This document shows positions 1-64,000 of a stretch of 64,000 nt of DNA, piece after piece; positions within the stretch are counted from its first letter, which is position 1; each line of letters opens with the position of its first letter. The stretch comes from Desulfatibacillum alkenivorans DSM 16219 (GTDB lineage: Bacteria > Desulfobacterota > Desulfobacteria > Desulfobacterales > Desulfatibacillaceae), in NCBI RefSeq assembly GCF_900142135.1, contig NZ_FQZU01000027.1, forward strand, positions 1 through 64,000, read 5' to 3'. The translations under genes and the position numbers were made by a program. The notes below the pieces were generated by a model. The model had not been told where the DNA came from, did not search any database, and worked only from the letters and a program-made list of their open reading frames with translations.

Positions 1-132
1 CTTGGCCAGGATGGAGTCCGCCGTGCCCAGGTACTTTTGCCACTTGAGCTTGACCTTGCCGTCCACCCGGTGCGTTTCCCGGAGGTACCAGTAGGTTCTA
101 CCTTTAATGATTTTCTTGTATAAATGCGCCAT
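1..132 (-). CDS. Transposase, N-terminal fragment (runs off the left edge)
   Basis: Forty-four codons start at the ATG complement at 130-132 and run off the window without a stop. The peptide begins MAHLYKKIIKGRTYWYLRE and continues with HRVDGKVKLKWQKYLG. That layout (a short basic start, a Tyr/Trp-rich strand, R-V-x-GK, then YLG) is typical of the N-terminus of IS1634/IS4-type DDE transposases. The catalytic residues would lie outside the window, so intactness cannot be judged. Copies of TAGGTTCTAC surround the start, as expected near an IS end. Family assignment is by recognition only. Confidence 0.6.
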   Translation of the reverse strand, partial: MAHLYKKIIKGRTYWYLRETHRVDGKVKLKWQKYLGTADSILAK

Positions 133-240
133 ATTGCATTGTGACAAATTAGGTTCTACATGTCAAGGCAAAAAGAAAGTATTCGTTAGAAAAATAACCG
201 GTTGAATCAATGTATTGAAAGATTGGGGATAGGTTCTACA
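92..240. repeat. Three copies of TAGGTTCTAC around the transposase start
   Basis: TAGGTTCTAC occurs at 92-101 (inside the coding start), 150-159 and 230-239. The last two are followed by A, giving an identical 11-mer 80 bp apart. They may be transposase-binding repeats at the end of the IS, or a regulatory repeat. The outer copy could mark the element end near position 240. Confidence 0.5.
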
Positions 241-334
241 AGGGGGAGGGTTCAACGGATTGATTTTATTAAAAATAGCAGTTCATATTCCATTTAGCTC
301 TGAAAGTCCTGTTTGGAAATGAAGGCAAAGGATA

Positions 335-389
335 GGTGAATCGCCGGAGCAGGGCAAGCCCTGAAGCTACGGTCATTAGGTGATTCACC
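335..389. repeat. Nested inverted repeat
   Basis: GGTGAATC (335-342) is complementary to GATTCACC (382-389). Between them CAGGGC-AA-GCCCTG (350-363) forms an inner hairpin. No gene overlaps it. It may be a small palindromic mobile repeat. Confidence 0.5.
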
Positions 390-450
390 GGGACGCATAA
401 ACTTGCCGGACTTGAAAGGCTTGCCAGGCCGCCCTTATTGTCCTGGCGGA

Positions 451-471
451 CCCGGGCAATGTTTGCCCGGG
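451..471. repeat. Strong GC-rich hairpin
   Basis: CCCGGGCAA (451-459) pairs perfectly with TTGCCCGGG (463-471) around a 3-nt loop. There is no following T-tract, so it is not a standard terminator. It belongs to the palindrome cluster of this gene-free stretch. Confidence 0.45.
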
Positions 472-664
472 CTGGCCGAAAAGGGGTGGTGCGTCTTTGC
501 ATCTTCGGGAAGGACGCTGGAGGATTTTGTTTCATTATTTACGCACAGCGTGTGCGGGGCATCGTTCAAGCGAATATCAAGCTGAAATAGCTTTAATTTC
601 AATATCTTACAATATACACTCCCACGCAAAGCATGGGAACGAGCAAAATACATATCAAAGACAC

Positions 665-719
665 TGGGTCCCGGCTTGCGGGCGATCCTGAAATACGGAT
701 CGCCCTTGCCGGGATGACG
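665..719. repeat. REP-like palindromic repeat, family 2, copy 1
   Basis: This 55-bp unit matches 18190-18244 at 49 of 55 positions. Its core GGGCGATCC/GGATCGCCC is a perfect 9-bp inverted repeat nested inside CCCGGC/GCCGGG, so it can fold into a long hairpin. Degenerate relatives ending in GGGAATGAC lie at about 1087-1127 and 1188-1217. Confidence 0.75.
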
Positions 720-883
720 GTCTTTTTTGCCCCCCTGCCACTCCATGGAAGATTGTTTTTCTCGTTCCTACGGTCCCCCACAGATTCTTCGGACCTTCCC
801 CCCCTGGCGGACAGAAGGGACCATATTTGAAGGGCTTTCCACTCCAAAATCCCTGCGGCGTTCCACTTATCAGTCGTTTCCTG

Positions 884-1004
884 TGTTGGGTTTCGCGGAG
901 CTCTACCCAACCTACGCCGCAGCAAGCAGAGCCGTAGGTTGGGTTAAGAAGTCCGGCTATGCGCTTCACCCCGGTTAAAACGGGCGTGGACTTCGAACCC
1001 AACA
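884..1004. repeat. MITE-like element with TGTTGGGTT ends, copy 1
   Basis: The left end reads TGTTGGGTTTCG (884-895) and the right end is its approximate complement, CGAACCCAACA, ending at 1004. Inside, CCCAACCTACG (906-916) pairs with CGTAGGTTGGG (933-943). The 15-mer CTCTACCCAACCTAC at 901 recurs at 18371 inside a larger element with the same ends. Confidence 0.6.
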
Positions 1005-1380
1005 TCAACCAGCCTGAGAGGAAGGAATCTACCCTAAGCAGCCTCTGTATGCACTCCCTCGAAAATCATTTGAACGAGCAAAGACGACGACGCTGGATTC
1101 CAGATTACTACACTCGGGAATGACAGGTTGGGAGATCAAACCCATGAGCGGGCGCAGCAAGCAATGCCCCTTCGAAGAACACAAAAACGCTGGGCTTCCG
1201 CGTTTGCGGGAATGACGATGATAAACTGCCCTGGCTTTGCGCGCAGCGCCATTTAAAAGTTTTGATCCAACTTTTTCAAAAGTTGGCCGCCGGAGGCACG
1301 CTTTTTAATTCATTTTCACCTGTCCGCCGCCGGAGGCACACTTTTTAATTCTTTTTCTTTGGATGGCATCTGAAGAGGAA

Positions 1381-1413
1381 GCAGGGGCTCGAAATCCGAG
1401 CCCCTGCTTTTTT
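1381..1413 (+). terminator. Orphan intrinsic terminator
   Basis: A perfect 11-bp stem (GCAGGGGCTCG at 1381-1391, CGAGCCCCTGC at 1397-1407) has a 5-nt loop and is followed by six T residues. No plus-strand gene lies upstream in the window, so it may end an unrecognised small RNA. Read from the other strand it has no T-run, so it is a poor terminator for the minus-strand operon that ends at 1687. Confidence 0.75.
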
Positions 1414-1686
1414 ATGACTGATTATCCGTAGTGAACGGACGCGCGTTGCTTGCAATCAGGACGCGCCGAGCAAGGGGGATCGGGGCGTCCAAGGCGCCGG
1501 GAAAACGGGATCAAGCGATTTCGGACAAAATGGGGGCAAATCATTTTATCCTGAAAACGCCCTAATCGATCCCGGGAATCGATAGGATCGAGCGGCCCGA
1601 GGGAGGGGAGGGCCGCCCCATCTTATCCGCTGACAACGTGAACTTCCCGGCTGCAACACTATCCGTCTTGTAAGGGGACGGGATGA

Positions 1687-1899
1687 TCAGTCTTCCAGCA
1701 CTCGCAGGCAGTCCTGAGGGAGGCGGAAGGTGCCCTTGCCTACGACGCTCACTTCCACAAGATCATCAGGATCGTTGATGGAAGCGTCGGGGTCCGTTAT
1801 GATTCCATGGAGGCCGACAAAGCCGTCCATATACTGCTCCCAGCTTTCGTCCTTGGAGCATTGGAATATTTCCACTTTTTGTCCTTGTTTAAGGCTCAT
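1687..1899 (-). CDS. Small conserved-looking hypothetical protein (70 aa)
   Basis: This acidic 70-residue protein starts MSLKQGQKVEIFQC. It has no signal peptide, membrane segment or cysteine motif. Its ATG follows GGAGA by 6 nt and overlaps the stop of the flavoprotein gene by 4 bp, so it is the last, translationally coupled gene of the molybdopterin oxidoreductase operon. The pattern of short beta strands (VEIFQ, GFVGLHGIIT, VEVSVVGKGTFRLP) suggests a small barrel fold. An accessory role for the oxidoreductase is possible but unsupported; I do not recognise the family. Confidence 0.75.
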   Translation of the reverse strand: MSLKQGQKVEIFQCSKDESWEQYMDGFVGLHGIITDPDASINDPDDLVEVSVVGKGTFRLPQDCLRVLED

Positions 1900-4070
1900 G
1901 GCGTTTCTCCGTGATTATGGGGGAGATTTTCAGAAACTGAATGGGCGCCGGTTTTCCGGGCGCAATTAACGCACAGATACATGGACGACACAGGAACGCC
2001 GCCCTGGCTGGCGCGGTTCTTGACGAATTCCAGATACCGTTCGGTTCCCAGGGGCTCCTTGCACATGGAGCATTGGACCAGGGGCGCCCGGTTCAAGCGG
2101 GTTCCGCACAGGCTCAGAACGCGCCAGCCGTCCTCGTCCCGGATCTGCATGGCGCCGTTGGGGCAGTTGGTTGCGCAGGCGCCGCACAGGATGCATTTTT
2201 CCTCAATTTTTCTAAAGTCCGTCTTTACGGGATGGTCGAAGTCAAAGTACCCGAGCTCCAGGGCGTTGACCTTCATTCTGTCCCGGCAGACTTCCACGCA
2301 TTTGCCGCACCGCAGGCACACATCGCAGCGCAGGCAGCGTCTGGCCTCTTCCTTGGCCGCGGCTTCGTCAAAGCCCAGTTCCACCTGTTGAAAGGTGGTG
2401 CGGCGGCGATCCAAAAACAGCAAGGGCATTTCCGGCCGCTCCAGGGTCATTTTGGTTTCCGCCGAGGTTTGCAGGTGCGGAAGCATGCTTCTTCTCACCG
2501 GCACGGGCGGCGTTTTGGGCTGAGGCAGGCCGGAAAGATACCGGTCTATGCCCTGGGCCGCCCTCTTTCCGCCGCCGATGGCTTCGATGACGGTGGCCGG
2601 GCCGGTCACGGCGTCGCCCGCTGCAAAGACTCCGGGCATGGTTGTTTCCATGCTGACGCTGTTGACGCACAAGGTGTTCCTGTGGGTCCAGTCCACGGCC
2701 GTGAGGTCGGCCAGGCAGGAATCGTCCACTTTTTGGCCGATGGCGGCGATAATGGCGTCCGCCTCCATGACGAATTCGCTGCCCTCGATGGGCAGAGGCG
2801 CCATTCTGTCGGAGCCCGGCTTGGCGACCAACTCCGCCCTGAGGCATTTCAGCCCGGTTGCGCGGCCGTTTTCGCCAACCACCTCCACCGGAATGGTCAG
2901 GTAGGCGAAGTGGATGCCTTCCTGCTCCGCCTGCTCCACTTCCTCGTGATCCGCAGGCATGGCGTCTTTATCGCGCCGATAGGCGATGGTCACGCTGCGG
3001 GCGCCCAGGCGCAGGCTGGTTCTCGCCGCGTCGATGGCCACGTTCCCTCCGCCGACGACCACAACGTGCTTCCCCGGGGCATGCCTTTCACCCAGGGCCA
3101 CGTCCTTTAAAAAGGCGATGGCGTCCCGGACTCCTTCAAAGTCCTTTTCGCCGGGAATGCTGAGGGAATAGGCCTCATGCGCGCCCACGGCCACGAAAAA
3201 CGCCTCGTAGCCCTCTTCCTGCAAGCTGGCGAAGGTCACGTCGCGGCCGAACCGGGTGTTGAATTTGATTTCCACGCCCAATTCCTCGATCATGGCCACT
3301 TCCCGGTCGATCACCTCCCGGGGCAAACGATACCTGGGAATGCCCACCATGATCATGCCGCCGGCCACGGGCAGGTCTTCATAAACGGTTACCTGGTAGC
3401 CCATGACAGCCAGATAATAGGCGCAGGACATGCCGCCCGGGCCTGCGCCGATTACGGCGACTTTCCTGCCCTTGTCCGGAGCCTTGGGCGGATTGTTGTA
3501 CGTGAGGGTGGAGAATGCCCGCTCCGCGGCGAATGCTTTAAGAGGCTTGATGGCCACGGGTTCGTCCATACGGCCCCTGACGCACATGAACTCGCAGGGG
3601 CGGGTGCAAACCAGGCCGCAAACCCAGGGAAAAGGGTTGTCCTTGCGGATGACGGATATGGCCTCGTCGTAACGGCCCATGCCGATCAGCGTAACGTAGG
3701 TCGGCACGTCAATGCCCGCCGGACAGGCCATCTGACAGGGGGCCGGCGCCAGGCGCACGCATTGGCCTGTGGGGCAGTTTTTGGTTTTTATATGGCTGGC
3801 AAAGGCTTCATGGTGCTCAAACAGGGCGCTTTTCAAATGCTGGCCCGTCTCGGAGCAGGAGGGATCGCCGTCCCATGCAGCCAGTTGCTCGGCCAGGCCT
3901 TCCAGGGCTTGCAGATGGTCCCGCCCCGCCCTGGCCCAGGCGATGTCCCGGATCAGTCCTAAAGCCTGCTCTGCAATGGTTCGGCATCGGGGATGGGACA
4001 AAACGCCCTTGTCCAGCCGTTCCCTTAATTCTATCAACGCCTCGCTCACCGGGCATGAGCCTGAATTCAT
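1896..4070 (-). CDS. GltD-like NAD(P)H:acceptor oxidoreductase with extra [4Fe-4S] domains (724 aa)
   Basis: The protein has the architecture of the glutamate synthase small subunit (GltD) family of FAD/NAD(P) flavoproteins. An N-terminal Cys cluster domain (residues about 100-163, CxxxCPAGIDVPTYV then CGLVCTRPCEFMC) is followed by an FAD-binding GAGPGG motif (208-213) and an NAD(P)-binding GGGNVAIDAARTSLRLGA segment. The C-terminus adds CLRCDVCLRCGKCVEVC, CILCGACATNCPNGA and two further CxxC pairs, so it carries several more clusters. The start follows GGGAG. It probably passes electrons between NAD(P)H and the ferredoxin and molybdenum subunits encoded just upstream. There is no signal peptide, so it should be cytoplasmic. 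The physiological substrate cannot be read from sequence. Confidence 0.85.
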   Translation of the reverse strand: MNSGSCPVSEALIELRERLDKGVLSHPRCRTIAEQALGLIRDIAWARAGRDHLQALEGLAEQLAAWDGDPSCSETGQHLKSALFEHHEAFASHIKTKNCPTGQCVRLAPAPCQMACPAGIDVPTYVTLIGMGRYDEAISVIRKDNPFPWVCGLVCTRPCEFMCVRGRMDEPVAIKPLKAFAAERAFSTLTYNNPPKAPDKGRKVAVIGAGPGGMSCAYYLAVMGYQVTVYEDLPVAGGMIMVGIPRYRLPREVIDREVAMIEELGVEIKFNTRFGRDVTFASLQEEGYEAFFVAVGAHEAYSLSIPGEKDFEGVRDAIAFLKDVALGERHAPGKHVVVVGGGNVAIDAARTSLRLGARSVTIAYRRDKDAMPADHEEVEQAEQEGIHFAYLTIPVEVVGENGRATGLKCLRAELVAKPGSDRMAPLPIEGSEFVMEADAIIAAIGQKVDDSCLADLTAVDWTHRNTLCVNSVSMETTMPGVFAAGDAVTGPATVIEAIGGGKRAAQGIDRYLSGLPQPKTPPVPVRRSMLPHLQTSAETKMTLERPEMPLLFLDRRRTTFQQVELGFDEAAAKEEARRCLRCDVCLRCGKCVEVCRDRMKVNALELGYFDFDHPVKTDFRKIEEKCILCGACATNCPNGAMQIRDEDGWRVLSLCGTRLNRAPLVQCSMCKEPLGTERYLEFVKNRASQGGVPVSSMYLCVNCARKTGAHSVSENLPHNHGETP

Positions 4071-4133
4071 AATCTTACTCCCTGAAGTGGATTCTCATCT
4101 GTCTTGTTTGCTGCAAACCGGTCCAACGTGAAA

Positions 4134-4652
4134 TCAATCGCCCAACTCGGCTGCGGCCAGAGTCTTGGCGTAGTGCTGCCTTCTAACCGGTTCGATTTCA
4201 TCCGCCTCGCCGAAATGCAGGCAGCCGGTAATGCACACGGTTACGCAAGCGGGCTGAAGGCCCTGGTCGATCCTGTCTATGCAGTAATCGCATTTGACCA
4301 CCTTGCCCTTGCGTGCGGCCTTGTACCACTGGGGGGCGCCCCAGGGGCAGGCGGAGATGCAGGCTTTGCAGCCCACGCAAAGGGACTCGTCCACATACAC
4401 GATTCCGTCGGATTCCCTGCGCTGCATGGCGCCGGTGGGGCATGCGGGAATGCACCAGGGCTTCTCGCAATGGTAGCACGGCATAAAAATATGGGAAGAC
4501 CGGGCAAGATCTCCCGTCATGCGGGGCCCCACTTCCATTACCTGGCAAAGGCGGGGGCCGGGGGGCAGATCCTTGTTGGCCTTGCAAGCCACTTCACATG
4601 CGTGGCAGCCGATGCATTTTTTTGCTTCCTGGAGCAATACATACTTGCTCAT
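4134..4652 (-). CDS. Four-cluster ferredoxin subunit (DmsB/HybA-like, 172 aa)
   Basis: Four Cys motifs are visible: C13-x2-C-x2-C-x3-C, then CYHCEKPWCIPACPTGA, CVGCKACISACPWGA and CDYCIDRIDQGLQPACVTVCITGC. This is the classic four-[4Fe-4S] electron-transfer subunit of molybdopterin oxidoreductases. It lies 18 bp downstream of the catalytic subunit gene and 63 bp upstream of the flavoprotein gene. It should wire the molybdenum centre to the flavoprotein. No TAT or Sec signal is present. Confidence 0.9.
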   Translation of the reverse strand: MSKYVLLQEAKKCIGCHACEVACKANKDLPPGPRLCQVMEVGPRMTGDLARSSHIFMPCYHCEKPWCIPACPTGAMQRRESDGIVYVDESLCVGCKACISACPWGAPQWYKAARKGKVVKCDYCIDRIDQGLQPACVTVCITGCLHFGEADEIEPVRRQHYAKTLAAAELGD

Positions 4653-4670
4653 ACTTTCCTCCCAAAAATA

Positions 4671-6755
4671 TTATGCTGGTGTAACTGTTACAAAGGTGTC
4701 GTGAAGCGCCGGGCTTCCGCCGATCTTATCCATGCGGCTTTCCTGAAGCGCCGCGTCCGAAGCGCCTTTTGAAAAACTCCGTTGAGACCTTTCAGCCTCG
4801 TGCCCAAAGCCATGCACCATAAACACAGCTTCCGGATGGATGCAATCGGTTACAAAGGCTTTGGAGACCGAGGCGCCCCGGCTGGAACGGATAGAGACTC
4901 TGCTTTCGTTCTCAATGCCCATTTCCTTGGCTTTGTCCTTATGAATCCAAACCGGATTCTCGCCCATGATTTCGTTCAGGTACACGTTATTTTGCGTGGA
5001 CACGTGGGTGTGCAGGGCGGTCCTGCCGGTGATGAGCCTGAAGCTGCCCTGGTCCGGGCTGGGCATGGATTCGTAAGGCGGAAAAGAGGGAAATCCCGCA
5101 TCCTCCAACAGGGAGGAAACAAATTCAATTTTCCCCGAAGGAGTTTTAATCTTCAGGCCGTCTTTCCTGTCCAAGAAAATGGGATCCTTGCAATAAGCCA
5201 CAAAACCTTTGGCGTCGAAATCCTCCATGGTGAATCCCGTGGGCTCCAATTGCCATTTCACCAAATCCTCCATGGATTCGTAGGGGAAGTACTTGCCGAT
5301 GCCCAGACGCTCTCCCAATTGCTTGAGAATCATGGCGCCTTCCCGGGTGTCGTATTTCGGCTCCACCGCCTTGCGCCGCAGGAACATCTGAGGCTTGGCG
5401 CCGTTGGCCTGCTGAATGCAATCCGTCCTTTCCAGGAAAATGGATTCCGGCAAAATAATGTCCGAGTACCAGGCTATGTCGCTGTAGTTAATGTCTATGG
5501 CGACGATGAGGTCCAGCTTGTCCAGCGCCTTTTTGGTCAGGGCGGTGTCGGGTATGGACATCAAAGGATCGAACCTGTATGCGATCAGGGCTTTGATAGG
5601 ATAAGGATCTTCATTCAATATGGCGTGGGGCAGCATCTGCGGAGCCCCATGGTTTTTGTCGGGCAGGGGCAGGTCGGGCGTGCCCACCTTGTCAAAGCGG
5701 ACCGGCTCCATGGGCGGGAAATCCTGCTCCGTCAATTTACGGGCCGCCTTGCCGCCCGCGTCGCCAGGCCCCTTTTTAAAGAAAAATCCCCCAGGGGTTT
5801 CAATGCTGCCCATGAGGGAATTCAAAATCATGATGGACCGGCGGAAATAAATCTCGTTTTCATGATGCGCGCCCCGGTAGCCGAAGTGAAAGACCACCTT
5901 GGGCATGTCCTTGCTGACTTCTCTGGCAAGAGCGGCAATGGATCGCGCCGGAATGCCGGTTTCCTTCTCAGCCCACTCCGGGGTGTAGGGTTGGACGAAC
6001 TCACGAAGCTCCTCCAAGCCGGAAACCCAGCGATCCACGAACTCCTTGTTATACAATCCCTCTTTCAAAAGAACGTGAATAAGGGCGTAGTTAAGAGCCA
6101 AATCCGAGCCGGGACGAATCATCCAGTAGTGATCGGCCTTAACCGCCGTCTTGGTCACGCGGGGATCTATATAGGTGAGCTTGGCGCCGTTATCCATGGC
6201 CTGCAAAAGGGTGCGGACCTCCTTGACTGAAATGGATTCGAAAATGTTCCGGCCATACAACACAAAGCGCCTGGCGTTTTTGTAATCAATGCCCATTTGG
6301 GCGTCCGTATATCCGAACAGACTTCTGCAAGCCGTGTTAACCGAGCCTTTGCACAAGGAGTCGTGGGTGCAATGGTTGGGCGAGCCTAAAGCCTTGGTGA
6401 AGGTTTTGGAAACATGAGTCGCCAACTGGGTGCGCTCCGCCAGCACCAAGCTGCGGCCGCCGTATTGGTCGATCACGCCCCGGAGCTTTTCCGCAACATA
6501 ATCCAGGGCCTCGTCCCAGCTTATGGGCTTCCAATTGCCCGAACCCCGCTCTCCTACGCGAATTAAAGGCGTTTGCAAGCGCTGGTCGTCATTCAGCAGC
6601 GCGGTTCCAGCGGCGCCTCTGGGGCACAAAGCGCCGTCAATCCCAGGCACGTGAGGATTCCCCTGAATAAACTTAACATGCCCGTTTTCCACATTCACTT
6701 TTATCGGGCAGCGCACGCTGCACATAAAACATAAGCTGTATACATCTTTTCCCAT
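4671..6755 (-). CDS. Molybdopterin oxidoreductase catalytic subunit (DMSO reductase superfamily, 694 aa)
   Basis: The N-terminal cluster motif C9-x2-C-x3-C plus a distal Cys in LCPRG, followed by the WDEALDYVAEKL signature, places it in the [4Fe-4S]/bis-MGD enzyme superfamily. The residue expected to bind molybdenum lies in THDSLCKGS and is Cys, as in polysulfide/thiosulfate-reductase-like enzymes and some formate dehydrogenases. The Cys is not followed by the His typical of formate dehydrogenases. No twin-arginine signal is present, so it is probably cytoplasmic and linked to NAD(P)H through its two downstream partners. A sigma-54 promoter lies about 80 bp upstream. Soluble sulfur-compound reduction fits, but the substrate is unproven. 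Confidence 0.85.
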   Translation of the reverse strand: MGKDVYSLCFMCSVRCPIKVNVENGHVKFIQGNPHVPGIDGALCPRGAAGTALLNDDQRLQTPLIRVGERGSGNWKPISWDEALDYVAEKLRGVIDQYGGRSLVLAERTQLATHVSKTFTKALGSPNHCTHDSLCKGSVNTACRSLFGYTDAQMGIDYKNARRFVLYGRNIFESISVKEVRTLLQAMDNGAKLTYIDPRVTKTAVKADHYWMIRPGSDLALNYALIHVLLKEGLYNKEFVDRWVSGLEELREFVQPYTPEWAEKETGIPARSIAALAREVSKDMPKVVFHFGYRGAHHENEIYFRRSIMILNSLMGSIETPGGFFFKKGPGDAGGKAARKLTEQDFPPMEPVRFDKVGTPDLPLPDKNHGAPQMLPHAILNEDPYPIKALIAYRFDPLMSIPDTALTKKALDKLDLIVAIDINYSDIAWYSDIILPESIFLERTDCIQQANGAKPQMFLRRKAVEPKYDTREGAMILKQLGERLGIGKYFPYESMEDLVKWQLEPTGFTMEDFDAKGFVAYCKDPIFLDRKDGLKIKTPSGKIEFVSSLLEDAGFPSFPPYESMPSPDQGSFRLITGRTALHTHVSTQNNVYLNEIMGENPVWIHKDKAKEMGIENESRVSIRSSRGASVSKAFVTDCIHPEAVFMVHGFGHEAERSQRSFSKGASDAALQESRMDKIGGSPALHDTFVTVTPA

Positions 6756-6834
6756 GACTCTCTCCTAAATCGTCGCTATCCACCAGGCCCCAGGACTTAA
6801 GGCCCGAGTTCAGCCAAATGCCGGAGAGCAACAG

Positions 6835-6850
6835 AGCAATAAGCGTACCA
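6835..6850 (-). promoter_or_regulatory. Sigma-54 promoter for the molybdopterin oxidoreductase operon
   Basis: On the minus strand the sequence is TGGTACGCTTATTGCT. It has GG and GC exactly 10 nt apart and differs from the TGGCACG-N4-TTGCT consensus only at the C-to-T position after GG. It sits 80-95 bp upstream of the start at 6755, leaving room for a leader of about 70 nt. Confidence 0.75.
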
Positions 6851-6918
6851 AGTATTTTGCCCCTCCCAAGAGGGCGAAAGCAGTCTCCATGCAACCATGC
6901 TCAACGATAAACTTCATA

Positions 6919-6932
6919 TAATCAGATGATTA
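6919..6932. promoter_or_regulatory. Perfect palindrome TAATCAGATGATTA, candidate activator site
   Basis: The 14-bp dyad TAATCA-GA-TGATTA lies about 70 bp upstream of the minus-strand sigma-54 promoter and about 280 bp upstream of the plus-strand one. This is the usual distance range for an enhancer bound by a sigma-54 activator. The binding protein is unknown; the NtrC-type regulator encoded at 11181 is the obvious candidate. Confidence 0.45.
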
Positions 6933-7213
6933 CAATTCAGAAACAATTTAATATTACGCATACGCATTGCTCTCTTGTCTTTAGGCGCCATATTTTTCAT
7001 GCACCCGGATATTTTTTTTGCTTATCCTTAACTAACTAAATTCTAAGGCTTTATTTATCTATGCATATTTTTTCAGGCGCCCCATCTCTCCAAATTGCGC
7101 CGCTCTCGCCTCCTTCAGTCCGCTGAATCAAAAATCCCCTTCAACCCCTGTAAGGTAAAAAAAATACATAAATACAGAGTGTTATCTATGGAGCATGAAT
7201 CTCCTCTCATCCT

Positions 7214-7229
7214 TGGCACACCCCTTGCT
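7214..7229 (+). promoter_or_regulatory. Sigma-54 promoter for the TauE/two-component operon
   Basis: TGGCACACCCCTTGCT matches the -24 (TGGCAC) and -12 (TTGCT) elements, with GG (7215-7216) and GC (7227-7228) 10 nt apart. The TauE start codon follows 84 bp downstream. The operon itself may encode the activator (the sigma-54-dependent regulator at 11181), implying feedback control. Confidence 0.85.
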
Positions 7230-7312
7230 CATCCTCACCGGAGCCCGGCGCTTCGGGCGAAATTTCATCATAAGACCCGAATGAAACGGGTGCAGAAGAA
7301 ACGGAGGATTAA

Positions 7313-8476
7313 ATGTTTCACAAAACGCAAAAGACATGGATGGTTTTGTTGCTTGTCCTGATCTTGGCGGCGGTGCTGATTCCTGCGACGGGAATGGCGG
7401 CGTCCCTGGAGGAAGCTATCGCCCAGGCCCCCAAGGGCGCAGAAGCGGGACAGATCGACATGCAAGCCGAGCCTGGATTTCTTGGAATTCCCGGAGCTCC
7501 GGCCCCCAGCCTGGTGATCGGCTTTCTGTGGGCTATCTGGGTGGGCTGGATTTTCTCCACGGTGGGCGCTTTCGGCGGCATCATGGCGGGCGTGGGCCAC
7601 ATTACGGTGTTCGGCCTGGCCGATTACGGCAAGGGCTTTAAAAAGACCGCTCCGGCCCTTAACAAGCTGATCACGGACAGCATCCGCGTGTCCAACCAAT
7701 GGCTGGTGGGGTTGAGCGCCGCGGTTTCCAGCTTCAACTATTACAAGATGGGCCGTTTGGTGCTGCCTTTGGGCATCGCCCTGGCCATCGGCTCCGTGGC
7801 CGGCAGCGTGCTGGTGCCCTGGCTGACCGCAGGCAAGATCTCCCTGAAGGCCTACCTGGGCTACTTCGGCCTGATTGTCTTCGTCATCGGCGGGTTCCTG
7901 TTTTATGAAACCACCCCTCGCGGACAGTCCAAGAAAAAAGAAGCCAAGGCGGCGGCCGACGCGTTTGAAAAAAGCGCCATCAAGGGCGCTGAAAAATCCA
8001 TGGACGCCTCTGACATGGGCGTCCAGGTGAAAAGCTGGAGCGCCAAAAAGGTGGAGTTTACATTCTACGGCGTGGAATTCTCCTTCAACCCCATCGTTCC
8101 CATTATCGGCGGCTTCTGCATTGCGGGTCTGGCCTCCTTCCTGGGAATCGGCGGCGGCTTTTTGTTCGTGCCCTTCCTGACCTCCATCGCCGGCCTGCCC
8201 ATGTTCCTGGTCGCAGGAACTAGCGCCCTGACGGTGTTCGTTGGCATGGTTATCAGCATCTTCACCTACATGGTGGTTCAGGGCGTGACCATTTACTGGC
8301 CCCTCATCGGCGTGGAGCTGATCGGCATTTTCGTAGGTTCCATGATCGGCCCCCGGACCTCCAAATACATCCCGGACATCTGGCTGAAGCGCCTGTTTGT
8401 GGTCCTGGCCCTTTACGTGGGTCTGCGTTACACCACCAAGGGCTTCTTGGGATACAGCATTGTTCCTCCGTTCTGA
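7313..8476 (+). CDS. TauE/SafE-family membrane transporter (387 aa)
   Basis: A polytopic inner-membrane protein with an N-terminal hydrophobic segment (residues about 9-30), two blocks of transmembrane helices, and Gly-rich repeats such as STVGAFGGIMAGVGH and GLASFLGIGGGFLFVP. These repeats are characteristic of TauE/SafE sulfite or organosulfonate exporters. A lysine/alanine-rich soluble loop of about 55 residues (around 200-255) separates the two halves. ACGGAGGA stands just before the ATG. It is the first gene after a sigma-54 promoter and is followed by two small membrane proteins and a two-component system. Export of sulfite or a related anion fits the family; the substrate is not determinable here. 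Confidence 0.85.
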   Translation: MFHKTQKTWMVLLLVLILAAVLIPATGMAASLEEAIAQAPKGAEAGQIDMQAEPGFLGIPGAPAPSLVIGFLWAIWVGWIFSTVGAFGGIMAGVGHITVFGLADYGKGFKKTAPALNKLITDSIRVSNQWLVGLSAAVSSFNYYKMGRLVLPLGIALAIGSVAGSVLVPWLTAGKISLKAYLGYFGLIVFVIGGFLFYETTPRGQSKKKEAKAAADAFEKSAIKGAEKSMDASDMGVQVKSWSAKKVEFTFYGVEFSFNPIVPIIGGFCIAGLASFLGIGGGFLFVPFLTSIAGLPMFLVAGTSALTVFVGMVISIFTYMVVQGVTIYWPLIGVELIGIFVGSMIGPRTSKYIPDIWLKRLFVVLALYVGLRYTTKGFLGYSIVPPF

Positions 8477-8529
8477 TCAAAAGCGCTATCGGCGGCCCGG
8501 GCCTATCCGGGCCGCCTCGACCCTTTTGA
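8477..8529 (+). terminator. Large intercistronic hairpin
   Basis: GGCGGCCCGG (8491-8500) pairs with CCGGGCCGCC (8507-8516). This stem sits inside an outer pair, TCAAAAG/CTTTTGA. It directly follows the transporter stop and precedes the next gene of the same orientation. It may be a partial terminator or RNA-stability element that lowers expression of downstream genes. Confidence 0.6.
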
Positions 8530-8572
8530 TTTGAGCCGGCAACGCTGTTTTAACGTATAAAGGATTTTAAAA

Positions 8573-9154
8573 ATGGAATGGCTTTATCAAGTATACCTCT
8601 TTCTGGATGGCTTCCTGATCGCCCCTTATAGAATCGTAGAGCCCCCCATCTTGGGCTTTTACCTGGGCACGGGCCTGCTGGCTTTGTACGCCGTTGTTCT
8701 GGGCGCCCTCACAAGCGAGGCCGCTATTTGGGCCAACGCCAGGAACCTGGAAGACCAAAGCCATGCCATGGTGCGCATGCACAACCTTTCCTTCAGGGCT
8801 TTGGCCGCCAAAAACAAAAAGGCCTTCAAGGCCGCCAACCACGAGGCTAACGACGCTTTCGGCAAGTACTTTTTTGCTTGGATGGCCAACGCCGCCGCTT
8901 CCCTGTGGCCCCTGGCCTTTGCATTGGGCTGGATGCAGTTGCGGTTTCAAGGCGTGCACTTTGCATTCCCCGGGCTTCCCATTGATCTCGGATTTGCCTT
9001 CCTGTTCCTGATTTGCTACATTTTAGCCAGCATCCTGTTTTCCAAGGTTAAAAAAAGGCTGCCGATTTTCGCCAAATCCGTTGCATTGTCAAAAATGGCC
9101 AGAGACCATGCCGATGAAATGGTTACCCTGGCCGATTTGCAGGCAAGCAAATAA
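8573..9154 (+). CDS. Membrane protein of unknown function (193 aa)
   Basis: The protein has an N-terminal hydrophobic segment (about 27-50). A charged, probably cytoplasmic helical region (about 55-95, rich in Lys, Asn and Ala) follows. Next come hydrophobic stretches at about 97-115 and 130-155, then a basic tail (KVKKRL). The order of one membrane helix, helical hairpin and two membrane helices recalls the Oxa1/EMC3-type insertase layout, but I cannot confirm homology. It lies between the TauE transporter and a second small membrane protein in a sigma-54 operon, so a role in the same membrane process is plausible. Confidence 0.75.
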   Translation: MEWLYQVYLFLDGFLIAPYRIVEPPILGFYLGTGLLALYAVVLGALTSEAAIWANARNLEDQSHAMVRMHNLSFRALAAKNKKAFKAANHEANDAFGKYFFAWMANAAASLWPLAFALGWMQLRFQGVHFAFPGLPIDLGFAFLFLICYILASILFSKVKKRLPIFAKSVALSKMARDHADEMVTLADLQASK

Positions 9155-9196
9155 ACGCATAAGCCAGGCTAAAAACCGGATTCCCGGACCAGGAAA

Positions 9197-9652
9197 ATGA
9201 AAAGAAAAGTCTTTTGGCTTGTATTTATTATAAGCCTTGTTTCGGCGTCCCCCGCGTGGGCCGTACAGGCTCACGGGGCGCCGGAAGGCTTGTATATCCA
9301 CCAGTTCGCCCATGTTTTCTTTGCGGCGGCCATGGGGATATTCATGTATTGGCTAAAGGCTTCCGCCCTGACCACCCAGCCCGGCTGGCGCATGATTCGC
9401 TACTGCGCCCTGTTTCTGCTCCTCTGGAATATTGACGCGTTCGCCGCCCACTTTCTGGACGAAAATCTAGCCATCGTATCCTTTGAGCGCAACGGGCTGC
9501 TCCACATGAACCTAAGCTCTGAAACCCAAGGGCCTTTTCTGCCGGCGCTGTACTACTTTCTTAAAATGGACCACCTTTGGTGCGTGCCGGGCATGGTGTT
9601 TCTCTACCTGGGTCTGCGCAGGATTTTAGCGGACCAGCAGGCGAAGGAGTGA
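9197..9652 (+). CDS. Small membrane protein with signal sequence (151 aa)
   Basis: A cleavable-looking signal peptide (residues 1-22, ending SPAWA) precedes hydrophobic helices at about 37-56, 68-85 and 122-142. Several His residues lie near membrane edges (IHQFAHVF, AAHFLDE, LLHMN, KMDHLW), and such spacing could bind heme or metal. The gene ends 5 bp before the histidine kinase start, indicating coupled expression. I do not recognise the family. It may be a sensor partner of the adjacent kinase or part of the transporter complex. Confidence 0.75.
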   Translation: MKRKVFWLVFIISLVSASPAWAVQAHGAPEGLYIHQFAHVFFAAAMGIFMYWLKASALTTQPGWRMIRYCALFLLLWNIDAFAAHFLDENLAIVSFERNGLLHMNLSSETQGPFLPALYYFLKMDHLWCVPGMVFLYLGLRRILADQQAKE

Positions 9653-9657
9653 ACGCC

Positions 9658-11181
9658 ATGACCTTTCTCGTTCCATCCATGCCCGTGATCCTGATAGATT
9701 TTTTCGGGTCCATCGTCATGATCATTCTCAGTTTCATGTGTGTGGGCAAAGCCCAAAAACTTAGAGCCAGGGACGAACATAATATTGTCTGGACCTATCT
9801 TTTATGGCTTAGCTGGGGACTGGCGGTTTTCGCCGTATCCCGCTCCGGCGGACACATCATCAAACAATTACTGGTCATGTCCGGGCACACAGCCACGTGG
9901 GGGACATTGCGGCCGTACAGCGGCGCAATCAATACTTCCGTTTTTTTTGTCGCAGGCTCCGTGACCCTGTTTTTTGAGCGGGTTTTTCGAATCAATCGCC
10001 GTATTTTGGCCGATAAAGCCGAGCTTCAGGAATCCAAAGAGCAATTGTTGTACCTGAACCAGAACCTGGAAAACCTGGTCGCCGCCCGCACCCAGGCCTT
10101 GGCCTTGTCCGAGCATCGCTACCGCCGCATTTTTGAGGTTTCCAGAGACCTCATTCTGGTCACCAACCGAAACGGCGAGATCCTTGACTGCAATCCGGCC
10201 TCCAAAAAGGCTTTGAACTCCTTTGGAGACAATGACGCTGAGCATAAACCAAGCATTCAGCGCTCCTTTGACAACACCCGGCAATGGGACTCCATTCTCC
10301 AGGGCTTGGAGGAGAAAGGCTTTGTATTGAATGAAGAGGCGGTCCTGATGCGTCACGACGGCGCAACCATGCGGGTGCTCATTTCCGCCGGATTGGATCA
10401 GGGGGAGGACCAGACTCAGGACACCATCCATTTTCTGATCCGCGACATCGAGCAGAAAAAGCTCATGGAAGCCCGTATGGCGCAGGCCGACAAGCTGGCC
10501 TCCATCGGCGAACTTTCGTCAGGCATCGCCCATGAAATAAACAATCCCCTGGGAATCATCCTGGGCTACACCCAACTGCTTTTACGAAACGAAGATCCTG
10601 AAAACGAGCGCCACGCGGATTTGCGCATCATTGAAAAGCACGTCAAAAGCTGCAAGGTTATTGTGGAGGATCTGCTCAGCTTCGCCCGGGGCGGCGAAAC
10701 CATGAAAGAGCCGACGGACCTGCACGAAGTGATTGACGAAGTCCTGCAATTTTTGCATCATGAACCCGGGCGGCAGGACCTGGCCATCGCCAAGGAGTAC
10801 TCCCTGGACCTGCCCCTGGCCCACGTGGATAAAAAGAAAATCCGCCAGGTCATCATGAACCTGGTGATCAACGCCAGCCACGCCGTGGAAGGCCGGGGAA
10901 AAATCCTGCTGGCCACGGATTTCAACCCGGAAAAAGGGCTGGCGAGCATTTGGGTGAAGGACAACGGCCCGGGCATTCCCAAGCAAAACCTGGCCCGTAT
11001 TTTCGATCCGTTTTTCACCACCAAGCCCACCGGCCAGGGCACAGGGCTTGGATTGAGCGTATCGTACGGCATCATCAAAAGCCACGGCGGGGACATCAGC
11101 GTGGAAAGCGCCCCCGGAGAAGGGGCGGCCTTTCACATCACCCTGCCGGTGGAACCGCTGGAATCGGACATTGAGGATTAA
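9658..11181 (+). CDS. Membrane-bound PAS sensor histidine kinase (507 aa)
   Basis: Four hydrophobic segments in the first 110 residues are followed by a short coiled coil (about 115-150), a PAS domain (about 150-270), and a HisKA domain with the phosphorylated His at about residue 292 in SGIAHEINNPLG. The HATPase domain has an N-box (NLVINASHA), G1 (DNGPGIP) and G2 (GTGLGLSVSYGI). I start at the ATG at 9658, just after the preceding gene; an upstream in-frame start would overlap that gene by 76 bp. The stop overlaps the next ATG by one base. It should phosphorylate the NtrC-type regulator encoded next. Confidence 0.92.
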   Translation: MTFLVPSMPVILIDFFGSIVMIILSFMCVGKAQKLRARDEHNIVWTYLLWLSWGLAVFAVSRSGGHIIKQLLVMSGHTATWGTLRPYSGAINTSVFFVAGSVTLFFERVFRINRRILADKAELQESKEQLLYLNQNLENLVAARTQALALSEHRYRRIFEVSRDLILVTNRNGEILDCNPASKKALNSFGDNDAEHKPSIQRSFDNTRQWDSILQGLEEKGFVLNEEAVLMRHDGATMRVLISAGLDQGEDQTQDTIHFLIRDIEQKKLMEARMAQADKLASIGELSSGIAHEINNPLGIILGYTQLLLRNEDPENERHADLRIIEKHVKSCKVIVEDLLSFARGGETMKEPTDLHEVIDEVLQFLHHEPGRQDLAIAKEYSLDLPLAHVDKKKIRQVIMNLVINASHAVEGRGKILLATDFNPEKGLASIWVKDNGPGIPKQNLARIFDPFFTTKPTGQGTGLGLSVSYGIIKSHGGDISVESAPGEGAAFHITLPVEPLESDIED

Positions 11182-12572
11182 TGGAAAGACGCCTGCTCAT
11201 AGTGGATGACGAGCCCGACATGCTCCACCTGCTCAAACGCAGCCTTGAGCCGGACCTGAAATGCGCCGTGCAAACCGCCTCCTCCGGCCTGGAAGCCATG
11301 GAAATTCTGGGGCAGGAGCGGTTCGACCTCATTGTGGCGGACATAAAAATGCCCAAGATGGACGGCCTGGAGCTTTTGGAAAAGGTGCAGGCTCAATATC
11401 CGGACCAGACCATGGTCATGATGACCGGACACGGAAGCATCGACGTGGCCGTTCAGGCCATCCAAAAAGGCGCTTACGATTTTGTGACCAAACCCTTTGA
11501 TCACGAGGCCCTGGTGGTCCGCCTGGAAAAAGCCCTGGAACGCAGCAGACTGATCGCGGAAAACCGACGCCTCGTCCGCTGGTGCGGCCAGCAGCGCGCC
11601 TTTGAAAACATGGTGGGCCAAAGCCCGGCCATGCAAACGGTGTTCGACACCATCAAGACCGTCTCCCAGACCGACATGACCGTGCTCATCACCGGCGAGT
11701 CCGGCACGGGCAAGGAGCTGGCCGCCCGGGCTATCCATTCCCTCAGCCCCCGGTCCTCCGGCCCTTTTGTGGCCATTAACTGCCCCACGGTGCCGGAAAA
11801 CATCCTGGAAAGCGAGTTGTTCGGGTACAAAAAAGGCGCCTTCACCCACGCCTCGACCAGCCGTCAGGGTCTTTTTGAAGAAGCCAATGGCGGCACATTG
11901 TTCCTGGACGAAATCGGGGACGTGACGCCCTCCATCCAGACCAAGCTGCTGCGGGTTTTGCAGGAAAAGGAAATCAAGCCGTTGGGCTCCAACAAATCCC
12001 GTAAGGTGAACGTGCGCATTGTGGCCTCCACCAACCAGGATTTGCAAAAGCGCATTGACGAAGGCCTGTTCCGGGAGGATTTTTACTATCGCCTGGCCGT
12101 GGTGCCGGTGGTCATGCCGCCCTTGAGGGAGCGCAACGGAGACATTCCGCTCATCGCCGCCCATCTGGCGGCCAAGCATTGCAAGGATCTGGGCAAACTG
12201 CCTGTGACCTTGTCTCCGAACTTTGTAAGCTGGCTGGAAAATCAATCCTGGACGGGCAACGTGCGGGAGTTGGAAAACACCATCATCCAGGCCATTTTGT
12301 TTTCGGAAGAAGGAACGCTCGAGCCGCCCAAAACCGCGCCTGCTGCAACCCAGTCTCCATCCAGAATTTCCGTCCCCGACCTGTCCTCCCAATCCTACAA
12401 GGAAGCCAAGGAAAGCATCCTGGAGGCTTTTCACAGGAATTACCTGGGCGCCCTGCTCAAGGAAACCGGAGGCAACGTGACCCAGGCCGCCAGGAATTGC
12501 GGCATGGAGCGCCAGAATCTCCAGCAGATCCTCCGCCGCTACAACATCTCCGCCCAGGATTACCGGGATTAA
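11181..12572 (+). CDS. NtrC-family sigma-54-dependent response regulator (463 aa)
   Basis: The receiver domain (1-120) has the phosphoacceptor Asp54 in LIVADIKMP. The AAA+ domain has Walker A GESGTGKE and Walker B GGTLFLDEIGD. The C-terminus is a Fis-type helix-turn-helix (GGNVTQAARNCGMERQNLQQIL). The sigma-54-contacting loop reads GAFTHA (219-224) rather than GAFTGA, an unusual substitution at the fifth position. It is coupled to the kinase gene by a TAATG overlap. It may act on the two -24/-12 promoters at 6.8 and 7.2 kb. Confidence 0.93.
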   Translation: MERRLLIVDDEPDMLHLLKRSLEPDLKCAVQTASSGLEAMEILGQERFDLIVADIKMPKMDGLELLEKVQAQYPDQTMVMMTGHGSIDVAVQAIQKGAYDFVTKPFDHEALVVRLEKALERSRLIAENRRLVRWCGQQRAFENMVGQSPAMQTVFDTIKTVSQTDMTVLITGESGTGKELAARAIHSLSPRSSGPFVAINCPTVPENILESELFGYKKGAFTHASTSRQGLFEEANGGTLFLDEIGDVTPSIQTKLLRVLQEKEIKPLGSNKSRKVNVRIVASTNQDLQKRIDEGLFREDFYYRLAVVPVVMPPLRERNGDIPLIAAHLAAKHCKDLGKLPVTLSPNFVSWLENQSWTGNVRELENTIIQAILFSEEGTLEPPKTAPAATQSPSRISVPDLSSQSYKEAKESILEAFHRNYLGALLKETGGNVTQAARNCGMERQNLQQILRRYNISAQDYRD

Positions 12573-12694
12573 GCACCGTTCTAAAGGCATTGCGGAACTG
12601 ATTGGGCATTCCATCCGCGGGGCGTGAAATATGACCGCACCCCGCTAATCTTCCGCAATGGCCCTGGTTCCCCGTTTCCGGGGCAGCGAGTTCA
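12573..12694. other. Hairpin-rich spacer after the response regulator
   Basis: GGGGCG and CGCACCCC arms (about 12618-12646) and CCCCG/CGGGG arms (about 12671-12683) can form hairpins after the regulator stop. Neither has a T-tract. They may act as weak terminators. No gene is seen. Confidence 0.35.
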
Positions 12695-12766
12695 GGGTAC
12701 ACGATCCTTATCTCAGCGCGCTTACTTGGATAAATCCGCGCTTTTGCCGAGATAAGATCATGTCCC
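12695..12766. repeat. Dispersed 72-bp palindromic repeat, family 1, copy A
   Basis: The left end (12695-12714) contains ACGATCCTTATCTC. The right end (12749-12766) is GAGATAAGATCATGTCCC. The ends are inverted repeats of each other; the centre forms its own AGCGCG/CGCGCT hairpin and differs from other copies. The element overlaps the 3' end of the small membrane-protein frame at 12708. Orientation is opposite to copies B, D and E. Confidence 0.85.
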
Positions 12767-13103
12767 TTATCTCCGGAAGATTCGAGACCTGCCACGGGCT
12801 CGGCAGGATCATTGACGGCATAACATTTTGATTTCTATAAACAATTACAGTTAAAAATGATTTTTTATAATAAACCTTCTCATCCCAGGTAATCTTTTTT
12901 TGAAAAACCAATAAGTTTCCGCTCACGCCTTCTTCGGATATATGAAATCCATTGGACCATTTTACAAAATAGCTGCACCCGATCCAAAATATCAGGCCCC
13001 CGATAACAAAATACAAGTCAATCACAGACAAAAGTTCAATAGGGAACTCCGAGAAGCGAGTCATCGCGACCATGACAACTGTAAACACGGAGTTTATCAG
13101 CAA
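12708..13103 (-). CDS. Small membrane protein with PH-like C-terminal domain (131 aa)
   Basis: The frame encodes hydrophobic segments at about 2-14 and 26-48, then a strand-rich region (SGNLLVFQKKITWDE, SFLTVIVYRN) ending in a helix, as in bacterial PH-like membrane proteins. There is no ATG at the 5' end: the longest version starts with TTG at 13103 and the first ATG is at 13073, neither with a good ribosome binding site. A+T content is higher than in the neighbours. The last 18 or so codons and the stop lie inside repeat copy A, so the native C-terminus was probably replaced when the repeat inserted. Real but possibly decaying gene. Confidence 0.45.
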   Translation of the reverse strand: MLINSVFTVVMVAMTRFSEFPIELLSVIDLYFVIGGLIFWIGCSYFVKWSNGFHISEEGVSGNLLVFQKKITWDEKVYYKKSFLTVIVYRNQNVMPSMILPSPWQVSNLPEIRDMILSRQKRGFIQVSALR

Positions 13104-13223
13104 GACTTATTTCAGAGAAAGCCTTACTGTGACGAAGTCTTTCATTATCAATCTCGTGGGTGTTTTTGAATATTCCAGAGCCCCTGACGCACAATTCGTA
13201 AAGGGGTCATCACCCGCTGTTTA

Positions 13224-15038
13224 TCAATCCGGCGACTTGGTGCGTTTCATTTCGTCCACGCGCTGGTTGTAGAAGGCGATGACCTCCCGGCGGCGGAGCA
13301 TGCCCAAAAGGATGCCGGCGTCGTTAACATCCACCACGGGTATGGCGTCGATGTTCTTGATGGTGAATTTTTTGAGGACCGAGTTGAGGTCGTCCTCGGG
13401 AGTGACGGTGATGATGTCGGATATGGCGATATCCTGCATAATCACAAGGGGTTCTATATGCTTCTCAAATAGGACAGAGCGCACGTCCGTGCTGGAGAAT
13501 ATGCCGGTCAGGCGCTTTTTTTCGTCCAAAACCGGGAAATAATGCTGCTTGGTGCCGGCGAAGAACTTCTTGAAATCCGAAAAATTCATCTGCTCGGGAA
13601 TTCCCGGCGTTTCAATGATGGAGTCCTTCAAATCCTTGACCTTCATGGTCTGGAGGATGTCCACGAAAAAATCCCCGGCGTGCGCGGCCGATGCAATGGG
13701 GTTTTTCGGCTGCATGACGTAAATGGTCCACTTGCGCGAAACCAGATAGGACACGGTGCAGACCAAAAGGCTTGGCAGCAGCAGGTGGTAGGAGCTTGTC
13801 ATTTCGGAGACGAAAATAATGGTGGATATGGGCGTGTTGGACACTCCCGTAAAAAAACCGGCCATGCCCACAATCACAAAGGCGCCGGGCTGGTCCACCC
13901 ACCCCAATTGATGGAAGATCATGCCCACCACGCCGCCTATGGCCCCGCCGATGACCACCGAGGGGCCGAACACGCCGCCCGATCCTCCCGAGCCGATGGA
14001 AAACGAGGTGGTCAGGATTTTTCCGAAAGCCAGGATCAGCAAAAACCCGATGGTCGCCCTGGGATCGCCCGAGATGGCCCATTGGACGTATCCGTAGCCG
14101 AAGGCCAGGGTTTGGGGAAAGAAAAATCCTATGGCGCCCGTGCACAAACCGCCCAACACCGGCTTGAAATGATTGGGCAGGGCCATGCGTTTGAACACGC
14201 CGGTCACGCCGTAGAAGGATTTGACGTAAACCCAGCCGGCTGCCGCTACAATCAAAGCCAGCAGGGTGTATGGCAAAAGCTCCGCGGGATCGCGAAACAC
14301 GAAATTAACAGGGGCTTTGAACAAGGAGCCCCAGCCATAGGTGAGGCAAAAGATGCAATAGGCAACCACGGAGGACAGCCCGGCGGGAAGAACCACTTCG
14401 CCTTCGATGTCCGGGTCCCGGTAAAGAACCTCGGCGGCGAACAAGGCGCCAGCCAACGGCGCCCGGAAGATGCTGCCTACGCCCGCGCCCATGCCGGCGG
14501 CCAGCATGATGCGCCGCTCCCGGTCCGAGAGTTTGAGCTTGGTAGCCAGGAAAGAGCCGAACCCGGCGCCGATCTGGGCGATGGGCCCTTCCCTTCCTCC
14601 CGAACCGCCTGTTGTGAGGGTGATGGCCGAGGCTAAAGTCTTGATGATGGGCACCCGCCCGCGGATGAAGCCGCCCTTGTTATGGTAGGCGTCTATGGCC
14701 GCGTCCGTGCCGTGTCCTTCGGATTCCGGGGCGAAGGTGTACACCAGCCAGCCGCTGAAAATGCCGCCGGCCGCCGGCAGGAGAAAGAGGATCCAACGGA
14801 CCGGCTCTTTCACGCCCGGTCCGAACATGCGGTGGGACTCCCCGGCGGCGGCCGGAGGCCGGTACCCCGCCAGGGCGTCCAAAAAATATCGCATTCCCGC
14901 TTCGCATAAAAAATGAAACAGGATCGAGCCCAGTCCGGCCACTACGCCGATGGCCACGAACCGGGCCACCCATTTCATGGCGTAAGCGCCTTTGGGGTCC
15001 AGACGCGCCCCAAAGAATTTGCCGTCTTTGTTGGCCAT
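13224..15038 (-). CDS. ClC-family chloride channel/transporter with CBS domains (604 aa)
   Basis: A multi-pass membrane domain of about 440 residues carries the ClC signature GGSGGREGP, including the gating Glu, and GSGGSGGVFGPS. The usual first selectivity motif GSGIP is replaced by GHGTD. A cytoplasmic tail (about 455-600) contains paired CBS domains likely to bind adenine nucleotides. The ATG is followed by MANKDGK. It lies 12 bp upstream of nothing on its own strand except the aminotransferase gene at 16364-15051, which probably precedes it in one transcript. Ion selectivity (Cl- or other anion, channel or H+ antiporter) is undetermined. Confidence 0.9.
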   Translation of the reverse strand: MANKDGKFFGARLDPKGAYAMKWVARFVAIGVVAGLGSILFHFLCEAGMRYFLDALAGYRPPAAAGESHRMFGPGVKEPVRWILFLLPAAGGIFSGWLVYTFAPESEGHGTDAAIDAYHNKGGFIRGRVPIIKTLASAITLTTGGSGGREGPIAQIGAGFGSFLATKLKLSDRERRIMLAAGMGAGVGSIFRAPLAGALFAAEVLYRDPDIEGEVVLPAGLSSVVAYCIFCLTYGWGSLFKAPVNFVFRDPAELLPYTLLALIVAAAGWVYVKSFYGVTGVFKRMALPNHFKPVLGGLCTGAIGFFFPQTLAFGYGYVQWAISGDPRATIGFLLILAFGKILTTSFSIGSGGSGGVFGPSVVIGGAIGGVVGMIFHQLGWVDQPGAFVIVGMAGFFTGVSNTPISTIIFVSEMTSSYHLLLPSLLVCTVSYLVSRKWTIYVMQPKNPIASAAHAGDFFVDILQTMKVKDLKDSIIETPGIPEQMNFSDFKKFFAGTKQHYFPVLDEKKRLTGIFSSTDVRSVLFEKHIEPLVIMQDIAISDIITVTPEDDLNSVLKKFTIKNIDAIPVVDVNDAGILLGMLRRREVIAFYNQRVDEMKRTKSPD

Positions 15039-15050
15039 AACGACCTTGGA

Positions 15051-16364
15051 TTATCCTTTTTCCAAATCCTTGATTCCGGCCAGCACGATGTCGAAAAGCT
15101 CCTGCACGTCTTTTTCCTCCAGGCAGGAGAAGGCCACGCGCAAGTCCGTGGGACCGAGGGAAATCAGGCCTACGCCGTACTTGTCCAAAAGGTGCACGCG
15201 CAGGGTTTCCGCATCCACGGTTTTCAGCTTGAGGCACATGAAGTAGCCGGAGTTGAAAGGATACACGTCCCAGGCGCCGGCGAACTTGGGATCGTCCAAC
15301 ACCCTTTTGACCTCCACGGCGCGAGCCTGCAGGATATCCCTCTTTTGCTTGCGCTCTTCGTCGTAGGACTTGGATTCCATGGCCTTGAGCACAATGGACT
15401 GGGACAAATGCGAGGCGTTGGAAATGGAGCCGCGCACGGCGCCGGCGGTTTTCCGCTCCAAAGCGTTGTATACGGGCGCCGGGTCTCCGGGGATTTTCGT
15501 GCCGTAGGTGATGAATCCCACGCGCAGGCCCCAGACAAAGTCTTCCTTGGTGGCGCCGTCCAGTTTCACGGCGATGAGGTTTTCGCTGGCGTCGGCCAAT
15601 TGGGCGAAAATGGATTCCTTGGCGCATGCGTCGTCATAGAACAGGCCGAAGTAGGCGTCGTCGGAGACGGCCAGGACAAAGGTTCCGGCTTCCGCAACTT
15701 CGGTCAAAATCTTGGCGATGGCTGCGGCTTCCTCCTTTGTCGGGGTGTAGCCCGAGGGGTTGTTGGGGAAGTTGAGCATGACCGTAATCTTATCGTTCTT
15801 GGCCGCTTCCTCCTTGACCTTGGCCTCAAAGGCCTCCAGGTTGAACCCGCCCTGATCGTTGAACAGGGTGTAATGGCTCAGGCGCACGCCGCGGCGCACG
15901 GAAAGAATCAGGTTATAGTTGCCCCAGAACTTGTCGGGCAGAACCAGCACGTCGCCTGCGTCCATCCACATATCGCCGAACACGCTGATGCCGTGGGTGA
16001 TGGCCTGGGATACGATGGGCAGGCTGATGACCTTGCCTTGCAGGCTGGGGTTCTTTTGAAAAAGCAGCTTTTGCCAGGCCTGACGCAGCTCCGGGACGCC
16101 GAACGAAGGGGCGTACCTAAGAGCGGAGCGCGCGGGAATGCCGGTGACGGACTCCATAATGGAGGGGATATACATAGTCCGGCCTTCTTCCGTGGCAATG
16201 CCGATAGTTGCATTGAACTTATGGGCCTTTTCCTTGGCTTCGGCGCTTTGGGAAAGGATTCCCTTGGGGAAGAAAAGGTTTTTGCCGACGGAGCCGAGCA
16301 TGGAAAGCACTTTGGGAGCGTTTTTTTCCAGGTCTTGGTTTAGTTCTGTTGCCAGGGGATTCAT
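15051..16364 (-). CDS. PLP-dependent class I/II aminotransferase (437 aa)
   Basis: Fold-type I aminotransferase features are visible: NFPNNPSGYTPTKEE (substrate and PLP-binding Asn), SDDAYFGLFYD (Asp and Tyr contacting PLP), the likely Schiff-base Lys in IAVKLDGATKEDFVWGLRVGF, and the C-terminal Arg in LGPTDLRVAFSCLEE. The length matches the aspartate/aromatic aminotransferase family. AAGGAAATC precedes the ATG. It is followed after 12 bp by the ClC gene. It transfers an amino group between an amino acid and a 2-oxoacid; the specific substrate cannot be assigned. Confidence 0.88.
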   Translation of the reverse strand: MNPLATELNQDLEKNAPKVLSMLGSVGKNLFFPKGILSQSAEAKEKAHKFNATIGIATEEGRTMYIPSIMESVTGIPARSALRYAPSFGVPELRQAWQKLLFQKNPSLQGKVISLPIVSQAITHGISVFGDMWMDAGDVLVLPDKFWGNYNLILSVRRGVRLSHYTLFNDQGGFNLEAFEAKVKEEAAKNDKITVMLNFPNNPSGYTPTKEEAAAIAKILTEVAEAGTFVLAVSDDAYFGLFYDDACAKESIFAQLADASENLIAVKLDGATKEDFVWGLRVGFITYGTKIPGDPAPVYNALERKTAGAVRGSISNASHLSQSIVLKAMESKSYDEERKQKRDILQARAVEVKRVLDDPKFAGAWDVYPFNSGYFMCLKLKTVDAETLRVHLLDKYGVGLISLGPTDLRVAFSCLEEKDVQELFDIVLAGIKDLEKG

Positions 16365-16567
16365 GGTTGATTTCCTTCTTTGTTTGTTTATGGTTACACG
16401 TCAAGGGCGTGGAACTAGTTTAAACCGGTATTTTGGCATGTACCCGGCCTTTTTTCAAGGATAAAACGGAATGCGCCCCTCCCCCCTTGGCGCCCGGTTG
16501 ACGGATTACCCCTTCCTGGCGTACCATAAACCGGCCTGTCAGCCCCCCCTTTTTTCAAGGAATAACT

Positions 16568-18133
16568 ATGAAAACCAACGACGATGAATTCTTCCGGGAA
16601 GCCGTGTCCAGAATTTGCGGGTCCGGCAATATTGAAAAAGCCCTCCAGGAATGCTTCTTCTTTTTAAAGAATTACATTCCCATGAACCAGGTGATCCTGA
16701 ACATCTTTGACAACACCACCAACATGGCCGAGGCAGTGGTCAGGGTTTCCGACGACGGCATTTTATTGGACTCCATCATCATTCCCTACACCCGGCAGGT
16801 GAAAAAGGACATGGAAGCCTATACCAGACGCTCCAAAAGGGTGTGGATGGTCCGAAGGCTGGGGGACTACGAAGGCACCAGGCACATCGCGGAGAAATCC
16901 GGCACGGCGGACTTTCCCGGAGTCATCATGGATTTGGACCTGGACGGCCGGATCATCGGCAAACTGACCATCATCCACAGCAAGGAAACCCGGTTCTCCC
17001 AAGAGCATTTGCGGCTTCTGGAAATTCTGAACACGCCCTTTGCCTTCGCCCTGTCCCATCACCTTAAACAGCGTGAAATCCGCAGGCTCAAGGACATCGT
17101 CGAAGACAACCAGATGTACTACCAGGAGGAATTGAACCAGATTTCCGGCGGATTCGTCATCGGCGCGGACTCCGGCCTCAAACCGGTCATGGAAATGGTC
17201 CGGCGGGTGGCCCACCAGGACAGCCCGGTCCTTTTGATCGGAGAAACCGGGGTGGGCAAGGAGGTCATCGCCAAGGCTTTGCACCGGATTTCCCCCCGGA
17301 GCGACAAACCGTTTATCGGCGTCAACTGCGGCGCCATCCCCGAATCCCTCATGGACAGCGAGCTTTTCGGCCACGAAAAAGGCGCCTTCACCGGCGCCGC
17401 GGTCCGGAAAAGAGGCCGGTTCGAACGGGCGGACGGGGGCTCCATCTTTCTGGACGAAGTGGGGGAGTTGAAAAAAGAGGCCCAGGTGCGGCTGTTGCGG
17501 GTGCTCCAGGAAAAGGAAATCGAACGGGTGGGAGGTACGGAAACCCTGTCCATGGACATCCGGGTCATCGCCGCAACCCACCGCAATCTGGAGGAAATGA
17601 TTCGGGACAAAATATTCCGGGAAGACCTCTATTTCCGCCTTAAGGTCTTCCCCATCTACATTCCGCCCCTCAGGGAAAGAATCCTGGACATCCCGGCCCT
17701 GGTATCCCATTTCATCCAGAAAAAATCCGTGGACATGAAGCTGGGCATACCCCCGTCCATCGCCCCGGGCCAGATAGACAAACTCATGGAATACCACTGG
17801 CCCGGCAACGTAAGGGAGCTGGAAAACGCCGTGGAACGGGCCCTTATCCTGTACAACGGGCAGCAGCTCCATTTTGACGGCCTGGAGGCCTCGGCCAGCG
17901 CCCCGCCGGCCAGCCCCCAGGAAGCCCCGGCGCCAGCCTCCCTGAACCTGGACGAAGCCATGGCCCGGCATATCACCCAGGCCTTAAAAAGCGCCCAGGG
18001 CAAAATCCACGGCCCGGGAGGCGCCGCCGAACTACTTGGGATCAACCCCATGACCCTCCGGCACCGCCTGAAAAAACTGGGCATTCCCTTTGGGCGCGCG
18101 GCCAGGGAGAACTACAGTCCTCCAAAGCCCTGA
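16568..18133 (+). CDS. Sigma-54-dependent transcriptional activator with GAF sensor domain (521 aa)
   Basis: A GAF-like N-terminal domain (about 15-165) replaces the receiver, as in FhlA/NorR-type activators. The AAA+ core has Walker A GETGVGKE, an intact GAFTGA loop, and Walker B GGSIFLDEVGEL. The C-terminal Fis-type HTH includes GGAAELLGINPMTLRHRLKKLG. With no phosphoacceptor domain, it probably senses a small molecule directly. The nearest strong -24/-12 promoter is at 21422, 3.3 kb downstream, in front of the SDR-ferredoxin/thiolase operon, which is its most likely target. ATG preceded by AAGGAATAACT. Confidence 0.93.
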   Translation: MKTNDDEFFREAVSRICGSGNIEKALQECFFFLKNYIPMNQVILNIFDNTTNMAEAVVRVSDDGILLDSIIIPYTRQVKKDMEAYTRRSKRVWMVRRLGDYEGTRHIAEKSGTADFPGVIMDLDLDGRIIGKLTIIHSKETRFSQEHLRLLEILNTPFAFALSHHLKQREIRRLKDIVEDNQMYYQEELNQISGGFVIGADSGLKPVMEMVRRVAHQDSPVLLIGETGVGKEVIAKALHRISPRSDKPFIGVNCGAIPESLMDSELFGHEKGAFTGAAVRKRGRFERADGGSIFLDEVGELKKEAQVRLLRVLQEKEIERVGGTETLSMDIRVIAATHRNLEEMIRDKIFREDLYFRLKVFPIYIPPLRERILDIPALVSHFIQKKSVDMKLGIPPSIAPGQIDKLMEYHWPGNVRELENAVERALILYNGQQLHFDGLEASASAPPASPQEAPAPASLNLDEAMARHITQALKSAQGKIHGPGGAAELLGINPMTLRHRLKKLGIPFGRAARENYSPPKP

Positions 18134-18189
18134 CGCCAAGGCGCCTGCAAGCAACTGATCATATCCCGGGGTGAGTCCAAGAATGACGC

Positions 18190-18244
18190 TGGGTCTCGGC
18201 TTGCGGACGATCCTGAAAAGCGAGTCGCCCTTGCCGGGATGACG
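18190..18244. repeat. REP-like palindromic repeat, family 2, copy 2
   Basis: A 55-bp unit matching 665-719 at 49 of 55 positions, in the same orientation. Part of the core palindrome is degraded here (GGACGATCC against GAGTCGCCC), so this copy looks older. Confidence 0.75.
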
Positions 18245-18287
18245 ACTTTATAAAGGGGAAGGAGAGTTTTCGGGGCGCAAATCCATT

Positions 18288-18502
18288 TGTTGGGTTTCGC
18301 GCGTATGTTTCAGGCGTTAACCACTATTCCGGCTGGGGATGGACATCCTTCTTTGATAAAAGTTCGCAAACTCTACCCAACCTACCATTTTTATGGATAA
18401 AACTTAGGTTGGATAGAGCGCTTATACAGCTATTTGAAATAAAGAAAGTGCATCCCGCCTTAATCGATTTTAACATTTACGTCGCGGCCGCGAAACCCAA
18501 CA
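18288..18502. repeat. 215-bp MITE-like element with perfect 14-bp terminal inverted repeats
   Basis: TGTTGGGTTTCGCG (18288-18301) and its exact complement CGCGAAACCCAACA (18489-18502) bound 215 bp without a gene. Inside, CTCTACCCAACCTAC (18371-18385) is identical to 901-915 in the shorter element at 884-1004. A solo end-like sequence, TGTTGGGTTTTGC, lies at 28112. Confidence 0.7.
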
Positions 18503-18571
18503 ACGCAGCACGGCTGCTACGGCCGCCATAATCCGTCATTCCCGTGACGGAAGGCGGAGGGATTGAGCTCT

Positions 18572-18643
18572 GGGAACATGACCCTATCTCTGTAAAAAGC
18601 CGAATTCTCAGGGCAATTTGGCTGAGATAAGGATCGTGTCCCC
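18572..18643. repeat. Dispersed 72-bp palindromic repeat, family 1, copy B
   Basis: Left end GGGAACATGACCCTATCTC (18572-18590); right end GAGATAAGGATCGTGTCCCC (18624-18643). The centre is unrelated to the other copies. Same orientation as copies D and E. Confidence 0.85.
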
Positions 18644-18783
18644 TCTAACTCCCCACTCCCGGAAGCGGGGACCCATCGTCCTTGAGGAAGGGTGGCTGAA
18701 TATGGATAAAAAGTCATGAACGCGAATGAGCAAATTACTCGAGTGACCGTAACTTGGTATAAAGGTTTTGCAGCAAGTACGAT

Positions 18784-20223
18784 TCAAGTATTAATGGACG
18801 CAAGCTCCTTGGCGTAGCGTATCTGCTTGTCCAGGTCGTACGCCCTTCTCACCACAACCTGATTGGTGGCGGGAGACCCGGCCGCATTGATGGTAAACGC
18901 CATGATGGTCCCTGCGGCGCGGGACGCCGCCAGATCCTGGATCAAGTGCAAAGCCCGCAGCCTTTCTTCCGTGGTGTATTTAGGATTGCCCCGCAAAGCC
19001 TTGTCCATGTACTTTCTTAACTCCGGGTTGTTCCAGTCCGCCTCCGTGGGCATGGTGGCGATCAGGCCGCCTGCAATATCGTGCAAATGCTCCATGTGCC
19101 GGCCCACTTTCGAACGGATGGCGCCCAAGCCGGAGTTGGCGATCAAAGGATCCGGCATCCACACACCGCTGGGATGGCGCTTGGCGTTCACCGCCGCCCC
19201 CAGGGCGCACCCGTACCCGGCTTCTCCGTCCATAATCATGCCGGTTATTTTTTCCTGGATGTGGGAAGCCCGGCCGCTCACGCCGTTGACGTCCGCGGCC
19301 AAAGCCGCCGCCCCGGCGAACATGTCGCAATGGCCGGCGCTGCAAGCGCACTTGGACTGGCGATGGAGGCACGCAAAATACATGGAAAGGTTTGCGGCCT
19401 GCTCCCATTCCCCGCACATAAATAGGTTTTCCTCGGGCACAAACACATTGTCAAAAATGGTCATGGCCTCCACGCCCAAGAACCGTGAACTCAGGGGGCT
19501 TTCCATGGACGTCTCCCGGGAGGGCCCCGGCGAAGGCCTGGCGATCATCTTGACGCCCTTTGCATCAATGGGCAGGGCGAAGGACACGGCAAAATCCTTG
19601 TCCTCTTTTCCCAGGGCCCGGCAGGGCGCCACAACAACAAATCGGGTGCAGGGTCCCATGGTGGTATGGAGTTTGACTCCGTTCACCACAACTCCGCCGG
19701 GCTTTCTCTCCACGATTCTCAGGTCCGTGGGCTCCGGCTGCCGGGAAGGTGGCAGGCTGCGGTCGCCCTTGGGGTCCATCATGCACCATGCAAAAGGAAG
19801 CCCGGTTTTATGAATTTTGATGATAAAATCCCTGTACCGGCTTAGGTAGTCCGTACCGTGCGCCGCGTCCACGTCGTGAATCATGGCCCAGGTGACTGAG
19901 AGCATATTGGAGCCGCAAGCGGAGCAAATCCGCCTGGAACTGACTTCACGAGTCAACTCCGCCTTGATAAACAGGTCCTCCTTTTCCTGCTGGATGTGCA
20001 TGCCCAGCCGGGGAATATCCTCGCCGGATATGGGAGACCTGACCACCAGGCGGTCCTTTAGTTCTGGTTCGAACAGCAAATCGCACCCTGCCGCCAAATG
20101 GTGTACGGTCTGCCTAAGCAACGGGTGAGAGGCCACGTCCTCCACCCTTTCGCCCCGGATGTATATTTCGGGGGAAACTTCCTTAAAACTCTCGCGAAAC
20201 TGCTCGCCGGTAAGAATTGCCAT
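18784..20223 (-). CDS. 4-hydroxybutyryl-CoA dehydratase-like enzyme (HpaB/AbfD family, 479 aa)
   Basis: The protein belongs to the 4-hydroxyphenylacetate 3-hydroxylase (HpaB)/AbfD flavoprotein family. The family's dehydratases bind an unusual [4Fe-4S] cluster through Cys99, Cys103, His292 and Cys299 in the clostridial enzyme. Here Cys100, Cys103, His287 and Cys294 occupy matching places; the His-x6-Cys spacing is identical, while the first pair is CxxC instead of CxxxC. This supports an oxygen-sensitive dehydratase/isomerase rather than a flavin hydroxylase. GGAGG precedes the ATG by 5 nt. It is divergent from an HTH regulator gene. The substrate may be a 4-hydroxyacyl-CoA or a related compound, not necessarily 4-hydroxybutyryl-CoA. 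Confidence 0.85.
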   Translation of the reverse strand: MAILTGEQFRESFKEVSPEIYIRGERVEDVASHPLLRQTVHHLAAGCDLLFEPELKDRLVVRSPISGEDIPRLGMHIQQEKEDLFIKAELTREVSSRRICSACGSNMLSVTWAMIHDVDAAHGTDYLSRYRDFIIKIHKTGLPFAWCMMDPKGDRSLPPSRQPEPTDLRIVERKPGGVVVNGVKLHTTMGPCTRFVVVAPCRALGKEDKDFAVSFALPIDAKGVKMIARPSPGPSRETSMESPLSSRFLGVEAMTIFDNVFVPEENLFMCGEWEQAANLSMYFACLHRQSKCACSAGHCDMFAGAAALAADVNGVSGRASHIQEKITGMIMDGEAGYGCALGAAVNAKRHPSGVWMPDPLIANSGLGAIRSKVGRHMEHLHDIAGGLIATMPTEADWNNPELRKYMDKALRGNPKYTTEERLRALHLIQDLAASRAAGTIMAFTINAAGSPATNQVVVRRAYDLDKQIRYAKELASINT

Positions 20224-20257
20224 TGCATCCTCCTTTATGGAATTTTATACCAAGACA

Positions 20258-20270
20258 AATCAGCCTGATT
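20258..20270. promoter_or_regulatory. Perfect palindrome in the divergent dehydratase/regulator spacer
   Basis: AATCAG-C-CTGATT is a perfect 13-bp dyad lying 35 bp upstream of the dehydratase start. It is a candidate operator for the divergently encoded HTH protein. Confidence 0.4.
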
Positions 20271-20318
20271 CCTTGAATATTCCATAAAATAGAGCTAATT
20301 ATAAAGGTGGATTTCAAT

Positions 20319-20337
20319 AGTATAAAATTGCTATACT
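20319..20337. promoter_or_regulatory. Inverted repeat upstream of the HTH regulator gene
   Basis: AGTATA (20319-20324) and TATACT (20332-20337) form a perfect dyad with a 7-nt spacer, 32 bp before the regulator start. It may be an autoregulatory operator or overlap its -10 region. Confidence 0.4.
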
Positions 20338-20369
20338 CTAAGTTGAAGAATCTTGCCGGAGGAGAACCA

Positions 20370-21134
20370 ATGAACCGAACCGCCAGCCTCATAGAAACCC
20401 TCAAACAGTACCTCAAAGCCAGAGGAACCACCTACAAGGAGCTGGCTAATGATCTGAACCTGAGCGAGGCGGCCATAAAAAGGGCTTTCTCAAAAAATGC
20501 CTTTACACTAGAAAGGCTGGAGGAAATCTGCCGGATTCTGGATATTGATTTCTTCGACTTGGCCCTCATGAATAAGCAGAGTGAACAAAAAGCAGACAAC
20601 ATGCTGACCCTGGAACAGGAGCACATCCTGGCCCAGGACCTCAAACTGTCCTTCCTTCTTTATTTTCTGGTTAACGGCTGGCCCGTATCCCTCATCCGTG
20701 AGCAATACCAGTACTCGGAAGCCGAGGTGATCCAAATGCTTGCCAAACTGGAAAAAATAGGAGTGCTGGAGGTGCATCCCAACGACCGGGTGCGCGTGCA
20801 AATTAAATCAAACTTGTACTGGCAGCCTAACGGCCCCCTGAACGCCGTCTATCAACAGGCGTTCATGGACGATTTCCTGGACAGCCGATTCGGCAATTCA
20901 GGAGAATGCCTTGTGTTCAGCCCGGGGCAATTCTCCGAGGCGTCCCTGAAAATCATTCGAAAAAAAATAGACAATCTTATCAAGGAATACAATCAATTGG
21001 CTGAAATGGACTCGGCCCTTCCCATTCAAAACCGGCGCAGCACAGGCATGTTCATCGGCTTTCGCCCCTGGGTGTTCAGCCTCATCGCCGACTTGCGCCG
21101 TCCTAAGGAAAAGAAGAAGCCTGCCGGCGCATAG
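20370..21134 (+). CDS. XRE-type HTH transcriptional regulator (254 aa)
   Basis: An N-terminal helix-turn-helix (about 3-60, TYKELANDLNLSEAAIKRAFSK) matches Cro/C1-type domains. The following region resembles a winged helix plus effector domain (SLIREQYQYSEAEVIQMLAKLEKIGVLEV). I start at the ATG at 20370 because GGAGGAG lies 8 nt upstream; an earlier in-frame ATG at 20307 has no such site. It is divergent from the AbfD-like dehydratase gene and lies just upstream of the sigma-54 operon, so it likely controls one or both. Confidence 0.82.
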   Translation: MNRTASLIETLKQYLKARGTTYKELANDLNLSEAAIKRAFSKNAFTLERLEEICRILDIDFFDLALMNKQSEQKADNMLTLEQEHILAQDLKLSFLLYFLVNGWPVSLIREQYQYSEAEVIQMLAKLEKIGVLEVHPNDRVRVQIKSNLYWQPNGPLNAVYQQAFMDDFLDSRFGNSGECLVFSPGQFSEASLKIIRKKIDNLIKEYNQLAEMDSALPIQNRRSTGMFIGFRPWVFSLIADLRRPKEKKKPAGA

Positions 21135-21421
21135 GAAACGCCCCGGCCTCCCCTCCTTTAGCCGGAAGAACGGAGGACTGCGCCCTCAAGATTAACACAT
21201 GCGACAATAATTTCCGATAATTAACGTATAAGACAATTAAAACTAACACATATGTTAAACGATCCTGCATAACAGCGCCATCAACGCCCCAAATCATGAT
21301 CCCCCTCCTGGCCTATACAATATATTCTGCATGCATTACCATTTGATTTCACAACATAAAAATAGCTAATTGAAAATTCTTCCGTGCAACAATCAACGTT
21401 CGGATGAATTTTTTACGGCAC
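21135..21421. other. Upstream region of the SDR-ferredoxin operon with candidate enhancer repeats
   Basis: An A+T-rich stretch containing TAACACAT at 21193-21200 and 21244-21251. The second copy is extended into the dyad TAACA-N4-TGTTA (21244-21257). These lie 165-230 bp upstream of the sigma-54 promoter at 21422, an appropriate distance for activator-binding sites. The protein that binds them is not known. Confidence 0.4.
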
Positions 21422-21437
21422 TGGCACGGCCCTTGCT
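21422..21437 (+). promoter_or_regulatory. Consensus sigma-54 promoter of the SDR-ferredoxin/thiolase operon
   Basis: TGGCACGGCCCTTGCT matches the -24/-12 consensus at every conserved position, with GG (21423-21424) and GC (21435-21436) 10 nt apart. It ends 38 bp before the chosen ATG at 21476. Confidence 0.9.
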
Positions 21438-21475
21438 CATTAGGAAGGACAAAACATCTCAAAGGAGGGGATCTC

Positions 21476-23239
21476 ATGGGGAAAACCGTCGCCATTACAG
21501 GCGTGAACAGCTATTTTGCCTCCACGCTCCTGCCGCAACTGCAAGCCGACCCTGACGTGGAAAAAATCGTCGGAATCGACGTCACACCCTGGAGGGGCGG
21601 ATTCAGCAAGGTGGAGTTCCATAGGGAGGATATCAGGAGCCAGGCCGTCGAGGACCTGTTCAAAGACGTGGATACGGTCTTTCACCTGGCTTTTGTGGTG
21701 AGCGAAATCCAGGACAAGAAAAAGACTTTTGACATCAATATTCAGGGCTCCAAAAACGTGTTCCAGGCCTGCGTGAAGAATCAGGTGCGCAAGGTGGTGT
21801 ACACCTCCAGCAACACGGTGTACGGGGCGTACAAGGAAATCCCGCTCAACGTGGACGAGGAGCAGCCGGTCTACCGCAACAAGGAGAGCTACTACAACCA
21901 GAGCAAGGTGGACGTGGAGGCCTTCGCCCTGGATTTTTTCAAGGGTCATCCTGACATGGTATTCACCATCATCCGGGCGGCGCTCTTATTCGGGCCGCAC
22001 ACCAACAACATGTTTACGGACGTTTACAAAAGCAAAGTCACGGCCATGCCCCTGGGCAGCGTCGCCCACATCCATTACATTCACGAAGACGACCTGGGCG
22101 AGGCCCTGCACTTGGCTTTCACCCACGACTTGCCGGGCATTTACAACGTGGGCGCGGACGACGCCGTGTCCTCCTACTGGACCTTCAGAAAGGCCGGTCT
22201 CAAGGTCGTGCCCCTGCCTTTGTTCATGCTGAAGCCCATCGCGGACGCAGCATTCAAGCTGCGCATGCTGCCCGCCAGCTCCGGTTGGCTGGTGATCGCC
22301 AGCAACACCATATTTTCCAGCAACGCAAAATTCAAAAACGCAACGGGATGGAAGCCCAAATACACCTCGCGGGAAACCTTTCTCAGCTACCTGAAAGCCA
22401 ACCAAAAAGTGAAGGAGGAAAAGCTCTCCCAGGCTTGGGTGGGCTTTTTATGGAAGCGAAATTACCTGCTGAAAGGCGCCATGGGGATTTTGAAAAATTC
22501 CATCCGCGCCACGAGCGTCCCGGGCATACGCAAAGTCATGCCTTGGATGGACGTGCAAAAAAACAGCTTCACCTACCTGCCTGTCAACGCAACCATGGAA
22601 GCCGCAAACGAGGTCATGCTGCCCCAGGTGGTCCACGATTATATTGATCAGGCCGACAACCTGATCATCATGACCAAGTGCGGATGCCGCTCCGCCCAAA
22701 ACTGCCAGCATCACACTCACGAGGTCGGCTGCCTGTTCATGGGCGATACCACCCTGGAATTCCCCAAGGGAATCAGCCGCAAAGCCACCAGAGAAGAGGC
22801 GCACGCCCACGTGGAAAAGGCCATATCCGCCGGTTTGGTCCCCATGGCCGGCAAGGTGCGCGTGGACAACGACATCTTTTTGGTCAAGGACCGGCAGAAA
22901 CTTCTGAGCGTGTGCTTTTGCTGCCATTGCTGCTGCATGATGACCTATTTCAAGCATATCCCGCCCGAACAGTTGGACCACGTCATGACGCCCGTGGAAG
23001 GCCTTTCCATGACGATTACGGACGACTGCAATGGCTGCGGCGCTTGCCTGGACACCTGCGGATTCGACGCCATCAAAATAGAAAACGGCAAGGCCGTCCA
23101 GACGGCCGCATGCCGCGGCTGCGGCCGCTGTGCGACCTATTGCCCCCTCGGCGCCGTGCACATTTCCTTGGACAATCCCAACGCCGTGGAAGACGTCAAA
23201 GCCCGGATTTCCCGTTACGTCAATGTCAAGTCCGCGTAA
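21476..23239 (+). CDS. SDR (NAD-dependent epimerase/3-beta-HSD type) fused to a Cys-rich ferredoxin module (587 aa)
   Basis: The N-terminal 330 or so residues are an extended short-chain dehydrogenase: a nucleotide-binding start (AITGVNSYFASTLLPQL, a degenerate GxxGxxG), VVYTSSNTVYG, and the catalytic-type YYNQSK. The C-terminal part carries CGCRSAQNCQHHTHEVGC from residue 402, CFCCHCCC (480-487), and two [4Fe-4S] ferredoxin motifs (CNGCGACLDTC and CRGCGRCATYC). This C-terminal part is homologous to the next gene. The start at 21476 follows AAAGGAGGGG; an in-frame ATG at 21404 lies upstream of the sigma-54 promoter and can be excluded for that transcript. A dehydrogenase delivering electrons to an attached iron-sulfur wire is inferred. 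The fusion is not one I recognise. Confidence 0.85.
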   Translation: MGKTVAITGVNSYFASTLLPQLQADPDVEKIVGIDVTPWRGGFSKVEFHREDIRSQAVEDLFKDVDTVFHLAFVVSEIQDKKKTFDINIQGSKNVFQACVKNQVRKVVYTSSNTVYGAYKEIPLNVDEEQPVYRNKESYYNQSKVDVEAFALDFFKGHPDMVFTIIRAALLFGPHTNNMFTDVYKSKVTAMPLGSVAHIHYIHEDDLGEALHLAFTHDLPGIYNVGADDAVSSYWTFRKAGLKVVPLPLFMLKPIADAAFKLRMLPASSGWLVIASNTIFSSNAKFKNATGWKPKYTSRETFLSYLKANQKVKEEKLSQAWVGFLWKRNYLLKGAMGILKNSIRATSVPGIRKVMPWMDVQKNSFTYLPVNATMEAANEVMLPQVVHDYIDQADNLIIMTKCGCRSAQNCQHHTHEVGCLFMGDTTLEFPKGISRKATREEAHAHVEKAISAGLVPMAGKVRVDNDIFLVKDRQKLLSVCFCCHCCCMMTYFKHIPPEQLDHVMTPVEGLSMTITDDCNGCGACLDTCGFDAIKIENGKAVQTAACRGCGRCATYCPLGAVHISLDNPNAVEDVKARISRYVNVKSA

Positions 23240-23284
23240 CGGATTCAGGCCGACTTGCCAATATTCAGGCCACATGGATTTTTC

Positions 23285-23355
23285 GGGGCACGATCCTTAT
23301 CTCAAAGGACATACCTGGAACGTGCATTGACAATGCAGAGATAAGGTCATGTCTC
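23285..23355. repeat. Dispersed palindromic repeat, family 1, copy C
   Basis: Left end GGGGCACGATCCTTATCTC (23285-23303); right end GAGATAAGGTCATGTCTC (23338-23355). The centre contains GCATTG-A-CAATGC. It sits between two genes of the same operon, in the opposite orientation to copies B, D and E. Its ATG at 23349 creates a false upstream start for the next gene. Confidence 0.85.
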
Positions 23356-23396
23356 AAAAATCCTCAACCCCGCCCCAGCGAAACGGAGGAGTCGCC

Positions 23397-24305
23397 ATGG
23401 AACCCTATATGTTCAAGCACAAGAAAAAAGGCCTTGGCATACACAACTGGATCAAGTCCAAAACCGCCATAAAGCCCGGGGAAAAGGGCATTTCCCAGGC
23501 CATTGTGTTCTTTAAGGCCGTAATCGCCGGAGGCAGGCTGACCCATTATCCCGTCCTTAGCTACCTGTACGAAAAAGCGATGTTCCTGCGCCCTTCCCGT
23601 AAGAAATTCACCAGCGGCGTGGCCCTGAACCTGAACGTGGATATCGCCGAAAATTCCAAGAATACCGCCATGCCCATCGAGTTGATCAAAAAGGCCGTGT
23701 CCGAAACCGCATACATCGCAATCATGCACCGCTGTTTTTGCCGATCCGCCCAGAACTGCAGCGACCATCCCCAGGATCTTGGCTGCATATTCATAGGAGA
23801 AGGCTCCAGGGCGGTGGTGGAAAAAGGCATCGCCCGAAAAGCCACCGTGGAGGAGGCCATGGAGCACATCGACCGGGCCGTTAAATCCGGCCTGGTGGGG
23901 CAATCCCTCTGGATCGAGGCCGAGCAATATCTCTGGGGCATCAAAGATGAAGACATGCACCGCTTTTTGGAGGTCTGCTTTTGCTGCCCCTGCTGCTGCA
24001 CGGCCCTCAAATTGGCGAAAAACTCCCGGGACGATTTGCGGGACCGATTCCGCTCCATCGGCTGGAAAGCCGTGGTGGACGAAAACTCCCCAAAGGAGTG
24101 CGGCCGTTGCCAGGTGTGCACGACGGCGTGCCCTCTGGAAGCCGTAAGCAACACAAACGGCCGGGCCGAAATCCGGGAGGACCGGTGCATGGGATGCGGC
24201 ATCTGCGCGGTCCAATGCCCCAACGACAAAATCCGCCTGCATGTCATGACGCCGCCCAAGGGGGATCTTAAGGATTACTTCTGGCAGCTTGACCTGGACC
24301 TTTAA
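23397..24305 (+). CDS. Cys-rich iron-sulfur protein, stand-alone paralogue of the fused module (302 aa)
   Basis: The protein repeats the C-terminal half of the preceding SDR fusion. It has CFCRSAQNCSDHPQDLGC from residue 113, CFCCPCCC (194-201), then CGRCQVCTTACP and CMGCGICAVQCP ferredoxin motifs. The spacing between the first two motifs (about 80 residues) is the same as in the fusion (78). The N-terminal 110 residues contain a basic, hydrophobic region without Cys. CGGAGGA lies 6 nt before the ATG at 23397, which I prefer to the in-frame ATG inside repeat copy C. It probably forms an electron-transfer pair or heteromer with the fusion protein. No named family comes to mind. Confidence 0.85.
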   Translation: MEPYMFKHKKKGLGIHNWIKSKTAIKPGEKGISQAIVFFKAVIAGGRLTHYPVLSYLYEKAMFLRPSRKKFTSGVALNLNVDIAENSKNTAMPIELIKKAVSETAYIAIMHRCFCRSAQNCSDHPQDLGCIFIGEGSRAVVEKGIARKATVEEAMEHIDRAVKSGLVGQSLWIEAEQYLWGIKDEDMHRFLEVCFCCPCCCTALKLAKNSRDDLRDRFRSIGWKAVVDENSPKECGRCQVCTTACPLEAVSNTNGRAEIREDRCMGCGICAVQCPNDKIRLHVMTPPKGDLKDYFWQLDLDL

Positions 24306-24368
24306 ACCATGAATCCGAAGTTCAACTCATAACAATAAAATATCAATGTAACTCAAGGAGCAATCAGC

Positions 24369-25595
24369 ATGAGAGAAGCCGCCATAGTCGGGGCCGGCAT
24401 GACGCCCTTCGGCAGACACCCGGAAAAAGGCATCAAGGACCTGGTTCGGGGCGCCGTGGAACTGGCCCTGGAAGACGCGGGCGTGGAGCCTGGAATATTG
24501 GAAGCCGCCTACGTGGGATCGGCCGCCCCCGGCCTCATGACCGGCCAGGAGCAGATCAAGGCCCAGGTTACGTTAAGCGCCATGGGGATCGACTCCATAC
24601 CCATGTACAACGTGGAAAACGCCTGCGCCAGTTCGTCTTCCGCCCTGAACCTGGCCTGGACCGCCGTCAGCGCCGGAATATTCGACTGCGTTCTGGCCGT
24701 GGGATTCGAAAAGCTCTACGACGAAAACCGGCTCAAGTCCTACATGGCCTTGGGAACCGCCATGGATATTGAAATGGGCCAGAAATACATGGAGGATTTT
24801 CAGGAGAAGCTGGGTCTGACGGACAAGGTTTTTTCAGACGAAGCGGGCGCGAAAAAAAGCGTGTTCATGGACATGTACGCCTTTTATACCCGGCGTTACA
24901 TGGAGCAGTACGGGCTGACCCAGGAGCATTTCGCCAAGATCGCGGTCAAATCACACAAGAACGGCGCGCTCAATCCCAACGCCCATTATCGCAAGGAGGT
25001 CACCCTGGATCAGGTGCTGAACTCCGGCGACGTGTCCTTTCCCCTGACCCGCATGATGTGCTCGCCCGTGTCTGACGGTTCGGCCGCGGTCATCGTGTGC
25101 AGCAAGGAGAAAGCCGCCCAAATCGCAAAAAAGCCCGTTTGGATCGAAGCCTCGGTCCTTGGCAGCGGCAAGCTGGGATATGACATGGACGACACTCTGA
25201 CCCGGCGGGTGGGTTTGAAAGCCTTCAAAGCCGCCGGCATCACGCCCCAGGACGTGGACGTGATCGAAATCCACGACGCCACGTCGCCGTCGGAAATCAT
25301 CGCGCTCATCGAATTGGGCGTCTGCCCGCCCCACGAAGCCCCCAAATGGATCGACGAGGGCTACATGGAGTTGGACGGCAAAATGCCCGTCAACACATCA
25401 GGCGGCCTGGCATCCAAGGGCCATCCCATCGGCGCCACGGGCCTGGCCCAGGTATACGAGGTGGTCAATCAACTGCGGGGAACCGCCGGAGAGCGCCAGG
25501 CGCAAAACAACCCAAAAATCGGAATGACCCAAAACGGCGGCGGAATTCTTGGGATAGACGGCGCCGCCATGGCTTTTCATATTTTAAAATCTTAA
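24369..25595 (+). CDS. Thiolase, SCP-x/acetyl-CoA acetyltransferase type (408 aa)
   Basis: Thiolase landmarks are all present: the nucleophilic Cys in NVENACASSSSALN, the second catalytic region EIHDATSPSEI, and GGLASKGHPIGATG with the active-site His. The length and the EIHDA motif place it in the SCP-x-like clade, which often handles branched or sterol/cyclic side-chain acyl-CoAs. AAGGAG precedes the ATG. It lies 63 bp after the iron-sulfur protein and 16 bp before the CoA ligase, within the same likely operon. Confidence 0.9.
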   Translation: MREAAIVGAGMTPFGRHPEKGIKDLVRGAVELALEDAGVEPGILEAAYVGSAAPGLMTGQEQIKAQVTLSAMGIDSIPMYNVENACASSSSALNLAWTAVSAGIFDCVLAVGFEKLYDENRLKSYMALGTAMDIEMGQKYMEDFQEKLGLTDKVFSDEAGAKKSVFMDMYAFYTRRYMEQYGLTQEHFAKIAVKSHKNGALNPNAHYRKEVTLDQVLNSGDVSFPLTRMMCSPVSDGSAAVIVCSKEKAAQIAKKPVWIEASVLGSGKLGYDMDDTLTRRVGLKAFKAAGITPQDVDVIEIHDATSPSEIIALIELGVCPPHEAPKWIDEGYMELDGKMPVNTSGGLASKGHPIGATGLAQVYEVVNQLRGTAGERQAQNNPKIGMTQNGGGILGIDGAAMAFHILKS

Positions 25596-25611
25596 ATATG
25601 GGGGTGCAAAT

Positions 25612-26982
25612 ATGGAACTTGGAGATCTGAATCGCGAATATTGGAACATGGACATCGAGACCAAGCTGAACACGCCTGAAATCAAGGAATTGCAGCTTGA
25701 AAAGCTCAAAAAGGCGCTCAAGTGGCAATACGAAAACACGCCGTTTAACCGGAAGCGCTTTGACAAGGCGGGCGTCAAGCCCGAGGACATTCAATCCTTT
25801 GAGGATTACGCCCAGGCCATTCCCGTGGCTGGTCAGGCGGATCTGCGGGAAATAATCCAGGAAGTGGGCCTGGACATGGACGCGCTCATGCGGGAGTTGT
25901 TCGGCCCGTCCCGCATGGACGACCTGTATTTGATCACCACCACCTCCGGCACCACGGGCATTCCCACGCCCTACCCTAATTTCCACGCGGGAATAAGGGA
26001 GATGAAGGAGCTTTTCCACAGGGTGGCATGGCGCATGGGCATGCGCCCCGGAGACCGGGTCGGCCTGTGCTTCGGCCTGTCCATGCACGCCGCGGGCACG
26101 CCCCAGATTTTATGGTTCCAGGATTTCCCCGGCATCACCATCGTACCCATCGGGGCCGAGGCCGGCACGGAGAAAATCCTCCAGTTCCTGAAGCTGTTCA
26201 AGGCCAACATCTTCACGGGAACGCCTTCCCTGGCCCTGCACCTGATCGAAAAATGCCCCGAGGTTCTGGGCCATCCGGTGAAGGATCTGGGCATCAAACT
26301 CATGATGCTGGGGGCAGAGCCGGGCGCAGGCATTCCGGAAGTCCGGCAAAAGCTGGAATCGGAATACGGCGCCAAGGTCTATGACGGCGGCGGCGGATAC
26401 GGGTGCTCCTGCGACTACCCCATTTACCAGGGCATGCACTGGCTGGCCGATGACTTGTGCTACTATGAGTTGCTGGATCCCAAAACAGGGGCTTCCGTGC
26501 CCATGGAAAACGGCGCCACGGGCCTCATGGCGGCCACGTCTCTCAATCCCGCAGGCGCGGTGTGGTTTGACATGCGTTTCACCCTGAACGACATCCACCA
26601 GGTCTTCACCGATCCCTGCCCCTGCGGCAAAACCGGATTCCGGTATAAAATCGTAGGCCGGGCGGACGACATGCTTAAGGTCAAGGGCGTGCCAGTGTAT
26701 CCGGCTTCCATTGAGGGCGTCATCCATTCCTTCCCCCAAGAGTTGACCGGCGCGTTCCGCATTGTCCTGGATGAGCCGCCCCCCAGGGTCGTTCCGCCGC
26801 TTAAGCTGAAAATCGAGTATACGGAAAACGTGCGCGAGGAAGAGCTTCCCTACCTGGAGGAAAAGGTCAGGGCCAAGATGAAATCCCTGCTTAAAGTCAA
26901 TCCCGCCATCATGTGGCTGCAGCCCAACACCCTGGAAAGAGCGGTGAAGAAGACCCAGGTTTTGGAAAAAACCTACGAATAG
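25612..26982 (+). CDS. Phenylacetate-CoA ligase-like AMP-forming acyl-CoA ligase (456 aa)
   Basis: Adenylate-forming enzyme motifs are TTTSGTTGIPTPY (P-loop-like), YDGGGGYGCSCD, and GRADDMLKVKGVPVYPASIE (hinge region) as in PaaK. Its length matches the compact PaaK family. CPCG near residue 343 and extra cysteines (YGCSCD) are also typical of that branch. It would activate a carboxylic acid to its CoA thioester with ATP, feeding the thiolase and dehydratase. The aromatic or aliphatic nature of the acid is not clear. Confidence 0.88.
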   Translation: MELGDLNREYWNMDIETKLNTPEIKELQLEKLKKALKWQYENTPFNRKRFDKAGVKPEDIQSFEDYAQAIPVAGQADLREIIQEVGLDMDALMRELFGPSRMDDLYLITTTSGTTGIPTPYPNFHAGIREMKELFHRVAWRMGMRPGDRVGLCFGLSMHAAGTPQILWFQDFPGITIVPIGAEAGTEKILQFLKLFKANIFTGTPSLALHLIEKCPEVLGHPVKDLGIKLMMLGAEPGAGIPEVRQKLESEYGAKVYDGGGGYGCSCDYPIYQGMHWLADDLCYYELLDPKTGASVPMENGATGLMAATSLNPAGAVWFDMRFTLNDIHQVFTDPCPCGKTGFRYKIVGRADDMLKVKGVPVYPASIEGVIHSFPQELTGAFRIVLDEPPPRVVPPLKLKIEYTENVREEELPYLEEKVRAKMKSLLKVNPAIMWLQPNTLERAVKKTQVLEKTYE

Positions 26983-26996
26983 GGAGGACCGAAACC

Positions 26997-28040
26997 ATGT
27001 TGGAGAAGCACAAACACATCAGTTTTCCGCCCAAGACCGATTTTCCGGTTTTTCAGGTGGACGATGAAAAATGCATCGGCTGCGGGCGTTGCGTCAATTC
27101 CTGTCCGATCCAGCTATTGATGCTGAACAGCGACAAAAAAGCCCGGCCCAACGAACGCTACGATCACTTCCGGTGCATCTGCTGCCAGAACTGCGCGGCC
27201 TCCTGCCCCAATGACGCCATCACCATCCAGGGGGATTACCGGGTGCGCGAGGGTTTTTGGAAGAACGACAACCTGTTCGAGGGAGGCAAGACCTTTCCCG
27301 ATCCCTTGTATTTTCGCAACGGCGCCAAGTATGAGGACTATGAAGATCAACTGACGGAAACGGAAAAGGTCATCTACAACCGCCGCAGCATCCGCTTATA
27401 CAAGAAAAAAAAGGTGCCCAAGGAACTGGTGCACCGGGTCATCGAAGCGGGCAGGTTCGCGCCGTCGGCGGGAAATAACCAGCCCTGGAAGTTCGTGGCC
27501 ATCACCAACCCGGACGTCATCGAGGAGATCGACCAGATCTGCAAAAAACGGGTGAAGCTATTCCCCCAAATGCTTATGCCCCGCCCTTGGGTGGATAAGC
27601 AGGTTCCGGGGGACAAAAACGCCAAGCCCAAAAAATGGCAGAAAACCCTCCACTACCTGCTCTCCCGCAAAACTCCGGGAGACGTGGATCAACGGGTCCT
27701 GGGCGGCATCAACACCATTTCGAGCGATCCCGAGTATCGGACCTTTTTCCGGGCGCCCGCCCTCATCATCCTGGCAAAGGACGTCAGGGGCATCGGCTCT
27801 CCGGACCTGGACCTGGGCATCTGCGGCCAAAACATGGTCCTGGCGGCCCATTCTCTGGGCCTGGGAACCTGCTGGGTCAGCCTCATCAAAGGGCTTACCT
27901 GGGACCATGGTTATGTTCGGAAGGTTTTAGGGCTGGAATACCCGTTCAAAATCCTGACCTCATTGACCCTGGGATATCCCGCAGGCCAGGTGGACAACAT
28001 TGTTGCCAGGGAAAGGCAGCGGGTGAATTGGATCGAGTAG
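26997..28040 (+). CDS. Nitroreductase-family flavoprotein with N-terminal 2[4Fe-4S] ferredoxin domain (347 aa)
   Basis: Residues 26-37 (CIGCGRCVNSCP) and 60-71 (CICCQNCAASCP) are two ferredoxin motifs. From about residue 120 a nitroreductase fold follows, with NRRSIRLYKKKKVP (FMN phosphate contacts), GRFAPSAGNNQPWKF, and LAAHSLGLGTCWVS. GGGAGG stands 8 nt before the ATG at 26997, which is preferred over an earlier in-frame start lying inside the ligase gene. Such fusions are common in anaerobes and pass ferredoxin electrons to a flavin. It may reduce an enoyl or aromatic intermediate of the pathway. Confidence 0.87.
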   Translation: MLEKHKHISFPPKTDFPVFQVDDEKCIGCGRCVNSCPIQLLMLNSDKKARPNERYDHFRCICCQNCAASCPNDAITIQGDYRVREGFWKNDNLFEGGKTFPDPLYFRNGAKYEDYEDQLTETEKVIYNRRSIRLYKKKKVPKELVHRVIEAGRFAPSAGNNQPWKFVAITNPDVIEEIDQICKKRVKLFPQMLMPRPWVDKQVPGDKNAKPKKWQKTLHYLLSRKTPGDVDQRVLGGINTISSDPEYRTFFRAPALIILAKDVRGIGSPDLDLGICGQNMVLAAHSLGLGTCWVSLIKGLTWDHGYVRKVLGLEYPFKILTSLTLGYPAGQVDNIVARERQRVNWIE

Positions 28041-28056
28041 GGAAGCCCCCATGATC

Positions 28057-28081
28057 AGCCGTAGCCTCTCGGGCGGCTTTT
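28057..28081 (+). terminator. Weak hairpin after the operon
   Basis: AGCCG (28057-28061) and CGGCT (28074-28078) flank a 12-nt loop and are followed by TTTGAATTTT. It is a short stem and therefore a tentative terminator of the 21.5-28.0 kb operon. Confidence 0.35.
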
Positions 28082-28181
28082 GAATTTTGAGGGTACATAA
28101 TCATTAGATATTGTTGGGTTTTGCAAGCTCCGCGCAACAAAACAATTGGGCATGATCTTGTCCCTATTCAAAAGCCTGCAA

Positions 28182-29261
28182 CTAGGCGGCGGGAAAAAAC
28201 TGCGCCAACGGCTTGGGCAGGGAATCGGGGGAAACGCTTTCCGCCTGATCGGTCATGTCCACGGAATTAAAGGTGTTGATGAACAGCACCGGCCCTTTGG
28301 TTTTGGGGGCCTCGTCCAGCACGGCCGCAAAGGTCTTGCCCGTATAGGTGGGGTCCAGTTTGATGCCTTCCAGGTCCCAGGCCATGCTCACGGCCCGCCG
28401 GCCCTGGAGCGTTTCATGGCCGTATCCCGGGCCGTATTGCCGGGAGTCGATTTCAAGGCTTCCTGCATTGGACCGGAATTCGGGAATTTTGGCGCCATGA
28501 TATTTGAGCAGGGCGTGGGAACGCAAAGCCAGCCCCATCACCTTATTCCGGTTGGCCATGTATGTGGGCGTCACCCGCACCCCGTACACGCTGGTTTTCA
28601 GGCCGGCCAGAGAAAAGCCCAGGGTCAATCCGGCCAAAGTGCCGCAGGTGCCCGCCGCCACAAAGACCTTTTTTGGCCTGGGAAGGACCCCTTGGCTAAC
28701 CTGGTCCGCGATTTCAAACCCGGCCTCCACATAGCCCAGGACGCCCCGGGAGTTGGAGCCGCCGGCCGGGATGTAATACCCGCCGGAATTCTGCACGCGG
28801 TGGGCGATGTAATACGACCAGACCGTTCCGGAAGCCCCGCCGCAGTAATCCATCTTGGCGCCCAGCGACGCAAAAAGACGCAGGTTTTGCAAAACATGCT
28901 CGTTCACCGGCTGATCCGTCAGCTTCAACACCACGTCCAGGCCCGCCTTTTTTCCGAACATGGCCGTGGCCAGCCCGTGATTGGTGCCTAAAGCCCCCAT
29001 GGTAATCAATGCCTTGCTGCCCTTCTTCCGGGCGTGCGCCAGCAAAAACTCCAACTTGCGAACCTTGTTGCCTCCATAGATCGGAGAAGTGAGGTCGTCC
29101 CGTTTCACCCAGATATCAGCCCCGGCCTCCCGGCTTAAAGCATCCAGGCGCTCCACCGGCGTCGCCTGCTCCACCAGGGGAGTCCAAGGGATGGTTTTCT
29201 GCAGATTTTCGTGATGTTTGAACAACAGAGGAAGCTCTCTGTTCCGAGTTATTACAGGCAT
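28182..29261 (-). CDS. PLP-dependent deaminase/D-cysteine desulfhydrase family protein (359 aa)
   Basis: A fold-type II PLP enzyme of the 1-aminocyclopropane-1-carboxylate deaminase/D-cysteine desulfhydrase family. WVKRDDLTSPIYGGNKVRKLEFLL contains the Schiff-base Lys, GALGTNHGLATA is the substrate loop, and AAGTCGTLAGLTLG the phosphate-binding loop. I start at 29261 (GAGG 7 nt upstream). A longer frame to 29318 would begin upstream of the -10 element at 29307-29312 and is excluded. It probably deaminates or desulfurises a D-amino acid; ACC deaminase activity itself cannot be asserted. Confidence 0.85.
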   Translation of the reverse strand: MPVITRNRELPLLFKHHENLQKTIPWTPLVEQATPVERLDALSREAGADIWVKRDDLTSPIYGGNKVRKLEFLLAHARKKGSKALITMGALGTNHGLATAMFGKKAGLDVVLKLTDQPVNEHVLQNLRLFASLGAKMDYCGGASGTVWSYYIAHRVQNSGGYYIPAGGSNSRGVLGYVEAGFEIADQVSQGVLPRPKKVFVAAGTCGTLAGLTLGFSLAGLKTSVYGVRVTPTYMANRNKVMGLALRSHALLKYHGAKIPEFRSNAGSLEIDSRQYGPGYGHETLQGRRAVSMAWDLEGIKLDPTYTGKTFAAVLDEAPKTKGPVLFINTFNSVDMTDQAESVSPDSLPKPLAQFFPAA

Positions 29262-29306
29262 CTTGACCTCGCCGAATACGGTTTTTACATGGTATTTAGC
29301 TTTGAG

Positions 29307-29335
29307 TCTATAGCACAAGTGTTCGGCAATGTCAA
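29307..29335 (-). promoter_or_regulatory. Sigma-70-type promoter of the PLP enzyme gene
   Basis: On the minus strand TTGACA (29335-29330) and TATAGA (29312-29307) are separated by 17 nt. The predicted start of transcription is near 29300, about 40 nt before the start codon at 29261. Confidence 0.75.
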
Positions 29336-29351
29336 ATACCAGAGTATTAAA

Positions 29352-29372
29352 ATCTTATAAGATACTGTATCT
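29352..29372. promoter_or_regulatory. Overlapping palindromes upstream of that promoter
   Basis: ATCTTATAAGAT (29352-29363) is a perfect 12-bp dyad. It overlaps AGATAC-T-GTATCT (29360-29372), another perfect dyad. They sit just upstream of the -35 element, a usual place for an activator site. The factor is unknown. Confidence 0.4.
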
Positions 29373-29401
29373 AATTAAAAAAAGGAAATAGCTCCAGGGC
29401 T

Positions 29402-30076
29402 TTAATCCAATTCCGTGGCGTCAAAAGCGGCGCCATGTCCGGGATATATTGTTTTCGCGCCCTTTTGCCGCAGCAAAGCCCAGCTTGTTTTCATGGCGTC
29501 CGGATCGTTTCCAAAAGGAGGAATGCGCCTTTTATAAAAACGCGGCATTTCGTTGTAGGCAAGATCGCCTACCATGGCGTGGCCGTCATGGGTCATGACG
29601 GAAATCGAGCCGGCGGTGTGGCCGGGCGTGGGCAGGACGTCCGCGTCAAAGCCCCAGGACGCTAAGGACATGGGCGACTCTATGGTTATATCCGGCCTGA
29701 CGGCTTCAAATCCGGTCGCCCGCGCCAGCAGGCCCGGAAGCCGCCTGCCCAGACGAACGGCGGCCTTGGCAAAAGGAATGGTTCCGTCGGGGATCTGCCA
29801 GCGCCCACGCGCAAGGTCCCTGGCATCGGCCTCGTGCACGATCACCGGGCACCCGCTGCGCCTGACCATAGCGGCCAGGTTTCCCGCGTGGTCGAAATGC
29901 ACGTGGGTGATGACAACCAGCCGGATCTCCTCAGGGGAGATGTCCAGGCGCTTCAATCGATTGAACAAAATCCGGTGCTTGCCGGGAAGGCCGGCGTCCA
30001 CCATCAAGTATCCTTGCGTTCCTTTTAAAAGCCATACATTGGCGAAACCGGTGCGCAGCCTGATGATTTCCTGCAT
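29402..30076 (-). CDS. Metallo-beta-lactamase-fold hydrolase (224 aa)
   Basis: The metal-binding motif THVHFDHAGN (HxHxDH) is followed by the later metal ligands in PTPGHTAGS, VGDLAYNE and YPGHGAAFD. This makes it a binuclear-metal hydrolase of the glyoxalase II/lactonase-like type. GGAG lies 8 nt upstream of the ATG at 30076; a longer frame to 30136 has no ribosome binding site. Its substrate, possibly a thioester or lactone, is not determinable. Confidence 0.85.
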   Translation of the reverse strand: MQEIIRLRTGFANVWLLKGTQGYLMVDAGLPGKHRILFNRLKRLDISPEEIRLVVITHVHFDHAGNLAAMVRRSGCPVIVHEADARDLARGRWQIPDGTIPFAKAAVRLGRRLPGLLARATGFEAVRPDITIESPMSLASWGFDADVLPTPGHTAGSISVMTHDGHAMVGDLAYNEMPRFYKRRIPPFGNDPDAMKTSWALLRQKGAKTIYPGHGAAFDATELD

Positions 30077-30136
30077 GATTGTATTCTCCGGAATATATAA
30101 CGGGGTTGGAGGCCCTTGATTGGCTAAAAAAAGCAC

Positions 30137-30270
30137 AGGTTATTTTTCATTGCAAGTCCAAAGGGCGGCCCCTCCCCGCAAAAAATAGAGGCCCCCCCCA
30201 GAAAAGCTCTAATTTCAAGAGCCCCCCACCAGAAAAAGGCTGAATCGCCCTCTGTTCGTCGCAAAAAATC
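30137..30270. other. Spacer with imperfect direct repeats
   Basis: The segment GAGGCCCCCCCCAGAAAAGC (from 30188) is repeated, with changes, as GAGCCCCCCACCAGAAAAA (from 30219). C-runs alternate with A-runs. No gene is seen. The repeats lie upstream of the TetR promoter. Confidence 0.35.
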
Positions 30271-30301
30271 TTGACAACTGAATATTTCCAAAATATATTC
30301 A
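30271..30301 (+). promoter_or_regulatory. Sigma-70-type promoter with overlapping operator for the TetR gene
   Basis: TTGACA (30271-30276) and TATATT (30294-30299) are 17 nt apart. TGAATAT (30279-30285) and ATATTCA (30295-30301) form a perfect 7-bp dyad across the spacer and -10. This is the usual layout for a self-repressing TetR-family gene. Confidence 0.7.
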
Positions 30302-30356
30302 TTTTTAAACGCAGGGACGAATCCCGCTCCCCGCCCACTAAACACAGGACCCGACC

Positions 30357-31013
30357 GTGACCGGAAAAGAAAAAACCGAACTCCGAAAAACCCAAATCCT
30401 CCAAGCAGCCGCCAAGGTTTTCGCCGAAAAAGGCTTTCAGGAAGGGACCATTCCGGATGTGGCCAAAGAGTCGGGCGTTTCCGAAGCCTCCATTTACGAG
30501 TATTTCAGCAACAAGGAAAATCTTCTGTTTTCCATCCCCATGGAGGCCATGCAGCGTTTGAGCGAGAAGATTGATTTCCACCTTAAGCTGATTCGGGGCA
30601 GCGCGGAAAAGCTCCGGGCGATTTTATATCTTCAACTTCTTTTTTATATTGAAAACCGGGATTATGCAGCGGTTATCATGCTGATATTGAAGCAAAACCG
30701 CCGTTTTCTCGATACGGAGGCCCACCAGGCCATCCGCAAGCATTTAAAAACCGTGGACAAAGTGATCAGGGACGGCATGGAGTGCGGCGAGTTCCGGAAC
30801 GACATGGATCCCTACCTCATTCGGTCCACCTGCCTGGGCAGCATGGAGCACGTGGTCACCAACTGGCTCATGCTCGGGCATCCCACGGACGAGGAGTTGT
30901 TGAAATGGGTGGATCCCATGCTGAACGCCCTTGTCCGGGGAGTGGGCGCGGGGAACGAACTGAACCAATGTCCCCTGAAGCACCTCATCGTCCCAGAGGA
31001 CGTCGAGGCCTGA
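30357..31013 (+). CDS. TetR-family transcriptional regulator (218 aa)
   Basis: The N-terminal DNA-binding domain is clear (RKTQILQAAAKVFAEKGFQEGT, then GVSEASIYEYFSNKENLL). The all-helical remainder is the ligand domain. The start is GTG at 30357, with a modest AGGA upstream. The downstream acyl-CoA dehydrogenase and carboxylase genes suggest it responds to an acyl-CoA, like FadR/PfmR-type TetR proteins that control fatty-acid genes. It probably represses itself and the operon through the dyad at 30279-30301. Confidence 0.88.
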   Translation: MTGKEKTELRKTQILQAAAKVFAEKGFQEGTIPDVAKESGVSEASIYEYFSNKENLLFSIPMEAMQRLSEKIDFHLKLIRGSAEKLRAILYLQLLFYIENRDYAAVIMLILKQNRRFLDTEAHQAIRKHLKTVDKVIRDGMECGEFRNDMDPYLIRSTCLGSMEHVVTNWLMLGHPTDEELLKWVDPMLNALVRGVGAGNELNQCPLKHLIVPEDVEA

Positions 31014-31135
31014 CGACCAGCCCCCTCGTGTAGGAACGCCGACAATAATAATGGAGGGGCGGCATATTCCTAGTTGCAGCAAACACAAACTGGCGCGCCG
31101 AATCGCGGCCTGCCGCAATCCAAACGAGGTGAACC

Positions 31136-32287
31136 ATGAGCGATGCAGTAAAAGCGCAAGAGTATTTTGGCAAGGAACATGACATGTTCCGCAAAGCCAT
31201 CCGGGATTTTGTCAAAAAAGAGATCGTCCCCAATATTGACGAATGGGAAGAGCAGGGAGCCTTCCCCGTGGAGCTCTACAAGAAAGCGGCCGAACTGGGA
31301 TACATCGGCCTGGGCTTTCCCGAAGAACTGGGAGGCCAGGGCGGGGATGTGTTTTTAACCATCGTCGCAGCCGAGGAGTTGATGCGTTCCGGCTCCGGCG
31401 GCTTTTCCGCCAGCCTGGGCTCCCTGGGCATCGCCCTGCCGCCCATTGTGGGCCACGGCACCCCTGAGCAGAAGGAAAAATTCGTCACGCCGGTCTTGAA
31501 CGGGGATCGCATCGCCGCCCTGGGCGTGACCGAGCCTTCCGGCGGATCCGACGTGGCCAACCTGAAAACCACCGCCGTTCGGGACGGAGACCATTACGTG
31601 GTGAACGGAAGCAAGACCTTCATCACCAGCGGGACCAGGGCGCACCAGCTCACCACGGCGGTTCGCACCGGCGGAGACGGCCACAAGGGCATCAGCTTTT
31701 TGGTCATTGAGTCCGACACTCCGGGCTACTCCACCTCCCCGCCCATGAAAAAAATGGGCTGGTGGGCTTCCGACACGGCTGAAATCTACTTTGACAACTG
31801 CCGGGTGCCCGTTGAAAACCTCATCGGCGAGGAAAACAAGGGCTTCTACTACATTATGGAAAATTTCCAGACCGAGCGCCTGTCCCTGGCGGTCATGGCC
31901 AATGTCACCGCGCAGATGGCGCTGGAAGAGTGCGTCAAATACGTCAAACAGCGCGAGGTGTTCGGCAAGCCCCTGAACGCCTTCCAGGTGACCCGCCACA
32001 AACTGGTGGACATGGCCACGCTGATCGAAGCCAGCACCGAATTCACCTACCGGGTGGCCGCCAAGATGAACGGCGGGGTTCCCCAGATCAAGGAAGTTTC
32101 CATGGCAAAGAACTTCGCCTGCCAAGTCGCCGACAAGGTGACCTTTGATGCGGTTCAGATTTTCGGCGGCTACGGATACATGCGCGGACATCTGGTGGAA
32201 AGGCTTTACCGTGACAACCGCATCCTGTCCATTGGAGGGGGCGCCACGGAAATTATGAAGGAAATCATTTCCAATTTTATTATGTAA
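31136..32287 (+). CDS. Acyl-CoA dehydrogenase, isovaleryl/long-chain-type active site (383 aa)
   Basis: Full-length flavin acyl-CoA dehydrogenase with LGVTEPSGGSDVANL, KTFITSGTRA and REVFGKPLNAFQ. The usual C-terminal catalytic Glu (the YEGT motif) is replaced: here the sequence is IGGGATEIM (366-374) with Gly at that place. Isovaleryl-CoA and long-chain acyl-CoA dehydrogenases have the same change and use a Glu in helix G instead; Glu247 in QTERLSLA fits that position. It introduces a 2,3-double bond and passes electrons to ETF. Together with the following carboxylase genes, it resembles branched-chain (leucine-like) acyl-CoA catabolism. Confidence 0.92.
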   Translation: MSDAVKAQEYFGKEHDMFRKAIRDFVKKEIVPNIDEWEEQGAFPVELYKKAAELGYIGLGFPEELGGQGGDVFLTIVAAEELMRSGSGGFSASLGSLGIALPPIVGHGTPEQKEKFVTPVLNGDRIAALGVTEPSGGSDVANLKTTAVRDGDHYVVNGSKTFITSGTRAHQLTTAVRTGGDGHKGISFLVIESDTPGYSTSPPMKKMGWWASDTAEIYFDNCRVPVENLIGEENKGFYYIMENFQTERLSLAVMANVTAQMALEECVKYVKQREVFGKPLNAFQVTRHKLVDMATLIEASTEFTYRVAAKMNGGVPQIKEVSMAKNFACQVADKVTFDAVQIFGGYGYMRGHLVERLYRDNRILSIGGGATEIMKEIISNFIM

Positions 32288-32303
32288 CAAGGAGAGCGAA
32301 ACC

Positions 32304-33863
32304 ATGGGAAAATGGATGGACGGCTACCTGGAGAAACTGGAAGCCAAACGCCTGAAAAGTCAGCAAGGCGGGGGCCAGGATCGCCAGGAGGTGCAGCATT
32401 CCCTAAACAAGCTGACGGCTCGGGAAAGAATCGAGCTCTTGTTTGACAAAGGGACCTTTGACGAACTGGGCGCCCTGACCCGGGACGCCCGCCCGCCCCT
32501 GGACGGCAAAAAACGCCCCAGCCCGGGCGACGGCGTGGTCATGGGCGGGGGCCAAATCAACGGCCGCAACGCCCTGGCCTTTAGCCTGGACTTTACGGTC
32601 ATGGCCGGCGGCCTTGGCAACGACGGCGTGTGGATGCTGGCGGACCTGGTGAAAAAAGCCGGGGAGAGGAACGTGCCCCTGATCGGCATGCTGGACTCCG
32701 CAGGCTCCCGGATCAGCGTCAAAGAGGGATACACCGGCCTTAACGGCCTTGGCCGTTTGTTCAAGTACATGTCTCAATATTCGGGCGTCAGCCCCCGGAT
32801 CATGATGGTCCTGGGCCCCTGCACCGGCCCCCTTGCGGCTTTGCCGGTCATGGGCGACTTCCGGATTTTCAACGAAGAAAGCGCCTTTTTGTGGCTGGGC
32901 GGCGAAATGGAGTCCGACGAGGCGGGAACCGCGGAATTCCATATGGAGAAAAGCGGCCAGTGCGATTTTGTCGTGGACAGCGACGAAGACGCCATCGACA
33001 AAGCCAAGGAGCTTTTGACCTACATTCCCCAGAACTGCTGGGAAATGCCCCCTTTCCTGGATTCGGGCGACGACCCCGAACGCCGGGAGGAGGCCATCCT
33101 GGACGTCATGCCGGAAAACGTCAAGTTCACCTATGACGTGCACGAAATTATCGAATTGATCGTGGATAACGGCGAGTTTCTGGAAGTCCAGGAGGAGTAC
33201 GCCACCCACCTGGTGACCGGCTTCGCCCGCATAGGCGGCTATCCCATAGGCATCGTGGCCAACAACCCGGACGAAATGAGCGGCGTCTTTGAAATCGACT
33301 CCGCCGACAAGTACGACCGGTTCATGAACTTCCTGGACTGCTTCAACATTCCCATTATCACCATGGTGGACTCCACGGCCTACGTGCCCGGCGATAAATG
33401 GGAGCGCCTGGGCATCATCCGCCACGGCGCCAAGAACCTGCATTCCTACTCCCACCTTACCACCCAAAAAATCACCGTGGTCCTGCGCCGCTCCTACGGC
33501 GGATCCAACATCGTCATGGGCTGCGCCCAGATGCACCCGGACGTGGTGTTCGGCTGGCCCTGCGGCGAGTTCGCCCCCACCGGGCCGGAATCCATTGTGG
33601 AAGCCATCTTCCATAAGGAGCTGGCGAAAGCCGAGGAAAAGGGCGGCAAGGAAAAACGTCAGGAATACTATGACATGCTCCTGGCTACGGTCAGGGAGCG
33701 GTTCAACATCATGCATCACTCCATGGACTGGACCTCTTATTATATGGTGGAGGAAGCCATCGACCCGCGGGACACCCGCGCCAAGATCTACCGCACCATC
33801 GTGGCCACCCTGGACAAGCATGAAGAGCTTCCTGAGAAGAAACGCTTCATCAAGCCGGCATAA
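32304..33863 (+). CDS. Acyl-CoA carboxylase carboxyltransferase subunit, first copy (519 aa)
   Basis: A crotonase-fold carboxyltransferase of the propionyl/methylcrotonyl-CoA carboxylase beta type. It has ARERIELLFDKGTFDELG, GMLDSAGSRI and GGSNIVMGC motifs in two tandem domains over the normal length. AAGGAGAG precedes the ATG, and the gene follows the acyl-CoA dehydrogenase by 16 bp. It transfers carboxyl groups between carboxybiotin and an acyl-CoA; in anaerobes the reverse reaction (decarboxylation) is also possible. The acyl substrate is not predictable from sequence alone. Confidence 0.9.
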   Translation: MGKWMDGYLEKLEAKRLKSQQGGGQDRQEVQHSLNKLTARERIELLFDKGTFDELGALTRDARPPLDGKKRPSPGDGVVMGGGQINGRNALAFSLDFTVMAGGLGNDGVWMLADLVKKAGERNVPLIGMLDSAGSRISVKEGYTGLNGLGRLFKYMSQYSGVSPRIMMVLGPCTGPLAALPVMGDFRIFNEESAFLWLGGEMESDEAGTAEFHMEKSGQCDFVVDSDEDAIDKAKELLTYIPQNCWEMPPFLDSGDDPERREEAILDVMPENVKFTYDVHEIIELIVDNGEFLEVQEEYATHLVTGFARIGGYPIGIVANNPDEMSGVFEIDSADKYDRFMNFLDCFNIPIITMVDSTAYVPGDKWERLGIIRHGAKNLHSYSHLTTQKITVVLRRSYGGSNIVMGCAQMHPDVVFGWPCGEFAPTGPESIVEAIFHKELAKAEEKGGKEKRQEYYDMLLATVRERFNIMHHSMDWTSYYMVEEAIDPRDTRAKIYRTIVATLDKHEELPEKKRFIKPA

Positions 33864-33875
33864 AAGGAGAGAAAC

Positions 33876-35429
33876 ATGTCTGAACGAATGAACGAAGCAA
33901 TTAACAGGCTTGCTGAAATACAAGAGCAAAACCTGCTGGGAGGCGGCCAGAAGCACGTTGACCGGCAGCACGCCCGGAACAAGATGACGGCCAGGGAGCG
34001 CATTGACGCCCTGCTGGATCCCGGCACATTTCTGGAAACCGGCTCCTGCGTAAACACCACCAGCGTCAGGATGGACGGCAGAACCACGGACGCCCCCTGC
34101 GACGGCGCCATTACCGGAACCGGCAAGGTGGACGGCAGGCTCATTGGCGTATACTCCAGCGATTTCACGGTCCTGGGCGGATCTCTGGGCGCCCAGCATT
34201 TGCAAAAATGCTCCGAATGGATCATCCAATGCACCAAGCTGGGCATTCCCATGGTCTGGCTGCTGGACTCTTCGGGAGGCCGCCTGGGCTACCAGGACGT
34301 CATGTTCGCCGGCATCGAGTGGTATTTCTGCACCATCTCCCGCAGTTCCGGCGTCGTGCCCCAGATCAACGTGCTCATGGGCCCCTGCATTGCAGGCCAG
34401 GCTTACGCCCCGACCCTGTGCGACTTCCTGCTCATGAGCCGGGAGACCGCCAACCTGTGGCTGGCCGGCCCCAGGCAGGCCAAGGCCGTCACGTCTGAGG
34501 AGATCGACAAGTCCGTGGGCAGCGCGGATTACCACGTAGCCCACTCCGGCACCTGCGACGTTGTCGGCGACAACGATGCGGAAACCATTGCAAAAACCAG
34601 GGAGCTGTTAAGCTATCTGCCTTCCAACTTCCGGGAAAAGCCTCCGGTCAAGGAAGCCCCCGCCGACTCCTTCTGTGACGTGGAAAAGCTCATGGAGCTG
34701 GTTCCGGACGATCTGTCCAAGACTTATGACATGCATGAAGTCATCAAGGTTTTGGTGGACGACGGCGATTTTTTTGAGGTCAAGGACCAATACGCCAAGA
34801 ACCTCATCTGCTGCTTCGCCCGCATCGACGGCAAGCCCGTGGGCATAGTCGCCAACAACCCGGCCGAGCCCGGAAGCATCATGGAAATCAATTCCTGCGA
34901 CAAATACTACCGTTTCCTCCAGGTGTTGGACGCCTTCAACATCCCCCTGGTGACTCTGGTGGACACCCCGCCTTACGTTCCGGGCGAGGAGCAGGAAGAA
35001 AAAGGCCTTTTACGCCACTTCGGCAAAATCGTGGATGTATACACCACCTCCACCATTCCCAAAATCAGCATTGTTCTGCGGGAAGCCTACGCCGACGCCG
35101 GCGCCATGATCATGGGCGTCTCCAAAGGCATGGGCGCTGACGCGGCCCTGGCATGGCCCATCGCCCAGTACGCCGTGGAAGCCTCGGAGCTGGATTACCG
35201 GGAAGTAGTCAAAGGCATGGAGGACGACGCCTACGAAGGCTACCTGAACTGGGGCCGGGAAAAAATCGACGTGTTCGACGTGGCCAGGGGCTTTACCACC
35301 CAGGTGGTGGACGAAATCATCCACCCCAAAGAAACCAGGAAAAGAATCATCCAATCTTTGGAGCTGTTCAAAAATAAAGAGGAAGAACTTCCCTTGAGGG
35401 CCAAGTGCCACGGCACAATGCCCTCGTAA
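33876..35429 (+). CDS. Acyl-CoA carboxylase carboxyltransferase subunit, second copy (517 aa)
   Basis: A full-length paralogue of the preceding gene (ARERIDALLDPGTFLETG, WLLDSSGGRLGYQ) separated from it by 12 bp. Two complete, different carboxyltransferase genes in tandem suggest a mixed complex or two substrate specificities served by one biotin carrier. AAAGGAGAG precedes the ATG. A 13-bp hairpin follows the stop. Confidence 0.9.
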   Translation: MSERMNEAINRLAEIQEQNLLGGGQKHVDRQHARNKMTARERIDALLDPGTFLETGSCVNTTSVRMDGRTTDAPCDGAITGTGKVDGRLIGVYSSDFTVLGGSLGAQHLQKCSEWIIQCTKLGIPMVWLLDSSGGRLGYQDVMFAGIEWYFCTISRSSGVVPQINVLMGPCIAGQAYAPTLCDFLLMSRETANLWLAGPRQAKAVTSEEIDKSVGSADYHVAHSGTCDVVGDNDAETIAKTRELLSYLPSNFREKPPVKEAPADSFCDVEKLMELVPDDLSKTYDMHEVIKVLVDDGDFFEVKDQYAKNLICCFARIDGKPVGIVANNPAEPGSIMEINSCDKYYRFLQVLDAFNIPLVTLVDTPPYVPGEEQEEKGLLRHFGKIVDVYTTSTIPKISIVLREAYADAGAMIMGVSKGMGADAALAWPIAQYAVEASELDYREVVKGMEDDAYEGYLNWGREKIDVFDVARGFTTQVVDEIIHPKETRKRIIQSLELFKNKEEELPLRAKCHGTMPS

Positions 35430-35438
35430 AAGGGAAGC

Positions 35439-35486
35439 AAGGAACGGGGAGCGATAACCAGGCCGAGGCGAACCTCCCCGTTCCTT
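35439..35486 (+). terminator. 13-bp hairpin between carboxyltransferase and biotin carrier genes
   Basis: AAGGAACGGGGAG (35439-35451) pairs perfectly with CTCCCCGTTCCTT (35474-35486) around a 22-nt loop. Only two T's end the stem, so termination may be partial. It could reduce expression of the downstream BCCP and biotin carboxylase genes. Confidence 0.55.
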
Positions 35487-35578
35487 ACCCTGGAATTCAG
35501 CCGCCGCCTAACCCCATGCCGGCGGATTCAGTGCAAACTTACTTGCATCGCAAGCGATAAAACTGTCAGGAGGCAACC

Positions 35579-35824
35579 ATGGCAAAGAAAAAAGTCAAAG
35601 CAAAAATGTCCGGCGTTTTTTACAGAAGGCCCGCTCCCGAAGAACCCGCTTATTGCGAAGTGGGCGACGTGGTCAAGAAAAAACAGGTCCTGGCCCTGCT
35701 GGAAACCATGAAGGTCTTCCAGAAAGTCAAATCCACGGCGGACGGAAAGATCGTGGAAATCCTGGCTGAAAATGAACAGCCCCTGAAAGACGGGGATGTC
35801 ATGTTCATCATCGAAACGGATTAA
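35579..35824 (+). CDS. Biotin carboxyl carrier protein (81 aa)
   Basis: A free-standing biotinyl domain with the biotinylated Lys45 in LLETMKVFQKV, a variant of the usual AMKM motif. The shape G-V-F...VGDVVKKKQ...EILAENEQPLKDGD is the typical flattened beta barrel. CAGGAGG precedes the ATG. It lacks the long N-terminal linker of acetyl-CoA carboxylase BCCPs, as in propionyl-type or decarboxylase complexes. It should shuttle CO2 between the downstream biotin carboxylase and the two carboxyltransferases. Confidence 0.9.
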   Translation: MAKKKVKAKMSGVFYRRPAPEEPAYCEVGDVVKKKQVLALLETMKVFQKVKSTADGKIVEILAENEQPLKDGDVMFIIETD

Positions 35825-35881
35825 TCCGCTTAAAAACATTTGGGGGGCATGTCCCCATTTCCCATCATTGGAGGGAGTACC

Positions 35882-35951
35882 GGGGACATGAACTTATCTC
35901 GGTATATTGAGATCAATTTTTTACACGGATTTTGAGATAAGTATCGTCCCC
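35882..35951. repeat. Dispersed palindromic repeat, family 1, copy D
   Basis: Left end GGGGACATGAACTTATCTC (35882-35900); right end GAGATAAGTATCGTCCCC (35934-35951). This is the most regular copy and serves as the reference. It lies between the BCCP and biotin carboxylase genes. Confidence 0.9.
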
Positions 35952-35995
35952 TGAACTTGGACTGACCTACTTAAACCGAAATCTGAGAGGCGACC

Positions 35996-37399
35996 ATGTT
36001 TAAGAAAATTCTGGCGGCGAACCGGGGAGAGATCGCCCTGCGCGTAATCCGGGCATGCAAGGAGTTGGAAATCCCATGCGTGGCCGTGTATTCGGAAGCG
36101 GACGCGGAATCTCTGCACGTCCGGCTCGCGGACGAAAGCGTGTGCATCGGTCCCGCCATCAGCGCAAAAAGTTATTTAAGCATTGATAATATCATCCAGG
36201 CGGCCAAGGAAACCGGCGCCGACGCCATTCATCCCGGATACGGCTATTTGGCGGAAAAAAAGGAATTCGCCATCGCCTGCCAGGAAAACGGGATTACCTT
36301 CATCGGGCCCAAGCCAGACAACCTGGCTCTGGCCGGCGACAAAATCGCGGCGAAAACAGCCATGCAGAACGCCGGCGTTCCGGTTACGCCCAGCAGCCCG
36401 GGCGGCGTGGACACGGTGGCGGAAGCCAAGGAGTTCGCCAAGGAGATCGGCTATCCCATCATGGTCAAAGCCTCGGGCGGAGGCGGCGGCCGCGGCATTA
36501 AGATCTGCTACAACGACGAGGAAGTGGAAGAAGAATTTCCCATGGCCAAGATGGAAGGCCGCACCGCCTTCGGCAACGACGAAGTCTACGTGGAAAAATT
36601 CCTCACCAAGCCCCGGCACATCGAGTTCCAGATCCTGGCCGACAAACAGGGAAACGTCATCCATCTGGGAGAAAGGGAATGCTCCATCCAGCGGCGCTAT
36701 CAAAAGCTGGTGGAAGAGTCCCCCTCCCCGGCCCTCACGCCCGAATTAAGGGCGGCCATGGGCCAGGCGGCCATCAACGCCGCCAAGGCCGTGGATTACG
36801 AAAACGCCGGAACCGTGGAATTCCTCCTGGACGGTGACATGAATTTCTACTTCATGGAAATCAACTCCCGCATCCAGGTGGAGCATCCGGTGACCGAGCT
36901 GGTCACGGGCGTGGACCTGGTCAAGGAGCAAATCCGGCTGGCCGCGGGCGGAACCCTGGATTACACCTTCGACGACCTGAACCTGCGCGGCTGGGCCATT
37001 GAATGCCGCATCAACGCGGAGGACCCGGACAAGTATTTCATGCCCAGCCCGGGAACCATCGAGGATTACAATCCGCCGGCGGGCTTCGGCGTCCGCCTGG
37101 ACAGCCACCTGTACCAGGGCTACGAACTGCCGCCCTTTTACGACTCCCTGATCGGCAAACTGGTGGCCTTTGACCTGACCCGGGAAGGCGCCATCCAGGT
37201 AATGAAACGGGCTTTGAAAGAATTCATCATAGGCCCCATCAAGACGACCATCCCCCTGCATCTGATCATCATGGACGACGATGAGTTCAAGGCGGGAAAT
37301 TTTGACACCAGCTTCATCACAAAGTACGTCCCGGAGGAAGATGACGACGATGATGATGATGATGATGACGACGATTATGATGATGACGACGATGATTAG
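35996..37399 (+). CDS. Biotin carboxylase with poly-aspartate tail (467 aa)
   Basis: ATP-grasp biotin carboxylase: KILAANRGEIALRVIRACKE at the start, a Gly-rich loop (KASGGGGGRGIKI), FMEINSRIQVEHPVTE, and a C-terminal lid domain of the usual length (about 445 residues). The last 20 or so residues are nearly all Asp with a single Tyr, encoded by GAT/GAC repeats, and are not part of the known fold. GAGAGG precedes the ATG. It carboxylates the biotin of the upstream carrier protein using bicarbonate and ATP, or runs in reverse. Confidence 0.92.
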   Translation: MFKKILAANRGEIALRVIRACKELEIPCVAVYSEADAESLHVRLADESVCIGPAISAKSYLSIDNIIQAAKETGADAIHPGYGYLAEKKEFAIACQENGITFIGPKPDNLALAGDKIAAKTAMQNAGVPVTPSSPGGVDTVAEAKEFAKEIGYPIMVKASGGGGGRGIKICYNDEEVEEEFPMAKMEGRTAFGNDEVYVEKFLTKPRHIEFQILADKQGNVIHLGERECSIQRRYQKLVEESPSPALTPELRAAMGQAAINAAKAVDYENAGTVEFLLDGDMNFYFMEINSRIQVEHPVTELVTGVDLVKEQIRLAAGGTLDYTFDDLNLRGWAIECRINAEDPDKYFMPSPGTIEDYNPPAGFGVRLDSHLYQGYELPPFYDSLIGKLVAFDLTREGAIQVMKRALKEFIIGPIKTTIPLHLIIMDDDEFKAGNFDTSFITKYVPEEDDDDDDDDDDDDYDDDDDD

Positions 37400-37717
37400 G
37401 GCGCGTTAACCGAACCAGCAAGAGGCTGGACGACGTGGGGGTGCACGCTTATGCGGGAGAGAGCTTCGGCTTTCTCCCGTTTAACTGAAGTCACGATCTT
37501 AGGGGTAGGAAAAAAGCCTTCCTATGGGACTTCTTCATCGATAAAAGCAATCTTTTTAATAAAAATTGAGTGATCACATATCTTCCAGGGTCGCCCGCGC
37601 AACGAAATTGATAAACAAAAAATCACGGAAAGCACGGATGCCGCCGAAATTTCACTTCCGTATTTTTCCGCGTCTTCCGCGGCTATAATTATTTTTTTGT
37701 AAGTCCCAAAAGTTGCG
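37400..37717. other. Convergent spacer with candidate terminator
   Basis: CGGGAGA (37454-37460) and TCTCCCG (37473-37479) form a hairpin followed by TTTAA, a likely but weak terminator for the carboxylase operon. The rest is A+T-rich and without recognisable genes. Confidence 0.45.
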
Positions 37718-38389
37718 TTACAGCGGGAAGCTGAGGCCGATGCTGATGTTCCCGTACCGGATCATGTCCACGTCCCCGAATCCCCAAAAATAGCAGGACT
37801 CCATCTGCAAGGAAAACTGATTGCCGGGAAACAGGATAATGCCCAGGCCGGCCTGGGCCGCGCCCCCGGAATTGCCGGACGTAAACCAGTCCCCTTCCTG
37901 CTCCTTGTTCTTGCTTTGCTTGACTTGCGACGCGAACAGGTTATGATTGCCGTAGGCCCATCCTCCGCCTGCAATGAAATAGGGCTTCCAGACCTCGCTG
38001 TCCAGACCCGGGGAGAGTTTGGCCACGAGCATGTACATATTTACGGAGCTTTCCAGCTCCAGGTATTGGGAAGTTTTCCAGGAAGGCGTGTCTCCGGCGA
38101 CCTTGAAGTCAGGCAGCCAATGGAAATTGAACTCCGTTGCCAGGTATTTATTGTATCTGTATCCAACCTGTAGATAGGCGCCAAAGGTGTTGTCCGTGTT
38201 GTAATCCAGGTGGTAGGGATCGTCAATATTGAAGTTTTCAAAGGCGTATTGCGCCCCCAGCCCCAGATAATAAAAGTTGTCCGTCCTTATTTTGTCAGGC
38301 CAGTCCTCTTGGCGCAGATCGCCGGCCCACGCCCCGGCGGGCGCCAGCAGGCCCAAGGCCAGGACAAAAAGCAAAATCCATTTTTTCAT
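37718..38389 (-). CDS. Outer-membrane beta-barrel protein (223 aa)
   Basis: A signal peptide (residues 1-22, ending GAWA) is followed by alternating hydrophobic/aromatic strands (FYYLGLGAQYAF, FGAYLQVGYRY, LATEFNFHW, KPYFIAGGGWAYG, ISIGLSF), with a C-terminal aromatic-hydrophobic end typical of outer-membrane barrels. The size suits an eight-stranded OmpW/OmpA-like barrel. GAGGGGGG precedes the ATG at 38389; the longer frame to 38461 is not supported. Function unknown. Confidence 0.8.
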   Translation of the reverse strand: MKKWILLFVLALGLLAPAGAWAGDLRQEDWPDKIRTDNFYYLGLGAQYAFENFNIDDPYHLDYNTDNTFGAYLQVGYRYNKYLATEFNFHWLPDFKVAGDTPSWKTSQYLELESSVNMYMLVAKLSPGLDSEVWKPYFIAGGGWAYGNHNLFASQVKQSKNKEQEGDWFTSGNSGGAAQAGLGIILFPGNQFSLQMESCYFWGFGDVDMIRYGNISIGLSFPL

Positions 38390-38515
38390 GATTCCCCCCT
38401 CGTTGACAGCCCCTCCAGGCAAGGTCTGATTAAGCGGTTCAAGTTTGGTAGCGTGTAGCATATAACAATATAATTTTCAACGGCATTCGAATGCAAGGCG
38501 GGTTGGGCGTTCGCT

Positions 38516-39010
38516 TTAGGACGCGTCCTCGGTGGAAAAAATCTCCGGGGCGATTCCCCTGGCCTGCTGCTCCAATATTTTCAAGGCCATTGTTATCAGT
38601 TCTTCATTGGAATTCAGCCCGTAAATGGACTGCAGTTTGGGCAGCAATTCCAGGGTGTCTTTTTCAAAACCCAGGGTCAGGAACCGGCCTCCGGATTCCT
38701 CCAGTTGCCTCTTACTTTGCTCTTCCAAAAAAACCCGGGCCTGCTCTTTGATAAGATTGATGTTTGTACGCAGCGGCTGCAAAGGCGGCTTGGGCTTTTT
38801 GTCCGGCGGCAGGTATTTGATAAAGGCCCGGACAATCTGGGGCGGCGGCGGCTCCCCGAACTCTTCCATGAATGCGTTTTCCAGCTTGAGCAAGGATGGA
38901 TCCGGACCGGTGATGACGGTTTTGGCCAAATCGATTTTCATTCCGCCATAGGGATCGGATTTCAAACTGTTACGGAGCTTGCGCTCCCTTGAAGTGACTT
39001 TCTTGCCCAA
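38516..39010 (-). CDS. Hypothetical protein (164 aa)
   Basis: A soluble, charged protein starting from TTG at 39010 with GGGAG 7 nt upstream. It has a basic N-terminus (MGKKVTSRERKLR), a proline-rich middle (GEPPPPQIV, PPDKKPKPPLQP), and a C-terminal helical part (EELITMALKILEQQ) reminiscent of a ribbon-helix-helix dimerisation unit. No known domain can be named with confidence. Confidence 0.65.
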   Translation of the reverse strand: MGKKVTSRERKLRNSLKSDPYGGMKIDLAKTVITGPDPSLLKLENAFMEEFGEPPPPQIVRAFIKYLPPDKKPKPPLQPLRTNINLIKEQARVFLEEQSKRQLEESGGRFLTLGFEKDTLELLPKLQSIYGLNSNEELITMALKILEQQARGIAPEIFSTEDAS

Positions 39011-39378
39011 ACCATTACTCCCTAGCCGGACCTGAGGCCGTCCAAAGCCCCTGCGTCCATGCTTTTCAACACAGGCTGCCGGCGCCGGAGGCGCCTCATA
39101 GATGCAGCAAAATGAAAAACATCATGATATTGACATCTTGAATAGAACGTCAACCAATAGAAAGAACAGTCTCCCCCCGCCCGCCTCTCTGGACGGTCTC
39201 TCAGGGGAGTTTAGACCCCCGTCTGATGTTTCCAAAGCAATAATGTTTAGGATATCACAGTTTATGCACAATTGGCAAGGCCGCCGGCGTGGGCTATCTC
39301 CCCGAAAAATCTTTTGTTCTTGATCCCGCAAGGCATTTTTACTAAACTGGCCTTTCAATTTTCTGCAGGAGATATCTT
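39011..39378. other. Divergent spacer upstream of the kinase cassette
   Basis: 368 bp without a recognisable gene. It contains CCGGCGCCGGAGGCGCC, a GC-rich palindromic patch, near 39080. No clear sigma-70 or sigma-54 promoter could be assigned. Confidence 0.4.
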
Positions 39379-41352
39379 ATGTGCGCCCAGGACAAATTGG
39401 ATGATCAATTGACCATGGTGGACGGCATGCAGCAGGGCCAAACCGGTCAGCAGGAGCATACCGGCGCTCTGGACGACGCCCCAACCATGGTTGTGGAACC
39501 TTCCCCGGACACAATGGCCGGCCAGTCTCCCAGCGAACGCTTTGAAATTCTGGAGGAGTTGGGCCGGGGCGGTATGGGAGTGGTGTACAAGGCCCGGGAT
39601 AAAAAGCTGGGCAGAATCATCGCCTTGAAATCCTTGAAGCCGGAAAGCACGGCCTCCAACAAGGCCGTGGAGCGCTTTTGGCGTGAGGCCAAAGCCATTG
39701 CCGCTTTGAGCCACTTCAACATCGTGGGGATCTACGACGTTCTGGAGCAGGGGCAGGCCTTGTGGATCGCCATGGAATTTTTACCTAACGGCAGCCTGAA
39801 AGACAAGGTTAAAAGCCAGGGCCCCTTGCCGCCCAAAGAAATTGCAAAGATCGGCCGTCAGCTTGCCGACGCCGTGGACCACGCCCACTCCCGGGGCATT
39901 TTTCACCGGGACATCAAGCCGGGCAACGTTCTGCTTTCCGAACGGGACACGCCCAAGCTGGGCGATTTCGGCCTTGCCCAGGAAATGAGCACCGCCGGCG
40001 ACATGACCGTGGCCGGCGCCATGATGGGCACCATGTATTACGCCGCACCCGAACAAATGGCCAACGGCAGCAACGTGGACGCCCGCAGCGATATTTACAG
40101 CCTGGGGGCCACCCTTTATATGATCGCTACGGGCGAAGCGCCCCGGACCATCAGGCCGAACCGGATTCCCGAAGAAGTGCGGGGCATTATCTGCAAGTGC
40201 CTGGAAGAGCATCCGGACAAACGCTTTCAAAACGCCGCCGAATTGGCCAAAGCCTTTTCCACCGGAGAGTTCGCGGAGGCCCCGAAAAAAATCGGGCAGG
40301 CCTGCCCGGCGTGCGGCCACTTCAATCCCGAAACCCTGCGTTTTTGCCAAAAATGCGGAGGCGGGCTGGCCTCCTTATTCCGCAAATGCCCCAAATGCCG
40401 GGCCGAAAACCATATTAACGTGGAATATTGCGGAAAATGCGGCGAAAACATTCCCATGGCCTTCCTGGCCCTCAAGGCTAGAAAAGCCTCGGCCGACGGC
40501 CAGCCCCAGGCGGCCGCCAAAGCCTGGAAAGCCATCCTCGCCAAAGACCCGAAGCACCAGGAAGCCCGGGCCAACCTCATCCGGATTGTGGAAAACAACC
40601 GCAAAATCAAGGAAATGGCGAAGTTCGCCAAAGAGGCTTATAAACGGGGAGATAAGGAAAGCGCCTACAAGTGCTTCTGCCAGATTATAGAAATCGACCC
40701 CACCCTGGAAGAAGCCAAGAAAAAATGCGAAAGCATGAAGCCGGGCCTGGTCCAGCAACGCCTGGCCCGGGGCAGGACTTTTTTCTCCGCCAAAAAATAC
40801 GAGCAGGCCTACAACCAGTTGCAGGGCGTCCTCGACCTGGATGAATTCAACCGGGAAGCCCTGGATCTGATGACTCAAGTCACGAGGTTCTACAAGCCCG
40901 CGGCGCCCAAGGTTCCCAAATCCGCCGTCCATGTTTCCATGGGATTGACCGGCTCCCGCAAGGTCAACAAAAAGGTGATGTCGTTCATTGCCATCAGTGT
41001 AGTGGTTCTGTTTATGACAATCATCATCAGCCTCTCCCGCAACGAGGACGGCAACTCCATGTTTGACGCCCAGGCGAAAAACGCGGCCGTCCAGGTGGAC
41101 AAGGCGTTGAAGGCCGTTGTCGACACCCTGCCGGATCAGCCTGTCACCCTGGAATCCATTCTGTCCACAGGGGTGCAGTGGCCCCCGGCCGTCAGCGTCT
41201 CTGTTGACGACCCAGACCCTGAACATCCCAAAGTAATCGTGGTTCATGCAGCGGGTAAAAAGATGTTCATTGTGAACGGCACTGGCGAAATGAAGGAAGA
41301 GCCTTTTCAAATAGCACCCATCCAAACGCCTCGTCCGGCTGTGGATGAATAA
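39379..41352 (+). CDS. Membrane Ser/Thr protein kinase with zinc ribbons and TPR-like repeats (657 aa)
   Basis: A bacterial Hanks-type kinase domain (about 55-300) has GRGGMGVVYKARD, the catalytic HRDIKPGN (176-183), DFG and a TYYAAPEQ-like activation segment. Two zinc ribbons (CPACGHFNPETLRFCQKCG and CPKCRAENHINVEYCGKCG) follow at about 309-355. TPR-like helical repeats (about 365-505), a transmembrane helix (about 533-553) and a short extracytoplasmic domain complete it. It starts a three-gene unit with an SPFH-like protein and a second kinase. It probably phosphorylates one of these partners. Confidence 0.9.
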   Translation: MCAQDKLDDQLTMVDGMQQGQTGQQEHTGALDDAPTMVVEPSPDTMAGQSPSERFEILEELGRGGMGVVYKARDKKLGRIIALKSLKPESTASNKAVERFWREAKAIAALSHFNIVGIYDVLEQGQALWIAMEFLPNGSLKDKVKSQGPLPPKEIAKIGRQLADAVDHAHSRGIFHRDIKPGNVLLSERDTPKLGDFGLAQEMSTAGDMTVAGAMMGTMYYAAPEQMANGSNVDARSDIYSLGATLYMIATGEAPRTIRPNRIPEEVRGIICKCLEEHPDKRFQNAAELAKAFSTGEFAEAPKKIGQACPACGHFNPETLRFCQKCGGGLASLFRKCPKCRAENHINVEYCGKCGENIPMAFLALKARKASADGQPQAAAKAWKAILAKDPKHQEARANLIRIVENNRKIKEMAKFAKEAYKRGDKESAYKCFCQIIEIDPTLEEAKKKCESMKPGLVQQRLARGRTFFSAKKYEQAYNQLQGVLDLDEFNREALDLMTQVTRFYKPAAPKVPKSAVHVSMGLTGSRKVNKKVMSFIAISVVVLFMTIIISLSRNEDGNSMFDAQAKNAAVQVDKALKAVVDTLPDQPVTLESILSTGVQWPPAVSVSVDDPDPEHPKVIVVHAAGKKMFIVNGTGEMKEEPFQIAPIQTPRPAVDE

Positions 41353-41388
41353 GGCTTGTGATGTAAAATCGGGAATCAGGAGTTTAAT

Positions 41389-43035
41389 ATGCATTATAAT
41401 CCGGGAGCTTGGCGCTTGGATGACGCCACCGTGGCCAGCTTGCTGAGCCGCGAGGATTTGGCGAGCCATTGGATTTTCGGACGGCAAATGACCGTTCACC
41501 CGGGTGAAGCCGCCCTTTGGATGAAGGACGGTAAAGTTGTGAAGGTCGCCTCCGAAGGGGAAAAAATGGTCTCCGGCGTCCTGGACCGGCTGAAAAGCCT
41601 GTTCTTTGCAGGAGGCCAGTTGACGGTCATCATGATGGACGTCACGGATATCACCCTGGATTTCCGGATCGGCGTGGACAAGGACATCGTCTTCGCCAAC
41701 GACCCGGAGTTCTACGGCAAACTCCTGGACGCCTACGGGCGGAGCAATGAAAAAGAAGAAGACGTCACCACCCTGGTGGACCGCTACTCCAAGGATTTGG
41801 ACTCGGAGCTGCAAAAACGCCAGGCCATCCTGACCCGGGACCGGGAAAGCGTGGCCTTTGACGTGCGGCTGACCTTTGCGCTTTTGCCGGAAAAGGGCCG
41901 GGATCTGTTCCCCCTGTTCGGCGCGAAAAACGCCCTGCAGCGCTATTATATCGAAAGCCTGGCGAGGCAGCAGTTGGAGGCCAAGCTCTTCGTCCCCACC
42001 TTGTCCCTGTATACGGGCGCTGAGCTGCGGCAAAACCTGGACATTTTGGCGGGAATCAATAAAAAGGCCCGCAAAAACCTGGAAGCATGGTTTTTGGAAA
42101 GGGGCATAAGCCTCAAGCGCCTGGCAATCAACCCCGCCCTGACCGGCGACGAACGCAAGGCCATTATCGCCAAGGAAAAAAAGGCCCTGGAGTCTGCAGC
42201 GGCGGACCGGCATCAGCACGATCTGGAAGAGCTGAACAGGGAGTTCGACCGGCTTGTTTTGCGTGAAAAACTGGCCGCCCAGGCCGTACAGGTCAAAGGC
42301 GAGACGGACAAGGAAAAGCAAAAAATCCTCCAGGCCACCTTTCTGGCCGACCAGGAAAAAAAGCTCTCCGCCGCACAAATGGCGGACCGGATCGAACGTA
42401 TCCGCCTGGCCACCAAGCTGGAAGCCCAGAAAAAACTGAAGGAGCTTGCGGCTTTCGGCGTTAAGAAAAAATGGGAAATCGAAAAAGAGAAGATGGCGGC
42501 CGAGGCAGAGCTGGAAATGGATAAAATGCGGGTTCTGGCCGAGGAATACCGCAAAAATAAGGAACTGAAGGCGGAGCATAAACGCAAGGAACTGGAAATG
42601 CGCCAGGACGAAGCCAAAAAGGAACGGGAGCACGTGGAGCGGCTGCTGGAAATGGGCGCCCAACAAGGCGTGCTGACCGACGGCGCCATCCAGGAAGCCC
42701 TGCGCCAGCAAAGCATTCGCAAGGCCCTGGATCAGGGCGAGTCCGTTGGCCGGGCCTTTGGCGAGGCCCAAAATAGAGGGCTTCCCGGCCAGGAGGTTAA
42801 ATCCCTGCCCGGCCAGCCTTCCATTTCCATTACAGGCCAGGGCCCCTTGCTGGTGAATACCGGCGGCCAAAACGGCGACGGATCGAAAGACCAAAGGGCG
42901 TTGCCGGACCCGGGCGGTTCCCGGTCCGCCGTCCCGGAGGCTTCCTACGTGGTTACCGTATGCCCCAAATGCGGAGAGGCCGTCCCTGACGGGTCGGCGT
43001 TCTGCGGCGTTTGCGGATATAAGCTGGACGAATAG
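41389..43035 (+). CDS. SPFH-like coiled-coil protein with C-terminal zinc ribbon (548 aa)
   Basis: The first 230 or so residues have the beta-rich pattern and PGEAALWMKDGKV start of SPFH/Band-7 or virion-core-like proteins. A long, highly charged coiled coil (about 250-440, rich in Lys, Glu, Ala) follows, then a disordered linker. A final zinc ribbon (CPKCGEAVPDGSAFCGVCG) resembles those of the flanking kinases. It lies 36 bp after the first kinase and 9 bp before the second. A scaffold that clusters the kinases is a reasonable inference. Confidence 0.75.
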   Translation: MHYNPGAWRLDDATVASLLSREDLASHWIFGRQMTVHPGEAALWMKDGKVVKVASEGEKMVSGVLDRLKSLFFAGGQLTVIMMDVTDITLDFRIGVDKDIVFANDPEFYGKLLDAYGRSNEKEEDVTTLVDRYSKDLDSELQKRQAILTRDRESVAFDVRLTFALLPEKGRDLFPLFGAKNALQRYYIESLARQQLEAKLFVPTLSLYTGAELRQNLDILAGINKKARKNLEAWFLERGISLKRLAINPALTGDERKAIIAKEKKALESAAADRHQHDLEELNREFDRLVLREKLAAQAVQVKGETDKEKQKILQATFLADQEKKLSAAQMADRIERIRLATKLEAQKKLKELAAFGVKKKWEIEKEKMAAEAELEMDKMRVLAEEYRKNKELKAEHKRKELEMRQDEAKKEREHVERLLEMGAQQGVLTDGAIQEALRQQSIRKALDQGESVGRAFGEAQNRGLPGQEVKSLPGQPSISITGQGPLLVNTGGQNGDGSKDQRALPDPGGSRSAVPEASYVVTVCPKCGEAVPDGSAFCGVCGYKLDE

Positions 43036-43044
43036 GAGAACTGT

Positions 43045-45591
43045 ATGGCCGCTTTTTCCCCGGTTAGGTTCGGGAAATATCTCTTGCTGGACCCCATTGC
43101 CGTCGGCGGCATGGCGGAGCTTTTTCGCGCCAAAATGATCGGGGACGCGGGTTTTGAAAAACTCATCGTGGTCAAAAAAATCCTGCCTCACCTGGTGCAG
43201 GAAAAGGAACTGGTGGAATCCTTTATTTACGAGGCCCGCTTGGCCGCGCACCTGCAGCACGAAAACATCATTCGGACCTACGATTTCGGCAGGATGCAGG
43301 ACGATTACTTCATATCCATGGAGTTTTTGTTCGGCAAGAATCTCCGCTTCGTCCTGGAGCAGGCCAAGGCCAAACGCCTCTCCCTGGGAATGGGCAACAT
43401 TCTCCACATCATGGCCCTGGTTTGCTCAGGCCTGGATTACGCGCACAGCTTGACGGATTTTGCGGGCAATGACCTTTCCATCGTGCATAGGGACATCAGC
43501 CCTCCCAATATTTTCATTACCTACGACGGCCACGTAAAGGTGGTGGATTTCGGCGTGGCCAAAGCCGCCAGCAAAAACTCCACCACCCAGCACGGGGTGA
43601 TCAAAGGCAAGGTGGCATATATGTCGCCCGAGCAGGCCCTGGGCCAGGAGATCGACCACCGGTCCGACATTTTCGCCGTGGGCAGCATCCTGTATGAAAT
43701 GGTCACGGGCAAAATGATGTACGAGGGCGAAACCATGCAGGTTTTGGCGAAGGCCCAAAAAGCGGAGTTCGAGCCCGCCGAAAACCTGGCCAACATCCCC
43801 AGAGGTCTGGCCATTGTGCTCAAACGGGCTTTGGCCAAGGACCGGGAGGAGCGCTACCAGACCTGCGGCGCCATGCAGGCGGGCCTGGAGGACGTCATGG
43901 TGGAATTGTCCGTGCGCCCGTCCCAACGCGGCCTGGCCAGCTACATCACCGCCCTGTTTGACGAGGAATTGCCCAAGGAACAAGCGCTCTTGCGTGAGGT
44001 GGCCGCAATCCAGGTCCAGGACGATCAACTGGTTCCCGTGGAAGAGGCCCCTCCGCCCAAGCAGCAGGAAGAGCCTTCCGAAAAAGTTCTGACGCTTAAA
44101 AAAGTCAGAAAGCCCGCCCCCACGGCTCCCTGCCCGTCCTGCGGCAAGCCCGCGGACCCGGACCTGGATTACTGCCCGTGGTGCGATGCGCCCATCAAGG
44201 GGGCGGCGCCTATCGCCCCGGCCCAGGCGACCATGGTTTCCTGCTTATCCTGCGGAAAGCCGGTCAAGGCCCATTACAAGGTTTGCAATTACTGCGGCGC
44301 CAATATGCAGGCGGGAGTCCCGGACAGGCCAGGGCAAAACCACCCGGCTGCGGGCGTCTCTCCAGGGCAGTCCGCCAACAAATTGCCGGTGGTGATCTAC
44401 TTTAATGCAGGCAAGAAGATTGCGGAAAGAACCATGGATTTTCTGGAAATGGCTGTGGCCAACACCGGACCGGCGCCTGTCGAGGGGTTGAAGGTCGCCG
44501 TCCGGGGAACCCTCATCGCCCGCGTTCTGGAGGAAAAGCTGCCCTTCCCCCTGGAGCCGGGACGGCCTTACGCCCTGAACGTGCCCGGATTCCTGCCCCG
44601 TTGCGCGGGAAACGACTCCCTGCATCTTTCCGTGGAAGGACGCGGCAAGGACGGAGAGCCTTTTTTTTTACTGGGGACCATTCCCGTGGAAGTCTCGGCC
44701 AAAGACGAAGCCGCGCCCAACGTCAACGTAAACATCTCCGCCAAAGGCCCGTTGATTGTGGACCTGGAGGACGCCATTCCAGGGCTGACGGGCAAAAAGT
44801 CCAGGGAGGAGGATCCCTCCGCGCCCCAATGGATTCCCCTGGAGTTGCACCCGGACCTGGAGAAACAGGAAAGCGCCAGCCGGAAGTTTCCCCCGGCCTG
44901 CGTTTCCTCCCAGGCATGCGCTTTGGATGAGGCCGTGGCCTCCGCCATCCATGCAGTCAGCCCGGACGCAGCGCCCATGGCCGAATTCAGGTGCCCGGAC
45001 GGCACGGTATACACCATCGTGCCCGGCGCTTCCTTGCTGCTGGGACGCAAGCGGGACATCAATCATGTTCCGGCCTTTTTATTCCCCGAAGAAGCCCACG
45101 AAGGGGAAAACGTCAAGGTCAGCCGCAATCATTGCCGGATTTTCGTCCGGAAAAACCGGGTTTTCATCCGGGACACCAGCTCCAACGGAACCTTTCTGGG
45201 CAAGGAGCGTCTTCCTTCCAAGGAAGACGTGATGCTCTCCACCGGAGAGTTGGTGGTGGTGGGCGGAGTCCTGGAAATGCGGGCGGATATTTTCACCAAC
45301 GGCAAGGATATCATCGCCGTCAGGCTGAAACGCCAGAACAACAAAACCAACGAACGCTACATCCTGGCTCACGGACCGGTCCCCCTGGGGCCGGGGAGCG
45401 GCAACCCCATCCAGGTGGCGGGCGCCCCCAAGTTTTTAGGCGCCATCTATTACAATCCCCTGGCGGATAAATGGCTGTTCCGGCCTTTGGAGGGCTTTGC
45501 AGCCAACGGCAAGGACATGATCCTGCCGCCCAAAAAGGAGCTTTCCTTCGGCAAGGCCAAATGCCGGTTTAAAATTCTTCAGCAGGAATAA
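43045..45591 (+). CDS. Ser/Thr protein kinase with zinc ribbons and FHA domain (848 aa)
   Basis: The kinase domain (about 8-285) is complete, but the catalytic loop reads HRDISPPN: Ser replaces the Lys of HRDxKPxN, as in many myxobacterial-type kinases. Two zinc ribbons ([18 protein letters not shown] from residue 363 and [18 protein letters not shown]) follow. Then comes a region of Ig-like strands and, at about 650-740, an FHA domain ([24 protein letters not shown]) that binds phosphothreonine. The last 100 residues are another strand-rich region. The FHA domain could bind the phosphorylated partner kinase or the SPFH protein. Confidence 0.9.
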
Positions 45592-45599
45592 AGTCCCTG

Positions 45600-46520
45600 T
45601 TAATCGTTCGTTCTCGCCGGCCGCCTTCCCACCGAGCCTATATATATGGCGGCCAAAGCCAGAACGGCGCCAATAAGGCGCGCGGATCCTGCGGGAAGGT
45701 CGAAGAACAGGATGTCCCAGATAAAGGCCAGGGTGGGTTGAATCAGGATAACCAAGCCGGCCGTGGAGGCCGGGATTCCCGGCAGGCCCGTTGATATCAA
45801 AAGCCAGCCGATTGCCTGGGGGCCGATTCCGTAAACCACCAAAATCCAAAACCCGGTTGTCCCGCCTGTGGAAAACTCCGACCCCCTGAGCAGTGAGGTC
45901 GCCCCTACGAAAAAAGCCGTGGATAAAGAGAGCCAGGCCATGTTCGTGACCGCCGGGAGCTTGCCGGTCCGGCCTTGGCTGTTTCGCACCGCCAAAAGAT
46001 ACATGGAATACCAAAAGGCCGCGCCCAGGCCCCAGGCCACGCCGATAATCGTTTTTTGGGGCAAGGCTGAGACGTCCACGCCCACCAAAAGCCACAGGCC
46101 CGTAAAAGCCATGATAATGGAAGCCGCCAGGATGGGTGTGGCCTTTTCCTTGAAAAAAAGCACGCCCAACACCGCCAGGATTACGGCCTGGAAATTGGTG
46201 ATGATGGTGGCCAGGCCCGGCCCCACATAGTTAATGCTGACATGCCAGAATTCCAGGTCCAGGGTGAACAGAATCCCGCACATGGCCATGATGGGGAGAA
46301 AGCCCTGGGCCTTCAAGGCTTTAAAGGGAGACTCCTTTCTGAAAATCGCCCAGGCCAGGAGGAACATTCCGCCGAAAAAGGTCCGGCCGAAGGAGCCTGC
46401 AGAGGGGGACGCCCCGGACAATTTAAACAGCACCGGCGAGAAGCTGATCATGACGCCGCCTGCAAAGACCTTTGCCATGGCGGCCAGTTCCGGGGATTTT
46501 TTTGGGGCGCCGCTGTTCAC
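45600..46520 (-). CDS. EamA/DMT-superfamily membrane transporter (306 aa)
   Basis: Ten hydrophobic helices in two repeats, each with the EamA pattern (ITNFQAVILAVLGVLFFKEKAT in the first, LVILIQPTLAFIWDILFF in the second). I start at GTG 46520, which has AGGAGG 5 nt upstream; the longest frame begins with another GTG at 46535 that lacks a site. It is convergent with the FHA kinase gene. It is probably a metabolite or amino-acid exporter; substrate unknown. Confidence 0.85.
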   Translation of the reverse strand: MNSGAPKKSPELAAMAKVFAGGVMISFSPVLFKLSGASPSAGSFGRTFFGGMFLLAWAIFRKESPFKALKAQGFLPIMAMCGILFTLDLEFWHVSINYVGPGLATIITNFQAVILAVLGVLFFKEKATPILAASIIMAFTGLWLLVGVDVSALPQKTIIGVAWGLGAAFWYSMYLLAVRNSQGRTGKLPAVTNMAWLSLSTAFFVGATSLLRGSEFSTGGTTGFWILVVYGIGPQAIGWLLISTGLPGIPASTAGLVILIQPTLAFIWDILFFDLPAGSARLIGAVLALAAIYIGSVGRRPARTND

Positions 46521-46547
46521 GAAGGCCTCCTGCACTTAGCCGATGGA

Positions 46548-47297
46548 TTATTCCGGTTTCAAAACAATGTCGCCGTAATACGAAACAGCCTGATCGCCCG
46601 TGTTGTCCGAGTCGGTCATGATGGCGATTCCTGCGATGGTGGGCGGATCCTCGCCGAATGCGTTCCGGTAGTCTTCCAGGATGTTCCGCCGCTCCGAAAC
46701 CCATTGGCCCAGATTTTCATCGCCGCTTTCCACGGCGATCATCTTCACCCTGTCGGAGAATGGATTGGGCGCAACCGTTCCCTTGGGCGCGTTGCTGGCC
46801 CAGATGTAATTGATGGCGCCGTGGGGCGGATATTCCCCGTATAGCACCTTGGCGGTTTTGTATTTGGCGCGATCCCAGAATCCCACTTTGGAGGGGTCGT
46901 ATTTAAAGCTCACATAAACCCGAGCAGGATAGTCGTCCCCGCTTTTTTGGGTGACGTCCCCTTTTTCATACACGCCTGTCACCTTCCAGCGCCACTCCAT
47001 GACGGGATACTGAGCCGGATCAATTTCCTTTTTGCAGATCATGCCGGATGAAGATCCCTTGCTTTCCGCCCGAACCACCACTGCGCCCTCGTCCTCCACC
47101 AGGGTGTATTGGGTGTGCTCCTCAATTTTAGGGAAGAACAAAGGCTCCCAACCCTGGGGAAAATCCCCGCCGGCCGAGGCCTTGGAAAAAAGGCCCAACT
47201 CCAGGGCCGGCAGGCTTGCAGCAAGCGTTCCGGCCAGTCCTGCGATAAAAAGGCCGAAAATCAAACTCATCCGAACAATATGTTTTTTTGTCAACAT
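46548..47297 (-). CDS. DUF3047-type secreted protein (249 aa)
   Basis: An N-terminal hydrophobic signal (residues about 8-30) is followed by the features I associate with DUF3047: MEWRWKVTG, DDYPARVYVSFKYD, INYIWASNAPKG, RNILEDYRNAFGEDPP and GIAIMTDSDNTGDQAVSYYGDI. The fold is probably a beta-sandwich binding protein acting in the periplasm. The ATG at 47297 has AAGG upstream; the longer frame to 47381 would overlap the Crp-family gene. Function unknown. Confidence 0.8.
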   Translation of the reverse strand: MLTKKHIVRMSLIFGLFIAGLAGTLAASLPALELGLFSKASAGGDFPQGWEPLFFPKIEEHTQYTLVEDEGAVVVRAESKGSSSGMICKKEIDPAQYPVMEWRWKVTGVYEKGDVTQKSGDDYPARVYVSFKYDPSKVGFWDRAKYKTAKVLYGEYPPHGAINYIWASNAPKGTVAPNPFSDRVKMIAVESGDENLGQWVSERRNILEDYRNAFGEDPPTIAGIAIMTDSDNTGDQAVSYYGDIVLKPE

Positions 47298-47322
47298 GGC
47301 TACGCCTTCCCGGCTGAAAAAA

Positions 47323-48036
47323 TCAATCGTCCACATCCCCATTGCCGCCGGTGGAGCAATCCTCCAGCCCCTGGCGGTCAAGGATTTGAATCTCCCGCTT
47401 ATCCACCTGAATCAAGCCCCGATCCTTGAGCCTGCCCAAAGACCGGGACAGGGTTTCGGGGATGGTCCCCAACAGGCTCGCCAGATGCGCCTTGGAAATA
47501 TGCAGCACAACCAGGTCCAGGCTATTCTGCTCCGCAGCCATGTGCAAGATGTATCCGGCCACCCTGCCGTCCACTTCCTTTAAGGACAGGTTCTCCACCT
47601 GGACCGTAAACTCCCGCAGCCGCCGGGCCAACACCGCCAGCATATTCATGGCGATGGGCGGGCTTTGGTTGATCAACTCCACAATGCCCTTGCGGGAAAA
47701 ATACAGGCATTTGGTTTTGATCAAAGCCTGGGCGTTGGCCGGATAGGAATCGCCGGAAAAAACCGGAACCTCGCCGAAAGGCTCACCCGGCCCGAATACA
47801 TGGAAAATCTGCTCCTTGCCTTCGGGCGAAATCTTGTAAATCTTCACCTGCCCGTCCAGGGCCGCATAAAAGCCTTGGGCCTGATCCCCGTCGTAAAAGA
47901 TAAACTGCCCCTTTTTAAAGGAGACTTCCGCGGCCATATTGCGGACGAGCCTGAGCTGATCCTCGTCCAGGCCGGCGAAGAACGGAATATGGGAAATGAT
48001 TTCAAACACCTTATCCAGCGATTTGTCCAAGCCCAA
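47323..48036 (-). CDS. Crp/Fnr-family transcriptional regulator (237 aa)
   Basis: An N-terminal cyclic-nucleotide-binding-like domain (PFFAGLDEDQLRLV, KKGQFIFYDGDQAQGFY, GEPFGEVPVFSG) is followed by a dimerisation helix and a winged-helix DNA-binding domain (SKAHLASLLGTIPETLSRSLGRLKDRGLIQV). No Fnr-type N-terminal Cys cluster is seen, so it is not an oxygen-sensing Fnr. The start is TTG at 48036 with GGGAG 6 nt upstream, overlapping the 3' end of the YqaA gene by 26 bp. Confidence 0.88.
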   Translation of the reverse strand: MGLDKSLDKVFEIISHIPFFAGLDEDQLRLVRNMAAEVSFKKGQFIFYDGDQAQGFYAALDGQVKIYKISPEGKEQIFHVFGPGEPFGEVPVFSGDSYPANAQALIKTKCLYFSRKGIVELINQSPPIAMNMLAVLARRLREFTVQVENLSLKEVDGRVAGYILHMAAEQNSLDLVVLHISKAHLASLLGTIPETLSRSLGRLKDRGLIQVDKREIQILDRQGLEDCSTGGNGDVDD

Positions 48037-48472
48037 AATTCACTCCCGCCAATATGAGAAAGTATCGGGCGCCTTTTCCCAGCGCCGTCCAGAACGTAAA
48101 GGCCAAAATATTCACGCGCAATATCCCTGCTACCACGGTAAGGGGGTCGCCCACAATAGGCGCCCATGCAAAAAACAAGGCGGGAGCGCCCCAGCGGGCA
48201 AAGACCTTTTCGGCCCGCATCAGGGGTTGGGACTCGTTGTCGACGTATTTTTTCAGGATAAAATTCCGGCCCCACCTGCCTGCATAATAGTTGACCAGGG
48301 CGCCCAGGGAATTGCCCGTGGTCGCGATGATAAATACCATGGCGGGGTCAAAGCCCGAGGCGGCCATGGCGGCAACGGCGGCTTCGGATCCCAAGGGAAC
48401 CAGGGTGGCGGCCAAAAAGCTGACGACAAAAAGGCCTGCGTACCCGAATTGGATGAGTTGTAATTCGTTCAT
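48011..48472 (-). CDS. YqaA-like membrane protein (VTT/DedA-related, 153 aa)
   Basis: A small integral membrane protein with YAGLFVVSFLAATLVPLGSEA, GNSLGALVNYYAGRWG and a final glycine-rich helix, as in YqaA and DedA relatives with the VTT domain. The gene overlaps the Crp-family regulator by 26 bp and is probably cotranscribed with it. Members are linked to membrane homeostasis; the specific role is unknown. Confidence 0.83.
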   Translation of the reverse strand: MNELQLIQFGYAGLFVVSFLAATLVPLGSEAAVAAMAASGFDPAMVFIIATTGNSLGALVNYYAGRWGRNFILKKYVDNESQPLMRAEKVFARWGAPALFFAWAPIVGDPLTVVAGILRVNILAFTFWTALGKGARYFLILAGVNFGLGQIAG

Positions 48473-48533
48473 GGCCGCAAGCCTGTACTAGCAGGTAAGC
48501 ATTTGGGACTGCGAAAAAAAGCCGCCTTTGGTT

Positions 48534-49223
48534 TTAGGGATGATCCAGCCAGGCGATGGTTTTTTCCAATAATTCGTCCTGGACGGATTGTTTGTCCCGG
48601 TCCGCGTTTTTAGGCAGTTTAAAAGAGTGGTCGCCGCCTTCCACGATTTCCAGGACCGGTTCCTTAGGGAGTTGGACGAGGTTTTTTTGCAGCGCGTCCA
48701 GGTCGCATAGGGAGTCCCGGGTTCCGGCGAAAAACAGGGTTGGAACGCTGATATCCTTAAAATGGGAGCTGCGGGGCTCTTCCTTTTTTCCCGGCGCGTG
48801 CAGGGGATAGCCGTAAAAAATCATGCGTTTGGGATCTATGTCGCCTGAGGCCTGAAGCTGGGAAGCCACCCGGCCGCCCATGGACTTGCCCGCAGCGATC
48901 ATATTCTGAGGCCGGAAATTGGGATGGTTTTTCAGGTACTTGAATGCGGCGATCCAGGCCTTTTCCAGGGTTTTCTGGCCGTCTGGACGCTTTTTGCCTT
49001 CTTCGCGGTACGGGAAGTTAAAACGCATGACCAGATGCCCTTGTGCGGCAAGGCCCTCCGCCAAATTGGCCAGCATGGAGTGGTTCATGTCGTTCCCGGC
49101 GCCGTGAGCAAGCACCATGGCCCATTTTTCAGGCCTGAATCCGGCTTCCGGCGCGTTGATCACAACCGACACGGGTTTGGAGTCCGGGATTTGCATCTTT
49201 GCCTGGATTTCAATGACTGACAC
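48534..49223 (-). CDS. Alpha/beta hydrolase, KANL3/TEX30-like (229 aa)
   Basis: An alpha/beta-hydrolase with VLAHGAGNDMNH (oxyanion region), the nucleophile elbow GKSMGGRVAS, a downstream acidic residue in FAGTRDSLCD, and the catalytic-type His in GGDHSFKLPK. Start GTG at 49223 with AGGAGG 6 nt upstream. The small dienelactone-hydrolase-like form suggests an esterase or hydrolase of unknown substrate. Confidence 0.85.
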   Translation of the reverse strand: MSVIEIQAKMQIPDSKPVSVVINAPEAGFRPEKWAMVLAHGAGNDMNHSMLANLAEGLAAQGHLVMRFNFPYREEGKKRPDGQKTLEKAWIAAFKYLKNHPNFRPQNMIAAGKSMGGRVASQLQASGDIDPKRMIFYGYPLHAPGKKEEPRSSHFKDISVPTLFFAGTRDSLCDLDALQKNLVQLPKEPVLEIVEGGDHSFKLPKNADRDKQSVQDELLEKTIAWLDHP

Positions 49224-49350
49224 CGCCTACCTCCTGATTGTGAGATAATACGAGAAGAACAGCATCTTATTTATTCATTACAGGCCCCTGCTTGTCAATT
49301 CCGTAGAGGCTCAATGGCGTGAAAAAATGCAGGAAAGATAAAAATGGGGA

Positions 49351-50574
49351 TTAAAAAGAGGTAGGCGCGTCGGCTTCCATATGCCCGGCCCAGGAGGAGT
49401 AAAAAGGCGGGGGGGCGACCAGGGACAAGGCCGCGTATTGAGATATGTTTTTCACCGGGGTAAGCTCCACCTTGAAGTCTGGGGGCAGCATCACGCTGTC
49501 TTTGGCCAAGGCACGGACCATCTGGGCGATGTTCTCCACATGCCAGGGATTTTTAATGGCTACGCCCTCGCCGATGCCTATAATCTTTAAGCCCAACAAT
49601 TGGGCGGCGCTGACCGCGCAAAGGGCGACGGCATAAGCCGCCAGGTTTGCAATAAACATGGACAGGCCGTCCGTCCCGGCTCCGGCCAGCTCCATGACGG
49701 CCTCCGCGCTGACCGTCCGTCCATTTAGCTGAGATGTCCTGACCAGTTCAGTCAAATTCAGTTTTTCGCCGTCCATGAAGGAAGCGTTGCACTGGTTAAA
49801 AAACCGGCTCAGTTCTTCCAACTGGGAGTCGTCTTTGATGGAAAGCAATTTCCGCGCGCAGGTTTGAATCCCCCTGCCTGACGCGAAATTCTCGGCGCAG
49901 GCCGTTTTGCGTCCGGCGCTGCAACCGCACTTCTGCCAAAGCAGATTCGGGATAAACCCCATGGGAACATGGCCGATTTCCAAGGGAGCGGAGAAGCCGG
50001 GAACGCCGAAGCCGAACCCGGTTCCCAGGATGAAATAGCCGGTCTTTGCCGGAGGGATTTTCCGCTTGGCCTTATACCAGACGCCCTGGGCCGTCGCCGC
50101 GGCCGTTCCGTCATTAGCGGCCCGGACGGGGCAACCCTCATCATAGTAAGGCGCCGTTTCCGCGAAAACAGGGGCCTTTCCATCCCACACCAAAACCCCT
50201 TTTCCTCCGCCCGATTCCTGGGCGAAGCATAAGGGCGTGTTGCCGCCCAGGATGAAAATCTTTCCGCCCTGCTCCCACGTCCTGCCGCACAAACTCACGC
50301 CTTTGGCGGCGATCCTCCCGCCGTTCATGACCGATCCGGAATGCTGAAGAAAGGCGGCTTCCTGGTGTTCCAGATACAGCCTGACTCGTTTGCTTCGGGG
50401 TTGGACGTCCAAAAACACGTCGCAGGCGTATTGGGCCGGGACGTCTTCCATTTTTTCCGATATCAGAAGAAAAGGACTGTCAAAGCGTTGGTGGGCGACG
50501 ACTTTTCCGGTTTTGTCGGCCAGGGAAAAATCCAGTTTGGTGCCGCCCACGTCCACGCCCAAGTAATAATCCAT
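49351..50574 (-). CDS. ROK-family sugar kinase/transcriptional regulator-like protein (407 aa)
   Basis: The ATP-binding start DYYLGVDVGGTKLDFSLAD and the ROK signature region GTGFGFGVPG...EIGHVPMG with a Cys-rich zinc site (CGCSAGRKTACAEN) are clear. There is no N-terminal helix-turn-helix, so it is a kinase-type ROK protein. It is longer than typical glucokinases, with an insertion in the N-terminal lobe. GGGGGAG precedes the ATG. Substrate sugar unknown. Confidence 0.82.
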   Translation of the reverse strand: MDYYLGVDVGGTKLDFSLADKTGKVVAHQRFDSPFLLISEKMEDVPAQYACDVFLDVQPRSKRVRLYLEHQEAAFLQHSGSVMNGGRIAAKGVSLCGRTWEQGGKIFILGGNTPLCFAQESGGGKGVLVWDGKAPVFAETAPYYDEGCPVRAANDGTAAATAQGVWYKAKRKIPPAKTGYFILGTGFGFGVPGFSAPLEIGHVPMGFIPNLLWQKCGCSAGRKTACAENFASGRGIQTCARKLLSIKDDSQLEELSRFFNQCNASFMDGEKLNLTELVRTSQLNGRTVSAEAVMELAGAGTDGLSMFIANLAAYAVALCAVSAAQLLGLKIIGIGEGVAIKNPWHVENIAQMVRALAKDSVMLPPDFKVELTPVKNISQYAALSLVAPPPFYSSWAGHMEADAPTSF

Positions 50575-50609
50575 ACTCCCCCAATTCGATGAATGGCCCT
50601 AAGGGAAAA

Positions 50610-51761
50610 TCATCCCGCATTGGCCACGATCTGGGCCATGCCGTCGGGAACCTGTCGCCACCAGGCGGCCTGAGGAAGCGCCTCCGCGGGACTGAAGCGC
50701 TGCCCCATCAGGGGAACCGCCAAGCGCACCCCCTTGGCCTCGGCTGCGGCCGAAACCCGTTCTGCAGGCTCGTCCCAGGAGTGCAGGCTCAGGTTAAACT
50801 TGCCCCAATGGATGGGCATGAGCGTTTCGCCCTGCAAGTCCAGATGGGCCTGCACGGTCTGTTCGGGCGCCATGTGGATCAACGGCCAGTACGGGCTGTA
50901 CGCTCCGCATTCTATCATGGTCAGGTCGAATGGGCCGAATTTTTCGCCGATCTCCTTAAATCCGTCGAAATATCCCGAATCCCCGCCGAAAAACACCCTA
51001 TCCTTTTCGCCCTGGATCACCCAGGAGCACCACAAAGTCCGGTACGCGTCCAGCCCGGCCCTGCCGGAAAAATGCCGGGCGGGCATGGCCGTATAGGTTA
51101 CGGGTCCGAAAGTGAAGCCCTGACGCCAGTCCAACTCCACGATGCGTTCCTTGTCAATTCCCCATCTTCCCAGATGAGCCGCCACGCCAAGAGGAACGAA
51201 AAACCTGGCGGTCCGGCCTTCCAGAGCCATGACGGCCCCGTAATCCAGATGATCGTAATGATCGTGGGAAATCACCACGGCGTCGATGGCGGGCAGATCT
51301 TCTATATTCAAAGGAAGCTCTTCGTTAAACTGCTTGGGGCCGGCGAAGGCCACAGGAGACGCCCTCTTGCCAAAAACCGGATCGGTGAGGATCACCTGGC
51401 CGTCCATCTCAATAAGCGCCGTGGAATGCCCCAGCCAGGTGACGCGCAACTCCTCCGGGGCGCCTTGGCCGATGGCCTTGGCATCCACCTTCACAAAGGG
51501 CAGAGGATGCTCAGGAACCCGGTTATTGTCCGTAAAGGCGAATTTCCAGAACGAAACCACGGATCCCCAAAATGACTCCTGGATGGGGGTTTCCAGAGGG
51601 TTGAAAAACTTTCCGTCCTTAAAATGGTCCGATTCCCTTGTCATAGTAAGCCCATCCCCTTCGCCCCTGGCCCCCAGTTGGGGCGCGCAGGCGTAAAAAG
51701 CCGCCGCCGATCCCAATAAAACCGTCAATACAAACAGCGCCCCCATGGTTCTCCTCTTCAT
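50610..51761 (-). CDS. MBL-fold hydrolase of the UlaG/NAPE-PLD-like type, exported (383 aa)
   Basis: A hydrophobic N-terminus (about 6-24) ends in FYACAPQ, which could be a weak lipobox. The body has TWLGHSTALIEMDGQ, the metal motif SHDHYDHLDYG, GVAAHLGRWGI, and IECGAYSPYWPLIHM, followed by PIHWGKFNLS. This is the L-ascorbate-6-phosphate lactonase/N-acyl-PE phospholipase D branch of the metallo-beta-lactamase fold. Start at the second ATG (51761) because GGAG is 7 nt upstream. It is divergent from a TetR gene, its likely regulator. A lipid or lactone substrate at the periplasmic face is inferred. Confidence 0.83.
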   Translation of the reverse strand: MKRRTMGALFVLTVLLGSAAAFYACAPQLGARGEGDGLTMTRESDHFKDGKFFNPLETPIQESFWGSVVSFWKFAFTDNNRVPEHPLPFVKVDAKAIGQGAPEELRVTWLGHSTALIEMDGQVILTDPVFGKRASPVAFAGPKQFNEELPLNIEDLPAIDAVVISHDHYDHLDYGAVMALEGRTARFFVPLGVAAHLGRWGIDKERIVELDWRQGFTFGPVTYTAMPARHFSGRAGLDAYRTLWCSWVIQGEKDRVFFGGDSGYFDGFKEIGEKFGPFDLTMIECGAYSPYWPLIHMAPEQTVQAHLDLQGETLMPIHWGKFNLSLHSWDEPAERVSAAAEAKGVRLAVPLMGQRFSPAEALPQAAWWRQVPDGMAQIVANAG

Positions 51762-51799
51762 GCCCATTCTCCGGGTTCATCCTTTATTGTTGAAAATTT

Positions 51800-51818
51800 A
51801 AACTACCCAGTGTAGTTT
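51800..51818. promoter_or_regulatory. Candidate TetR operator in the divergent spacer
   Basis: AAACTAC-CCAGT-GTAGTTT is a perfect 7-bp inverted repeat, extended by near-matching flanks. It lies between the divergent MBL hydrolase and TetR genes, the position expected of a shared operator. Confidence 0.65.
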
Positions 51819-51845
51819 TATGGTAATATAACACGGAATCCGAGC

Positions 51846-51867
51846 AAGTAAACCTTTAAGTTTACTT
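51846..51867. promoter_or_regulatory. Second inverted repeat in the TetR leader
   Basis: AAGTAAAC (51846-51853) and GTTTACTT (51860-51867) form a perfect 8-bp dyad with a 6-nt spacer, followed by T's, 15 bp before the TetR start. It could be a second operator or a small hairpin affecting translation. Confidence 0.5.
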
Positions 51868-51882
51868 TTTTGAGAAAATAAA

Positions 51883-52482
51883 ATGAAACTGACGGAGAAA
51901 AAAAGAGCGGACATCCTGGAGGCGGCGGTGGCGGAGTTCAAGGCCGGGGGCTTTCAGGGAACGAGCATGGACCGCATAGCCTCCACGGCCAAGGTTTCCA
52001 AGCGGACGGTGTACAATCATTTTGCCAGCAAAAAGGAATTGTTCCGAGCCATCCTGGTGGAGCTGGTCAAACGGGGCGCCCAAGCCCCGGGCCAGGCTTA
52101 CGACCCGGAGCGCCCATTGGATGAGCAGCTTTTTGAAATCGCCAATCAGGAACTGGCCTTGTTTTCCTCCCAGGATTTTATGGATCTGGCCCGGGTCACC
52201 CTGGCGGAATATATTTTAACGCCCGAACTGGCCCGCCGGGCCTTTGACGAGATGAACGACAAGGAACTGGGCGTGCATGCCTGGATTCGCCAGGCTGCTG
52301 AGGATGGGCGCTTGCGAGCGGCGGATCCTGAAATGGCGGCCCATCAGTTTTTGGGTTTGATCAAAACGTTTACAGTCTGGCCCCAGCTTGTGGGGGGGCA
52401 GCCCCTGCTTTCCTCCGGGGAGGCGGAACAGGTCATTCGCTCGGCCGTGGCCATGTTTTTGGATCATTACGGGGTTGAATAG
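51883..52482 (+). CDS. TetR-family transcriptional regulator (199 aa)
   Basis: The helix-turn-helix is clear (KRADILEAAVAEFKAGGFQGTSMDRIASTAKVSKRTVYNHFASKKELF). The ligand domain resembles the AcrR/RutR C-terminal type. The ATG has only an A-rich leader. It probably represses itself and the divergent MBL hydrolase gene. A strong terminator follows. Confidence 0.9.
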   Translation: MKLTEKKRADILEAAVAEFKAGGFQGTSMDRIASTAKVSKRTVYNHFASKKELFRAILVELVKRGAQAPGQAYDPERPLDEQLFEIANQELALFSSQDFMDLARVTLAEYILTPELARRAFDEMNDKELGVHAWIRQAAEDGRLRAADPEMAAHQFLGLIKTFTVWPQLVGGQPLLSSGEAEQVIRSAVAMFLDHYGVE

Positions 52483-52508
52483 GACCTATCTGTTTTCACG
52501 CAGAAAAC

Positions 52509-52542
52509 GCCCTTTGGAAATGGCTTCCAAAGGGCTTTTTTT
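52509..52542 (+). terminator. Intrinsic terminator after the TetR gene
   Basis: GCCCTTTGGAA (52509-52519) pairs perfectly with TTCCAAAGGGC (52525-52535), followed by seven T's. A short A-run on the 5' side gives it some activity for the minus-strand kor operon as well, which ends at 52567. Confidence 0.9.
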
Positions 52543-52566
52543 CGTAATATGCGGTCAGGTTCCGGA

Positions 52567-53121
52567 TCACGCCATGACGGTTTCAAACGGCTCCGCCATG
52601 TTGTACCCGATGTCCAGGGCTTTTTGGTTCATCTCCAAAAAGCCTTTGGGGATGCGGGTTTCCAGCACTTTCATGATGGACTCCGGCTTGACGATGCGGA
52701 TGATCCGGGCCACGGCGCCCAGCATGCACACGTTGTAGACGATGGGCTTGCCGATTTCATCCATAACGGCTTCGTACATGGGCAGCTGGATGGGAAGGGC
52801 GTCCACCTTTTTTTCCGTAGCCACATATTTGGGATCCGAAACCAGGATCCCCCCCGGCCTCAGAATCGGATAATTGAGGGAATACGCTTGCTGGGTCAGA
52901 GCCACCAGCAGATTGGGCTGCAGCACATTGGGGAAGAGGATTTCGGTCTTGGAAATAATCACGTCCGCGCGGGTGGATCCGCCCCGGGCCGCGGCCCCGT
53001 ATTTTTGGGACTGCACCGCAGACATGCCTTCGTAGAGGGCTGCGGCTTCCGCAAGAATCACCGCGGCCGTGATAACGCCTTGTCCTCCTGAACCGGAAAA
53101 CACAAGATTATGTCGTTGCAT
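52567..53121 (-). CDS. korC: 2-oxoacid:ferredoxin oxidoreductase gamma subunit (184 aa)
   Basis: Gamma-subunit signature FSGSGGQGVITAAVILAEA, then QSQKYGAAARGGSTRADV, as in KorC/VorG/PorG. GGAGGGG lies 7 nt upstream of the ATG at 53121; the stop of the beta gene ends one base upstream. It is the last gene of a korDABC-type operon. It participates in oxidative decarboxylation of a 2-oxoacid to acyl-CoA with ferredoxin reduction, or the reverse. Confidence 0.87.
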   Translation of the reverse strand: MQRHNLVFSGSGGQGVITAAVILAEAAALYEGMSAVQSQKYGAAARGGSTRADVIISKTEILFPNVLQPNLLVALTQQAYSLNYPILRPGGILVSDPKYVATEKKVDALPIQLPMYEAVMDEIGKPIVYNVCMLGAVARIIRIVKPESIMKVLETRIPKGFLEMNQKALDIGYNMAEPFETVMA

Positions 53122-53122
53122 G

Positions 53123-53926
53123 TTATGCCCCTCCCTTTGCCCGTTCAATGATCTTGTCGTATTCGGCGCAATATTCAGGCAGGTTTTTTTCCACAAAAAC
53201 GCCGCGCTCGATGAGGTCGGGATTTTCCTGCTTGGCCTTGGACCCGATGGGAGTGGTGATATCCTTGAACCGTTTGATCATATCCGGCGCTTCGCCCAGC
53301 TTGTTCTTCCTGCCGTAATAAGTGGGGCATTGGGTCATGATCTCCACCACGGAAAATCCGTCGTGCAGGATGGCGTCGTGAATCATCTTGGTGCATTCCT
53401 GGGCGTGGAAGGCCGTGGATCTGGCCACATAGGTGGCGCCGGCGGCCTTGGCGATCTCCACCACGTCAAAACTGCGGTCGATGCTGGCGTACGGGGCGGT
53501 GGTGGCCATGCCTCCGATCCCGGTGAGGGGTGAAAACTGGCCGCCCGTCATGCCGTAAATTTTATTGTTCATGACAATGGCGGTCATGCCGATGTTCCGG
53601 CGGGCGGCGTGAAGAAAGTGATTGCCGCCGATGGCCAAGGCGTCGCCGTCGCCCATGGGCACGATCACGTTCAGCTCGGGTTTGGAGAGCTTGACGCCCG
53701 TGGCAAAGGCCAAAGCCCGGCCGTGCAGGGTGTGCAGGCTGTGAAAGTCCACATACCCGGAAATCCGGGCCGAACATCCAATGCCCGAAACCATGACGAT
53801 TTCGTTTTTGGAAAGGCCCAACTGCTCCACGGCCCTAAGCAGGCTGTTCAACACGGTTCCGTGGCCGCAGCCCGCGCACCACATATGAGGGAAAAAACGC
53901 TCGCGAATATAATCTTTAAGGGCCAT
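53123..53926 (-). CDS. korB: 2-oxoacid:ferredoxin oxidoreductase beta subunit, TPP-binding (267 aa)
   Basis: CAGCGHGTVLNSLLRA and SGIGCSARISGY near the N-terminus, and GDGDALAIGGNHFLHAARRN (the thiamine-diphosphate/Mg motif) identify the beta subunit. The length matches KorB. It lies 3 bp after the alpha gene. The 2-oxoglutarate preference is inferred from operon order and subunit sizes; a branched-chain 2-oxoacid enzyme (Vor) is possible. Confidence 0.88.
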   Translation of the reverse strand: MALKDYIRERFFPHMWCAGCGHGTVLNSLLRAVEQLGLSKNEIVMVSGIGCSARISGYVDFHSLHTLHGRALAFATGVKLSKPELNVIVPMGDGDALAIGGNHFLHAARRNIGMTAIVMNNKIYGMTGGQFSPLTGIGGMATTAPYASIDRSFDVVEIAKAAGATYVARSTAFHAQECTKMIHDAILHDGFSVVEIMTQCPTYYGRKNKLGEAPDMIKRFKDITTPIGSKAKQENPDLIERGVFVEKNLPEYCAEYDKIIERAKGGA

Positions 53927-53929
53927 GGC

Positions 53930-55078
53930 TTACACCCCCTTTCCCTGGATAAGACGGAGTATTTTTAAAATGTCCGGAGGCGTGATGTATTCGCCGTCCA
54001 CCCGGTTGGCCAAAAACACGTTGTCCGGGCTGTCCACGGCCTTTTTCACTTCGTGAACGATCTGGCCGGTGTTCATCTCCACCACGATCACGGATTTCTT
54101 CCCGGCGCAGCAATGCTTCACCACGTCCGCCGGAAAGGGCCACAGGGTTTGAAGCTCCAAAAGCCCCAGCCTTTCGCCCCGCTGCCTCCGGTCCTTGACC
54201 ACGTGGAGGGCGGACCTGGCCGAACAGCCGTAGCTCACCATAACCCTTTCCGCGTCGTCCAGGTAATACTCCTTGTAACGGGCCAGGACGTTCACCCGGT
54301 TTTCTATTTTGTCGATCAAGTGCCGGATCAGGTCATGGACCATTTTGGGATCGGAAGTGGGGAATCCCCACATGTCGTGATACAGGCCGGTGACGTTAAA
54401 CCGGTGCACCCCGCCGAAATCGGACATGGGAAGGCGGCCGTCCTCCCTGGGCAGGTAGGGGTGATAGTTCACCCCTTCCCGCACATTAGTGCGCAGCCTT
54501 TCCACCAGGGGAAGCTCTCCGGGCTCGGGGATTTCCAGCTTTTCCCGCATGTGGCCCACGGTTTCGTCCAGCAGGAGAATCACCGGGGTCCGGTAGGTTT
54601 CGGCGATGTTGAAGGCTTCCACCGTCATTTCAAACACATCCTGGTGGCTGGATGCGGTCAGGGCCACGATGGAGTGGTCCCCGTGCACGCCCCAGCGCGC
54701 CTGCATGACGTCTCCCTGGCTGCCGTGGGTGGGCAGGCCCGTGGACGGCCCCCCGCGCATGACATTGACGATCACGCAGGGGATCTCCGCCATGATGGCG
54801 TATCCCAGCCCCTCCTGCATGAGGGAGAAGCCCGGCCCGCTGGTGGCGGTCATGACCTTATGGCCCGTGAGGGAGGCGCCTACTATGGCGCATATGGAGG
54901 AGATTTCGTCCTCCATCTGGATGAACTTGCCCCCGGCCGCGGGCAGGCGCATGGCCATGCCTTCCGTGATTTCACTGGACGGCGTGATGGGATACCCTGC
55001 GTAAAACTGCACTCCGGCGTATAGGGCGCCTTCCATGCACGCTTCATTTCCTTGTACGAATTTTACCTGTCTGCTCAT
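53930..55078 (-). CDS. korA: 2-oxoacid:ferredoxin oxidoreductase alpha subunit (382 aa)
   Basis: The alpha-subunit start KFVQGNEACMEGALYAGVQF followed by YAGYPITPSSEITEGMA and TSGPGFSLMQEGLGYA are diagnostic of this family. PTHGSQGDVMQARWG is also typical. The ATG overlaps the ferredoxin gene by 4 bp. With beta it forms the catalytic core that cleaves 2-oxoacids. Confidence 0.9.
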   Translation of the reverse strand: MSRQVKFVQGNEACMEGALYAGVQFYAGYPITPSSEITEGMAMRLPAAGGKFIQMEDEISSICAIVGASLTGHKVMTATSGPGFSLMQEGLGYAIMAEIPCVIVNVMRGGPSTGLPTHGSQGDVMQARWGVHGDHSIVALTASSHQDVFEMTVEAFNIAETYRTPVILLLDETVGHMREKLEIPEPGELPLVERLRTNVREGVNYHPYLPREDGRLPMSDFGGVHRFNVTGLYHDMWGFPTSDPKMVHDLIRHLIDKIENRVNVLARYKEYYLDDAERVMVSYGCSARSALHVVKDRRQRGERLGLLELQTLWPFPADVVKHCCAGKKSVIVVEMNTGQIVHEVKKAVDSPDNVFLANRVDGEYITPPDILKILRLIQGKGV

Positions 55079-55290
55079 TTTTCATCCTGCTCCGTGATGA
55101 TTTCAATGGCAAGATCCGGGCAGCGCATCTCGCACAGTTTACAGGCGATGCAGTCCTCCGGCCTGACGGCTGCGGACTTTTCCTCTGCATCCATCTCCAG
55201 GACCTTTTTGGGGCAAAGCTCTACGCAGATGCCGCAGCCTTTGCACCAGTCTCTATTGATCCTGTGTTCCTTGAGTTTGGCTTTAGCCAT
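55075..55290 (-). CDS. korD: 2[4Fe-4S] ferredoxin subunit of the oxidoreductase (71 aa)
   Basis: CKGCGICVELCPK and CIACKLCEMRCPD are two ferredoxin motifs, with the short basic N-terminus (MAKAKLKEHRINRDW) usual for the delta subunit. It is the first gene of the korDABC operon and overlaps the alpha gene. It transfers electrons from the catalytic core to free ferredoxin. Confidence 0.9.
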   Translation of the reverse strand: MAKAKLKEHRINRDWCKGCGICVELCPKKVLEMDAEEKSAAVRPEDCIACKLCEMRCPDLAIEIITEQDEK

Positions 55291-55617
55291 GTGCCGCTCC
55301 CATGAATGGTGGTTGGTAAATCTTAATAATTATCTCTCTCAGGTAAATCCATATCACACCCCGCCTTGTCCTGGCAAATTTGATGGTGTGCATTTTTTGT
55401 TCCTTTTTTGGGCGTGCGGCCCGGGAATCCTGTTTTCGTCCGACCGTTTCAGCGCGTCATAATAAGGCTCCGCCTTGGGTTTTAATCAAAAAGGTTGCAA
55501 TGGAGCCCGCCGCCCTGTATATTTTTTTCTCCAGATATAGTCAGGTAAGAGGGGTGCACAAACATTCATTAGAGTATTCGCCCAACCTTGGGGGCGGATA
55601 GGGGGAGCTGACTAGCA
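55291..55617. other. Divergent spacer between korD and the universal stress gene
   Basis: 327 bp, A+T-rich on the korD side. CGCCC/GGGCG arms (55579-55596) form a small hairpin 22 bp before the stress-protein start. No gene or convincing promoter was identified. Confidence 0.4.
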
Positions 55618-56136
55618 ATGCATGAGATAAACAAAATACTATTTGTAACCGACCTTACGGCCAATGCAGCCCATGCCTACCAATACGCCTTGACCATGGC
55701 GGAGCGCTTCGGCGCCGCCATCGTGGTCATGCATGTGATGGAAGGCACGGCGTCCTTGAACGAAGAGGCCCTGGGCAAATGGATAGGCAAACGCCGCCTG
55801 GACGCTATGAAAGACAAGGCCAAGGAAGAGGCCAGGGACGCTTTGATCGGCAAAAAGCGTGAGCACGAAATCATGCAGGAAGCCCTGGAAAATTTCTGCA
55901 CGGAAGTGGGGCAGGCCTGCCCCGATGATTCCAAAGTCACGTCGGACGCCATTGTCATCACGGAAGGCAGAGTGGTGGACGGCATTATCGATACGTGCAA
56001 AAAACAAGACTGCGACATGATTGTCATGGCCCATCCGGTCAGGAGAGTCATTGACGAACCTCTGTTCGGGGCCACCACCAGGGGGGTGCTGCGTAAAAGC
56101 ATCAAACCGGTGCTGCTTGTTCCGCCCGAACAATAA
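55618..56136 (+). CDS. Universal stress protein (UspA family, 172 aa)
   Basis: The start (KILFVTDLTANAAHAYQYALTMAERFGAAIVVMHVM) and the C-terminal nucleotide-binding loop region (DMIVMAHPVRRVIDEPLFGATTRGVLRKSIKPVLLVPP) are typical of the Usp fold. The ATP-binding G-x2-G-x9-G-S/T pattern is altered (HPVRRV...GATTRGVLRKS), so binding may be weak. It is followed after 25 bp by an ACT-domain gene with which it is probably cotranscribed. Confidence 0.9.
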   Translation: MHEINKILFVTDLTANAAHAYQYALTMAERFGAAIVVMHVMEGTASLNEEALGKWIGKRRLDAMKDKAKEEARDALIGKKREHEIMQEALENFCTEVGQACPDDSKVTSDAIVITEGRVVDGIIDTCKKQDCDMIVMAHPVRRVIDEPLFGATTRGVLRKSIKPVLLVPPEQ

Positions 56137-56161
56137 ACACGTCATTTTTTTGGAGGGTTTT

Positions 56162-56644
56162 ATGGTCAGGACTGAAATCAGGCTGTTTTTAACAAACAAG
56201 CCCGGAGAGCTGGGGCGTTTATCCAACCTGTTGTCTGACAACGGCATCAATGTGGACGCCCTAACCATACAGGACGCCTCGGACTACGTGAAGGAGCTTT
56301 TCAAGGCCAGGGGCAAATCCATCCGCCGCATCGCTTCGGCGTCCAACTACAACTCCATGCAAAAGGATTCGGTGGAGTACGCCCTGATTCGCCTGGTTGT
56401 CAGCGACACGGACAAGGCCGTGGATCTGCTTTCCAGGGAGGAATACCTGTTTGACTTCATTCCGGTCATCGCCCTGGAAATGAAAAACAAGCCCGGAAGC
56501 CTGGCCGAGTTCGCCAACACCCTGGGGGAACAGGGAATCAACATCAATTACGTTTACGGATCAGCCGTTCCGGGCACGGGCAACGCCTTGTTTGTGTTCA
56601 GCCCCGAGGACATCGATCAGGCCATCAAGATTTTCAAGGAATAG
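56162..56644 (+). CDS. Tandem ACT-domain protein (160 aa)
   Basis: Two ACT domains in a row (TEIRLFLTNKPGELGRLSNLLSDNGINVDALTIQ and FDFIPVIALEMKNKPGSLAEFANTLGEQGININYVYG) without an enzyme domain, as in small regulatory proteins that bind amino acids. GGAGGG precedes the ATG at 56162; an earlier in-frame ATG would lie inside the Usp gene. Confidence 0.88.
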   Translation: MVRTEIRLFLTNKPGELGRLSNLLSDNGINVDALTIQDASDYVKELFKARGKSIRRIASASNYNSMQKDSVEYALIRLVVSDTDKAVDLLSREEYLFDFIPVIALEMKNKPGSLAEFANTLGEQGININYVYGSAVPGTGNALFVFSPEDIDQAIKIFKE

Positions 56645-56687
56645 CGGCTCAAAAAGACAAGTTGTTTGCCAGCGACCGAAATATAAA

Positions 56688-56716
56688 AAGGGCGGGGAGA
56701 CGATCTCTCCGCCCTT
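56688..56716 (+). terminator. Hairpin after the ACT-domain gene
   Basis: AAGGGCGGGGAGA (56688-56700) pairs with TCTCTCCGCCCTT (56704-56716) with one wobble pair. The T-tract is short (TTATT), so termination is likely but not certain. Confidence 0.6.
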
Positions 56717-56809
56717 ATTGGTTGCGCAGAATGCTTGGAGATTTCCGGGAAGCGAGCTCATTGGAAACCGGGAGCCCGATAGTCAATTAAATGACAATCC
56801 GGCAGAATC

Positions 56810-57082
56810 CTAACGCCGCTTGCCGCCCCGGCAGCGCATGGGCACGGTCTTGCCGTCCCGCTCCTCATAGACCTGTATGGCGTGCACCCCGGCGCCCGAA
56901 CTGCCCCCCAGAATAAAGGTCACCAAAAACACATGGCCTTCGGCGCAAATGGTTTTCACAAGCCATCCGTTGAGCTCCGAAGGCAGCTTGTCCTCGCTAA
57001 GGATTTGAATGTCGTCGGCGAAGGCGCAGCAACTGCCCGCCAAGTATAACAGCACGACAAGAAAAATGAGCATTCTCTTCAT
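56810..57082 (-). CDS. Small exported protein (90 aa)
   Basis: A signal peptide (MKRMLIFLVVLLYLAGSCCAFA) precedes a mature region of about 68 residues with two cysteines (CAEGH and RCRGG) that may form a disulphide, and a basic end GGKRR. GGGGGTG precedes the ATG. No family is recognised. Confidence 0.7.
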   Translation of the reverse strand: MKRMLIFLVVLLYLAGSCCAFADDIQILSEDKLPSELNGWLVKTICAEGHVFLVTFILGGSSGAGVHAIQVYEERDGKTVPMRCRGGKRR

Positions 57083-57218
57083 GAAATCACCCCCACTTGA
57101 TTAAAATAATACGGGATTCCCCTAAGGCCCAGGATGGTGAGGCCATCTTGCATGAAAAACCCGTTTCTGTCAAGGCGCATGCCCGGCATTTGCATTTGCC
57201 CTTTCTAAAATCCTGACA

Positions 57219-57234
57219 TGGCATAAAGCCTGCA
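57219..57234 (+). promoter_or_regulatory. Possible sigma-54 promoter
   Basis: TGGCATAAAGCCTGCA keeps the GG-N10-GC core and resembles the consensus, with mismatches in both elements. It lies 45 bp before the start of the 108-aa protein. Confidence 0.4.
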
Positions 57235-57278
57235 CTTTTCTTCCCTCACAAGCGAACAGCCGCCAAGGAGATTTTTTC

Positions 57279-57605
57279 ATGACGCCGGGAGACATTCTGA
57301 AGAAGTGCCATTCCCTGGCCGTGGCCAAGACGCGGGAAATGGGAGAGGACTATGCGGAGCTGGTCTTTTTCCGGAAAGATCTGGATAAATGGAGCCAGGT
57401 CCTTTCCGAAAGCCTGGGGCCTGCGGCAAAGGGCGAAAACTGCACGCCTTCCAAGGAGCAGCAGGGATTGACCAAAGCTCTGGGGGGGGTCCGGCACAGC
57501 CAGACTCTGTTCGCCCGCAAAGGGGCTAACGGAACCGTGGTGGCCCTATATTGGCCCTGGCGCGACAAGACTCACATCACCCTGAAGCTGGGGCTCATCC
57601 CCTGA
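57279..57605 (+). CDS. Hypothetical protein (108 aa)
   Basis: A soluble 108-residue protein (MTPGDILKKCHSLAVAK at the start, then a basic/aromatic C-terminal half ending in ALYWPWRDKTHITLKLGLIP). AAGGAG stands 9 nt before the ATG. The strand pattern is that of a small alpha/beta domain. No function can be assigned. Confidence 0.65.
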   Translation: MTPGDILKKCHSLAVAKTREMGEDYAELVFFRKDLDKWSQVLSESLGPAAKGENCTPSKEQQGLTKALGGVRHSQTLFARKGANGTVVALYWPWRDKTHITLKLGLIP

Positions 57606-58092
57606 AAAGGGGCTATTATGATCCTTAGCCTGTAAAATACTTACCAATAGTCCCGCCTTTCGACTCTCTATTCCACTACCTGTTGTGGTTTCATCGATTG
57701 TAACAAAAAAATCTTGAAAAAACAAAAATGTAATGATAAGTTACTATCATACTTGTGTATTCTTGGTCCATGAGCCGAGGATCCCCCGGGCCGTGTCCTG
57801 TGCATTGCCTCCCTGTCTGACTCAGTATAGCTTCCGGTCTATCAACCGGGCTTTTGGAATATAAAGAACGCTTACCCAATACACCATTCCCTGTGGGAAA
57901 CAACATTATGAAATCTATCCGTCAGGCTTGTCCGCGCCTTTGGGCCATGCATAGCGCCTGCCTGGCCGATTGAATATTTCGGGCCGTCAAAAGGCCGGAT
58001 ATTATGGGGATGGGTTATTTCTGCGCGCCGGGATGAATCCCGGGCGCTGATTAGCCCCTGTTGGATGTAACATAGCCAAGAGGAAGTTTATT
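57606..58092. other. Gene-free spacer and cold-shock leader
   Basis: 487 bp without a credible gene. The part near the cold-shock gene is a leader with several short hairpins (for example CGCCGGGAT/ATCCCGGGCG at about 58028-58049), as is common for csp mRNAs. The rest shows nothing I recognise. Confidence 0.4.
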
Positions 58093-58302
58093 ATGTCTGA
58101 GCGTGAAATGGGAACGGTCAAGTGGTTCAATGACAAAAAAGGTTTTGGTTTTATTGAACGTGAAGAAGGCGGGGATGTGTTTGTGCATTACAGCGCCATC
58201 GTCGGCACGGGATTCCGCTCCCTGGCCGAAGGCCAGAAGGTGGAGTTCACTGTGGTGCAGGGCGCTAAGGGGCCTGCTGCAGAAGAAGTCTCTTCCGCGT
58301 AA
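58093..58302 (+). CDS. Cold-shock domain protein (CspA family, 69 aa)
   Basis: The RNA-binding motifs KGFGFIERE (RNP1) and DVFVHYSAI (RNP2) within [14 protein letters not shown] are diagnostic. The length is that of CspA-type RNA chaperones. AGAGGAAG precedes the ATG. Confidence 0.95.
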
Positions 58303-58748
58303 CGAAAGAAGCTCCTTGCCTTCCGGGGGAGCCGGTTCAATCGGAAGGCGCGGAGCCCTTCCAACATCATCATCCAGGGCCTGACAGCCCTGTTTAAAAT
58401 CCGGTGCATTCCTTTTCGGAGATGCGACTGCCTTGGTGCGTCCTGATTTCAGGGCCGAAAAAGGCCCCGCCGCAATACGCCGAAAATCCCTAAAGATTGG
58501 AATCCGGTCAGCCGATAATACTAGTGGATCGCGGGAAGCCTACCCCAACACGGTCCATTCATATTCTTCGGGAAGCCCCTGGATATTTTCCCCCCCCTTC
58601 CCCCGCACCGGATTTCAGGGGCTTCGTTTTCCACCCACGAACAGGCTCCTGGCCTGTTCTTGGTTTTTGGGGCCCATGGCATACATCGATGCCAACCTTT
58701 AACACTGTAATTTCAACAAGATAATCGATATAGGAATCTGTTTGTGAA
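58303..58748. other. Spacer downstream of the cold-shock gene
   Basis: CCTTCCG (about 58318) is complementary to CGGAAGG (about 58340), and the latter also to CCCTTCC just after, so alternative hairpins are possible. No T-tract, gene or promoter was recognised in these 446 bp. Confidence 0.35.
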
Positions 58749-58778
58749 AAAAGGCCGACGCAACACCGCCGGCCTTTT
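58749..58778. terminator. Bidirectional intrinsic terminator
   Basis: AAAAGGCCG (58749-58757) pairs with CGGCCTTTT (58770-58778), with further CG pairs in the loop. A- and T-runs on both sides allow it to serve the minus-strand FabH gene that ends at 58800 and plus-strand transcripts. Confidence 0.8.
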
Positions 58779-58799
58779 GCAATTTCAATAGTTAAACGG

Positions 58800-59795
58800 C
58801 TACCACCGCATGAGGTTGGCGCCCCAGGTAAAGCCGGCTCCGAACCCGAGCATCATGATCAAGTCGCCGCGCTCCAGCTTTCCGGCCCTATAGGTTTCAT
58901 CCAACAGCAAGGGGATGGACGCCGCCGTGGTGTTGCCGTAATTCTGCATATTGTGGAGGAACTTCTCCCGGTCGATCCCCAATTTGTCGGCCACGATCTG
59001 GTTGATCCGCATGTTGGCCTGATGGGGGATGAAATACTTGATGTCGTCCGGGTTGACATTCTGGGTTTTCAGCGTGTTCTCCACGGTTTCCACCAGCCTG
59101 GTCACCGCGTGCTTGAACACGGTACGGCCGTCCATTTTGGGAAAGATGTCGGTGTTATCAATGGAATCGTGCGTCATATAAGGCTTCCGGGACATGTCCC
59201 AGATATCCAGGTACAAGGCCCTGGCGTGCTTGCCGTCCGCATGCAGCTCGGAGTACAACAGGCCCCGGTTGGGATCTTCGCAGGGGGAGACCACGGCCGC
59301 CCCGGCGCCGTCCCCGAACAGCACGGTCACGTCCCTGCCCCGGGTGGAAAAATCCAAAGCGCTGGAATGGACTTCCGAGCCCACCACCAGAACATTCTTA
59401 TACTGGCCGGTCCGCACAAAGGCGTCTGCAATGGACAGGGAATACAAAAAGCCCGTGCACTGATTCCTTACATCCAGAACGCCCTGCCCTTCCAAACCCA
59501 GCTTGGCCTGCAAATAACACCCCGTCCCGGGAAAGTGATAATCCGGCGACAGGGTGGCGAAAATCAGATAATCCACGTCCTGCATCCCGATGCCGGCGTC
59601 ATCCACCGCTCTCCTGCACGCCTCCACAGCCAGGTCCGAGCAAAACACCCCGTCCTCGGCATATCGTCTTTCCTTGATCCCGCTTCGCGTCTGGATCCAC
59701 TCATCGCTGGTGTCCATGAACTGGGCCAGGTCGTCATTGGTGACGACTGTGGGAGGCACATAACTCCCGATACCGGATATCACACTACGAATCAT
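58800..59795 (-). CDS. fabH: 3-oxoacyl-ACP synthase III (FabH family, 331 aa)
   Basis: The catalytic triad is visible: Cys113 in RNQCTGFLYSL, His in FIPHQANMRI and Asn in YGNTTAAS. ISGIGSYVPPTVVTNDDLAQ and GFGAGFTWG are also typical. It condenses an acyl-CoA primer with malonyl-ACP to start fatty-acid synthesis, or belongs to a related biosynthetic KAS III. ATG at 59795 follows GGAGG by 7 nt, preferred over TTG at 59798. It is not next to other fab genes here. Confidence 0.93.
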   Translation of the reverse strand: MIRSVISGIGSYVPPTVVTNDDLAQFMDTSDEWIQTRSGIKERRYAEDGVFCSDLAVEACRRAVDDAGIGMQDVDYLIFATLSPDYHFPGTGCYLQAKLGLEGQGVLDVRNQCTGFLYSLSIADAFVRTGQYKNVLVVGSEVHSSALDFSTRGRDVTVLFGDGAGAAVVSPCEDPNRGLLYSELHADGKHARALYLDIWDMSRKPYMTHDSIDNTDIFPKMDGRTVFKHAVTRLVETVENTLKTQNVNPDDIKYFIPHQANMRINQIVADKLGIDREKFLHNMQNYGNTTAASIPLLLDETYRAGKLERGDLIMMLGFGAGFTWGANLMRW

Positions 59796-60111
59796 CAATT
59801 TTCCTCCGAAAATGAACAGGCGCGTTTAGGCGCAGGGCAGGCGTTTGTCAGGCTATTGTTTAAAGAATGACCGAACGCTTGTCAATGAACTTTGGCCTGA
59901 ACCCTCCCAATTTCAGCAAGCCCTTCGTCCTGGCGCACAGGATTTTTCCTGCATCGCAGGACGCCTTCGCCGCCCTCCCACCCAAAATTTACCTAAAGTT
60001 CTCTGAAAAAAAGCCGAAAGATTTCCTAGATCAACGCAAAACGTTCTTTGACAATAAGAAATCACCACAGGGCGGTTCTTTTTTTGAACAGCGTCGTCAT
60101 GTTGCTTTTTG
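59796..60111. other. Spacer upstream of the riboswitch
   Basis: No gene recognised. TTGACA at 60048-60053 could be a -35 element for the riboswitch transcript, but no matching -10 is seen at 17 nt. Confidence 0.35.
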
Positions 60112-60185
60112 TTCTCAGCCAAACCTGTTGCAAAGCGGGGACGGAAAGCCACGGGTCCGCGTCCGCGGACAGCCGGGTTGCCTGC
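60112..60185 (+). promoter_or_regulatory. Cyclic-di-GMP-I (GEMM-I) riboswitch
   Basis: The core follows the GEMM-I consensus in order: CAGCCAAACC, a hairpin CCTGTT-GCAA-AGCGGG capped by a GNRA tetraloop, GGGACGGAAAGCCACGGG (consensus GGGACGCAAAGCC), a second hairpin GTCCG/CGGAC, and AGCCGGGTTGCC at the 3' end. It ends about 28 nt before the ATG of a secreted protein. Identification rests on pattern recognition; a covariance search would settle it. Confidence 0.85.
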
Positions 60186-60207
60186 AGGAAATACCTGCTG
60201 AAAGGGG
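60184..60207 (+). promoter_or_regulatory. Expression-platform hairpin and ribosome binding site
   Basis: GCAGG (60184-60188) pairs with CCTGC (60194-60198) just before AAAGGGG and the ATG at 60213. The 5' arm touches the 3' end of the riboswitch aptamer, so ligand binding may decide whether this hairpin forms, controlling translation. Confidence 0.5.
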
Positions 60208-60212
60208 ACCTC

Positions 60213-60569
60213 ATGAAGAAGAAAGCAGTATTGATCACAATTATTCTCGTCGTATTAGGGTGCGTGCCGGCCATGGCCCAAATGGTGGAACTTGCTGATT
60301 CCGATTTGGAATTGATCACCGGTCAGGCCTCGGACATCGGCGTCCCCCAAACCTTTGAAAGCGCGGACGCCAGCCAGATACGGCGCAATTTCGAATTGGG
60401 CGCCCTGGACATGGACTCCGTCATTCAAAACCTAAAAGGGACGGAGTTCGAATTGCCCAGGACCACCATTTCCATCGAGTCCATTTCCACCAGCACCCCT
60501 TTAGGCGCCATCGACGTCAGAGGGATTAACGTGGACATGGAAGCCGGAACCAAAGTTCGTTTTTTTTAA
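60213..60569 (+). CDS. Small secreted protein under c-di-GMP riboswitch control (118 aa)
   Basis: A signal peptide (about residues 1-22, ending AMA) is followed by ELADSDLELITGQA, a motif at the mature N-terminus of several secreted proteins linked to surface structures, and then a short hydrophilic region with IDVRGINVDMEAG. GGGG precedes the ATG. No catalytic motif is present. The riboswitch upstream suggests a role in attachment or surface lifestyle. Family assignment uncertain. Confidence 0.8.
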   Translation: MKKKAVLITIILVVLGCVPAMAQMVELADSDLELITGQASDIGVPQTFESADASQIRRNFELGALDMDSVIQNLKGTEFELPRTTISIESISTSTPLGAIDVRGINVDMEAGTKVRFF

Positions 60570-60872
60570 CCATACGGAACGGTGCGGCAGCTTGACGGCG
60601 CTGTTGAGAAAAAGACCTCCCTACCTGTGTTTTTTCTTATTGCTAACCCGCTCATTATAATAAAAAAAGAATAAAAATCCTATAAAATCAATATACTATA
60701 TAACAAGACCTTGGGCATGGGTTTTGCAAATATGACAGTCGTCGAATTTGTCGTCCTGTTTGGCGGGGGAACCAAACGCCGGCTATTGAGCGGATTGTCG
60801 TTGTTTTACGATTTTTCCTCCCGGCAGGCCTTCCCCCCACGTTTTCAATTTATCAAACGGAAGGCCAGGCTC
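60570..60872. other. A+T-rich leader of the receiver-domain gene
   Basis: Runs such as TATAAAATCAATATACTATA around 60680-60705 could contain a promoter, but no clear -35/-10 pair stands out. An in-frame ATG at 60711 would lengthen the next protein by 54 residues; those residues do not resemble a known domain. Confidence 0.35.
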
Positions 60873-61760
60873 ATGATTACCATGCCAGTGCAAGAAAGCG
60901 CCGGTTTTGCACCCTCTTGTGAAAACCGGCGGATCAAAAAAGCGGCCGGACTGGCTGCGTTGCTCCAGGAAGCCTCCCGCACGGGTCAGCAGCAAGAGGA
61001 AGTCCAGTGCATTCTGGACGTGCAGGAGAGCCTGTGGGAATGCAGCGTGCCGGAAGAACGGCTCCAAAAGGTTTTTTCCCAAGTCTTTCAAGCAGCCGGA
61101 GAACATGCGCCCGTTGGCGGCAGGATTTACGCCAGACTTGGAAACGCCGCCATTTCCAACGCCGAAGCCGAAGCCGCCGGCCTGGCGCCCGGCGCCTATG
61201 TTAAGGTATCCATCACCAACAGCGGCTTTAATATGGACTGCCCGGAAAATTTAACGGCGGAAACGGACGCCCTTTGCGGCCTGACCCATAGGTCCGGCCC
61301 TAACGGCGAAGTCGCCTTCTTCCTCCCGGCCGTACGCAGCGAAGCCCCCGCCCCAAAACCCGAAATCGAAGAAAAGCAACGCATCCTCATCATGGACGAC
61401 GACGAAGCCGTGTGCGAAATCGCCGTCCAGATGCTTAAATTCCTGGGGTACGAATCCGCCGTGTCCATGAACGGAGACGAAGCCGTGGCCGTGTATAAAG
61501 AAGCCCAGGAACAAGGCAGGCCCTTCGCTGCGGTCATCCTGGACCTCACCGTGCCCGACGGCCCCGGCGCCGAAGAAACCATCAAGCGCCTGGAAGCCCT
61601 GGACCCCAACGTGACGGCCCTCATCTCCTCGGGATATTTTGACGAGCCGGCCGTGGCCCAGTTCCAGGACTACGGATTTTCAGGGGCCATCATCAAACCG
61701 TTTCGTTTAAAAGCCCTGGGGGCTGTGATCAAAGCCGCCCTGACCGGAGAGATGGGTTGA
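60873..61760 (+). CDS. Degenerate histidine-kinase ATPase remnant fused to a receiver domain (295 aa)
   Basis: The C-terminal 120 residues are a receiver domain (RILIMDDDEAVCEIAVQML; phosphoacceptor Asp in AVILDLTVPDG; IIKPFRLKALG). The first 160 residues resemble the end of a hybrid kinase, with a QLLVN-like helix and KVSITNSGFNMDCP in the place of a G1 box, but the HisKA domain and the catalytic N- and G-boxes are missing or altered. It is probably a remnant of a hybrid kinase that now works as a receiver-only regulator. The ATG at 60873 is the best-supported start. Confidence 0.75.
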   Translation: MITMPVQESAGFAPSCENRRIKKAAGLAALLQEASRTGQQQEEVQCILDVQESLWECSVPEERLQKVFSQVFQAAGEHAPVGGRIYARLGNAAISNAEAEAAGLAPGAYVKVSITNSGFNMDCPENLTAETDALCGLTHRSGPNGEVAFFLPAVRSEAPAPKPEIEEKQRILIMDDDEAVCEIAVQMLKFLGYESAVSMNGDEAVAVYKEAQEQGRPFAAVILDLTVPDGPGAEETIKRLEALDPNVTALISSGYFDEPAVAQFQDYGFSGAIIKPFRLKALGAVIKAALTGEMG

Positions 61761-61793
61761 GGGAAATTTTTCTCTACGCATGGAAAAAATCGG

Positions 61794-61830
61794 TTGACAA
61801 AATTTTTTAACTGGACTACTGGTCGGACCA
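61794..61830 (+). promoter_or_regulatory. Promoter with FadR-type operator
   Basis: TTGACA (61794-61799), 17 nt, then TACTGG (61817-61822), a poor -10. TGGTCGGACCA (61820-61830) is a perfect match to the TGGTCnGACCA core bound by FadR-subfamily GntR proteins and overlaps the -10. It implies autorepression by the gene just downstream. Confidence 0.75.
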
Positions 61831-61872
61831 TCAGATCAGATGATGAGGCTACCGCCAACTGCGAGGATCCCT

Positions 61873-62589
61873 ATGCAAATAAAACCCGTGGAAAAACAAA
61901 GCCTGTCCAACCAGGTTTTCAACCAGATCAGAGACTTTATCCTGAACGAACAATATCGTCCGGGAGACAAACTCCCCTCGGAGCGTGAACTGTGCGATCT
62001 CATGCAGATCAACCGAAGCTCCGTGCGGGAAGCCCTCAAACGCCTGGAGCAGGCCAGGCTCATTGAAATCCGCCACGGCGAGGGATCCGTGGTCCTGGAC
62101 TTTAAATATCACGGCGGATTCGACCTTATCCGGCATATGGTGGAGCCTGGCAAGCCGCTGAATTACCTGGCCATACGCAGCTTGTGCGAAGTCCGATCCC
62201 TGGTATGCACGGAAATCGCCCGGCTTGCAGCGTTGCGGATTAAGGAGCCGGAGGCGGAAGAGTTGGCGGGAATCGTGGGGCAAATGAAAATCTGCGTCCA
62301 GGACGGGGAAGGGGATTTTCAAAGCCTGGATTTCGAATTCCATTACACCCTGGCCAAGGCCAGCGAAAACGTGGCTTTTTTATTGATGCTCAACTCCATC
62401 CGGGAGGTTTACCTGCCCATGGCCCAGGCCTTTTCGGCCATGTTTGCGCATGTTGCAGGCGATCCCGGAGTATACGAAGACATATATCAGGCCGTGAAGG
62501 GGGGGGATTCCCAAGAGGCCGGAAACTTAACCCACCAATTGATAGAAGAAGGCAACCGGATTTTCATGGAATTACGTGAGAAAGCCTGA
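61873..62589 (+). CDS. FadR-subfamily GntR transcriptional regulator (238 aa)
   Basis: The winged-helix domain (NQVFNQIRDFILNEQYRPGDKLPSERELCDLMQINRSSVREALKRLEQARLIEIRHGEGSVV) is followed by an FCD all-helical ligand domain with the usual metal-binding-type acidic and His residues (DFEFHYTLAKAS, LTHQLIEEG). GAGG precedes the ATG at 61873. With the operator at 61820, it probably controls itself and the SDR downstream in response to an acyl-CoA or organic acid. Confidence 0.9.
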   Translation: MQIKPVEKQSLSNQVFNQIRDFILNEQYRPGDKLPSERELCDLMQINRSSVREALKRLEQARLIEIRHGEGSVVLDFKYHGGFDLIRHMVEPGKPLNYLAIRSLCEVRSLVCTEIARLAALRIKEPEAEELAGIVGQMKICVQDGEGDFQSLDFEFHYTLAKASENVAFLLMLNSIREVYLPMAQAFSAMFAHVAGDPGVYEDIYQAVKGGDSQEAGNLTHQLIEEGNRIFMELREKA

Positions 62590-62620
62590 AGCGCCGGGCC
62601 TGACTGGGAAAGGACGCAAC

Positions 62621-63454
62621 ATGCCAAGTTTGCAGGGAAAAAGAGTTTTGATCACAGGCGCGGCCAACGGCATCGGCCGCTCCATGGCGGGATACTTCGC
62701 CAAGGCGGGAAGCACGCTCATCCTTACGGATATGGACGCACAGGCCCTGGAAGAAACCGCGGACAAGCTGCGCCAGGACGGAGCGCGCATCTACACCTAT
62801 GTGGTGGACGTATCCAAGTCCGAAGAAGTGAACAAAATGGCCGAACAGGTCATCGCCCATCCGGGCATCGACATCCTTATCAATAACGCGGGGATCGGCC
62901 ATAACGGGGAAATCATCGAGACGCCCCTGGCCAAGTGGAAAGCCCTCATGGACGTGAATTTCTACGGGCCTCTTTACCATGTCTATGCGTTCATGCCTCA
63001 AATGATCAAGCAGGGCGGCGGCCACATCGTCAACGTGTCCTCGGGCCAGGCTTTTTTCCGGCTGCCCACCTGGGGGCCTTACGCGACCATCAAGCTGGCC
63101 CTGGGCGGATTTTCCGAACTCCTGCGGGTGGAGGCCAAGAAATTCGGCATCAAGGTCACCACGGTCTACCCATTTATGGTGAACACCGGATTTTACAAGG
63201 AAATCGACGGCGAAACCTTTGGAACCAAGCTGTCCATGAAACTCCTGCCTTTTTATTCCATGAAGCCAGAAAAGGTGGCCAAGATCATCTTCAAGGCCGT
63301 GAAAAAGGAGAAGCCCGTGGAAATGGTCAGCATGTTCAATGACCTGGGATATATCACCCGGCTGCTGCCGCCTGTTTCCAATATGGTGAGCGCCGCCTCT
63401 CTGCTCTTCCTGGGCAAAGACGCGGACGTCCTTCGCCGGGAGCAGGGGATTTAA
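62621..63454 (+). CDS. Short-chain dehydrogenase/reductase (277 aa)
   Basis: A classic SDR: cofactor-binding TGAANGIG, NNAG, catalytic Ser in NVSSGQAF and YATIK (YxxxK). The extra C-terminal stretch (SMFNDLGYITRLLPPVSNMVSAASLLFLGKD) is hydrophobic and could associate with membranes. AAAGGA is 7 nt upstream of the ATG at 62621; an earlier in-frame ATG overlaps the regulator gene. The substrate is unknown but probably lipophilic. Confidence 0.88.
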   Translation: MPSLQGKRVLITGAANGIGRSMAGYFAKAGSTLILTDMDAQALEETADKLRQDGARIYTYVVDVSKSEEVNKMAEQVIAHPGIDILINNAGIGHNGEIIETPLAKWKALMDVNFYGPLYHVYAFMPQMIKQGGGHIVNVSSGQAFFRLPTWGPYATIKLALGGFSELLRVEAKKFGIKVTTVYPFMVNTGFYKEIDGETFGTKLSMKLLPFYSMKPEKVAKIIFKAVKKEKPVEMVSMFNDLGYITRLLPPVSNMVSAASLLFLGKDADVLRREQGI

Positions 63455-63509
63455 AGCCTTTTTTTTAAAAAATGCCATCGCGATTCAGGGAGACAATATT
63501 GGAGATTTT

Positions 63510-63582
63510 GGGGACATGAACCTATCTCTGTTTGTGTGCTGAGACTAACCAGGCAGGATGCCTGAGATAAGCATCATCCCCC
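63510..63582. repeat. Dispersed palindromic repeat, family 1, copy E
   Basis: Left end GGGGACATGAACCTATCTC (63510-63528); right end GAGATAAGCATCATCCCCC (63564-63582). The centre contains AGGCA/TGCCT. It lies between the SDR gene and the last gene of the window. Confidence 0.85.
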
Positions 63583-63649
63583 AAAATCCGCCTTGAAATC
63601 AACAAACTATCGCATCTTGGCGTTAAAGCGACATCGGGAGATTATACAT

Positions 63650-64000
63650 ATGGGACGCATCAAAGATTTGTACACAATGGTCAAGGAACGCCGCCTGGGA
63701 TTCGTCATGGACGAAGTCATGAGCGGAGACCACGAATTCATGCCCGGCATGGGGCCGGAAGGCAGGCTCCCCTTTGAATTCCGGGTGACCTGGGGCCCCA
63801 GGCATTTGATCAAATGGATCAATCCCCTGGGCGGGGCGTTCATGACTCAACCTTTGGAAGGGACGGTGACCGTGGGGGGGATGTGCACCAGGGTTCCCTG
63901 CTCCGGAACCCTGGAGCTGGCCTATTTTACGGAGGCCAAAATTCGGTACACCTTTGAATTCGTTTTCGGCGGAAAAACCTATCACTTTGTGGGAGAAAAA
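63650..64000 (+). CDS. Hypothetical protein, N-terminal 117 residues (runs off the right edge)
   Basis: An open frame from ATG at 63650 to the window end, with CGGGAG 9 nt upstream. The peptide starts MGRIKDLYTMVKERRLGFV and includes a strand-rich part (PFEFRVTWGPRHLIKW, GTVTVGGMCTRVPCSGTLEL, IRYTFEFVFGGKTYHFV), a beta-barrel pattern such as a lipocalin-like fold. Two Cys (79, 84) could be paired. The neighbour upstream is an SDR, so a lipid-related role is possible. The C-terminus is outside the window. Confidence 0.75.
   Translation, partial: MGRIKDLYTMVKERRLGFVMDEVMSGDHEFMPGMGPEGRLPFEFRVTWGPRHLIKWINPLGGAFMTQPLEGTVTVGGMCTRVPCSGTLELAYFTEAKIRYTFEFVFGGKTYHFVGEK

Follow-up and report, generated by a model that had tools for sequence, protein, structure and literature searches.

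The operon described here lies in a stretch of 64,000 nucleotides of Desulfatibacillum alkenivorans DSM 16219, which is referred to below as the window. The features of the locus are the following:

16568..18133, + strand: sigma-54-dependent activator (enhancer-binding protein; Pfam Sigma54_activat, 3.2e-69)
21422..21437, + strand: sigma-54 (-24/-12) promoter, TGGCACGGCCCTTGCT, an exact match, 39 bp before the ATG of the fusion
21476..23239, + strand: SDR/Fe-S fusion, 587 aa (translation; Pfam Epimerase, 9.6e-26, plus Fer4; orthologues)
21476..22435, + strand: extended-SDR domain, about aa 1-320 of the fusion (alignment of fused and split relatives; motif positions)
22679..22936, + strand: undescribed ten-Cys module, C402-C487 of the fusion (six-Cys set 402, 404, 419, 480, 482, 487; four-Cys set 410, 483, 485, 486)
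23027..23143, + strand: the two [4Fe-4S] ferredoxin motifs of the fusion, C518-C556 (Pfam Fer4, 2.2e-08)
23397..24305, + strand: stand-alone Fe-S protein, 302 aa (ten-Cys module plus two [4Fe-4S] motifs)
24369..25595, + strand: thiolase of the acetoacetyl-CoA/SCP2-thiolase group (catalytic Cys and GHP His present)
25612..26982, + strand: PaaK-type acyl-CoA ligase (closest solved structure 2-hydroxyisobutyryl-CoA synthetase)
26997..28040, + strand: ferredoxin-nitroreductase fusion, two [4Fe-4S] motifs plus nitroreductase domain (Nitroreductase, 3.2e-33; conserved in the cassette)

The five genes of the operon are separated by 157, 63, 16 and 14 bp, and Shine-Dalgarno-like sequences are present. 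A reading made from the sequence only had placed a consensus -24/-12 promoter at the head of this operon, which in its account encodes the SDR/Fe-S fusion, a separate protein repeating the Cys-rich module, an SCP-x-like thiolase, a CoA ligase of PaaK-like type and a fusion of ferredoxin and nitroreductase; the genes and their motifs are where it put them, and the box is exact. The number of sigma-54 boxes with at most one mismatch in the 64-kb window (3 for 1.7 expected) is not beyond chance. In the sister species (Desulfatibacillum, locus L011:6108), an exact box was found at the equivalent position, all five genes follow in identical order with 80-88% identity, and an orthologue of the window's activator (81-82% identity) lies close to that operon. 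Since the exact box, the same genes and the activator orthologue are all kept there, so that the -24/-12 box and the activator expected of a sigma-54-dependent operon are found in both species, control by sigma-54 is well supported within the genus Desulfatibacillum, and the activator encoded at 16568-18133 is probably the regulator of the operon. Elsewhere in the window, a TauE/SafE-type transporter gene (7394-8476) is preceded by a second exact box (7214-7229); a gene pair for a histidine kinase and a sigma-54 response regulator (9679-12572) is close by.

A frameshift, an assembly error or a sequencing error was considered as the source of the fusion and rejected, since full-length relatives (47-82% identity) exist in other genomes from five family-level groups. 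The N-terminal domain scores 91.1 bits against PF01370 (Epimerase; cut-off 20.9), as expected of a Rossmann-type extended SDR. Its catalytic residues (SS at 111-112 and Y140NQSK) are conserved in the alignment of fused and split relatives, and it keeps an NAD-type GID motif with the acidic residue. The TGxxGxxG nucleotide motif is replaced by TGVNSYFA in the window fusion and is degenerate (TGxNSYxA) throughout the fused/split clade where the alignment covers it; use of NAD is therefore not certain. This degeneracy, together with a top Pfam match to Epimerase and solved relatives that are mainly sugar epimerases, would suit an epimerase, dehydratase or decarboxylase with tightly held NAD, the Fe-S module then serving a separate reductive step. 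Such an assignment seems rather improbable to us: sugar epimerases fit poorly beside a thiolase and an acyl-CoA ligase, and oxidoreductases of the same superfamily (3-beta-HSD type and OleD type) match the domain too.

The module spans ~90 residues ahead of the ferredoxin motifs and reads C402xC404R-x4-C410-x8-C419, then C480xC482C483xC485C486C487; the pattern common to the fusion and the 302-aa protein is CxCR-x4-C-x8-C ... CxCCxCCC, with ten Cys. No meaningful match to a Pfam or NCBIfam family was obtained for 58 members scanned minus their ferredoxin part, and a profile search of PDB sequences gave no credible solved relatives of the module; PDB matches to designed pentatricopeptide proteins were set aside as chance, resulting from a short helical stretch that is repeated many times. 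Structure models predicted for the 302-aa protein (mean pLDDT 78.9) and for the isolated module (76.3) gave no fold match in the PDB at E 0.001 with Foldseek (best E for the isolated module, 2.6). It is likely that the module is a new fold, likely and not proven because the models were made without metals and are only moderately confident. A literature search, with subscription journals mostly outside its coverage, turned up nothing relevant on the motif or the gene set. Judged by these comparisons, the ten-Cys module is a large undescribed family, without counterpart in Pfam, NCBIfam or the PDB; the earlier suspicion that the Cys-rich region does not belong to a described family was thus borne out by profiles as well as by structure prediction.

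The in-depth search covered a genome collection of this phylum, and in a wide genome scan with exact peptides the sister species was the sole match. The D. alkenivorans genome holds 24 complete copies of the module plus one fragment, genome G130 (8.9 Mb) has 69 matches, and of 297 genomes sampled evenly across the phylum, 158 gave at least one match. In G130, about seven copies follow one another in tandem within 7 kb (L192 = G130:C246:70500-82000). A full-architecture member is also encoded on a plasmid of Cetobacterium somerae (Fusobacteriota), annotated '4Fe-4S binding protein', which is the only annotation of the module wherever a record was seen. With this copy number and with about half of the phylum's sampled genomes concerned, the module marks a considerable gap in what is known of anaerobic redox biology. 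The family falls into two main groups, a short one (~280 aa, including the window copies) and a longer one (mostly 340-440 aa), and the N-terminal parts of some long members give weak winged-helix matches (TrmB, HTH_Crp). Several other arrangements were seen: long-type proteins directly adjoin hypB/hypA (nickel insertion) in several genomes including this one (L175:4302-6401; L019:7128-9321); an 868-aa protein of G135 (L180:5017-7623) is an AMP-binding acyl-CoA ligase fused to the Fe-S module; and a 697-aa open frame of G086 (L203:1364-3454, - strand) joins an alanine-racemase-type domain to it. Modules of this type directly adjoin other SDRs as well, in G021 and G346, and the association of module and enzyme thus extends beyond the SDR fusion of the window.

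The ten cysteines do not behave as one set. Across 155 distinct modules, there is hardly any variation at six of them (402, 404, 419, 480, 482 and 487 in the numbering of the fusion), the few exceptions being one serine, one shift by a residue and one row that is truncated, whereas the other four (410, 483, 485 and 486) were lost jointly in at least three lineages. The losses of Cys 410 (7) and of Cys 483 (8) include 6 joint ones (p about 1e-8 when relatedness is ignored), and on a tree built without those columns their loss corresponds to about 4 changes. Because the four are lost together while the six stay, the simplest reading is a module with two distinct metal sites, of which one can be lost; its four ligands would be as many as a [4Fe-4S] cluster needs. 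A much wider proposal would make of the module a new fold in which the six-Cys site, present in every member, binds a non-standard (e.g. double-cubane or non-cubane) Fe-S cluster next to an optional four-Cys [4Fe-4S] site, the whole acting as a modular low-potential relay for an entire phylum of anaerobes that could be joined freely to dehydrogenases, to CoA ligases and to enzymes of other kinds; we regard this as speculative and improbable. The 6+4 grouping is a prediction open to site-directed mutants and to Mossbauer or EPR spectroscopy.

Dispensability of the four-Cys set in some lineages is also what could be expected if the module were not an electron relay but a redox or metal sensor or a regulatory (or maturation) domain, which in the fusion would switch the SDR off or on with the redox state of the cell. 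Many family members indeed have an N-terminal part, with the winged-helix resemblance mentioned above in some, and members are found beside TetR/MarR-type genes (partly judged from sequence starts) or beside hypA/hypB. However, the clade of the fusion has no winged-helix-like part, retains both ferredoxin motifs and has metabolic enzymes as neighbours, and for this copy we hold a sensor function to be unlikely, albeit worth keeping in mind. An electron relay is not the sole possible role of the family, since other paralogues of the module stand in unrelated gene contexts (neighbours partly judged from sequence starts).

The 302-aa protein had been taken as the stand-alone paralogue of the fusion. 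All of its 18 Cys fall in a pattern matching the module and ferredoxin motifs of the fusion, with the same spacing, but the relationship is distant: the two are only 31% identical and belong to separate clades of the family tree. A recent duplication was rejected as its origin for these reasons, and the true split counterpart of the fusion is encoded in the same genome on a different contig (L015). The operon of the sister species contains an 80% orthologue of the 302-aa protein, whose clade includes a paralogue (45% identity) on contig C8 that adjoins a paralogue (51%) of the sigma-54 activator. The fused modules, from six loci, group with the split modules that follow a separate SDR gene, from four loci, in a single clade (support 96/98) made up of a split subclade (100/99) and a fused subclade (94/93), from which it follows that the partnership between SDR and module predates the fusion state. 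In G005 and G363, a second module gene lies directly downstream of the fusion, yet it comes from another clade than that of the 302-aa protein.

Thiolase, ligase and SDR/Fe-S genes (fused or split) occur together at 12 loci in 10 genomes from four family-level groups: the window, G000:C34, G001 (twice), G003 (counted though its contig ends inside the SDR gene), G006, G008, G514 and G363, and three loci from outside the order (G102, G066 and G579); one of the cassette-bearing groups (f63) belongs to another order. Genes at neighbouring loci were called with a simple codon-score script; their functions come from BLAST comparison with proteins of the window or, for selected genes, from Pfam, and some were judged from sequence starts only. 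The ferredoxin-nitroreductase is present at 9/9 cassette loci where the contig does not break off on that side. It also occurs at four ligase/thiolase loci with no SDR/Fe-S nearby (G560, G346, G007 and G005); G346 and G560 have ligase, thiolase and nitroreductase and lack the close SDR/Fe-S pair, which counts against the catabolic reading favoured below. Seven relatives with the SDR/Fe-S pair, all from f1, are the very seven f1 genomes with the ligase at >=72% identity; these co-occurrences come from one family and are not independent observations. Upstream of the other cassettes no sigma-54 box was detected, apart from a single site with two mismatches at a related G050 locus, and the box-less cassettes that were examined have a MerR/TetR-type regulator instead (two identified by Pfam, others from sequence starts). 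Double-domain regulators of the MerR/TetR type were seen upstream of box-less cassettes at L146:5422-6315 and L015:2624-3544. In L143 (2897-6991), L144 and L142, genes for two acyl-CoA dehydrogenases and for a ~500-aa protein come after that for the cassette ligase; the scanned copy of the ~500-aa protein (L143) has no Pfam match.

Adjoining the operon on the opposite strand is an HpaB-family (AbfD-like) gene (18784-20223) that is missing there in the sister species. This gene and an HTH gene were tried as members of the cassette and rejected, since they are not beside the sister operon, where L011 has another gene. Thus, of the neighbourhood proposed by the sequence-only reading, the association of thiolase and ligase with SDR/Fe-S stood, and the AbfD-like gene dropped out. 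That reading had named two outcomes as telling against it, a match of the Cys-rich module to a characterised family and the lack of a conserved association with CoA genes; neither was observed.

The thiolase retains the nucleophilic Cys and the GHP His, as in enzymes of the SCP2/acetoacetyl-CoA type. The ligase (P0003) matches PaaK (129.5 bits) and 2-hydroxyisobutyryl-CoA synthetase (149.5 bits) along its length and has a Pfam AMP-binding_C_2 match; it scores 159 bits against the NCBIfam PaaK model TIGR02155, for a cut-off of 646, and is PaaK-like only. Its closest solved relative hints at a small branched or hydroxy acid as substrate; a cyclic or branched one is a guess. The ligase pointed to the acetone/2-hydroxyisobutyryl-CoA pathway of Desulfococcus biacutus, which was rejected, the operon having no mutase or ThDP enzyme; a word search of the acetone paper (PMC7888143) gave no ferredoxin, iron-sulfur protein or thiolase. 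A biosynthetic rather than catabolic cassette would be analogous to OleA/OleC/OleD, which are thiolase-fold, AMP-forming and SDR enzymes. The parallel lies in the combination of a thiolase, an AMP-forming enzyme and a 3-beta-HSD-like SDR that matches OleD models weakly; it is very unlikely to hold, given that the ligase is of the PaaK type, the thiolase is of the acetoacetyl-CoA/SCP2 group, an OleB-like gene is absent from the operon and two acyl-CoA dehydrogenases are added in some relatives.

We tentatively favour, with somewhat less than even confidence, a catabolic cassette under sigma-54 control that serves to break down an acid in the form of its CoA thioester, in which an SDR with a new Fe-S relay probably works with the ferredoxin-nitroreductase. 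The anatomy of the locus, the conserved gene association, the intact catalytic residues of SDR and thiolase and the near-invariance and 6+4 grouping of the module Cys were observed here, and we infer the order of reactions, the substrate, the cluster types and the direction of electron flow. The scheme is as follows: (i) the ligase would activate the acid to a CoA thioester, (ii) the SDR domain would oxidise a hydroxyl to a ketone, most likely with NAD and on a 3-hydroxyacyl-CoA, (iii) the thiolase would then cleave the product, (iv) the C-terminal Fe-S relay of the SDR, consisting of the ten-Cys module and the two-cluster ferredoxin, would probably exchange electrons with the ferredoxin-nitroreductase, whose flavin may convert hydride (two-electron) into single-electron steps and (v) the 302-aa protein may be a second electron carrier. 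SDRs work by hydride transfer, and a [4Fe-4S] cluster carries one electron at a time. As the SDR is a hydride-transferring enzyme and no flavin domain is recognisable in the fusion, the switch from two electrons to one was placed in the nitroreductase, the only obvious flavoprotein of the operon.

The sequence-only reading had instead wired SDR oxidation directly to the unusual cluster, or invoked bifurcation, and a dehydrogenase physically fused to many predicted clusters does invite that idea. SDR hydride chemistry feeds [4Fe-4S] clusters only via a flavin or similar mediator, a general requirement that counts against it, and with Pfam no flavin site or domain was found in the SDR or ferredoxin part of the fusion or in the 302-aa protein. 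The proposal is therefore highly doubtful. The nitroreductase is a member of a family of flavoproteins for which bifurcation is not known. For one copy of the module, the SDR fusion with its conserved CoA cassette provides a defined set of partners, so that its cofactor and its electron partner become testable.

HdrB-type non-cubane clusters and double-cubane [8Fe-9S] proteins are unusual multi-Cys Fe-S sites; the ten-Cys module matches them neither in sequence nor in fold, and its Cys spacing is unlike theirs. Common to the Fe-S region and 2[4Fe-4S] ferredoxins (e.g. PorD, RnfB, FrhG) is the C-terminal CxxCxxCxxxC pair, but the likeness stops at the ferredoxin motifs and the module itself matches nothing. 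The SDR domain has in common with the extended SDR superfamily (PF01370; 3Beta_HSD, PF01073; OleD, NF042422) the fold as judged by sequence, the Ser-Tyr-Lys residues and the NAD-type acidic residue, and differs in its degenerate glycine motif and its C-terminal Fe-S extension; its match to the best solved chain is weak (48.6 bits). The thiolase shares the catalytic Cys and the GHP His with acetoacetyl-CoA thiolase (6esq), SCP2-thiolase and BbsB, but has Ala where the first two have the Cys of 'HDC', and no DUF35 partner was noticed beside its gene. In comparison with PaaK and 2-hydroxyisobutyryl-CoA synthetase, the ligase forms a clade of its own (>=72% identity) that is tied to the cassette.
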